From contig JASEGZ010000021.1 of NCBI GenBank assembly GCA_030018935.1, forward strand, positions 1-34,193: 34,193 nucleotides of DNA, given 5' to 3'. The stretch's first letter is position 1. Each line of letters starts with the position of its first letter. The position numbers were made by a program, and so were the translations under genes. Under the pieces are notes generated by a model. The model had not been told where the DNA came from and made no database searches. It saw only the letters and a program-made list of their open reading frames with translations. Source of the DNA: Syntrophales bacterium (GTDB taxonomy: Bacteria > Desulfobacterota > Syntrophia > Syntrophales > CG2-30-49-12). Shown here piece by piece: positions 1 to 34,193 of this stretch.

Positions 1-46
1 TCGTTATGCATTGAAATGATAAGGAAACTGAAATCAGGAAGGTTGG

Positions 47-325
47 ATGAAACTGACATTTGAATGGGATGAAGTTAAGGCAAAAGAGAACCTCATGAAA
101 CACAAGGTGCCCTTCGATGAAGGGAAAACGGTCTTCAATGACCCTTTTCTGCTTACCTATCCAGATGTCGACAATTCTGAAACGGAGGAGCGCTATGTCA
201 ACATCGGTGTGTCCGCTAAAGACCGGGTTCTCGTTTTGATTCATACGGAGAGACAGGGTAAAATACGTATCATAAGTTGCCGCAAAGCAACAGTGCGTGA
301 AAGGAGAGACTATGAAGAAGGCTAA
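47..325 (+). CDS. brnT: BrnT family toxin (DUF497)
   Basis: A 92-residue protein of the BrnT/DUF497 toxin family. These are small RelE-fold ribonucleases that block translation and are held inactive by a downstream-encoded antitoxin. Family features visible are the opening FEWDEVKAKENLMKHKVPFDE (W-D..K...N..KH-V.F.E), the central VFNDP, the ERY..IG segment, and the C-terminal basic stretch IRIISCRKATVRERRDYEE, where family members carry the conserved R...A...ER..Y motif. The ATG is preceded by AGGAAGG four bases upstream. The 3' end overlaps the next reading frame by 14 bases, as expected for a toxin-antitoxin operon. The promoter lies at or before the window edge and cannot be judged. Confidence 0.88.
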   Translation: MKLTFEWDEVKAKENLMKHKVPFDEGKTVFNDPFLLTYPDVDNSETEERYVNIGVSAKDRVLVLIHTERQGKIRIISCRKATVRERRDYEEG

Positions 326-617
326 GACCGAAGAGCCAACAACTGTAGAAGACATGAGACCGGAATACGACTTTTCTACCATGAAGGGTGGGGTCCGAGG
401 CAAGTACTACAAAGCATACCGCGAGGGCCATAAGGTCATCGTTCACAAAGAAGACGGCACCGACACGATACAATACTTCAAGCTTGAAGACGGTGCGGTT
501 ATGGTGGAGCCGGACGTGCGAAAGTACTTCCCCACTTCCGAAGCGGTCAATAAGGCGCTTAGATCGCTGATCGAGATAATTCCGACAAAGAGGAGTGCAT
601 CTGGTCATCGAAAATGA
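312..617 (+). CDS. BrnA-like antitoxin partner of BrnT
   Basis: A 101-residue protein starting inside the end of brnT. The ATG at 312 is chosen over a GTG at 297 because AAGGAGAG (300-307) sits at the right distance before it. The sequence contains MRPEYDFS near residue 20, then GGVRGKYY.AYREGH, and a C-terminal YFPTSEAVNKALRSLIEIIP helix. This layout (an N-terminal toxin-contacting MR..YDFS segment and a C-terminal ribbon-helix-helix-like end with VN.ALR.LI) is typical of antitoxins encoded beside DUF497 toxins. Such proteins usually neutralise the toxin and repress their own operon. Assignment as an antitoxin rests on position and this motif; classical BrnA has a somewhat different C-terminus. 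Confidence 0.72.
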   Translation: MKKAKTEEPTTVEDMRPEYDFSTMKGGVRGKYYKAYREGHKVIVHKEDGTDTIQYFKLEDGAVMVEPDVRKYFPTSEAVNKALRSLIEIIPTKRSASGHRK

Positions 618-623
618 GACTTA

Positions 624-833
624 TTGCATAACCACGGCATCCACCGGATCGGCCATAAAGCCGGCCTCCCGGTGATGCCAGGCGTTACAACATGGAAGCC
701 CTTTCAGGTGACGCACTCTGTTCATCACCCCGCCGTCCCCGCCGAACATACGTTGTTCAACCTCGTTCCCTGCAACCGGGAACTGGAGGTGGCCATGACC
801 CAGTTTCTCGATCGTGCGCCGGATGTTGCTTAA
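624..833 (+). pseudogene. C-terminal fragment of a type III restriction (Res)/DEAD helicase protein
   Basis: This frame is open but has no convincing start or ribosome binding site. Its last 40 residues read like the tail region of type III restriction-modification Res or related DEAD-box helicases: TLFNLVPCNRELEVAMTQFLDRAPDVA resembles the family pattern in which a loop of the form N-V-P-D-x-x-L-E is followed by an A..LD...DV..F.K helix. It stops at 833, before the usual continuation (F.KN...), and nothing upstream encodes the helicase motor. I therefore read it as a remnant left by loss of a larger restriction gene next to the toxin-antitoxin pair. The family assignment is from memory of the motif and is moderate. 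Confidence 0.45.
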
Positions 834-885
834 CTCCTTTTCATGTTATATAAATCCTGAATAAAATTGGTTGCAGGAAAAATAT

Positions 886-2067
886 ATGATCGGTATTTCA
901 AAATTGTACTGTGGAGCGGTAGAGGCCGCTGATGTCCTTCGCTACGGTAGGGAATCGGGAAAACTTCCCTCTCATCTCCTCCAGTTTTCGGCGGACAAAA
1001 AACCCGTGGTTGTTTGGAACACGACCAGACGGTGCAATCTGAAGTGCATCCATTGTTACTCCAGTTCACAGAATATTCATTATGCCGATGAATTAACAAC
1101 AGATGAGGGGAAAAAGTTAATTACCGATTTGGCTGCCTTCGGCTGCCCGGTGATCCTCTTTTCCGGTGGCGAACCCCTGATGCGGGAAGATCTTCCTGAA
1201 TTGGCCCGGTTTGCCGTGGATCAGGGGATGCGGGCCGTGATCTCCACCAACGGCACCTTGATTACTAAGGAAAAAGCGGAAGTATTCAGAGAGATCGGTC
1301 TGTCCTATGTCGGGGTCAGCCTCGATGGCGTCAAAGAGACCCATGACCGGTTCCGGGGGGTCAAGGGGGCCTTTGACACGACGATGAAGGGGATTAGTAT
1401 CTGCCGGGATGCGGGGATCAAGGTAGGCATCCGCTTTACGATGAACAAGAAAAATGCAGGAGATATTCCGGCTATTTTTGATCTCCTTGAAAAGGAAGAC
1501 ATCCCGCGGGTATGTTTCTATCATTTCGTCTATGCGGGCCGCGGATCGAAGCTGATGGAGGAAGACCTGTCCCACGAAGAAACACGGGCAGCCCTAGACC
1601 TCATCATGGACAGGACCCGTGACCTTTTTATCCGGTCAACACCACGGGAGGTCCTGACCGTGGACAACCATGCCGACGGACCTTATCTCTATCTGCGCCT
1701 CCTGAGGGAGGACCCCCGCAGAGCGGCGGAGGTCATGGAACTCTTGCTGATGAATGGGGGAAACAGTTCCGGCCACGGTATCGGTTGTGTGAGCTGGGAT
1801 GGTGAGGTCCATGCGGATCAGTTCTGGAGAGGCTTATCCTTTGGTAATGTAAGGCAGCGTCCCTTTGGCGAGATCTGGATGGATACCTCAAATGAACTGA
1901 TGGCGAAGCTGAAAGATAAAAAACATCATCTGAAGGGAAGATGCGCCACCTGCCGCTGGCTCGCAATCTGTGGGGGTAATTTTCGGGCCAGGGCAGAAGC
2001 GGCTACCGGTGATATATGGGCCCCCGATCCTGCTTGTTATCTTACCGATGATGAGATTAAAGTTTAA
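886..2067 (+). CDS. ahbC: 12,18-didecarboxysiroheme deacetylase (radical SAM)
   Basis: A 393-residue radical SAM enzyme of the alternative, siroheme-dependent heme pathway (Ahb). AhbC removes the two acetate side chains of 12,18-didecarboxysiroheme to give iron-coproporphyrin III. The opening [10 protein letters not shown], then [19 protein letters not shown], is the family's characteristic N-terminus. The radical SAM cluster motif is C50-x3-C54-x2-C57 ([10 protein letters not shown]), followed by the GGEP motif near 100 and STNGTL. A SPASM-like cysteine-rich end ([17 protein letters not shown], then [16 protein letters not shown]) should bind a second Fe-S cluster. The start is the ATG at 886 with AGGAAAA just upstream; a TTG at 871 is also in frame. 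hemB follows after 10 bases, so early and late tetrapyrrole steps are co-expressed. Confidence 0.87.
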
Positions 2068-2077
2068 GGAGGAGACG

Positions 2078-3052
2078 ATGTATTTCCCGAGTTATCGGCC
2101 AAGGCGATTGAGAAAGAATGAAAATTTCCGGAGGATGATCAGAGAAACCAATCTGTCTGTGGATGATCTGGTCTATCCCCTCTTTGTGGTCCCCGGCAGG
2201 GGAATCAAAAAGCCGATTGCTTCTATGCCCGGTCATTTCCAGATGTCCTGCGATCATATAGTCAAGGAAGTGCAGAAGACAAAAGAGATGGGTATACCGG
2301 CGGTGCTCCTTTTCGGCATTCCTGAGAAGAAGGATGAAGTAGCATCGGGCGCCTTCGCTAAAGATGGGATCGTTCAGCAGGCGATAAGGAAGATCAAGAA
2401 CGGGGTTTCCGATATCCTGGTAATTACCGATGTTTGCCTCTGTGAATACACCAGCCATGGTCATTGCGGGATGATCAAGAAGGGGGATATAGATAATGAC
2501 ACTACCCTTGAGGTCCTTGCAGAAACCGCCATCTCTCACGCCAGGGCAGGCGCTGATATGGTTGCCCCTTCGGCCATGATGGATGGCCAGGTGAGCGCTA
2601 TTCGGGAGACCCTCGATGAGGCAGGATATGAAGATCTGCCGATCATGGCCTACTCAGCCAAATACGCCTCCTGTTTTTATGGGCCTTTCCGTGAGGCCGC
2701 CGAAAGTACCCCGCAGTTTGGCGACAGAAGGTCCTATCAGATGGATGCAGCCAACAGTGATGAGGCGATCCGGGAGATGACCCTCGACGTGGAAGAGGGT
2801 GCCGATATTATTATGGTAAAGCCCGCCCTCCCGTATCTTGATATTATCCGTCGGGCGCGGGAGGAATTCGACTTACCCCTTGCCGCCTATAATGTCAGCG
2901 GGGAGTTTGCCATGATCAAAGCGGCTGCCGCTTCTGGCTGGATTGATGGGGAGAGGGCAATGATGGAGGTCCTGACCTCTATAAAAAGGGCCGGGGCGGA
3001 TATCATCATCACCTATTTTGCCCGGGATGCGGCAGGAGTACTCCAGAGGTAA
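2078..3052 (+). CDS. hemB: Porphobilinogen synthase (delta-aminolevulinic acid dehydratase)
   Basis: A 324-residue cytoplasmic enzyme that condenses two 5-aminolevulinate molecules to porphobilinogen, the first common pyrrole of heme, siroheme and corrinoids. The start at 2078 has an excellent GGAGGAG at 2068-2074, directly after the ahbC stop. The N-terminal arm ([19 protein letters not shown]) is standard. The metal site is visible as D-V-C120-L-C122-E-Y-T-S-H-G-H-C130, the three-cysteine form that binds catalytic zinc. The two Schiff-base lysines are K195 ([16 protein letters not shown]) and K248 ([10 protein letters not shown]). Length is normal. A longer reading frame extends upstream to 1970 inside ahbC but has no support as a start. 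Confidence 0.97.
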
Positions 3053-3108
3053 TTTTGACCGGCCTTCAGTTAAAGCTTCCCGCACCAACCCGCCCGCGCG
3101 GCGGCAGA

Positions 3109-3591
3109 TCAGTTTTCTTCTTCACGTAGGATATCTACAACCTCAAATTCTCTGATGCCTCCCGGTGTTTTGACCTTGATATTATCACCGATGCTCTTAC
3201 CGATCAGCGCCTTTCCTATGGGAGAGGTTACAGAAATTTTATTTTCACTAACATCAGATTCAAGGGGACCAACCAGTTGATATTTTATGTCATTTCCTGT
3301 GGCGACATCTTCAATGACAACCAATGAGCCAAAGACGACCCTGTCATTGTTGAGACCCTTTAAGTCAATGATGTTTGACAGGGCAAGATTATTTTCCATC
3401 TCCTGCACCTTGCCCTGAATGAAAGCCTGCCTTTCCTTGGCCGCCGCATATTCTGCATTTTCCGATATATCTCCGTGGGCTCTGGCTTCCTCAATATCTC
3501 TTATATTTTCAGGTATTGAAACTGTCTTCAGATATTCCAATTCTCTCTTTAATTTTTCAAACCCCGCTTTTGTAATAGGTATCTTCTCCAT
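3109..3591 (-). CDS. greA: Transcription elongation factor GreA
   Basis: A 160-residue GreA. It enters the secondary channel of RNA polymerase and stimulates cleavage of backtracked transcripts. The N-terminal coiled-coil hairpin (residues about 1-75) ends in the acidic tip motif GDISENAEY that positions Mg2+ at the polymerase active site. The C-terminal FKBP-like domain has the usual SPIGKALIGK and GD.IKVKTPGG segments. The start codon is preceded by GGAGGGGGAGAAGG. It converges with hemB (56 bases between stops) and diverges from moaA. A plausible promoter lies at 3678-3706. Confidence 0.97.
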   Translation of the reverse strand: MEKIPITKAGFEKLKRELEYLKTVSIPENIRDIEEARAHGDISENAEYAAAKERQAFIQGKVQEMENNLALSNIIDLKGLNNDRVVFGSLVVIEDVATGNDIKYQLVGPLESDVSENKISVTSPIGKALIGKSIGDNIKVKTPGGIREFEVVDILREEEN

Positions 3592-3677
3592 ACACCTTCT
3601 CCCCCTCCAATCACGGCTTCACATGACAGACTGGCAACCCTCTCGGTGCTCAATCGTAGCCATATTACCGTCCGTAA

Positions 3678-3706
3678 TTTTTAATGGAGAAATTTACCGG
3701 TGTCAA
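3678..3706 (-). promoter_or_regulatory. Putative sigma-70 promoter for greA
   Basis: On the minus strand, TTGACA (3706-3701), 17 bases, then TAAAAA (3683-3678). The -35 is perfect and the spacing ideal; the -10 matches 4 of 6. It lies about 87 bases before the greA start. A second TTGACA copy sits about 14 bases further upstream, around 3715-3720. Confidence 0.5.
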
Positions 3707-3738
3707 GGGTGATTTGTCAAGGCTGTGTTATCCCTTTC

Positions 3739-3767
3739 TTGCGAAGTTTTCTGAATTGTGTTAAAAA
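3739..3767 (+). promoter_or_regulatory. Putative promoter for moaA operon
   Basis: TTGCGA (3739-3744), a 17-base spacer, then TAAAAA (3762-3767), about 54 bases before the chosen moaA start. Both hexamers are imperfect. No molybdenum-cofactor riboswitch-like fold was evident in the spacer. Confidence 0.35.
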
Positions 3768-3820
3768 TTAAACCATTGAGTTGTTAACCATGCCGGCAAA
3801 TGGAGTGTATCACGGGGCGT

Positions 3821-4837
3821 ATGCTTGATAAATACGATAGGGATATTAATTACCTGAGGATATCGGTCACAGACAGGTGCAACCTTCGTTGCGTTTACTG
3901 TACCCCCAGGGAGGGGCGATCTCTGTTGGGACATGATGATATCCTCCGATATGAAGAAATACTAAGGGTCATCAGAGTGGCTGTGAAGATGGGGGTTGTC
4001 AAGGTCAGGGTGACCGGTGGTGAGCCCCTCGTCAGGCGTAGCATTGTAGATTTCATTGCCTCCCTGAAGACGATAAAAGGTATTGATGACATTAGCCTGA
4101 CGACGAACGGTATCCTCCTTGAGGCATTTGCAGAGAGGCTCTTTAATGCCGGTATGAAACGGATCAATATAAGTCTCGATTCTTTGAATGCCAGCAAATA
4201 CACCCGTATTACCAGAGGAGGTGATCTGGACGCAGTTCTTCGGGGTATTGATGAAGTATACAGGGTCGGTTTTTTGCCTATCAAGATCAATACTGTGGCC
4301 ATAAAAGGATTTAATGACGATGAAGTGCTGGATTTTGCAAGACTGACCCTCTATAAGCCGTATCAGATCAGGTTCATTGAGTTGATGCCGATAGGTGAGG
4401 CAGGCATGGAGAATAACGGCAGATATCTATCCAACGATATCATTAGGGAGAGAATCAACAGGCTTTACCGGCTCGAACCTGTCAATGGCAATCAGGAGCC
4501 AGAGGTCGGAGGTCAGGGATTGCCGCTCAGTGGCCCTGCACGGATGTACAGGATTACAGGTGGTGTGGGAGAGATTGGTTTCATAAGTCCGGTAAGCCGC
4601 CAGTTCTGTCTATCGTGTAACCGGCTCCGTCTCACCGCGGATGGTCATCTGCGGGCGTGTCTACTTTCAGATGAAGAGGTAGACCTGAAGGGTCCGCTGC
4701 AGGACGGATGTTCTGATGTGGAGTTAGAAGGGCTTATAAAAAGGGTAATTGCCGGAAAACCGGTACAATACAGTATGGCCTGTAATGAAAACCACATCAA
4801 AAAATGCATGCGAGAGATGTCTTCCATAGGTGGATGA
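3821..4837 (+). CDS. moaA: GTP 3',8-cyclase MoaA
   Basis: A radical SAM enzyme catalysing the first step of molybdenum cofactor synthesis, converting GTP to 3',8-cyclo-GTP. The N-terminal [4Fe-4S] motif is TDRCNLRCVYC (C-x3-C-x2-C). GGEP follows (VTGGEPLVRR), then TTNG and the ISLDS segment. The second cluster is C-x2-C-x13-C in CLSCNRLRLTADGHLRAC. The protein ends in SSIGG, the double-glycine tail required by MoaA. A small insertion of about 15 residues (NGNQEPEVGGQGLPLSG) precedes the MYRI strand. The ATG at 3821 gives the family's usual start (D-x-x-x-R-x-I-N-Y-L-R-I-S-V-T-D-R); an in-frame ATG at 3800 would add seven residues. Neither has a strong ribosome binding site. Its end overlaps the longest version of the next frame. 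Confidence 0.94.
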   Translation: MLDKYDRDINYLRISVTDRCNLRCVYCTPREGRSLLGHDDILRYEEILRVIRVAVKMGVVKVRVTGGEPLVRRSIVDFIASLKTIKGIDDISLTTNGILLEAFAERLFNAGMKRINISLDSLNASKYTRITRGGDLDAVLRGIDEVYRVGFLPIKINTVAIKGFNDDEVLDFARLTLYKPYQIRFIELMPIGEAGMENNGRYLSNDIIRERINRLYRLEPVNGNQEPEVGGQGLPLSGPARMYRITGGVGEIGFISPVSRQFCLSCNRLRLTADGHLRACLLSDEEVDLKGPLQDGCSDVELEGLIKRVIAGKPVQYSMACNENHIKKCMREMSSIGG

Positions 4838-4860
4838 GGAGCGGCGAGAGGGGGGAAGAG

Positions 4861-5628
4861 ATGATTTTTAGTGAGGAGATAGCCAGGTCTTACGATGACT
4901 GGCTTCAGACACCCATCGGGTGTTATATTGATGGGAGGGAAAAGGAACTGATCCTTGCTCTCACCGTGCCGAGGGACGGCGAGAGGCTTCTTGACGTGGG
5001 CTGCGGTACAGGTGAGCATCTGCTCCTCTTCCGGGAAAAAGGTTGTGATGTGACGGGGATCGAACCGTCACCATTTATGCTTGAAGTAGCCAAGCAAAAA
5101 CTCGGCAATCGAGCAGACTTCCATAAGGGGAAGGCCGAGGATCTCCCCTTTTCCGATAATGAATTCGATATCGTAACTTTGATTACCTCTCTCGAGTTTG
5201 CCGATGATCCCGAAAAGGCGATATCAGAGGCCATCAGGGTGTCACGGGACCGGGTCTTTCTCGGCGTCCTGAACAAATACTCTCTCCTCGGTGCCCAGCG
5301 GAGGTTAAAGTTGTTCGGCCCATCTGTGTATCACAGTGCCCGCTTTTTTCATATTGCTGAATTGACTACTATGGTGAGGAATCAGCTCCGTGGTGTCCAT
5401 ATCAAGTGGGGAAGTGTTATTTTTCTGCCCTACGGCTGCTATAAGTTTGCCAGAGTCATGGAAGAATCTATCCCGGTAATGAAAAATCCCTTCGGTGCCT
5501 TTGTCGGTCTGTCGTTTCCCGTCACCTTTATGTACAGGACGGTCCAGGATATCATCAGGAAACCCTTTAAGATAAAGGCAGAAAGTAGATATCCGGCGCG
5601 GGGAATTGTAAAGGAAATGAAGGAATGA
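4861..5628 (+). CDS. Class I SAM-dependent methyltransferase
   Basis: A 255-residue soluble methyltransferase of the Methyltransf_11 (UbiE/BioC-like) type. Motif I is LLDVGCGTGEHLL near residue 45, with the acidic ribose-binding residue in VTGIEPSPFML, motif II/III around EDLPFSDNEFDIVTLITSLEFADDPEKA, and then a long C-terminal part predicted to hold the substrate. The start at 4861 is chosen because GAGGGGGGAAGAG precedes it; an in-frame ATG at 4804 overlaps moaA. The stop overlaps the amrS start (ATGA), so the two are probably translationally coupled. The substrate cannot be told from sequence. The tight link to amrS suggests a shared pathway, but this is inference. Confidence 0.85.
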   Translation: MIFSEEIARSYDDWLQTPIGCYIDGREKELILALTVPRDGERLLDVGCGTGEHLLLFREKGCDVTGIEPSPFMLEVAKQKLGNRADFHKGKAEDLPFSDNEFDIVTLITSLEFADDPEKAISEAIRVSRDRVFLGVLNKYSLLGAQRRLKLFGPSVYHSARFFHIAELTTMVRNQLRGVHIKWGSVIFLPYGCYKFARVMEESIPVMKNPFGAFVGLSFPVTFMYRTVQDIIRKPFKIKAESRYPARGIVKEMKE

Positions 5629-6635
5629 TGCGAGAAGCTATGCTATATGAAAAGATGGATGACGGCAAGGTGAAATGCCATCTCTGCAGTCACAGGTGCA
5701 GGATCGTCCCTTCGAAGCGTGGTATATGCGGGGTGCGGGAAAACAGGGAAGGGATACTTTACACTCTGGTCTATGGGATGATCGTTGCGGAGAATGTTGA
5801 TCCCATAGAAAAGAAACCTCTTTTTCATCTCTGGCCGGGATCAAGATCATTTTCCATCGCCACGGTGGGGTGTAATTTCCGTTGTTCCTTCTGTCAGAAC
5901 CACGATATCTCGCAGATACCCCGGGAGACGGGAAACATTGCGGGACGGGAGACCTCCCCTGTAGATGTTGTGGAAAGGGCTGTGAGGACGGGATCGAGGA
6001 CTATTGCCTACACCTACACGGAGCCTACCGTTTTTTTTGAATTTGCCTATGATATTGCCCGCATTGCCCATGAAAGGGGATTAAAGAATGTCTTTGTGAC
6101 CAACGGTTTCATGACCGAAGAGACCCTGGAGGTTATTGCACCCTATCTGGATGCGGCCAATGTGGATATGAAGTCTTTCCAGGATGATTTTTATAAAAAA
6201 AGGTGCGGGGCACGTCTGACACCGGTTCTTACCAGCTTAAGGAAGATGAAGAGTCTGGGTATCTGGGTGGAGGTGACCACCCTTCTCATCCCCGGTTTAA
6301 ATGACAGCGAAGAGGAACTCCGGCAGATTGCCGAATTCATTTATTCAATCGGGGCGGAGACCCCTTGGCATATCAGTCGTTTTCATCCACAATATAAAAT
6401 GAATACATTACCTCTCACGCCTGTTGAGACGATACACCAGGCCGCGCGCATCGGCAAGGCGTGCGGACTTAAGTATGTTTATGTTGGCAATGTGCCGGGG
6501 GATGAGGGGGAGGATACGGTATGTCCCCATTGTGGGGAACTTCTCATAGACCGCTACGGCTTCTATATTGAAAAGATTCGTCTCCAGGGATCAAACTGCC
6601 CCCAATGCGGTACCGCTCTGGATGGGATATTCTAA
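5625..6635 (+). CDS. amrS: AmmeMemoRadiSam system radical SAM enzyme
   Basis: A 336-residue radical SAM protein of the AmrS (pyruvate-formate-lyase-activating-like) family, often encoded near AmmeA and Memo homologues. The N-terminal zinc-finger-like motif is CHLCSHRCRIVPSKRGICGVREN. The cluster motif is CNFRCSFCQN (C-x3-C-x2-C), preceded by the family phrase KPLFHLWPGS. TYTEPT, FVTNGF, NVDMKSF and WHISRFHP are also typical. The C-terminus carries a second zinc-ribbon-like pair (CPHCG ... CPQCG). The start overlaps the methyltransferase stop by four bases. No AmmeA or Memo gene is in this window, so partners must be elsewhere if present. The physiological substrate of the family is not firmly known. 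Confidence 0.88.
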   Translation: MMREAMLYEKMDDGKVKCHLCSHRCRIVPSKRGICGVRENREGILYTLVYGMIVAENVDPIEKKPLFHLWPGSRSFSIATVGCNFRCSFCQNHDISQIPRETGNIAGRETSPVDVVERAVRTGSRTIAYTYTEPTVFFEFAYDIARIAHERGLKNVFVTNGFMTEETLEVIAPYLDAANVDMKSFQDDFYKKRCGARLTPVLTSLRKMKSLGIWVEVTTLLIPGLNDSEEELRQIAEFIYSIGAETPWHISRFHPQYKMNTLPLTPVETIHQAARIGKACGLKYVYVGNVPGDEGEDTVCPHCGELLIDRYGFYIEKIRLQGSNCPQCGTALDGIF

Positions 6636-6892
6636 GGGGTTACCGGGTTTTTCCAGTCCATATTTTCATCTTCGTAAGATTGAGACAGCACCTCCCTGGC
6701 CTTCTCGAGACAAGCGGCAGGAACCAGAATCTCCACTCCACCCAGGCCATCAATCGTGACTGCATAAATTGTCCCTGCTACGTCATATTTCAATCGGGTG
6801 GGGATACCTTCCGTCTTTAACCTTCCCATGATGATGTACGCATTGGTCATACCCGACGCCGTATGGACAATTTCCCATTTTTCCTCGTCCAC
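6632..6892 (-). CDS. DUF2007-like small protein
   Basis: An 86-residue protein with the DUF2007 (putative signal-transducing) fold pattern: an opening WEIVHTASGMTNAYIIMGRLKTEGIPTRL, a central strand VTIDGLGGVEILVP, and a final helix CLEKAREVLSQ. This resembles a small ferredoxin-like alpha/beta domain in which A..I...L...GI.......I.G.GGV.I.VP...A...L is conserved. The start is taken as GTG at 6892 because AGAGGAG lies about 8 bases upstream; an earlier GTG at 6910 is also in frame. It converges on amrS with the two stop codons overlapping. Function is unknown; no partner is evident. Confidence 0.65.
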   Translation of the reverse strand: MDEEKWEIVHTASGMTNAYIIMGRLKTEGIPTRLKYDVAGTIYAVTIDGLGGVEILVPAACLEKAREVLSQSYEDENMDWKNPVTP

Positions 6893-6990
6893 CCTGTCAT
6901 CTCCTCTCACTTTTTCCCGGGGGATCGCCGGGATAAACTCTGGCGGTCTCGTCTTACCATCTATGATCGTTACTTCTTATACCACTTTTT

Positions 6991-7116
6991 TCTGCGAATT
7001 CCCAGATTATCCTGGTTACCCATAACAAGAGGACCATGGAGGTCGCCGAGAACCTGTACGGCGTTACGATGGCCAGGCAAGGTATTTCCACCGTGGTTTC
7101 TGTAAATCTCAACTAA
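6991..7116 (+). pseudogene. Remnant of SMC C-terminus (chromosome segregation ATPase)
   Basis: The frame from 6991 to a TAA at 7114-7116 encodes about 41 residues that match the very end of [23 protein letters not shown], then [21 protein letters not shown]. The H-loop (THNKRTM) and LYGVTM...G.S..VSV.L are diagnostic of the SMC ATPase head. There is a stop (TGA, 6964) a short way upstream in the same frame, and I could not find the Walker B/signature region in any frame. The fragment therefore cannot be a working gene. smc and ftsY are neighbours in many bacteria, so this looks like the decayed 3' end of an ancestral smc-ftsY pair. Confidence 0.72.
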
Positions 7117-7140
7117 TCCTTCCCCAGGATAATTCTACCC

Positions 7141-7170
7141 TTTACAACTCCTGATAAAAATGGTTATAGA
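7141..7170 (+). promoter_or_regulatory. Putative promoter for ftsY
   Basis: TTTACA (7141-7146), 18 bases, TATAGA (7165-7170). This lies just after the smc remnant and about 100 bases before the ftsY start. The match is moderate. The stretch 6893-7268 holds no intact gene, only the smc remnant, this site and the hairpin repeat downstream. Confidence 0.35.
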
Positions 7171-7198
7171 GAAAATGCGACAATATCGCTGAAAGCTG

Positions 7199-7245
7199 TC
7201 AGGCATCAGCCAATACCGGGCAACTGAATAATTCCTGATGTCTGA
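7199..7245 (+). repeat. Inverted CAG-heptamer pair (hairpin) before ftsY
   Basis: TCAGGCATCAG (7199-7209) pairs with CTGATGTCTGA (7235-7245): 11 base pairs with one G-U and a 25-base loop. Each arm is built from 7-base units beginning CAG (CAGGCAT, then CAGCCAA, on the plus strand; CAGACAT, then CAGGAAT, on the minus strand). This is the same repeat family seen at four other spacers in this window. It would lie in the ftsY leader. Confidence 0.6.
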
Positions 7246-7268
7246 TAATGGAAGGGAAGGATTTGGAA

Positions 7269-8201
7269 ATGGGCATGGAAGGGAGGAGTTTTTTTGAGAA
7301 GCTGAAAACAGGACTCGCCAAAACGAGGGAGATCCTTGTCAAAAACATTGATGGCATTATCTTTGGGGGAAAGGTTATTGATCAGAAACTCTTTGAAGAA
7401 CTGGAAGAGGCGCTGATAACGGCTGATGTGGGGCCGGCCTTTACCTATGATCTGATAGAAAAAATGAAAGAGCGGGTCAAGAGAAGGGAACTTAAGAGTC
7501 CGGAACTGCTGAGAAGTATCTTAAGGGATTACATGATGGACATCCTGAGGAAAAACGAATCCCCCCTGCTTATCCCCCGGAATGAGCTCTTTACCATTAT
7601 GGTGGTGGGGGTCAATGGAACCGGTAAGACCACCACCGTCGGAAAGATGGCGTATAGTTTTCAAGAGGAAGGGAGGTCCGTCTTGTTAGCTGCGGCTGAT
7701 ACTTTCAGGGCTGCGGCAATCGAGCAGCTTGAGATATGGAGCCAGAGGGTGGGAGTTCCCCTGGTTAAACAGAAGACCGGTTCAGACCCTTCCGCCGTTG
7801 TTTTTGATGCCCTGCATATGGCAAAATCTAACAAAATAGATACAGTCATCGTTGATACGGCAGGCAGGCTTCACACTAAGGTTAATCTGATGGAGGAGCT
7901 GAAGAAGATGAAGCGCATCATGGGAAGGGAGCTTCCCGGTGCCCCGCATGAGATCCTCCTTGTCCTTGATGCCACGACCGGCCAGAATGCCATTACCCAG
8001 GCGAAGATGTTCAACGAGGATATTGGTGTGACAGGAATCGTCCTGACCAAACTGGACGGGACGGCGAAGGGGGGGGTAATCATCAGGATTGCCAGGGAAT
8101 TCAACATCCCGATACGGTATATCGGTATCGGTGAAGGTCTGGATGATTTGAGAAGGTTTGATAGTAAAGAATTTGTCAATGCCATTTTCGGGGAAAATTG
8201 A
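7269..8201 (+). CDS. ftsY: Signal recognition particle receptor FtsY
   Basis: A 310-residue SRP-receptor GTPase that docks ribosome-SRP complexes at the inner membrane for co-translational insertion. The N and G domains are present: the four-helix N domain in residues 1-95, then P-loop GVNGTGKTTTVGK, DTFRAAAIEQL (G2 and insertion box), DTAGRLHTK (G3), TKLDGTAKGG (G4) and GIGEGLDDLRRFD. The acidic N-terminal A domain of enterobacterial FtsY is absent; a short amphipathic start (FFEKLKTGLAKTRE) probably serves membrane contact. ATG 7269 is preferred because GGGAAGGA lies 7 bases before it; ATG 7248 would add seven residues without a ribosome binding site. Confidence 0.95.
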   Translation: MGMEGRSFFEKLKTGLAKTREILVKNIDGIIFGGKVIDQKLFEELEEALITADVGPAFTYDLIEKMKERVKRRELKSPELLRSILRDYMMDILRKNESPLLIPRNELFTIMVVGVNGTGKTTTVGKMAYSFQEEGRSVLLAAADTFRAAAIEQLEIWSQRVGVPLVKQKTGSDPSAVVFDALHMAKSNKIDTVIVDTAGRLHTKVNLMEELKKMKRIMGRELPGAPHEILLVLDATTGQNAITQAKMFNEDIGVTGIVLTKLDGTAKGGVIIRIAREFNIPIRYIGIGEGLDDLRRFDSKEFVNAIFGEN

Positions 8202-8269
8202 GGACTGGAGGTTCGGGTGATGAGGGGTGACCATACAAACAAACAAAGGTAACCCGACGATAACAAGAT

Positions 8270-8908
8270 ATGGGAAAGATATTTGCCATTGGTGATATCC
8301 ATGGCTGCCTCTTCAAGCTGAAGGAGATGATGACCCTGATCGAGATCGATCCGGTGGATGATACACTTGTCTTTGTGGGAGATTATATTGACAGGGGCCC
8401 CGATGTCCGGGGGGTTGTTGATCTGATCCTCCATATCAAGAGGACCATTAACGACGTCATTTGTCTGATGGGAAATCATGAGCAGTTGTTCCTCGACTAT
8501 CTTGACGACATGAATAAGGACCTCTTTCTGATCAACGGTGGGATGAGTACTATTTTGTCGTACGGTCTTATCGGGCGAGGGGATGGTGAGAAGAGGAACG
8601 TTCCGGAGACCCACATGCAATTCTTCACCACCCTTTATCCGTACTATGAGACAGATGATTACATCTTTGTCCATGCCGGTTTGAGGCCTGGCATTCCTCT
8701 CGCACAGCAGGACAGAGACGATATTTTATGGATAAGGAATGAGTTTATAGCTTCTGACTATGATTTTGGAAAGCTCGTGGTCTTCGGCCATACACCCCTT
8801 TCCGCCCCATTGGTGGATACAAACAAGATAGGAATTGATACGGGGGCTGTTTATGGTGGAAAACTGACATGTGTGGAGCTACCAGAAATTAAGATACATC
8901 AGGTCTGA
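8270..8908 (+). CDS. PPP-family serine/threonine protein phosphatase
   Basis: A 212-residue calcineurin-like phosphoesterase of the bacterial PPP group (PrpA/PrpB and lambda-phosphatase like). All metal-binding motifs are intact: GDIHG at residues 8-12, GDYIDRGPD near 38, GNHE near 67, the HAG motif near 125 and GHTP near 165. A final H-bearing D.G...GG..T..EL segment completes the fold. It has no membrane segment, so it should be cytoplasmic. Family members dephosphorylate serine/threonine (sometimes tyrosine) or act on dinucleoside polyphosphates; the exact substrate cannot be told. It follows ftsY after 68 bases, with a weak ribosome binding site. Confidence 0.86.
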   Translation: MGKIFAIGDIHGCLFKLKEMMTLIEIDPVDDTLVFVGDYIDRGPDVRGVVDLILHIKRTINDVICLMGNHEQLFLDYLDDMNKDLFLINGGMSTILSYGLIGRGDGEKRNVPETHMQFFTTLYPYYETDDYIFVHAGLRPGIPLAQQDRDDILWIRNEFIASDYDFGKLVVFGHTPLSAPLVDTNKIGIDTGAVYGGKLTCVELPEIKIHQV

Positions 8909-8944
8909 AGAAGGGGGGCTTTTACTGTCTCTGTAGCGAATGTG

Positions 8945-8973
8945 TTGACACACGTTTATAATCGTGTTAGATT
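8945..8973 (+). promoter_or_regulatory. Sigma-70 promoter for tRNA-Arg
   Basis: TTGACA (8945-8950), exactly 17 bases, then TAGATT (8968-8973), ending 27 bases before the mature tRNA 5' end. The -35 is perfect. Confidence 0.65.
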
Positions 8974-9000
8974 ATGCGTGTTTTGACCGGAATAACCATT

Positions 9001-9077
9001 GCCCCCGTAGCTCAGTAGGATAGAGCAACGGATTCCTAATCCGTGTGCCGGGCGTTCGAATCGCCCCGGGGGTACCA
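9001..9077 (+). tRNA. tRNA-Arg (anticodon CCU)
   Basis: A complete 77-base cloverleaf. The acceptor stem GCCCCCG pairs with CGGGGGT (9067-9073, first pair G-U), followed by discriminator A and an encoded CCA. The D arm is GCTC/GAGC. The anticodon stem ACGGA/TCCGT holds loop TTCCTAA, so the anticodon is CCT (reads AGG, arginine). The T arm is GGGCG-TTCGAAT-CGCCC. It has its own promoter and stands alone between the phosphatase gene and a decayed gene. Confidence 0.96.
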
Positions 9078-9152
9078 GATAGATCTTAAGAAAATTGGCT
9101 TGATTTTTTAGTTCTTGAGGTAAACCAAGTCTCTCAAAGTGTTCTTGCCTTT

Positions 9153-10016
9153 TTATTTTGAGACCTTGTCTTCCCTTATACCGGACTGGCGGATCCATTC
9201 TGCAACCTCGCTGTCCTCTGTAAACGATGTGTCCAGAAGTACCATCGTCCAGAGAAAACGGTTGCCTCCGGAAGAGGACGCCCCGGAACGCTGAAGCTCC
9301 TTCTGGAGTTGAGCCTTCTGTTCATTGATTTCTTGAGTGATACGCTTTAAGTCCTGGTTTTGCGGGGCATTCCGTGCCTGCTTGAGGGCTTGAAGACGGG
9401 CATCAAGGTCGTTGGGATCTTTCACCAGGATCCTTCCTCCGGTAGCTTTTTGCATGGCCGGTTCCAGGTTTGGTGAAAGGAGTCCGAAAAAGGCAACCCT
9501 GATATTACCGACCTTTTTGATGATGTACGGTGGAAAGAACGATACCTTACTTGATGGGTCTATCAGGTTGGCCGAGATCAGAGGAAGGCCATGGGATGCT
9601 TCCTGCTGCAGGAAATCTATTCCATGGAGCAGGTCTCTATCTCCCACATTGATGGCAACAACTCCCATCCGCCTGTAGGCACGGCTGATCAGTCAGGCTA
9701 CGGTAAGAGCCTGCTTAGGGTCCGCTCCTGTTCCAGTATCGAAAAAAAGGTGTCCCGCATCAACGACCAGAACCGGCTCTCCATCGGTTCTTATTTTTTC
9801 TATAAATATTATCCGCCGGGCGAGACCACCCAGTTCTTTGTTTCCTCAGATAGGACAGGGAAAGATGTGTCCAGTTAGATTGCCGGTGTGGATTATTGTC
9901 AATCGAAGGGCCTCGGCATTTCCATCAGTGGTTGGAAAAAGATGGAGGACGAGCAGAAACAACCCGAAGGAGTACAAAAAATTTTTCTTTATATATTTGA
10001 AATGCTTAGGCCACAA
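9153..10016 (-). pseudogene. Decayed UshA-like metallophosphatase with two in-frame TGA codons
   Basis: One frame runs the whole length but is interrupted by TGA at 9848-9846 and at 9695-9693. The N-terminus has a secretion signal (KKNFLYSFGLFLLVLHLFPTTDGNA) and then LRLTIIHTGNLTGHIFPCPI, the first metallophosphatase motif with the usual DLHGH changed to NLTGH. Between the stops the text still reads like the family (ELGGLARRIIFIEKIRTDGEPVLVVDAGHLF). After the second stop come MGVVAINVGDRDLLHG (normally GNH-D) and a tail ending EDSEVAEWI. The later metal-ligand motifs (such as GGHT) seem missing, with ILVKDP running straight into a coiled-coil-like stretch. A TTG at 10016 after GGGGGGAGA is the likely old start. 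It is most likely a dead exported nucleotidase-like gene. Confidence 0.7.
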
Positions 10017-10113
10017 AGACAATCTCCCCCCGAATTTGAACATTATTTGACCCGGAAATGGAGCCAATTTTAGAGCTTCGCTGTGTCCCGAAAAGGCATG
10101 AGGGCTTCAGCCG

Positions 10114-10278
10114 CTAACTTTTACGGCTGGTCTTAGCCGTAAATATAGAGATAAGCTGCTTGACCTTCTTGTTTTTGCATTTAGGACAGCTGACTTTAGT
10201 TTTGTCGTGTTCGGAGATGCTCTGTATCAATGAAAATTTATGCTGACATTTTTCACACCGATAATCATAAGTGGGCAT
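10114..10278 (-). CDS. FmdB-family zinc ribbon protein
   Basis: A 54-residue protein beginning MPTYDYRCEKCQHKF, the hallmark of the FmdB/CxxC_CxxC_SSSS family of putative regulatory zinc ribbons. Four cysteines form C8-x2-C11 and C31-x2-C34 (CPKC), enough for one zinc site. The rest is basic. The ATG is preceded by a very strong AGGAGGAG, and a plausible promoter lies at 10325-10352, so the gene looks real and separately expressed. Function in the family is not well established; members are often linked to formamidase/C1 metabolism by name only. Confidence 0.8.
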   Translation of the reverse strand: MPTYDYRCEKCQHKFSLIQSISEHDKTKVSCPKCKNKKVKQLISIFTAKTSRKS

Positions 10279-10324
10279 CTTAACTCCTCCTTTTTAGCAT
10301 CTTTAGGTATTCCTTTGTGTTGCT

Positions 10325-10352
10325 ATTTTAATAAATTAGCACGTATTGTCAA
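10325..10352 (-). promoter_or_regulatory. Putative promoter for the FmdB-type gene
   Basis: On the minus strand TTGACA (10352-10347), 16 bases, TAAAAT (10330-10325), about 47 bases before the start codon. The -35 is perfect and the -10 matches 5 of 6. Confidence 0.55.
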
Positions 10353-10356
10353 GCGC

Positions 10357-10376
10357 TGATAACGGGACAGTTATCA
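10357..10376 (-). other. Hairpin at the end of the envelope gene block
   Basis: TGATAAC and GTTATCA form a perfect 7-bp stem around a 6-base loop and include the stop codon of the Trm112-like gene. There is no following T-run, so it is not a typical intrinsic terminator. It may protect the 3' end of the long upstream transcript, or separate it from the FmdB promoter a few bases on. Confidence 0.4.
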
Positions 10377-10544
10377 TTCTATATTTTTTGCCTCCTCGAT
10401 CAGCATGATAGGGATACCGTCTTTGATCTCATATAAGAGCTTGCACTGGTCGCAGATCAGACCATCTTCCGTTTCATTAAGGTAGATCTCCCCCTTGCAT
10501 CTGGGGCATGCCAAAATATCCAGCAGTTCTTTACTGATAGCCAT
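10374..10544 (-). CDS. Trm112-like (UPF0434/YcaR family) zinc protein
   Basis: A 56-residue protein of the Trm112/UPF0434 family. It starts MAISKELLDILACPRCKGEI, with the typical LL.ILACP.CKG motif, then a second cysteine pair (LICDQCKLLYEIKDGIPIML), giving C-x2-C...C-x2-C for a small zinc ribbon. D-G-I-P-I-M-L is the conserved closing strand. In many Gram-negative genomes this gene sits beside lpxK, and here it ends the lipid A/LPS block. Bacterial members are suspected activators of methyltransferases by analogy with eukaryotic Trm112; this is not shown. The start is ATG 10544 after GGGAGG. Confidence 0.85.
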   Translation of the reverse strand: MAISKELLDILACPRCKGEIYLNETEDGLICDQCKLLYEIKDGIPIMLIEEAKNIE

Positions 10545-10597
10545 GTTTGCCTCCCTTTTTCCCCTGTTCGTATGGTCCCTCTCTTTAGATACGTTTA

Positions 10598-11197
10598 TCA
10601 AAAAAATACCGCGTAACCGATGACGCCAAATTGGGTATCAATACCCCGGTTTGGTTTTGCAAGAGTTGCATTCGAGATATGCCGCAGACGGTAGCCAAGA
10701 TTGATGGCCGAATTTTTTGTGAGGAAGAAATACAGGCCCGCCCCGATGGCATTGGAAAAGATAAATCCATTGGCCTGATCTCTTGTAACTACGGAAATGT
10801 AATGTGGTCCAACACTCCCTGATATGTAGGCGGACAACTTGTCCGTGAGGGGGTGTGTGTACTGAACACCCAGACCGATGCCAAACTCGAAGTCCGTCTC
10901 GGGGTCTGTGACGGGATTAAACTGGGGTTCAAGATAACCAGAAAGACTTCCCTTCCAGTCTTTCATTTTTGGGAAATATTTTTTCAGGTCTATACCGAGA
11001 TGCCAGATGAGTAGAACAGGTTGATAGTGACCCTCGTTAATTTCGCTCGTTCCAAAACCGGTGATGAAGGCCGATTCGGTCAGTAACCTGTCCTTAATAG
11101 AAGGCCTAGCAGATGATTCTTCACCTCCATAGGCTAAGCCATGGAAAAGGATGAGAACTAAGAAAAAAAAAGGGCGGATGAAATGGCGTGGCTTCAA
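10598..11197 (-). CDS. PagL-like lipid A 3-O-deacylase (outer membrane)
   Basis: A 199-residue beta-barrel protein of the acyloxyacyl hydrolase/PagL family, which removes an ester-linked 3-O acyl chain from lipid A. A signal peptide covers about residues 1-24 (RPFFFLVLILFHGLAYGG). The catalytic H-x-S-N motif is at H173-I-S175-N (YRLRHISNATLAKPN). The protein ends in FF, the aromatic C-terminus expected of outer-membrane barrels. Fourteen residues after the histidine, where PagL of Pseudomonas has the triad glutamate, this protein has D187. Translation starts with TTG overlapping the waaC stop (TTGA), with AAGGAGAAGG upstream, so it is coupled to core synthesis. If lipid A here is amide-linked at position 3 (see gnnA/gnnB), its true target bond deserves checking. 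Confidence 0.75.
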   Translation of the reverse strand: MKPRHFIRPFFFLVLILFHGLAYGGEESSARPSIKDRLLTESAFITGFGTSEINEGHYQPVLLIWHLGIDLKKYFPKMKDWKGSLSGYLEPQFNPVTDPETDFEFGIGLGVQYTHPLTDKLSAYISGSVGPHYISVVTRDQANGFIFSNAIGAGLYFFLTKNSAINLGYRLRHISNATLAKPNRGIDTQFGVIGYAVFF

Positions 11198-12243
11198 TTT
11201 ACCTTCTCCTTTCTGTGGGTAGAAAATTTTTCCTTCACCTCATGAAAGACATCTTCGGCGGTGATTTCATACATGCATTTTTTCGTGGCGCACTTCTTTA
11301 AGAAACACGGGCTGCACGGTAGTCCTTTTTGAATCACCGTATGTCCCTGTCCAAAAGGTCCTGTCCGGGAAGGATCGGTAGGCCCGAAAAGGGCAACAAC
11401 CGGTGTTCCTACTGCCGCTGCGATATGCATGGGACCTGAGTCGGTCGTGACCAGAAGCGCGGCTAACTGGTAGAGATAGGCAAGATCCCGAAGGGTCGTC
11501 CTGCCTCCCAAATTAATAGAGGGAAGGGTCATCAGGGATTGAAGGCGATGGATCTTCTCGCACTCACTTCCCGTGAAGATGACTCTGACCTTCAATTCTT
11601 CCGTGATCAGATCACATAACCGGGCAAATTTTTCTTCTTCCCAGAGCTTTGTTTCCCAGAAAGCGATTGGGTTTACTACCACAAAACCATCTTTTCTGTC
11701 AATATGATTCGTTTTTAAGAGCTCTTCCACTCTTTCTCTGTTTTCCTTTTGGATGGGGATCAGGAATTCTGGTTCCCCCATATCTGCGCCCAGGTAGCGG
11801 AGAAAGTCGAGGTAGCGAAAAACGGCGTGTTTTCCCATATCCTCGGGGATTTTTTCGTTGAGAAACAGACCACTCAATTCCTGCATGCTGTGGTAACCCA
11901 ATTTTCTCCTGCCGGAACTGAGAAGGACAATAACAGCGCTCTTCAGGAGTCCATGAAAATCAATGACCAGATCGTAGGGCCGTCCCCTTATCGCCTTGAT
12001 GAAGGATCGGATATCTTTAATTGTTTTACCGATATGGCCTTTTTTAAGGTCTCTGATCCACCGCTTTCGGTGAGAGACGATTACCCTGTCCAGATACGGG
12101 TGTTCCTTGATCAGGTCTGATGTGGCCTCTTCGATAACCCAGGTGATATCGGCAGTAGGGTAGAGTTTGCGCAGCGCAGCAAGCGAGGGGAGGGTATGGA
12201 CGACGTCACCAATGGCGCTCAATTTAACAATAAGAATATTCAC
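11194..12243 (-). CDS. waaC: Lipopolysaccharide heptosyltransferase I (WaaC-like)
   Basis: A GT-B glycosyltransferase (family 9) that adds the first L-glycero-D-manno-heptose from ADP-heptose onto Kdo of the inner core. The N-terminus VNILIVKLSAIGDVVHTLPSL is the classic heptosyltransferase I opening. The sugar-nucleotide region is TTDSGPMHIAAAVGTPVVALFGPTDPSRTGP, followed by a conserved cysteine-rich PCSPCFLKKCATKKCM. I start it at GTG 12243, which overlaps the gmhB stop as GTGA and gives the usual N-terminus; an ATG at 12267 adds eight residues. It is 349 residues long and peripheral to the inner membrane. It overlaps the pagL-like gene downstream by four bases. Confidence 0.88.
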   Translation of the reverse strand: MNILIVKLSAIGDVVHTLPSLAALRKLYPTADITWVIEEATSDLIKEHPYLDRVIVSHRKRWIRDLKKGHIGKTIKDIRSFIKAIRGRPYDLVIDFHGLLKSAVIVLLSSGRRKLGYHSMQELSGLFLNEKIPEDMGKHAVFRYLDFLRYLGADMGEPEFLIPIQKENRERVEELLKTNHIDRKDGFVVVNPIAFWETKLWEEEKFARLCDLITEELKVRVIFTGSECEKIHRLQSLMTLPSINLGGRTTLRDLAYLYQLAALLVTTDSGPMHIAAAVGTPVVALFGPTDPSRTGPFGQGHTVIQKGLPCSPCFLKKCATKKCMYEITAEDVFHEVKEKFSTHRKEKVN

Positions 12244-12818
12244 CTCTTGCGGTCCTCTATGATCCACTTGACGGCATCGAGTATATCTTCGGCGGTATAG
12301 GCCGGTTTGATCCTTTGGCAGATGATCTCCTTTTCCGTTTCCGACCCGTAGCCCGTTCTGACCAGGACCCCTTTTGCCCCGACCCTGCCCGCCAGAACGA
12401 TATCTTTAATCATGTCTCCCACTACGTAAGAACGGGCAAGATCAATATCCATATCTTCCGAGGCCCTGATAAGCATTCCCGGCTCCGGTTTCCTGCATTT
12501 GCAGGAGGCTAAATATTCCCCCTTTCCCTCCGTCGGGTGATGAGGACAGTAGTAAAACCCGTCAATGACAGCTCCTTTTTCCCGGAGCGTCTTCTCGATA
12601 TGCCGGTGCACCGTCCTGACAAAATCCTCTTTGAAATACCCTCTTGCCACACCGGACTGATTGGTGATCACCACAGCCTTCATCCCGCTTTCGTTAATCG
12701 TCCTGATGGCTTCAGATGTATGGGGAAAGAGTATTAATTTTTCCAGGCTGTCCAGATATCCCACCTCTTCGACGATTGTCCCGTCCCTGTCCAGGAAGAC
12801 GGCGGCATTTTTTTTCAT
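12240..12818 (-). CDS. gmhB: D-glycero-beta-D-manno-heptose-1,7-bisphosphate 7-phosphatase
   Basis: A 192-residue HAD-superfamily phosphatase that removes the 7-phosphate from heptose bisphosphate on the way to ADP-heptose, the donor used by the adjacent heptosyltransferases. HAD motif I is FLDRDGT (nucleophile D10, acid D12). Motif II is VVITNQSGVARG, and the lysine and motif III regions are KCRKPEPGML and YVVGDMIKDIVLAGRVGAKGVLV. The GmhB-specific zinc loop is present: YYCPHHPTEGKG, then YLASCKCRKP. Length is normal. It is flanked by waaF (13 bases upstream) and waaC (four-base overlap), so synthesis and use of heptose are co-regulated. Confidence 0.93.
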   Translation of the reverse strand: MKKNAAVFLDRDGTIVEEVGYLDSLEKLILFPHTSEAIRTINESGMKAVVITNQSGVARGYFKEDFVRTVHRHIEKTLREKGAVIDGFYYCPHHPTEGKGEYLASCKCRKPEPGMLIRASEDMDIDLARSYVVGDMIKDIVLAGRVGAKGVLVRTGYGSETEKEIICQRIKPAYTAEDILDAVKWIIEDRKR

Positions 12819-12831
12819 ACTTCACCCTTAC

Positions 12832-13932
12832 TCACCACTGCTTGCCCATTGCTGTCCTGGCGGCCTCATAAACATCGTCAACCCCTATCAGCTCCATGCA
12901 GCGGAAATCGGTCGGGCATCTCTCCTTGAGGCAGGGGCTACAAGGGACACCCCTGTAGATGACGATACTATTGTCACCCACGGGGGAAGTGGTAACGGGG
13001 TTTGTTGACCCGAAGATGGCGATGGTGGGGATAGCCAGCGCCCCGGCGACATGCATCAAGCCGGAATCGTTGGTGATAAAGAGGTTGCACCGGACGATCA
13101 GGGCGATCGCCTCCTTCAGCTCGGTCTTTCCCGCCAGGTTGATCAGGGTATGTCTGGCCCTGTCGGTAACGGCATCGGCGCTCTCCCTGTCTCCGGGGCT
13201 TCCGAAGAGAATCACACCGGCGGAAAAGTCATCAATCAACCTGTCGGCAACGGCGGCAAATCTTTCGGGAAACCACCTCTTTGCCGGTCCGTAGGTGGCG
13301 CCCGGCGCCACACCTACGAGAGGACGGTTGTCTGTCATCCCATATTCATTGAGTAATCTTTCCGAGAGGAGATGGTAGTCCTTCCCCGGCCTGAGGTGGA
13401 TATCCCTTCCCGCCGATTGGCAGCCCAGAGATTTGACCATTTCGAGGTAATAGTCAATCTGGTGCATTCTTCTGATGGCCTTCGTCCTCTTCACCGCGTG
13501 GGTCAGAAGGAGGCCCCTCCCGTCGGAATTGTATCCTGCCCTGATCGGAATACCGGCCAGCCAGGTAATGATGGCAGCTTCAATGGCGTTTTGCAGGAGG
13601 ATGGCCATATCGAATCTCTTATGCTTCAGTTCCTTAGTTATTTTCAGCTTCCCCGTGATGCCCGCATGTATACCGGAACTGTCCAGCAGGATAATCTCAT
13701 CAATATCGTTACAAATACGAAATATCTCCGCTACCCATGGTCTTGTTAGGACAGATAACTTTGCCCCGGGAAAAGTCTTCCTCACGGCGGCGATGGCAGG
13801 AAGATTCATCACGACGTCACCTATCCAGTTCGTTGCCCGGATAAGGATCTTTCCCACATTATGAAGAGGGATTTTTTTCGCTCCTCTGACCTTTAACGTT
13901 ATTGGCTGATTAGTGGAGAGGGAGTTTTCCAT
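12832..13932 (-). CDS. waaF: Lipopolysaccharide heptosyltransferase II (WaaF-like)
   Basis: A 366-residue GT9 enzyme that adds the second heptose to the inner core. Visible signatures are KILIRATNWIGDVVMNLPAI (the heptosyltransferase II opening), GVAPGATYGPAKRWFPERFAAVA and FITNDSGLMHVAGALAIPTIAIFGSTNP, then YRGVPCSPCLKERCP. The first 27 residues precede the usual family start, and the ribosome binding site at 13932 is weak, so the true start could be slightly downstream. It overlaps the end of lpxK by 23 bases. Confidence 0.9.
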   Translation of the reverse strand: MENSLSTNQPITLKVRGAKKIPLHNVGKILIRATNWIGDVVMNLPAIAAVRKTFPGAKLSVLTRPWVAEIFRICNDIDEIILLDSSGIHAGITGKLKITKELKHKRFDMAILLQNAIEAAIITWLAGIPIRAGYNSDGRGLLLTHAVKRTKAIRRMHQIDYYLEMVKSLGCQSAGRDIHLRPGKDYHLLSERLLNEYGMTDNRPLVGVAPGATYGPAKRWFPERFAAVADRLIDDFSAGVILFGSPGDRESADAVTDRARHTLINLAGKTELKEAIALIVRCNLFITNDSGLMHVAGALAIPTIAIFGSTNPVTTSPVGDNSIVIYRGVPCSPCLKERCPTDFRCMELIGVDDVYEAARTAMGKQW

Positions 13933-15055
13933 GCTCGAGTTTTTCTAAGATCAATGTCTCAAATGCCTCCCCGGAAGGGACGATTTCCATTTCTACATGC
14001 AGGAGAAAAATCTCCTCCAGGAAGGAGGGGAAGTCCGCCAGTTTTATCCCATCTTTTTCTGTGGTGACGATGGTCTCCACCGTTGAGCCGGCGGCTGTCC
14101 CACGAATCACGGTGATGTCCTTTCTGTGATAGCGGTGATGATCGGGAAAGGGGATAAAGGCGACTACCCTGCCGCCGAGAGATTCCAGCGTTTTCCTGAA
14201 GGATTCCGGGGAACCTATTCCGGCAAAGGCGCATACCTTTTTACCGTTCAGATATTCGGGAGGATAAGTCTTACCCATGGCTGCCTGGATCAGGTATTTC
14301 GGCCTGTGGTATCCCCGGAAAACAGGCGCAGAATCACATTCCGGGCAGCTAAGATGCAATGGCCATTGAGGTGTGTTGCCGAAACCACACTCCTCTTCAC
14401 GGCCATTATCGCCTCCGGTCCATACGATGATATCCGCCCTCTTTAAGGCTTCCGTGGATTCACGGAGAGGTCCCCTCGGCAGGAGGCGGCCGTTTCCGAA
14501 AGGCCTTGCCGCGTCCAGGAGCACGATGTCTATATCTCTGAAGAGACTGTGATGCTGGAAGCCGTCATCGAGGATCAGGATATCAGCTCCCAGGGCTTCC
14601 CTGGCGAATCTTCCCGTCAGGGTTCTTTTGGGACCGGTAAGAACCGGTACTCCCCTGACAGATTTTGCCAACAATACCGGCTCATCCCCTGCTTCCACGT
14701 ACCCCATCAGGAGATGGGCGCCGTTGGAGACAACATTCACGGGAGTTTTTTTCTTCCCACCATATCCCCTAGAGAGAATAGCAGGGCGATACCCATGCTT
14801 CTTCAGCATATTAGTAAGCATAATTACCATCGTGGTTTTCCCCGTCCCGCCTACGGTGATGTTTCCGACGCTGATTACTTTGCCGGGAAGCCTTCTCTCT
14901 TTGAACACCCCGGTATCGTAGAGACGGTCCCGCAGCTTGATTGTCTGCCGGTACAGGAGGGAGAGAAAAAAGAGAAAAAGAATAAAAGGGTTCAGCCTGC
15001 GCGTGCTTCCGTCATCATTCCATATATTTCTCCATGTATTTTTTAGTTTTACCAT
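13910..15055 (-). CDS. lpxK: Tetraacyldisaccharide 4'-kinase
   Basis: A 381-residue inner-membrane-associated kinase that phosphorylates the 4' position of the lipid A disaccharide to give lipid IVA. The N-terminal hydrophobic helix (LNPFILFLFFLSLLYRQTI) anchors it. The P-loop is SVGNITVGGTGKTTMV, followed by ILSRGYGGKKK, GDEPVLLAK and the catalytic LILDDGFQHHSLFRDIDIVLLDAARPFGNGRLLPRGPLRE block that defines LpxK. The C-terminal domain (VCAFAGIGSPESFRKTLESLGG) is typical. It follows msbA after 34 bases, a pairing common in proteobacteria because their substrates are consecutive. Confidence 0.95.
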   Translation of the reverse strand: MVKLKNTWRNIWNDDGSTRRLNPFILFLFFLSLLYRQTIKLRDRLYDTGVFKERRLPGKVISVGNITVGGTGKTTMVIMLTNMLKKHGYRPAILSRGYGGKKKTPVNVVSNGAHLLMGYVEAGDEPVLLAKSVRGVPVLTGPKRTLTGRFAREALGADILILDDGFQHHSLFRDIDIVLLDAARPFGNGRLLPRGPLRESTEALKRADIIVWTGGDNGREEECGFGNTPQWPLHLSCPECDSAPVFRGYHRPKYLIQAAMGKTYPPEYLNGKKVCAFAGIGSPESFRKTLESLGGRVVAFIPFPDHHRYHRKDITVIRGTAAGSTVETIVTTEKDGIKLADFPSFLEEIFLLHVEMEIVPSGEAFETLILEKLEHGKLPLH

Positions 15056-15089
15056 TTCTATCTTTGCCTGTTGCTATGGAAGGTTCCCC

Positions 15090-16838
15090 TTAGGGGGCTT
15101 TCTCCTTTCCATTTCTGTTGTTGTCTTTGAACTGCATATTATAGAATTTGAAGTATTCCCCCTTTTTTTCAAGGAGGGATTCGTGGGTTCCCTCTTCGAC
15201 AATTTCCCCGTTCGTAATGACGATAATCCTGTCGGCGTGACGAATCGTTGAGAGGCGATGGGCGATGATCAGTGTCGTTCTGCCCTTCATGAGGGTATCG
15301 AGGGCCTCCTGAACCTCGATTTCCGCTTCCGTATCGAGGGAAGACGTTGCCTCATCGAGGATCAGGATAGGGGCATCCTTGAGGAGGGCCCTGGCGATGG
15401 AGATCCTCTGTCTTTCTCCACCGGAGAGTTTCACTCCCTGTTCACCGATGACCGTGTCGTACCCCTGCGGCAGGTTTATAATGAAGTCATGGGCGTTAGC
15501 CGCCTTTGCCGCCCGGATGATATCTTCTTCGGTTTTTTCGAGGTCCCCATAGGCGATGTTGTTTCTCACCGTGTCATTGAAGAGGATCGTCTGCTGGGTG
15601 ACGATGCCGATCTGGCCTCGGAGGGATTCTATGGTAACATCACGGATATCATGGCCGTCTATCATAATCCTTCCCGTTGTCACGTCGTAAAAACGGGGGA
15701 CAAGATTTACGAGGGTGGTCTTTCCCCCGCCGCTCATACCGACAAAGGCAATAACCTCACCGGCATTGATCGTAAGATTGATATTTTTCAAGACCGGTGT
15801 CTCTTCGTAACAGAAGGTGACATCCTCGATAATGATGTGCCGGGAAACATTTGGCAGGGGGGAGGCATCGGCTTTGTTCCTGATCTCGGGAGTCGTATCA
15901 ATAATGCTGAAAACCCGTTGGGCGCCAGCAATCCCCTGCTGGATGGTATTGTTGACATTGGTCAGCCTTTTGATCGGTTCGTAGAGCATAATGAGAGCGG
16001 AAAGAAAAGAGAAGAATGTGCCCGGTGTGGAGTTACCACTGATCACCTGGTAGCCTCCGTAAAATATGATAGCGGCAATTCCCACACCCCCTAAGAATTC
16101 CATGAAGGGACTGGATATGGCGCCGATAGATACAGACTTTAGAGCAAGCTTAAAGAGGTTCTCATTTTCCCCGGCAAACCTTTTATTCTCATAGTCTTCC
16201 CGGACAAAGGCCTTGACGATGCGCATGCCCGATATCGTTTCCTGGAGGAGGGTGGTGAGACTTCCGATCGTTACCTGGGTGCGGGTGGCCAGTTTTCTCA
16301 TCTTTTTCCCAAACTTGGCGATGGGGTAGATGGTCAGGGGAAAGATGACCAGGGAGATGATGGCGAGCTGCCAGTCCCGGTAAAAAACGACGAATATAAG
16401 ACAGACCAGGGTGAAGGAGTCTTTCAGGAGGCTGGTCACCGCCTCGGAGACCGCCCCCTGGATATAACCGACATCATTGGTGATCCGCGACATGAGTACA
16501 CCGGTGGGATTTTTGGTAAAGAAAGAAAGGGGCTGCATCTGTATTTGCCCGTATACTTTGTTTCTCAAGTCCGCCACGATGCGCTGGCCGATATAATTCA
16601 TTAAAACCGTTTGTCCGTAAGTGCATGCCCCTTTCAACAGATATATGCCTATAATGGCAAGGGGAATCCACTTCAGCGCCCCGGCGTTTTTCTTCAAGAA
16701 GATATCATCCAGCGCCGGTTTGACGAGAAAGGCAAGGGAGGAGGTCAGGGCGCCGACCATGAGCATGCAAAACATGGCAGCGATGAACCTCCCTATATGA
16801 GGTTTCGCAAAACTTAAGAGACGTTTATATATTCCCAT
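15090..16838 (-). CDS. msbA: Lipid A export ATP-binding/permease MsbA
   Basis: A 582-residue ABC half-transporter that flips core-lipid A across the inner membrane. The N-terminal membrane domain has six hydrophobic helices (for example FIAAMFCMLMVGALTSSLAF, LAIISLVIFPLTIYPI). The ATPase domain shows Walker A GMSGGGKTT, the Q-loop GIVTQQTILF, signature LSGGERQRISIARALL, Walker B ILILDEATSSLD and the H-loop AHRLSTI. The start codon lies inside a tandem 7-base repeat (GGTAATGGGTAATGGG), so an upstream ATG seven bases away is out of frame. The exact lipid cannot be proven from sequence, but position between lpxB and lpxK strongly supports lipid A. Confidence 0.93.
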   Translation of the reverse strand: MGIYKRLLSFAKPHIGRFIAAMFCMLMVGALTSSLAFLVKPALDDIFLKKNAGALKWIPLAIIGIYLLKGACTYGQTVLMNYIGQRIVADLRNKVYGQIQMQPLSFFTKNPTGVLMSRITNDVGYIQGAVSEAVTSLLKDSFTLVCLIFVVFYRDWQLAIISLVIFPLTIYPIAKFGKKMRKLATRTQVTIGSLTTLLQETISGMRIVKAFVREDYENKRFAGENENLFKLALKSVSIGAISSPFMEFLGGVGIAAIIFYGGYQVISGNSTPGTFFSFLSALIMLYEPIKRLTNVNNTIQQGIAGAQRVFSIIDTTPEIRNKADASPLPNVSRHIIIEDVTFCYEETPVLKNINLTINAGEVIAFVGMSGGGKTTLVNLVPRFYDVTTGRIMIDGHDIRDVTIESLRGQIGIVTQQTILFNDTVRNNIAYGDLEKTEEDIIRAAKAANAHDFIINLPQGYDTVIGEQGVKLSGGERQRISIARALLKDAPILILDEATSSLDTEAEIEVQEALDTLMKGRTTLIIAHRLSTIRHADRIIVITNGEIVEEGTHESLLEKKGEYFKFYNMQFKDNNRNGKEKAP

Positions 16839-16861
16839 TACCCATTACCTTCGCAACTGCT

Positions 16862-17004
16862 CAGGAGTCAGAAGTCAGGAGCCAGAATCCAGAATAGAAG
16901 CAGTGTATGCCTGAAGCAACTTACCGACTTTTCCAATCAGATATTGAAAATCCTTAGCAGGGTTCCTTTTCACTTTCATTCTGGCTTCTGAATTCTGGTT
17001 CCTG
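16862..17004. repeat. Facing arrays of CAG-heptamers between lpxB and msbA
   Basis: Five adjacent 7-base units starting CAG run on the plus strand at 16862-16896 (for example CAGGAGT, CAGAAGT). Four units on the minus strand (for example CAGGAAC, CAGAATT) run at 16977-17004. The two runs are inverted with about 80 bases between them and could fold into a long imperfect hairpin in the operon transcript. The spacer between the arms holds no gene. Confidence 0.75.
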
Positions 17005-17009
17005 AATAA

Positions 17010-18164
17010 TTACTTTTCCTCTATCATTTCGTATGCCAGCCGGGCGGCCCTTTCGGCGGCGCCGGGACTTCCCAATTTTTCCCTGATCTTCGAGAGCTCT
17101 TCTTTGATATTGTTCATTCGTGTCCTGTCCGTGAGGATGTCCATGATTTCGGCGGCTATGCGTTCCGGAGATGCCTCTTCCTGGATCAACTCTGGAACGA
17201 TGGTTTTTCCCGCAATAATGTTGACAAGCCCGATGTTGTCCACCCTGACAAATATCTTTCCCATATAATAGGTGAAGGCGGAGACCTTGTAGACGATGAC
17301 CATCGGCGTTCCCAGGAGCGCCGTTTCAAGAGTGGCCGTTCCCGAAGCCACCATGACAATATCCGCACTGCTGATGGCCTCGTAGGTATCATGACGAATT
17401 AACCTGACTTCCACCGGGTACCGCCGGGTAATACGGGAGACAAAACCCATTTCAAGCGTGTCGGCAACGGGCAGGATAAATTGGACGGAGGCGAGTTTCT
17501 CCTGAAGAATCTCCGCTGCCTTGAGCATTTCGGGCAGGAGTTTGACCACCTCGGAAGGCCTGCTTCCCGGGAGAATCCCTACCGTCGTCTCTCCCTCCTG
17601 AAGGCTAAATTTCCTTCGTGTCTCCTCGCGTGAATATTTTGTCTTTACCACGTCGAGGAGGGGATGACCGACAAATGTCACGTCAACACTGGCTTCCTCG
17701 TAGAGGCGGGCTTCAAAGGGAAGAATGACGACCATTTTATCCACGACTTTGCGGATCTTGCCGATCCTTCCCTTCCTCCAAGCCCATACCTGAGGGCTGA
17801 TATAGTAAAATACCCGGAGCCCATATTTTTTTGCCGCTTTTGCGAGGGAGAGGTTAAAGTCGGGATAGTCAACGAGGATGACGAGATCGGGATTTGTCTT
17901 CTTGAGGGATTCCTTTATTTGGCCCATTATCTTCAAAATGAACCTCAGTTTAAAAATGACCTCGGTCAGCCCGACAACGGCCATCTCGGCGGAGTCAGCC
18001 ATCAGTTCGACTCCCGCTTCCTTAAGTCTTTTCCCTCCAATTCCGTAAAAACAAAGGGCAGGATCAATGCGGGACATCGCCTTTACCAGGTTGGCGCCGT
18101 GCAGATCCCCCGATGCCTCCCCCGCCACAATCATGATTCTCCGGGTGGTTGTTTCAGGATGCAT
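17010..18164 (-). CDS. lpxB: Lipid-A-disaccharide synthase
   Basis: A 384-residue GT19 glycosyltransferase that joins UDP-2,3-diacyl-sugar and the corresponding 1-phosphate (lipid X) to form the lipid A disaccharide. Signatures are IMIVAGEASGDLHGANLVKAM at the N-terminus, GIGGKRLKEAGVEL, VDYPDFNLSLAKAAK, YYISPQVWAWRKGRI, TFVGHPLLD, GILPGSRPSEV and VASGTATLETALLGTPMVIVYK. It has normal length and should be a peripheral inner-membrane protein. It overlaps the end of the aminotransferase gene by 11 bases. It must accept diamino-sugar substrates if the GnnA/GnnB prediction is right. Confidence 0.96.
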   Translation of the reverse strand: MHPETTTRRIMIVAGEASGDLHGANLVKAMSRIDPALCFYGIGGKRLKEAGVELMADSAEMAVVGLTEVIFKLRFILKIMGQIKESLKKTNPDLVILVDYPDFNLSLAKAAKKYGLRVFYYISPQVWAWRKGRIGKIRKVVDKMVVILPFEARLYEEASVDVTFVGHPLLDVVKTKYSREETRRKFSLQEGETTVGILPGSRPSEVVKLLPEMLKAAEILQEKLASVQFILPVADTLEMGFVSRITRRYPVEVRLIRHDTYEAISSADIVMVASGTATLETALLGTPMVIVYKVSAFTYYMGKIFVRVDNIGLVNIIAGKTIVPELIQEEASPERIAAEIMDILTDRTRMNNIKEELSKIREKLGSPGAAERAARLAYEMIEEK

Positions 18165-19254
18165 GATTGATCACGTCGCTGATGTGGAGGATTTCTTCTT
18201 CCCTCAGTTCGGGAAACATGGGAAGGGAAAGAACTTCTGCCGCACATTGTTCACTGTTCAATAACTTCTCGTCAGCGGTTTTCCAGCGGGCAAAGGCCTC
18301 CTGGCGGTGTAAGGGAAGGGGATAATAGACGGCGGAAGAGATATCGTTGTCTGCCAGGGCTTTCATGATGAGGTCCCTTTTTTTCGAGCGGATGGTAAAC
18401 TGGTGATATACATGCCTGCATCCCTCTCTTTCCATGGGCAGGATAACATCATCCCTTTTGATGGATTTCCTGTATCTCTCCGCATTCGATCGGCGCGCTT
18501 CGTTAAAGGCAGTTAGTCTCCTCAGCTTAACCCGAACCACGGCGGCTTGTATCTCGTCGAGACGGCTGTTATAGCCGGGGGCTTTATGGTAGTATTTGAC
18601 CTCACTACCGTGATTCCGGAGGAGTTTGAGGTTGTGTGCCGTTTCTTCATCCTGGGCGATGACCATTCCGCCGTCGCCGTAGGCGGCCAAATTCTTGCTG
18701 GGGAAGAAACTGAAACAGCCGCAGTCACCAAAAGCGCCCACCGGTTTCCCATGATATAAAGCGCCGAACGCCTGGGCGCAGTCCTCGATGATTTTGAGGT
18801 GGTACTTCCGACAGAGGGCGACAAGGGGCTCCATATCCGCTGGGTGGCCGAAAAGGTGTACAGGGATGATGGCCTTCGTTTTTCCGGTGATCTTTTCCTC
18901 GATTTTTCCGGGATCAATATTAAATGTATCAGGGCGGATATCCACAAAGACAGGCCTTGCTTGCAGCAGGGATATGACCTCTGCCGTGGCCATGAAGGTA
19001 AAGGGGGTGGTGATGACCTCATCTCCATCCCCTATGCCGCACGCCCTAAGGGCGAGGAGCAGGGCATCTGTCCCGCTGGCCACTCCGATGGCGAAAGGAA
19101 CCCCGTGGTAGGCGGCGACTTCCCTTTCCAGTTCCGAGACATTGGGCCCGAGGATAAACCGGCCATCGTTTAGGACATCAAGGATTGCCGTATCTATTTC
19201 GGTTTTCAGGATTTTGTACTGTCTTTGCAGATCTACCATGGGTATCACGGTCAT
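18154..19254 (-). CDS. gnnB: PLP aminotransferase, GnnB-like (UDP-GlcNAc3N synthesis)
   Basis: A 366-residue DegT/DnrJ/EryC1/StrS sugar aminotransferase. Recognisable elements are MVDLQRQY, the PLP-phosphate loop GVASGTDALLLALRA, TTPFTFMATAE, the EDCAQAFGA stretch and the Schiff-base lysine in FFPSKNLAAYGDGG. The C-terminal YNSRLDEIQAAVVRVKL is family-typical. In Acidithiobacillus ferrooxidans and Leptospira, GnnB transaminates the 3-keto sugar made by GnnA to give UDP-2-acetamido-3-amino-2,3-dideoxyglucose, the precursor of diamino lipid A. This gene lies with a GnnA-like oxidoreductase between lpxA and lpxB, the known gnnAB position, and starts in an ATGA overlap with it. The family alone would also fit other amino-sugar pathways, so the specific role rests on context. 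Confidence 0.72.
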   Translation of the reverse strand: MTVIPMVDLQRQYKILKTEIDTAILDVLNDGRFILGPNVSELEREVAAYHGVPFAIGVASGTDALLLALRACGIGDGDEVITTPFTFMATAEVISLLQARPVFVDIRPDTFNIDPGKIEEKITGKTKAIIPVHLFGHPADMEPLVALCRKYHLKIIEDCAQAFGALYHGKPVGAFGDCGCFSFFPSKNLAAYGDGGMVIAQDEETAHNLKLLRNHGSEVKYYHKAPGYNSRLDEIQAAVVRVKLRRLTAFNEARRSNAERYRKSIKRDDVILPMEREGCRHVYHQFTIRSKKRDLIMKALADNDISSAVYYPLPLHRQEAFARWKTADEKLLNSEQCAAEVLSLPMFPELREEEILHISDVINHAS

Positions 19255-20198
19255 AGTACCGGCTCCCCGGCGGTCTGTATCTCTTTGATGATACGGAGGG
19301 CCAGCTCGAGGGAGACCCTCCCCTCACTTCCGGAGACGGGGGGAGACGTCCTGTCTGTAACCGCTTTCAGGAAAGACCTGATTTCCTCTTCCAGGGGGTC
19401 CAGGGGTTTTACCTCCACCTGGTTGGGGGTGATCTTTACCTGTTCCCCCTCACTGTTTTTTCTGCCCAGGGAGACCAGTTCCCGCTTCCCGTAGTCCACG
19501 GCGTGATACCCCTCCCGCCCGAAGAAACGTATCTTCTGCATGACCTTGTTACTGATTCTGCTGGCGGTGATATTGGCCACACATCCGCTTGAAAAGACCA
19601 ATCTGACGTTGGCAATATCCACCTTATCCGAGAGAACAGGAACGCCCACGGCATCTATATGCTTTATGGGTGATTTTACAAAATTCATGATGATGTCGAG
19701 GTCGTGAATCATCAAGTCGAGGATGACATCCACATCCGTTCCCCGCTCGAAAAAAGGATGCAGGCGGTGGGCCTCGATAAAGAGGGGCTCCCCCAGCACC
19801 GTTTTCAAGGCAACCACGGCCGGGTTGAACCGTTCCAGAAATCCGATCTGGAAGATCGTCTTTTTTTTCTCGGCAATTGTTATCAGTTCATCGGCTTGGC
19901 CGAGGGTTGTGGCGATCGGTTTTTCCAAGAGGACATCGGCCCCTGCCTCAAGAAAGTCCTTTGCTATAAGGTAATGGTACCCGGTGGGAACGGTAATGCT
20001 GACGGCATCTACTGTTCCGATAAGTTTCCTGTAATCAGTATATGCCTCACAGTTGTAAACTAGGGCGGCCTTTCGGGCACGCTCCTCCACGGTGTCCGCC
20101 ACCGCAACTATTTCGGTATGCGGTAATTTTTGGTACTTTTGCAGGTGGTAGTTTCCCAGATGACCGATTCCCACCACACCAATTCTGACCTTACTCAT
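19251..20198 (-). CDS. gnnA: Gfo/Idh/MocA oxidoreductase, GnnA-like (UDP-GlcNAc 3-dehydrogenase)
   Basis: A 315-residue NAD(P)-dependent sugar dehydrogenase. The Rossmann motif is VRIGVVGIGHLGNYHLQKY at the N-terminus. The catalytic EKP motif is DVLLEKPIATTLGQADELI, and the second catalytic region is DLMIHDLDIIMNFV. GnnA oxidises the 3-hydroxyl of UDP-GlcNAc, and the product is transaminated by GnnB. It is preceded by lpxA (35 bases) and overlaps the aminotransferase by four bases. The pair replaces what is often an lpxI gene at this position. The Gfo/Idh family is broad, so the specificity is inferred from the neighbours. Confidence 0.72.
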   Translation of the reverse strand: MSKVRIGVVGIGHLGNYHLQKYQKLPHTEIVAVADTVEERARKAALVYNCEAYTDYRKLIGTVDAVSITVPTGYHYLIAKDFLEAGADVLLEKPIATTLGQADELITIAEKKKTIFQIGFLERFNPAVVALKTVLGEPLFIEAHRLHPFFERGTDVDVILDLMIHDLDIIMNFVKSPIKHIDAVGVPVLSDKVDIANVRLVFSSGCVANITASRISNKVMQKIRFFGREGYHAVDYGKRELVSLGRKNSEGEQVKITPNQVEVKPLDPLEEEIRSFLKAVTDRTSPPVSGSEGRVSLELALRIIKEIQTAGEPVL

Positions 20199-20233
20199 CT
20201 TAATACCTGAATCTTCCCCCTTGTCTCTCTATC

Positions 20234-21007
20234 CTATCTTATGATTCCTCTTTCTGATTTTTGTATGAAATCAATAAAATGGCGGACCTCGGGCGTGTCC
20301 GCAACCTCGTTTTCGACCCTTTCTATCGCTACAGTAAGTAAAAGAGATGAACGGAATATAAGCCGGTAGGCCTCTTTCAAGGCCTTGATTGTTTCTTCTT
20401 TGAAACCTCTGCGTTTCATACCGATCAGGTTGAGGCCATAGGGCTTTGCGTGGTTGCCGGCAGCCATGATATATGGGGGGACGTCTTTAGCAACAGCGGA
20501 AGCGCCGCCGATAATACAATGGGCGCCGATACGGGTGAACTGATGGATACCCGTCAGGCCGCCGATGATGGCAAAGTCTTCTACATGGATATGGCCGGCG
20601 AGAGTGGCGGCATTGGCCATGACGATATGATTCCCCAATTTACAGTTATGGGCGACGTGGCAGTAAGCCATCAAAAGGTTATGATCCCCGATGATTGTCA
20701 CCCCGATGTCGGCAGAGGTGGCCCGGTTGATGGTGACAAATTCCCTGATCGTATTGTGGTTTCCTATGATGAGACGTGTTTTTTCTCCCTTGAATTTTAA
20801 GTCCTGGGGAGCGCCGCCCAGGGAAGAGAACTGGAAGATGCGGCATTCCTCTCCGATATCGGTATGATCTTCCACCACCACGTGAGGTCCGATGATGGTG
20901 TTTTTCCCGATATGGACATCCGCGCCGATGATCGTATAGGGACCGACTTCAACCCCTTCTTCGAAGTGGGCATGGGGAGATACGATCGCCGTGGGATGAA
21001 TGTTCAT
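20234..21007 (-). CDS. lpxA: UDP-N-acetylglucosamine (or GlcNAc3N) acyltransferase LpxA
   Basis: A 257-residue left-handed beta-helix acyltransferase performing the first lipid A step, transfer of a 3-hydroxyacyl chain from ACP to the sugar 3-position. Hexapeptide repeats fill residues 1-170. The catalytic histidine lies in [13 protein letters not shown] (E. coli H125 in NAHIAHDC). [19 protein letters not shown] is the family C-terminal signature. The GGASAV turn keeps the glycine at the acyl-chain ruler position (E. coli G173), consistent with a long acyl chain, though this is only a hint. With gnnA/gnnB downstream, the acceptor may be UDP-GlcNAc3N, giving an amide at position 3. The start overlaps the lpxD stop (ATGA). 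Confidence 0.95.
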
Positions 21008-22038
21008 TTATCTTTTATCCTCTCCTCCAGTTTTTCCATTCGCTCCGCGAGTGAGATAATAGTCTTCCGCATTTCCGGAAGCCGGGGAATACAGGCTTGA
21101 GCCTTCAACCAGGTCCGGTGAGGTACATGTGGCGTGCCGGAGACAACCTGCCCCGGGAGAACATCTTCGTGGACCCCTGACTGCCCTACCACCACAACAT
21201 GATCTCCGATACTGATATGACCGCCCAGCCCTGCCTGACCACCGATGATGCAACTTTTACCAAGTCTGGCGCTTCCTGCGATACCAACCTGGGCCACAAT
21301 TACAGAATTTTCACCGATAACCACATTATGTCCAATCTGCACCAGATTGTCAATCTTTACACCCCTCTGGATCCATGTCTTGCTGAGTGTTCCACGATCT
21401 ATCGTGGTGTTGGCTCCCACCTCGACGTCATCATCTATCTGAACAATGCCCACCTGAGGAATTTTCAGGTTTTCCTCTCCCGGCCTGGCAAAACCGAACC
21501 CGTCAGCCCCCACGACCACACCGGCATGGAGAATGACCCGCTTTCCAATAACACATCTCCGATAAACCGTAACGTTTGAATAGAGAACGGAGTCCTCGTC
21601 AATGACAGCATCACGGCCCACGAAGACACTGGGGTAGAGGACGACTCCCCGTTCAATCCTCGCTCCTGCCCCTACATAGACACCCGGGTAGATCGTGGCC
21701 TCCTTGGAGACAACGGCTCCTCCTTCAATAAAAGCGTTTTTGCTGACCCCGGCAGGTTCAGTCTCCTCGGGATAGAAGAGGGCTAAGGCCTGGCCGAGGG
21801 CGGCATACGGGTCGGGAACGATGAGGAGGTTCTTGCCTGTACTTTCTGTCCCCGGTGAGACCAGGATGGCAGAGGCATTGGTTGTTTCGAGTTTTTTGCG
21901 ATATTGGGGATTTGCGATAAACGTCAGATCCCCCTCTCCGGCTTCATCAATCCCCTGGATACGCTCAATGACGACAAAACCGTTACCCACAACTTTCCCG
22001 TTTAAAAGTTCCGCCATCTCGTTTAGCGTCTTTCTCAC
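21004..22038 (-). CDS. lpxD: UDP-3-O-acylglucosamine N-acyltransferase
   Basis: A 344-residue trimeric acyltransferase adding the second 3-hydroxyacyl chain to the 2-amino group. It has the N-terminal uridine-binding domain ([22 protein letters not shown]), a central left-handed beta-helix of hexapeptide repeats (residues about 105-290), and a C-terminal helix ending in [10 protein letters not shown]. The catalytic histidine lies in [28 protein letters not shown], and [14 protein letters not shown] is typical. lpxA follows with a four-base overlap. No fabZ lies between them, unlike many proteobacteria. Confidence 0.96.
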
Positions 22039-22064
22039 CGGTAAATTTCCCCTCCTCAGGTATT

Positions 22065-22085
22065 CAGAAGTCAGAATTCAGAATT
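22065..22085 (+). repeat. Three CAG-heptamers upstream of lpxD
   Basis: CAGAAGT, then two copies of CAGAATT, in direct tandem. It is the same repeat family as the other spacers but in one orientation only. It is directly followed by the palindrome at 22093. Confidence 0.65.
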
Positions 22086-22092
22086 GCCCTGT

Positions 22093-22120
22093 GTAGGGGT
22101 ACGGTGCACCGTGCCCCTAC
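22093..22120. repeat. 28-bp near-perfect palindrome over the skp stop codon
   Basis: The arms GTAGGGG and CCCCTAC enclose ACGGTGCACCGT; only one base pair of the 14 is not complementary. It covers the last codon bases of skp (stop TAG at 22119-22117). In the skp-lpxD transcript it would form a very stable hairpin, without a T-run. It may act in RNA stability or partial attenuation, or be a dispersed REP-like element. Confidence 0.7.
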
Positions 22121-22659
22121 TTTTGTGGTTTATGGGTTTTGTTGAATTCTTCGATAACCTGTTTTGTTATGTCGTTTTCCTTGGCGAAGTAGGGGACCTG
22201 TATGGTGCCTATGTCAAGGATCAAAGTGTACTTTTCCTTCTCTCCGATAGCGGCCAATAACTTGAGTATTTCAGGAACCATTTTATTGGCAAGTTCCCGA
22301 TCTTTTGCCTGGAGGTCTTCGTTGATATCCTTGACCAGAAGTTGATAGTCCCTAAACTTTTTCTGGTAGGCCGCTTCTTTTTCTTTCCTGGCGGTCTCAG
22401 TGAGGATTGAACTCTGTTTTTCAACCTCGTCCTTGAGTTTCTTCAACTCTGTTTCTCTTTCCTGGATAAGGATTCTGTCCTTTTCCAAGAGCTTTTTAAA
22501 CTCCTCCGCTGCCTTCTTTCCAGCATCTGAATTAAGCATCACCTCTCTTATGTCAACAAATCCTATTTTTTCACCCGCCATAGCATGGAAACCGGGCAAG
22601 ACCAGGACAGATACCAGGACCATCAATATACCTGAAATCGCTAAACCATATCTTTTCAT
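22117..22659 (-). CDS. skp: Periplasmic chaperone Skp/OmpH
   Basis: A 180-residue exported chaperone that holds unfolded outer-membrane proteins on their way to BamA. The signal peptide is at residues 1-28 (LAISGILMVLVSVLVLPGFHAMA), followed by the conserved strand EKIGFVDIREVMLNSDAGKKAAEEFKKLLE. Residues 45-130 form long charged coiled-coil arms (KDRILIQERETELKKLKDEVEKQ). The C-terminal strand (YTLILDIGTIQVPYF) closes the body domain. bamA lies just upstream and lpxD downstream, the classical bamA-skp-lpxD order. The stop codon is embedded in a palindrome. Confidence 0.93.
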   Translation of the reverse strand: MKRYGLAISGILMVLVSVLVLPGFHAMAGEKIGFVDIREVMLNSDAGKKAAEEFKKLLEKDRILIQERETELKKLKDEVEKQSSILTETARKEKEAAYQKKFRDYQLLVKDINEDLQAKDRELANKMVPEILKLLAAIGEKEKYTLILDIGTIQVPYFAKENDITKQVIEEFNKTHKPQK

Positions 22660-22684
22660 AAAAACCTCCCCTCCTGTTAGTTAT

Positions 22685-22734
22685 CAGCTATCAGCTATCA
22701 GTACTCAGAAGTTGTCTCTGATCCCTGACCCCTG
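22685..22734. repeat. Facing CAG-heptamer arrays between bamA and skp
   Basis: Four plus-strand units (CAGCTAT twice, then CAGTACT and CAGAAGT, 22685-22712). Three inverted units follow at 22714-22734 (minus strand CAGGGGT, CAGGGAT, CAGAGAC). The array ends three bases from the bamA stop codon. The forward-then-inverted layout is the same as at 16862 and 29481. Confidence 0.75.
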
Positions 22735-22736
22735 TT

Positions 22737-25385
22737 CTACATAAACATTCCTATAGTGAATTCCCACCGGCTTGGTGGCTCCTTATCCTTTCTGTCGAGG
22801 ACATAACCCCATTCGAGCCTCAAGGGACCAATAGGTGAATACCAGCGGATACCGGCACCGGCGGTCTTTCTCAAGTCACCTAAATGGTAACCGCTTTCCC
22901 AGGCATTGCCCGTATCGAAAAATACAACCCCTTTCATCCCGGCGCTCTTGATCAGAGGGAAGAGGAATTCTGCATTTACATTAAACATGGTTGTGCCACC
23001 GATGACATCGCCTGTCCAAGGGTCTTTCGGTCCCACTTCTCTCAAGCCTCTCAAGGAGTTAATCCCCCCCAGATAGAAGCGCTCGTAGACAGGGATATCC
23101 TTTCCTTCATGTCCCTGTACATATCCTCCCCGACCCCGGATGCCAAATACCACCTCGCGGAAAAGGGGGAAGAACCATGTAGAGTTTACCCCATATTTTG
23201 TGAAACTCGTATCCCCCTGAAGGATGGTGCCGGCGTGTTCCAGAGAAATGCTATTTTTAGAACCTCTTGAAGGAAAGATGTAGTCATCTGTTGTATCCCT
23301 TAGCAGGGTCATGGTTATGCTGCTTGTGGTCCTCGAGCCTTCCTGTGCCTGGATAAGGAAGGATATCCAGGGATCAAGGTTTGAAATGGTGTTAGTTGAC
23401 AGTCTGTAGCCTATATAACCGGTAACGTATTCCCAGAGAGGGTAACCAAAGGTGATCCCAAAACCGCTGGAGTCGAGATCGTAGGAATCATATTCCCTGG
23501 TTAAATTCCAGAGATCGAATTTACTCCACAGCGGGATATCAAAGAGCCACGGCTCTATAAAAGAGACATCATAACTGGTCACCCTTGAACCCAGGTGGGC
23601 CTTGAGGCTTAAACTCTGACCCCTGCCGAAAAGATTTTGCTGGGAGATCTGACCGGTGATGACAGCCTGGTCTACGGCGCTGTATCCGGCGCCGACGCTG
23701 AAAAACCCTGTTGGTTTCTCCTTGACATGTATATTGACGTCTGTCAGGGTCTCGTCCGGTCCCTTTTCTGTTTGAAAGTTAACCTCTTCAAAGTATCTGA
23801 GGCGGTTGAGCGCCATATAACTTCTCTTTAACTTGCTACTACTGTACAAATCCCCTTCCACAACGGCAAGTTGTCTTCTTATCACTTTGTCCCTTGTCTT
23901 GGTGTTGCCGGTGATGGTTATCCTGTTAAATGAGACCTCACTACCTTTCGTTATATGATAAATCACATCCACCGTTTGCTCTTTCTCATCTGGTATGGTA
24001 CGGGGGGTGACATCGGCATAGGCATAACCCTCATCGTTACAGACCTGTGCGAGGTATTCGATATCTTTCATGATTGAAGCCCTGTCAAAGTATTCCCTCT
24101 TGTTTATCTTCATGTTTTTCAGAAGCTCAGCACGTGACAATTTCGGTTCATCGCCTGTAATATCAACCTTCCCGACCCTGAACCGTTTACCCTCCGTGAT
24201 AGGTATCTTCACATAGATCCATTTTTTGTCGTGGGTGATCTCCGGTTCTCCAACCTGAACGTTGATAAAGCCATTGTTGAGGTAAAAGACCTGCAGCTTG
24301 TTGATATCTTGCTTTAGCTGTTCCTTTTTAAGGAGACCGGAATCAGTAAGAAAACGGAAGATACTCCACTCGGAGATCTTTATCATCTTTCTCAGTTCTT
24401 TATCGGTGTAAGCCTGATTTCCCTCGATGGTGATCCTTTTTATATAAAGCCTTTTGTTTTCGGTGACATTGAAGATGACACGGACCGCCCGGTCATCTCC
24501 CCTTTCGATAACATCGCGAACCTCAGCATTGTAATACCCCTTATTGTCATAGAGGGCCTTGATTTTTTCTGCGTCGGCCTTGATCTTCTCCGGGTTCAGG
24601 CTTTGCCTGGCCTTAGTGGTCAATACGGCCTCTATTTCCTCCCTGCCGATGGCCTTATTCCCCTTGATTTTAACCTCTGTAATGAGGGCTTTTTCCTCCA
24701 GGATAAAGGTGATGACCTTTCCCTCCGGCGTGGCGATAACATCGGCGGTCACATCTTGAAAATAACCCATCCTGTAAATAGCCTTGATATCAGAAGAGAG
24801 ATCGGCCTCCGAGAAGAAATTGCCCTTTGCACTCTTCAGAACCTGGCTTATGGCACTGGCCTCGATCTTTCGGTTACCTTTGAACTCGATACGGGCTATC
24901 CTTTGCTCTGCCGCTATTCTGATCATAATCTCTGTTTTCAGTTGTGTTGCAATATGACCGATGTTAGCCAATCCCTTACCCTGGACAAAGATAGGGGAGA
25001 GGGCTTTTTCCTGCCTGATATCTATGATCCTTGCATCCACGCTGATCATCTCTCCGAACTCGGAGAGAGACCCCATAATGACAAATGTTGCCCCTGTATC
25101 TTTCCCTACAGTGATGGCCAGTTTTTCGTTGATGCGTTTTCCCTCAATGGTCTTTAAGATGATTTCCGATTCGATAAGTTGAATGAATTTTAATTTCTGC
25201 AGTTCCGCGGCGATCCCTGCATGAATTGCTTTCCTGAGATTGGTGGCGTTGGCCTTACTGTATATATCAAAGGGAAAGAGGGCGATTTTTTTGACATCTT
25301 CTGCGAAGACCTTCTGGGAGATGGAAAATAGAAACAAAGTCAGTAAGAACAGAACATGCCTGGAGATAAAAACTTTTTTATTCAC
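22737..25385 (-). CDS. bamA: Outer membrane assembly factor BamA with extra N-terminal domain
   Basis: An Omp85 protein inserting beta-barrels into the outer membrane. I start it at GTG 25385, which gives a clean signal peptide (VNKKVFISRHVLFLLTLFLF, cut after KVFA); upstream ATGs at 25415 and 25403 are possible. Residues about 31-160 are not POTRA: KKIALFPFDIYSKAN, GIAAELQKLKFIQLIE and ATFVIMGSLSEFGEMISVDARIID resemble the CsgG/FlgO/TolB-N type of domain. POTRA repeats begin at RIARIEFKGNRKIE and there appear to be five (KITIEGN-like starts recur). The barrel holds the conserved loop VYERFYLGGINSLRG (R-G motif). The last residues are WEFTIGMFM, so the chain ends in M rather than an aromatic. 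It is about 882 residues, longer than the usual 800. Confidence 0.93.
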   Translation of the reverse strand: MNKKVFISRHVLFLLTLFLFSISQKVFAEDVKKIALFPFDIYSKANATNLRKAIHAGIAAELQKLKFIQLIESEIILKTIEGKRINEKLAITVGKDTGATFVIMGSLSEFGEMISVDARIIDIRQEKALSPIFVQGKGLANIGHIATQLKTEIMIRIAAEQRIARIEFKGNRKIEASAISQVLKSAKGNFFSEADLSSDIKAIYRMGYFQDVTADVIATPEGKVITFILEEKALITEVKIKGNKAIGREEIEAVLTTKARQSLNPEKIKADAEKIKALYDNKGYYNAEVRDVIERGDDRAVRVIFNVTENKRLYIKRITIEGNQAYTDKELRKMIKISEWSIFRFLTDSGLLKKEQLKQDINKLQVFYLNNGFINVQVGEPEITHDKKWIYVKIPITEGKRFRVGKVDITGDEPKLSRAELLKNMKINKREYFDRASIMKDIEYLAQVCNDEGYAYADVTPRTIPDEKEQTVDVIYHITKGSEVSFNRITITGNTKTRDKVIRRQLAVVEGDLYSSSKLKRSYMALNRLRYFEEVNFQTEKGPDETLTDVNIHVKEKPTGFFSVGAGYSAVDQAVITGQISQQNLFGRGQSLSLKAHLGSRVTSYDVSFIEPWLFDIPLWSKFDLWNLTREYDSYDLDSSGFGITFGYPLWEYVTGYIGYRLSTNTISNLDPWISFLIQAQEGSRTTSSITMTLLRDTTDDYIFPSRGSKNSISLEHAGTILQGDTSFTKYGVNSTWFFPLFREVVFGIRGRGGYVQGHEGKDIPVYERFYLGGINSLRGLREVGPKDPWTGDVIGGTTMFNVNAEFLFPLIKSAGMKGVVFFDTGNAWESGYHLGDLRKTAGAGIRWYSPIGPLRLEWGYVLDRKDKEPPSRWEFTIGMFM

Positions 25386-26049
25386 TGGTAACAATCTTTC
25401 CATCCCGCAGGCCAATGCTTCGAGACATCAGGTCTGCCAGTGATTTATTGTGGGTTACCACGACTAAAGTAATATTTTGGGTTCTGTTGAGTTCCATTAG
25501 TATGTCTTCTATCTTCTTTCCCGTTTCCGTGTCAAGGTTTCCTATGGGTTCATCGGCTAAGAGTATCTCCGGTTCCATGATGAGTGCCCTGGATATGGCG
25601 ACCCGCTGTTGTTCCCCTCCGGAGAGTTCTCCAGGACGATGGGTCATCCTATCACCCATGCCCAATTCATTCAAGATCCCTTCTGCCTTCTTCCTTGCCT
25701 TCCGTTTTGATAAACCGTTGATCAAGGCAGGCATCATCGTATTTTCCAGGCTGTTGAACTCCGGGAGAAGGTTGTGAAATTGAAACACAAAGCCGATTTT
25801 TCTGTTTCGGAATACTGCCAGTTCTTTCTCCTGCCAGGTAAAGACATCCACATTATCGTAGAGCAGGGTGCCGGAGGTGGGACGATCGAGGGTCCCGAGG
25901 ATATGGAGGAGGGTACTTTTCCCGGCGCCGGAAACACCCCAGATAGCTATGGACTCCCCCCGGGCAATATCGAGATTCAATCCTTTTAAGACCTCGATCT
26001 TATTGCCATCCTTGAAAAAGGTTTTGCTGATGTTTTTCAGTTTTATCAT
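25378..26049 (-). CDS. lolD: Lipoprotein-releasing system ATP-binding protein LolD
   Basis: A 223-residue ABC ATPase powering release of lipoproteins from the inner membrane to LolA. Walker A is GVSGAGKSTLLHILGTLDRPTSG, the Q-loop FVFQFHNLLPEFNSLENTMMPAL, the signature ELSGGEQQRVAISRAL, Walker B ILLADEPIGNLD and the H-loop VVVTHNKSLA. NLLPEF..LEN is typical of LolD. It lies downstream of the LolC/E permease (50 bases) and its 3' end overlaps the start of bamA. An adjacent in-frame GTG at 26052 is an alternative start. Confidence 0.93.
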   Translation of the reverse strand: MIKLKNISKTFFKDGNKIEVLKGLNLDIARGESIAIWGVSGAGKSTLLHILGTLDRPTSGTLLYDNVDVFTWQEKELAVFRNRKIGFVFQFHNLLPEFNSLENTMMPALINGLSKRKARKKAEGILNELGMGDRMTHRPGELSGGEQQRVAISRALIMEPEILLADEPIGNLDTETGKKIEDILMELNRTQNITLVVVTHNKSLADLMSRSIGLRDGKIVTSE

Positions 26050-26099
26050 CACCTTGAGCGAGTTTTTAGCTTTCCTGCTGTTTTATGTTTACCGCTTAC

Positions 26100-27380
26100 T
26101 CATTCGTATCTAAGAGCCTCAGCCGGGTCCAGTCTGGAGGCCCTCCAGGAGGGGTAGATCGTTGACAGGAAACATATCAGTATTGTCCCTATGACAATAA
26201 TGGAAACATCGCCGTAGTTGACCCGGGAGGGGAGTTCGCTTAAGTAATAAACATCTGACGGCAGTATCTTGAACTTGAATAAATTTTCGATGAAGCGAGA
26301 CAACTTTTCTATATTCAAGGCAACGGAGAGTCCCCCGATACAACCCAGGAAAGTGCCGATGGTACCGATTGTCAGTCCCTGGAGGATAAATATTTTCATG
26401 ATACTTTTTGCTGTAGCTCCCATGGATTTTAGAATAGCGATATCCCTGTTTTTTTCCATTACCACCATGATCAGGATACTTATGATATTAAAGGCTGCAA
26501 CCAGAACGATAAGACTGAGGATGATAAACATGACCCGCTTTTCAAGCTTCAGCGCGGAGAAGAGATTTTTATTCATCTCCATCCAATTCCTGGCCAGGTA
26601 AGGGTATCCGAGTTTCTTTTCTATTGCCTTTGCAATGACATCGGCCCTATAGATGTCGTTGACCCTGATCTCAATACCGGTAACCGTATCGTCCATGTTC
26701 AGGAATTCCTGGCAATCTTTGAGGAATAGACAGGCCAATGTGGAGTCATATTCATAGAATCCGGAATCAAACACGCCAACCACGAGAAACTTCTTCATGC
26801 GTGGTACCATCCCCAGCGGGGTAGGAACCCCCATGGGGGATAACAAGTTGACCACATCAAAGAGGGATAGCCCTAAATTTTTTGCCAGTTCTTTTCCGAT
26901 GACAATGCCGGGAAGATTGGCCAGGTCCCCCTCAAGTCTGAGTTTGCCTCGATGTTTTTCCGAAAGGTAGTCAATACTTCCTTCCTTCATTTTTCCCAGA
27001 TTGATGACCTTAAGGGCGCCCTCCTCCGTCGCCATTCCTTTCAGGACCACGCCGCTGACATTTCCCCCGTTCTTTAACATTGCCTGGCTGTATATGAAAG
27101 GTGTTGTGGCAATGACACCATCCACACTGGCACAATCTTTCATGATCTTTCGATAATTCCTCATCTTCCCGCTGTATTCCATCAGGACAATATGGGAATT
27201 GATTCCCAGAATCTTATCCCTGAGATCGGTTTCAAAACCGTTCATCACGGCAAGAACGATGATCAGTGCGGCGACACCAAGGAAAATCCCGACCATGGAA
27301 ATGAAGGTGATGATGGAAACAAAAACCTGCTTCCGCCTGGCCCTCAAGTATCGGAGACTGATAAAAAATTCAAAAGACAT
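26100..27380 (-). CDS. lolC: Lipoprotein-releasing permease LolC/LolE
   Basis: A 426-residue FtsX-like permease. Topology is one N-terminal membrane helix (VSIITFISMVGIFLGVAALIIVLAVMNGF), a large periplasmic MacB-like domain (residues about 55-265), then three C-terminal helices (VMFIILSLIVLVAAFNIISILIMVV; FILQGLTIGTIGTFLGCIGGLSVAL; VSIIVIGTILICFLSTIYPSWRA). ISLRYLRARRKQVFVSIITF at the start and the closing YPSWRASRLDPAEALRYE are typical of LolC/E. Only one permease gene is present, so it probably works as a homodimer (a LolF-like arrangement) unless a second copy is elsewhere. Confidence 0.92.
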   Translation of the reverse strand: MSFEFFISLRYLRARRKQVFVSIITFISMVGIFLGVAALIIVLAVMNGFETDLRDKILGINSHIVLMEYSGKMRNYRKIMKDCASVDGVIATTPFIYSQAMLKNGGNVSGVVLKGMATEEGALKVINLGKMKEGSIDYLSEKHRGKLRLEGDLANLPGIVIGKELAKNLGLSLFDVVNLLSPMGVPTPLGMVPRMKKFLVVGVFDSGFYEYDSTLACLFLKDCQEFLNMDDTVTGIEIRVNDIYRADVIAKAIEKKLGYPYLARNWMEMNKNLFSALKLEKRVMFIILSLIVLVAAFNIISILIMVVMEKNRDIAILKSMGATAKSIMKIFILQGLTIGTIGTFLGCIGGLSVALNIEKLSRFIENLFKFKILPSDVYYLSELPSRVNYGDVSIIVIGTILICFLSTIYPSWRASRLDPAEALRYE

Positions 27381-27403
27381 GACGTAAAAATCCGGCCGAG
27401 TAG

Positions 27404-28885
27404 CTACGCTTCTTTCATCCTCATATGGGGGAAGAGGATAACATCCCTGATGGAGGGACAGTCCGTAAAGAACATGACCAGCCTATCAATACCGATTCCT
27501 TCCCCTGCTGTGGGAGGCATTCCGTATTCAAGGACTTTGATATAGTCCTCGTCCATTTCGTGGGCCTCTTCATCTCCAGCCTCTCTTTCCTTAAACTGCA
27601 TCAGAAACCGTTCCCGCTGGTCCACGGGATCGTTCAACTCAGAGAAGGCATTGGCGATTTCTTTTCCATAAATGAAGAGTTCAAAGCGATCGGTAAATGC
27701 AGGTTCCTCAGCGCTTCTCTTCGCCAGGGGTGAGACCTCAACGGGATAATGCGTGACGAAATGGGGTTGAATGAGCTTTTCTTCCACCGTTTCATCGAAT
27801 ATAGCCATCATTACCTTCCCCAGGGGTTCGCCGTCTCTGATGGGTAATCCCAGTTCCCTGGCACAGGCAACGGCTTTATGGGGGTCTTCAAGGATGTCAG
27901 GGGCGATCTTACCGTATCGGATAATCGCTTCCCTGACGGATATACGCGGCCAGGGTGGTGTCAGATCAATCTCTGTGCCCTGGTATTGAAAATTCAGGGA
28001 ACCAAAGATTTCCCGGGCGATGAAGGTAAGCATTTCCTCGGTCATGACCATTAGGTCTTCGTAGGTTGCATAGGCCTGATAGAACTCCATCATGGTAAAT
28101 TCGGGATTATGAAAGGTAGAGATTCCTTCGTTTCGGAAATTTCTGTTTATTTCGTAGACCCTCTCCAGGCCTCCCGTAATCAAACGTTTCAGGTACAACT
28201 CCGGAGCTATCCTCAGGTAAAAGTCCATCCCGAGGGCATTATGGTGGGTTTTAAAGGGACGCGCCACTGCACCGCCGGCCTTCGGCTGCATCATGGGAGT
28301 TTCCACCTCGAGAAAGTCCCGTTCCTCCATAAATTGGCGGAGGAGCTGAATGATACAGCTCCGCCTGTAAAATACCTCTTTTACCTTAGGGTTGACAATC
28401 AGGTCGAGATGTCTCTGCCGGTATCTTGTTTCGACATCTGTGAGGCCATGCCATTTCTCCGGCAGGGGTCTGATGGCCTTTGATAAGAGGCGAAGTTCAT
28501 CCACTTCTATCGTTAATTCGCCGGTCTTTGTCTTGAAAACCTTTCCCGCGATGAAAATGATATCTCCAATGTCGAGTCGTTTAAAGAGAGAGAAGGCATT
28601 CTCACCGAGGGTGTTCTTATTGATATAGCCCTGAATCCTGCCCTTTCTGTCCTGGAGATCAATAAATGCCGCCTTACCGAAGTTTCTTACGGCCATCAGC
28701 CTTCCCGCGAGGGTAGATCTCTCATTGATCCTGGCAAGGGAATCATGGTCCATCTTGGCAAACCTGCTTAGGATGGATGCCGTTGTATCCCTGAACTGCA
28801 CATCATTAGAATACAGCTCGATGCCATCGGCCTTCAGGGATGCTATCTTTTCCATACGCTTCCTCAGAAGCTCACTCTCTTCCAT
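27404..28885 (-). CDS. lysS: Lysyl-tRNA synthetase, class II
   Basis: A 493-residue class II aminoacyl-tRNA synthetase charging tRNA-Lys. The N-terminal OB-fold anticodon-binding domain covers about residues 50-145 (LAGRLMAVRNFGKAAFIDLQDRKGRIQGYI). Motif 1 is RRSCIIQLLRQFMEERDFLEVETPMM, motif 2 YEINRNFRNEGISTFHNPEFTMMEFYQAY and motif 3 GEGIGIDRLVMFFTD. The ATG at 28885 gives the common MEES.LLR.R start; a TTG at 28906 is in frame but unlikely. It is the first gene of the long envelope block, 23 bases before lolC. A possible promoter lies at 28921-28947. Confidence 0.96.
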   Translation of the reverse strand: MEESELLRKRMEKIASLKADGIELYSNDVQFRDTTASILSRFAKMDHDSLARINERSTLAGRLMAVRNFGKAAFIDLQDRKGRIQGYINKNTLGENAFSLFKRLDIGDIIFIAGKVFKTKTGELTIEVDELRLLSKAIRPLPEKWHGLTDVETRYRQRHLDLIVNPKVKEVFYRRSCIIQLLRQFMEERDFLEVETPMMQPKAGGAVARPFKTHHNALGMDFYLRIAPELYLKRLITGGLERVYEINRNFRNEGISTFHNPEFTMMEFYQAYATYEDLMVMTEEMLTFIAREIFGSLNFQYQGTEIDLTPPWPRISVREAIIRYGKIAPDILEDPHKAVACARELGLPIRDGEPLGKVMMAIFDETVEEKLIQPHFVTHYPVEVSPLAKRSAEEPAFTDRFELFIYGKEIANAFSELNDPVDQRERFLMQFKEREAGDEEAHEMDEDYIKVLEYGMPPTAGEGIGIDRLVMFFTDCPSIRDVILFPHMRMKEA

Positions 28886-28920
28886 AAACCATTTGTCCCG
28901 ATGCAATATAAGCGTACTTG

Positions 28921-28947
28921 ACTATATTTTTTTTCTGGATTAGTCAA
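28921..28947 (-). promoter_or_regulatory. Putative promoter for lysS and the envelope block
   Basis: Minus strand TTGACT (28947-28942), 15 bases that are mostly A, then TATAGT (28926-28921). Both hexamers match 5 of 6, but the 15-base spacing is short. It is 36 bases before the lysS start. Confidence 0.4.
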
Positions 28948-29058
28948 GCATGATTTGAGATTAATTGATCAAGTGCCACCAATAATTACATTGCTAAAAG
29001 TATGGAAGTTGTGTAATGTTTTTCTTCAAATTCATGGAATTTAAGGAGGGGGACGAAG

Positions 29059-29475
29059 ATGGTAAACAAGGCGATCTTGATAGGCAGGCTGGGAGCTGAT
29101 CCCGTGGTCAGATATACCCCCGATGGGGCAATGGTGACCAATTTCAATCTGGCAACGGACGAACAGTGGAAAGACAAGAATGGTGAAAGGGTGCAGCGGA
29201 CGGAATGGCACCGTATCGTAACCTTCAGAAAACTGGCGGAGATATGTAGCAACTACCTTTCCAAAGGGAGAATGGTCTTCATTGAAGGGAGGATCCAGAC
29301 ACGGTCCTGGGAAGACAAGGAAGGCAACAAACGCTCTACAACGGAGATCATTGCCACAAATATGCAAATGCTGGAACCGAAAGGACAGGCGAAGGTCCCC
29401 GATACAGCAACAGACGATTCTCTTTCTCCACCTTCCAGTTTGGAACCCTTACCTGAAGACGATGTCCCCTTTTAA
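29059..29475 (+). CDS. ssb: Single-stranded DNA-binding protein
   Basis: A 138-residue SSB protecting single-stranded DNA in replication and repair. The OB fold spans about residues 1-110 with [55 protein letters not shown] and [18 protein letters not shown], all standard. A short flexible linker follows, and the acidic tip EDDVPF recruits partner proteins. A strong AAGGAGGGGG precedes the ATG. It is divergent from lysS and convergent with tatA. Confidence 0.97.
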
Positions 29476-29480
29476 TAATA

Positions 29481-29529
29481 GTCATACGTCATAAGTCAGA
29501 CAGAAGACGTACGACGTAAGACATACGAC
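29481..29529. repeat. Seven-unit heptamer array between ssb and tatA
   Basis: Exactly 7 units of 7 bases. The first three are forward (GTCATAC, GTCATAA, GTCAGAC). The last four are inverted (AGAAGAC, GTACGAC, GTAAGAC, ATACGAC; their complements begin GTC). It is an imperfect hairpin between two convergent genes, and may serve as a two-sided transcript end. Confidence 0.75.
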
Positions 29530-29543
29530 GGGGGGTTCCGGCA

Positions 29544-29732
29544 TTATTTCGGTTCGATTTTCCTGGCCTCTGGTGTGACGTTTGTTTCGTCCGGTTCGTG
29601 GGTGGCTCTCTTAAAATTCTTGATGCCTTTGCCAATGGCGCCACCGATCTCCGGCAGTTTCCCCGCTCCGAAGATGATCAGAATGATCACCAGGATAACC
29701 AGTAACTCGGGCATACCTAAACTTCCGAACAT
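29544..29732 (-). CDS. tatA: Sec-independent translocase TatA/E
   Basis: A 62-residue Tat pore component. It has one N-terminal membrane helix ([23 protein letters not shown]), the conserved F-G-hinge, then an amphipathic helix [15 protein letters not shown] and a short charged tail. G-x-x-x-L-P-E is typical of TatA. tatB and tatC are not in this window. The RodZ-like gene lies 46 bases upstream, so the two may be co-transcribed. Confidence 0.93.
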
Positions 29733-29778
29733 ATTTTTATGACCTCCTCAAATTAGTAAGCGTTCAGCTTTGCCGAGC

Positions 29779-30540
29779 CTACGGCAACCTCAAATGGACA
29801 ACTTGGCCTGGCCCTCCTAAGCTTGCCAGGGGGGTTCCCTCAAACTCGACGTTGATGCCTCCTGCATTGCCAACATCAATGGTAAAGGATGGGGCAATAC
29901 GTTCAATCTTTTCACCTGGCTGCAATAAGACTTCATAAGGCGAACCTTGTCCTTCCCTGATCCTTAACCAGGTTAAGTCTGTGGCTTCTATGTTTAAATG
30001 ATAAGATGTCTCTGCGCTTGCTTGATCGGCAGCTTTACCCTTGGCCTGCATTTGCGGATTGGTTGCCTCGGCAGGTTTTGCCTCGGGTATATAGGGGACA
30101 GCCTTACCGCTTTGGTATTGGGGAATATCTGCGCCTGTTCTATAATATAAAGATATACAAAAAATGAAAATACCGGCCACGATGATAAAAGATAGGATTA
30201 AAAAAAGTTTCTTATAATGGGTCCCGATGGTTCGAGGTGATTTTGGAAACTCTTCTTTTTCATAAGTGCTTTTCGATGCTTCAAGATAGCTTTCATAATG
30301 GTCAAGGATCTTCTTACTGTCAATACCTATGATCTGTGCGTACGTTTTGATAAAAGCCTTCGTATAGATAGGTGGAGGAAGTAGAAGAAAATCTCCGTTT
30401 TCAATAGCTTCAATATTGACGGGGCTTATCTTGGTGATCTGGAATAAATCATTTAAGGTGAACCCCATAGATTCCCGGCGGGCTTTTAAATCCTCATTCG
30501 GTTTTTCAGGAGGCAACATATTTTTATTTTTTGTTACCAT
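29779..30540 (-). CDS. RodZ-like helix-turn-helix membrane protein (DUF4115)
   Basis: A 253-residue protein with the RodZ layout. A cytoplasmic helix-turn-helix domain (residues 16-80: EDLKARRESMGFTLNDLFQITKISPVNIEAIENGDF) is followed by a single membrane helix (about 111-132, LFLILSFIIVAGIFIFCISLYY). A proline- and alanine-rich linker follows, and then a periplasmic DUF4115 domain (YHLNIEATDLTWLRIREGQG ... VEFEGTPL). In rods, RodZ links MreB to the wall machinery; related proteins occur widely and need not be cell-shape factors. The start is ATG 30540; a longer frame to 30597 has no ribosome binding site. Confidence 0.8.
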   Translation of the reverse strand: MVTKNKNMLPPEKPNEDLKARRESMGFTLNDLFQITKISPVNIEAIENGDFLLLPPPIYTKAFIKTYAQIIGIDSKKILDHYESYLEASKSTYEKEEFPKSPRTIGTHYKKLFLILSFIIVAGIFIFCISLYYRTGADIPQYQSGKAVPYIPEAKPAEATNPQMQAKGKAADQASAETSYHLNIEATDLTWLRIREGQGSPYEVLLQPGEKIERIAPSFTIDVGNAGGINVEFEGTPLASLGGPGQVVHLRLP

Positions 30541-30655
30541 CGACCGACCAATTTTATAAGATAATTTTTCGCAATTTATCACTAATTTTAATATCACGCA
30601 ATAAAAAAATACTATTTCTTCCTGAGAACTTACAACCTGATCTTAATTTATACTA

Positions 30656-30684
30656 TTGACACCCAGGTGCCTTCATTTTATACT
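30656..30684 (+). promoter_or_regulatory. Strong sigma-70 promoter before the acyl-CoA dehydrogenase
   Basis: TTGACA (30656-30661), exactly 17 bases, TATACT (30679-30684). One mismatch to consensus in total. It leaves a leader of about 145 bases before the start codon. Confidence 0.7.
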
Positions 30685-30777
30685 CTCCCTCCCCTCAAAA
30701 GGGGTAGGGCCATATTGGGGCAGCGGGGACAGGGCTGTTCCATCCCATAAATATTTTTGTTAAGTTAACATCAGCAG

Positions 30778-30796
30778 GACAGGCGTCTCGCCTGTC
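30778..30796 (+). promoter_or_regulatory. Perfect hairpin in the acyl-CoA dehydrogenase leader
   Basis: GACAGGCGTCTCGCCTGTC: two 8-base arms, GACAGGCG and CGCCTGTC, around TCT. There is no T-run, so it is not a clear terminator. It may be a protein-binding site, a leader structure or a copy of a dispersed element. The whole 30541-30837 spacer otherwise holds only the promoter. Confidence 0.5.
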
Positions 30797-30837
30797 GTGT
30801 TATGTCTGGAACAATACACTATTATACAAGGAGGAAA

Positions 30838-32001
30838 ATGATGGCTGGCTTTGGTTTTACGGAGGAACAGGAGATGTTTCGGGAAACTGTGCAACGTTTC
30901 GCCCGGCGGGAACTTGCTCCAGGAGCAAAGGAGCGGGCAAAAAAGACGGACCGCCCGCTGGAATTGATAAAGAAAGTTGCTGACCAGGGACTGGTGGGAT
31001 TGGCCGTTCCCCAGAAATTTGGAGGTGGCGAGGCGGATTGGGTCACTGTTGGTATCGCTGTTGAAGAAATGTCGAAGGCCGATTTTGGTCTCGGCATGCT
31101 CCCGGTACTGCCCGGGCTGTTTTCCATACTTCTCACCCGCTATTGTTCAGAAGAGATGCAGCAGAGATACCTTCCCGCTATGGCTCGGGGGGAGTGTTCC
31201 GGTTGCTTTGCGATAACCGAGGCTGATTGTGGTTCGGATGTAGCTGCCATAAGGACAAAGGCTGTAAGAGATGGGGATCATTATATCATCAATGGCGAAA
31301 AAACTGGTGTCAGCGGTGGTATGGATGCACATGTCGCCGTGGCCCCGATCAAGACTAACCCTCAGGCTGGAGCTAAGGGGATTAGCATGTTCGTTCTTCC
31401 CCTTGACCTTCCCGGTGTAAGCAGGTCTCGAATTCCGGACATGGGTTTTAATCAGATAGGTCGAGGTACGTTATTCTTAGACAATGTGCGCCTACCGTTA
31501 GAGTATCGTATCGGCGAAGAAGGCAAAGGTTTTTACTTAATAATGGGGCAATTTGAAGTTTTACGGGTCTTTCTGTCAATAGCGGCTTTAGGACTTGCGC
31601 AGACTTCTCTTACAGAGGCAATTGAGTATGCAAAAATACGCAAAGCTTTTGATCGTCCGATAGTGCAGTTCGAAGGCGTTTCTTTCAAAATTGCGGAGCA
31701 TGCCACCTGGATTGAAGCGGCGAGGTTACTATGCTATCGAACCCTCTGGCTGGCTGATCAGGGCCTTGAACACAATAAAGAATCAGCGATGTGTAAATGG
31801 TTCTGCCCCGTGGTAGCTGTCAATGCCATTCATGATTCCCTGCTTATTCATGGGCATGTGGGTTACAGCGAGGAGCATCCCGTTGAGCAACGCCTGCGAG
31901 ACGCCATTGGTTTTGAGATGGCCGATGGAACGGCGAATATAATGAAGATCATCATCAGCCGGGAACTTGTAGGGAGGGAGTTCCTTCCAAGTGAGAGGTA
32001 A
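30838..32001 (+). CDS. Acyl-CoA dehydrogenase, possibly alicyclic acyl-CoA type
   Basis: A 387-residue FAD enzyme of the acyl-CoA dehydrogenase family, removing two hydrogens from an acyl-CoA and passing electrons to ETF. N-terminal helices (FTEEQEMFRETVQRFARREL), the flavin loop FAITEADCGSDVAAIRTKA, and the C-terminal domain (KIRKAFDRPIVQFEGVSFKIAEHA; IHGHVGYSEEHPVEQRLRDAIG) are clear. Where medium-chain enzymes have the catalytic glutamate in YEGT, this one reads EMADGTANIMKIIISRELVGREFLP, with D363. This ending resembles, from memory, cyclohexanecarboxyl-CoA dehydrogenases of anaerobic benzoate/alicyclic metabolism. ATG 30838 has AGGAGG just upstream. It stands alone behind a strong promoter, so the substrate cannot be told from neighbours. 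Confidence 0.85.
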   Translation: MMAGFGFTEEQEMFRETVQRFARRELAPGAKERAKKTDRPLELIKKVADQGLVGLAVPQKFGGGEADWVTVGIAVEEMSKADFGLGMLPVLPGLFSILLTRYCSEEMQQRYLPAMARGECSGCFAITEADCGSDVAAIRTKAVRDGDHYIINGEKTGVSGGMDAHVAVAPIKTNPQAGAKGISMFVLPLDLPGVSRSRIPDMGFNQIGRGTLFLDNVRLPLEYRIGEEGKGFYLIMGQFEVLRVFLSIAALGLAQTSLTEAIEYAKIRKAFDRPIVQFEGVSFKIAEHATWIEAARLLCYRTLWLADQGLEHNKESAMCKWFCPVVAVNAIHDSLLIHGHVGYSEEHPVEQRLRDAIGFEMADGTANIMKIIISRELVGREFLPSER

Positions 32002-32182
32002 TAGATCTTACGCTTTATAGCGTGTAGGAGACGAGAAAGCCTTTCAGAGTCTGGGAAAAGCTTCGTGACAGGAACAGGCTTCAGTAATGAGTAATAATAT
32101 AAATGTTGTATCCTACGGGAAAAAGGGGATAGATAAGGTAGGGGTGATGTTGAAAGGTCGAAGGAGAGAAGGAGGTATAAAT

Positions 32183-32701
32183 ATGTATTCAGAGATAGTC
32201 ATGGATCATTTTAAAAATCCGAGAAATGTCGGGAGAATGGAGGATGCGGATGGGATAGGGGAAGTCGGTAATCCTATCTGTGGCGATATGATGACCATTT
32301 CCATTAAGGTTAAAGATGGTCGTATTGATGATATCAAATTTTTAACTTTTGGTTGCGCGGCGGCCATTGCCGTCTCCAGTATGCTTACAGAAATGGCCAG
32401 GGGAAAGACAATGGAGGAGGCCAAAAAGATCACCAACAAATCGGTGGCTGAGGCTCTGGAAGGTCTCCCGAAAAACAAGCTCCATTGCTCGAATCTGGGG
32501 GCAGATGCTCTTCAACTTGCCATAAAAGACTATGAGGATAGGAAGGCAGGTAAAGCCAGGCCTCCGCAAAGGAGTGAAGACAAGCATGAGCACACCGAGG
32601 GGGCTACATGCAAGTGCCCCTACTGCGATGCAGACATGGAGGCTGAGTTAGAGTTCTGTACACATTGTGGCAGTGAGATAAAAGAGACAGTAGTTCACTG
32701 A
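32183..32701 (+). CDS. IscU-type Fe-S scaffold fused to a C-terminal zinc ribbon
   Basis: A 172-residue protein. Residues 1-120 are a NifU-N/IscU scaffold beginning MYSEIVMDHFKNPRNVG. The three cluster ligands are C33 (GNPICGDMM, with the conserved D35), C58 (TFGCAAAIAVSS) and C102 (LHCSNLGADAL). After a charged linker, residues 143-162 form a small zinc ribbon: C145-x2-C148 and C159-x2-C162 (CPYC ... CTHC). Classical IscU stops at about residue 128 and has no such tail. GGAGG precedes the ATG at 32183; a longer frame to 32087 is not supported. The IscS-like gene follows after 12 bases, so the pair is an operon. Fe-S assembly is the likely role. Confidence 0.88.
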   Translation: MYSEIVMDHFKNPRNVGRMEDADGIGEVGNPICGDMMTISIKVKDGRIDDIKFLTFGCAAAIAVSSMLTEMARGKTMEEAKKITNKSVAEALEGLPKNKLHCSNLGADALQLAIKDYEDRKAGKARPPQRSEDKHEHTEGATCKCPYCDADMEAELEFCTHCGSEIKETVVH

Positions 32702-32713
32702 GGAGAATTCGTG

Positions 32714-33889
32714 ATGAAGATAGTAAACCTGGATTATATATCGGGTAACCCCATGTTGCCGGAGATTCAGGAGGCCATGATTGAGGCCATCAAGGAAAAC
32801 TATGGCAACCCTTCCAGCTCCCACAGGTTAGGTGACCAGGCAACGGAGGCGCTGGAGCTGGCCCGGGAAAAGGTAGCCAGGCTGATTAATTGCGCATTAC
32901 CTGAAGAGATAGTTTTCACTTCCTGCGGAACCGAATCCATCAACCATGCCATAAAGGGGGTAGCCTTTGCCAGGACAGACAAGGGGAAACATATAGTCAC
33001 CTCCAACATTGAACATAATGCCGTTTTAAAGAGTCTGAGAAGATTGTTAAAGATGAACTACAGGGTAACTTCAGTCTCGGTAGATGAATACGGGATGGTA
33101 AATCCTGATGACGTGGCAAGGGCGATTACAGATGAAACCATCCTGGTAACAATCATGCATAGCAACAACGAGGTCGGCACAATTCAGCCGATAAAGGAAA
33201 TAGCACGTATTACCAGGGAAAAGAAGATACCCTTTCATTGTGATGCAGTAGCCTCGGTGGGGGTTGTGCCGGTTGATGTCCAGGAGCTGGGTGTAGATTT
33301 ACTGAGTTTTTCCGCCAATCAGTTCCATGGGCCGGCAGGTGTGGGTGGCCTCTATATCCGTAAAGGCATAAACCTTTCGCCATTGCTCGATGGAGGGGGC
33401 CAGGAAAATAACAGGAGGGCAGGAACGGAGAATCTGATCGGCATTATCGGGATGGGTGTAGCTGCCGAGATTGCCCGGCGAGAGATGGAATCACGCGTGA
33501 AACATGCAAAAAAATTAAAGGAAAGATTGATAAAGGGACTGAAGGAAGATATTGATGATATTATCATCAATGGTCATCCGGAACTCTCTCTGCCCAATCT
33601 CGTTTCCGTGTCTGTAAGGTACATCGAGGGGGAAAGCATTGTCCTCATGCTGGATGAAGACAATATCGCTGTTTCCACCAGATCGGCCTGTGCTTCGGGA
33701 GCCCTGAGGGCCTCGCACGTACTCCTTTCCATTGGGAGGGAATATGCCGATGCCCAGGGTACACTCGTGATAAGCTTCGGCCGGGATAGTACGGAGGCGG
33801 AGATTAACCTCTTCCTTGAGGTATTGAAAAAGGCGGTTGTCTTCCTGAGAAATATGTCCCCACTCTATCAGAAGGTCAACTCTAAGTAA
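32714..33889 (+). CDS. IscS/NifS-like protein lacking the PLP lysine
   Basis: A 391-residue class V aminotransferase-fold protein of the IscS/NifS family. Clear family segments are FTSCGTESINHAIKG, NIEHNAVL (H101, stacks on PLP in active enzymes), HSNNEVGTIQPI, HCDAVASVG (D177) and the active-site cysteine loop STRSACASGALRASHVL (C326). However, the Schiff-base motif, normally S-x-H-K-x-x-G-P-K-G, reads SANQFHGPAG (residues 200-209): His is N202 and the lysine is Q203. The Gln usually three residues after the Asp is A180, and ATTP near the N-terminus is SGNP. A normal cysteine desulfurase reaction looks unlikely. Archaeoglobus fulgidus IscS is a published case with the lysine replaced. The start is ATG 32714 (AGGAG upstream). 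Confidence 0.9.
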   Translation: MKIVNLDYISGNPMLPEIQEAMIEAIKENYGNPSSSHRLGDQATEALELAREKVARLINCALPEEIVFTSCGTESINHAIKGVAFARTDKGKHIVTSNIEHNAVLKSLRRLLKMNYRVTSVSVDEYGMVNPDDVARAITDETILVTIMHSNNEVGTIQPIKEIARITREKKIPFHCDAVASVGVVPVDVQELGVDLLSFSANQFHGPAGVGGLYIRKGINLSPLLDGGGQENNRRAGTENLIGIIGMGVAAEIARREMESRVKHAKKLKERLIKGLKEDIDDIIINGHPELSLPNLVSVSVRYIEGESIVLMLDEDNIAVSTRSACASGALRASHVLLSIGREYADAQGTLVISFGRDSTEAEINLFLEVLKKAVVFLRNMSPLYQKVNSK

Positions 33890-34004
33890 CACATCCTTGG
33901 AATGGTTTCAGAGGGAAGAAGAGAAGGCAGGTGGGGAAATCATGGAAGACAGCCAAAAGTTGCTTCAAGAGATGGGTGCCATACTGGTTAGATGAGGGGG
34001 GTGT

Positions 34005-34193
34005 GTGACGCTGCAAAGCAACCGAGAGATGAACAATTTTATCGTGACCGACGCGGCATTTTCTGACCGGAGGAACCAGGGTTTGTTTTGGGCTTTTTTT
34101 CGTGGGAGGAACATTATTGAGTTTCCCTGCCCCATAGCCCCTGTTTTTCATCAGATTGAAAGGTCTCTCGGCATGCTTCCGAATATTCCTGAC
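34005..34193 (+). CDS. Partial hypothetical protein, runs off the window
   Basis: The frame from GTG 34005 stays open to the last base (63 codons). A run GAGGGGGG ends about 4 bases before the GTG, a fair ribosome binding site; an ATG at 34029 is an alternative. The visible text includes MNNFIVTDAAFSDRRNQGLF, then WAFFRGRNIIEFPCPIAPVF. I do not recognise the family. It could be a real gene start or a chance frame; 33890-34004 contains nothing else convincing. Confidence 0.3.
   Translation, partial: MTLQSNREMNNFIVTDAAFSDRRNQGLFWAFFRGRNIIEFPCPIAPVFHQIERSLGMLPNIPD

Follow-up and report, generated by a model that had tools for sequence, protein, structure and literature searches.

Fe-S cluster assembly is taught as beginning with a cysteine desulfurase. 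A two-gene locus in a Syntrophales bacterium (assembly GCA_030018935.1) raises the question of what an IscS-like protein can do for its IscU scaffold once the PLP lysine has been replaced. The window, that is, the whole stretch of DNA analysed, comprises positions 1 to 34,193 of the forward strand of contig JASEGZ010000021.1 (34,193 nucleotides). The IscS-like gene lies at 32714-33889 on the plus strand. Its frame is intact, an alternative GTG start is present at 32711, and its translation of 391 amino acids contains the stretch LLSFSANQFHGPAG. A gene encoding an IscU/NifU_N scaffold of 172 amino acids is found directly upstream, at 32183-32701 on the plus strand.

Active site of the IscS-like protein

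The class V aminotransferase fold is assigned by the Aminotran_5 match (PF00266, 257.8 bits). The top NCBIfam model is NifS (TIGR03402), with 457.2 bits against a cut-off of 530.75; the IscS model (TIGR02006) gives 374.8 bits against a cut-off of 643.2. By these scores the protein is nearest to NifS and IscS, yet it falls under the curated cut-offs of both. It has the fold and the loop cysteine of a type I cysteine desulfurase (EC 2.8.1.7) but lacks the lysine and the Arg. An AlphaFold2 model, for which the input was 42 lysine-less sequences, has a mean pLDDT of 92.4 and a pTM of 0.91, and the predicted fold is intact; the least certain internal stretch is the cysteine (C326) loop. Superposition on solved IscS/NFS1 chains gives TM scores of 0.93-0.96, including 0.95 for human NFS1 and 0.93 for E. 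coli IscS (1p3w).

Residues were compared in an alignment of 38 lysine-bearing and 63 lysine-less rows. The initial annotation, made from the sequence alone, had read the codons GCC AAT CAG TTC CAT at 33314-33328 as placing glutamine at the Schiff-base lysine, and translation confirms this. Q203 (CAG, 33320-33322, plus strand) occupies the site of E. coli K206, which is lysine in 38/38 lysine-bearing and 0/63 lysine-less rows. The preceding residue, N202 (AAT, 33317-33319, plus strand), stands for the conserved histidine (E. coli H205; His in 37/38 versus 5/63, Asn in 47/63). A180 (GCC, 33251-33253, plus strand; DAVAS for DAVQ) stands in for the glutamine in contact with the phenolate oxygen of PLP (Q183 in E. 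coli; 38/38 versus 1/63). These last two changes, the ISGNP found for AATTP, and the retention of H101, D177 and C326 had also been listed, and all hold in the translation and alignment. There is a further loss beyond those listed: V352 (GTG, 33767-33769, plus strand) replaces the substrate-carboxylate arginine (E. coli R354; 38/38 versus 0/63). Thr11, present in all lysine-bearing rows, is retained in 8% of lysine-less rows. The loop cysteine C326 (TGT, 33689-33691, plus strand; E. coli C328) is cysteine in all 62 lysine-less rows that have a letter there, and H101 and D177 (E. coli H104 and D180) are kept in every row of both sets. Across the 63 proteins, loss of the lysine thus goes with loss of the Gln, the His and the Arg for the substrate, while H101, D177 and C326 are invariant. 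Compared with E. coli IscS and NifS, the window protein shares the fold, the loop cysteine, the Asp180 and His104 equivalents and an operon with IscU, but the equivalents of K206, Q183, H205 and R354 are missing.

The lost positions have been studied in active enzymes. E. coli Q183 contacts the PLP phenolate oxygen, and the K206A and Q183E variants of E. coli IscS have no desulfurase activity (PMC9978102). The conserved Arg354 touches the substrate carboxylate, as seen in H. pylori NifS intermediates, and E. coli IscS R354K is still active (PMC9978102). Because the Schiff base has been lost along with cysteine binding, desulfurase activity is very unlikely in the lysine-less protein; the residue pattern strongly supports a loss of catalysis. 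Automatic annotation as 'cysteine desulfurase' would be wrong for many anaerobes. Much of the cofactor shell remains, and PLP or PMP may still bind: N151, D177, H101 and T238 are retained in all or nearly all lysine-less members (T238 in 60/63 rows).

Distribution and ancestry of lysine-less proteins

A first genome scan gave two more lysine-less homologues, one from an actinomycetote (Leu at the lysine site) and one from a Syntrophomonadaceae genome (Gln), each beside IscU. A search of the class gave further Gln and Pro forms; a Thr form was found in a KSB1 genome and another Gln form in a sample of the phylum to which the Syntrophomonadaceae genome belongs. The census used a DNA pattern for the lysine-site motif with lysine codons excluded, and the reversed pattern served as control. 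On the loci already collected it matched the intended lysine-less genes and no lysine-bearing gene. The pattern is blind to codons starting with A and so misses changes from Lys to Asn, Thr (e.g. L088), Ile, Met and part of Ser and Arg; its counts are therefore lower bounds. Matches are present in at least 64 of 395 same-phylum genomes and 45 of 246 genera, and the reversed control gave none. The window protein is therefore no lone oddity. The most frequent motif is S-A-N-Q-F-[YNH]-G-P; S-N-P-F-Y-G-P and the Archaeoglobus fulgidus-like S-N-D-I-Y-G-P also occur.

In an 83-row tree, a branch with 99/94 support sets apart the lysine-less proteins, including A. fulgidus IscS. With the active-site columns left out, a 101-row tree still separated 63 lysine-less proteins from the rest by a single branch, with support of 93/92 and agreement from 92% of bootstrap trees; no lysine-bearing row was found inside the group. 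The lysine-site residue itself requires 12 changes on the tree and varies among subgroups (Q, P, D, S, L, T, A, H). The trees give moderate support to a single lysine-less group with A. fulgidus IscS as a member. A separate, second loss of lysine in the A. fulgidus-like subgroup is also compatible with them. The A. fulgidus sequence used agrees letter for letter with structure 4eb5, and it is the only archaeal member placed.

Lysine-less archaeal IscS proteins paired with IscU are already known from A. fulgidus (IscS) and Methanosarcina acetivorans (IscS1). In PMC7585200, A. fulgidus IscS is described as having no desulfurase activity and as supplying the [2Fe-2S] cluster of IscU with a cysteine ligand. 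This protein (4eb5, 4eb7, 4hvk; D199K mutant 4r5f) shares with the window protein the absence of a PLP lysine, the loop cysteine, the IscU partner and the side of the tree. A. fulgidus IscS has Asp at the lysine, Ala at Gln183, Asn at His205 and Leu at Arg354. The AlphaFold2 model superposes on it (4hvk) with a TM score of 0.92, an rmsd of 1.3 and 43% identity. A. fulgidus IscS differs in being archaeal, in having Asp rather than Gln at the lysine site, and in belonging to another subgroup. That Ser-Asn-Asp subgroup also has bacterial members in the source phylum. With the lysine-less group as a whole in view, A. fulgidus IscS changes from a lone archaeal curiosity to a member of a broad group. 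M. acetivorans IscS1 is paired with IscU1 and likewise has no catalytic lysine (PMC7585200); it is archaeal, and the expressed protein goes into inclusion bodies (PMC7585200). The MIS system (MisS-MisU) of archaea and some bacteria is also a two-gene unit of a desulfurase-like protein and a scaffold, with no chaperones. Compared by description only, the two differ: MIS has a working cysteine desulfurase according to PMC12192291 and PMC12442378, whereas the window protein has lost the site. The bacterial breadth of the group, the loss of the Arg, the zinc-ribbon IscU and the dsr linkage appear to be new. A literature search, mostly without subscription papers, found no mention of the bacterial breadth, the coupled Arg loss, the zinc-ribbon IscU subgroup or the dsrAB linkage, and prior mention is possible.

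Several members depart from the common form. In three lysine-less proteins (L203, L204 and L205), local alignment had suggested that C326 was lost; full alignment rules this out, showing a kept cysteine with a seven-residue insertion just past it. These three also keep the His before the lysine site (SHL, AHQ and SHQ). The loop is seemingly absent from L195, which may be a draft-genome error. Two lysine-less proteins (L187 and L188) have no IscU nearby, carry the loop SACMSITAKAS and are flanked by genes for proteins of 849-938 and 518-528 residues; they possibly have another role.

The IscU partner and its genomic setting

The IscU of the window is recognised by TIGR03419 (188.9 bits, cut-off 187.9) and PF01592 (167.4 bits). 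It keeps the cluster residues C33, D35, C58, H101 and C102, and it has a C-terminal zinc ribbon (CKCPYC...CTHC; 32609-32674, plus strand) that gives weak zinc-ribbon matches. IscU adjoins the lysine-less gene on the same strand at 57/62 loci, being upstream in 29 and downstream in 28; for lysine-bearing homologues the figure is 25/48. It had been proposed that the N-Q form might mark a clade always next to a zinc-ribbon IscU. The ribbon is universal in the IscU-first loci, which are of the window's type and have a CxxC...CxxC tail in 29/29. It fails as a mark of the whole lysine-less group, in which it is not universal. Genes for DsrE, TusA and rubrerythrin appear repeatedly next to IscS-first members; beside the genes of the IscU-first subgroup no DsrE or TusA gene was found, and there is a single rubrerythrin gene near L181.

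In four bacterial members of the Ser-Asn-Asp subgroup (L155, L156, L164 and L186), IscU is fused to a C-terminal domain of about 130 residues of pyridine-nucleotide type. In L156 this domain has a Pyr_redox match of 27.9 bits, a hint that the scaffold carries a redox domain. An acyl-CoA dehydrogenase gene lies upstream of iscU in the window (30802-32001, plus strand) and likewise in L004, a locus of the same genus; the top models for the window protein are cyclohexanecarboxyl-CoA dehydrogenases, and it scores below their cut-offs.

The source genome is a 90-contig draft of 2.07 Mb, 96% complete. It has one IscU match; a same-genus relative (G001) has a second, weaker one. No SufB/D was found in the source genome, while all 14 control genomes gave a match. 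Neither the source genome nor four others (G527, G809, G532 and G681) gave a SufB/D match, and in all five each detected IscU lies next to a lysine-less IscS. Absence of SufB/D is not specific to carriers, since it is also seen in 17/35 non-carrier genomes, compared with 29/45 carriers (p = 0.18); SufB/D loss as a specific mark of carriers is thus unsupported. The 35 non-carriers were hand-chosen from the census list for high completeness and varied families.

The initial annotation regarded the protein as suiting a sulfide-rich anaerobe, and the genomes agree with this. The source genome has dsrA, and in three relatives (L158, L193 and L196) the gene order is iscU, lysine-less iscS, dsrA. In L158 and L193 a complete dsrB follows dsrA, and then genes for a cobB-type amidase and a membrane protein; L196 ends at the contig end. 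The matches in L158 are well above their cut-offs (dsrA 579.5 bits against 392.85, dsrB 525.3 against 341.5). The membrane protein after dsrB in L158 has no NCBIfam match, and it may be DsrM-like. Among the 45 carrier genomes, 38 have dsrA, compared with 13 of the 35 others (Fisher p = 1.8e-5, a value that ignores shared ancestry and treats close, non-independent genomes as separate). Carriers are mostly sulfide-making anaerobes, in which clusters may be built from sulfide directly.

Possible roles and sulfur sources

We consider it probable that the window protein descends from a type I cysteine desulfurase and is now an obligate, non-desulfurase partner of IscU; it would present C326, and sulfur would arrive as sulfide or persulfide. 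An ancestral type I cysteine desulfurase would have lost its chemistry while keeping the IscS fold and the mobile C326 loop. The lysine-less protein would bind the adjacent IscU and put C326 at the cluster site, where it could ligate the cluster, as in A. fulgidus, or carry a persulfide for a short time. The sulfur would be sulfide made with DsrAB by a sulfite-reducing anaerobe, or a carrier persulfide, and not L-cysteine processed on the lysine-less protein. IscU binding, cluster ligation and sulfide supply are all inferred. Sulfide use by scaffolds has precedents: an E. coli iscS deletion is rescued by H2S provided that IscU is present (PMC13015791), and sulfide is usable by the archaeal SMS system (PMC12192291). 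Against the partner reading, the source genome has two lysine-bearing paralogues on other contigs (L002 and L003), neither of which adjoins IscU, that could supply cysteine-derived sulfur in trans. By their translations, L002 is near a cysteine-synthase-like and a thiazole-synthase-like gene and L003 is near a MOSC-like gene; these neighbours suggest other sulfur pathways for both. The initial annotation had proposed a PLP-independent IscU partner like A. fulgidus IscS. The partner role is favoured by conservation, purifying selection, the shared group and the adjacency of IscU (57/62); independence from PLP is less secure, as the protein retains most of the phosphate cup together with D177, H101 and T238.

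A broader claim is more tentative, and we put it at somewhat below even. In a large bacterial group, IscS may have become a fixed platform for a cysteine ligand, serving a main or only Fe-S scaffold that is fed by sulfide from dissimilatory sulfite reduction, in some genomes with dsrAB in the same operon; a desulfurase step would be absent. A widespread IscU partner which does not bind cysteine and is tied to sulfite reduction makes direct sulfide use testable in bacteria. The group also allows scaffold binding by IscS to be viewed apart from its chemistry.

Persulfide exchange between E. coli IscS and TusA is known, and it provides a precedent for the strongest alternative, which is a good deal less likely than the partner reading. 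Here C326 would take sulfane sulfur from TusA, DsrE or a lysine-bearing desulfurase and hand it to IscU, making the protein a sulfurtransferase rather than a passive ligand. The invariance of C326 and its loop fits such a relay, as do the DsrE/TusA genes beside IscS-first members (L006, L014, L201, L207, L208, L210, L211 and others). However, no DsrE/TusA gene was found adjoining the genes of the window's IscU-first subgroup, and a relay does not obviously need a whole IscS fold.

Weak or altered PLP/PMP chemistry, with another substrate, a non-covalent cofactor and His101 as base, is improbable. It would account for the retained D177, H101, T238 and N151, and the K206A variant of E. coli IscS keeps part of its PLP and carries out slow partial steps (PMC9978102). 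The losses extend to the substrate Arg (63/63) and Gln183 (62/63) as well as the lysine (63/63), and the drift of the lysine site through eight residues speaks against a new catalytic side chain.

Pseudoenzymes frequently turn into regulators, and the genome has two active-type paralogues; the protein could have a regulatory role, either blocking IscU or forming heterodimers with these paralogues, or it could be a non-functional leftover. We regard this as very unlikely. Against the same-genus homologue from Syntrophaceae bacterium CG2_30_49_12 (L004/L053; 90% identical), dN/dS of the IscS-like gene is 0.048/0.457 (NG86) or 0.049/0.375 (YN00), a ratio of about 0.1, which indicates purifying selection; the value for IscU against L004 is 0.059/0.733. 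The protein is also tightly conserved with IscU in many families, and the five genomes that gave no SufB/D match and pair every detected IscU with a lysine-less IscS argue against this reading. The view that this is not simple decay is borne out by the intact frame, the conservation across relatives and this selection.

There is a negligible chance that the lysine codon was misread in sequencing, assembly or annotation, a doubt that a 90-contig draft might raise: the independent CG2_30_49_12 genome carries the identical change (SANQFNGP, with no lysine), so Q203 is no sequencing accident, related genomes carry S-A-N-Q-F-[YN]-G-P, dozens more share the change, and coupled changes are found elsewhere in the pocket. 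With the dN/dS values, these genomes rule out both error and decay.

Elsewhere in the window, the plus-strand stretch 1970-6635 encodes a delta-aminolevulinic acid dehydratase and two radical SAM proteins, one of which has a molybdenum-cofactor-synthesis C domain.
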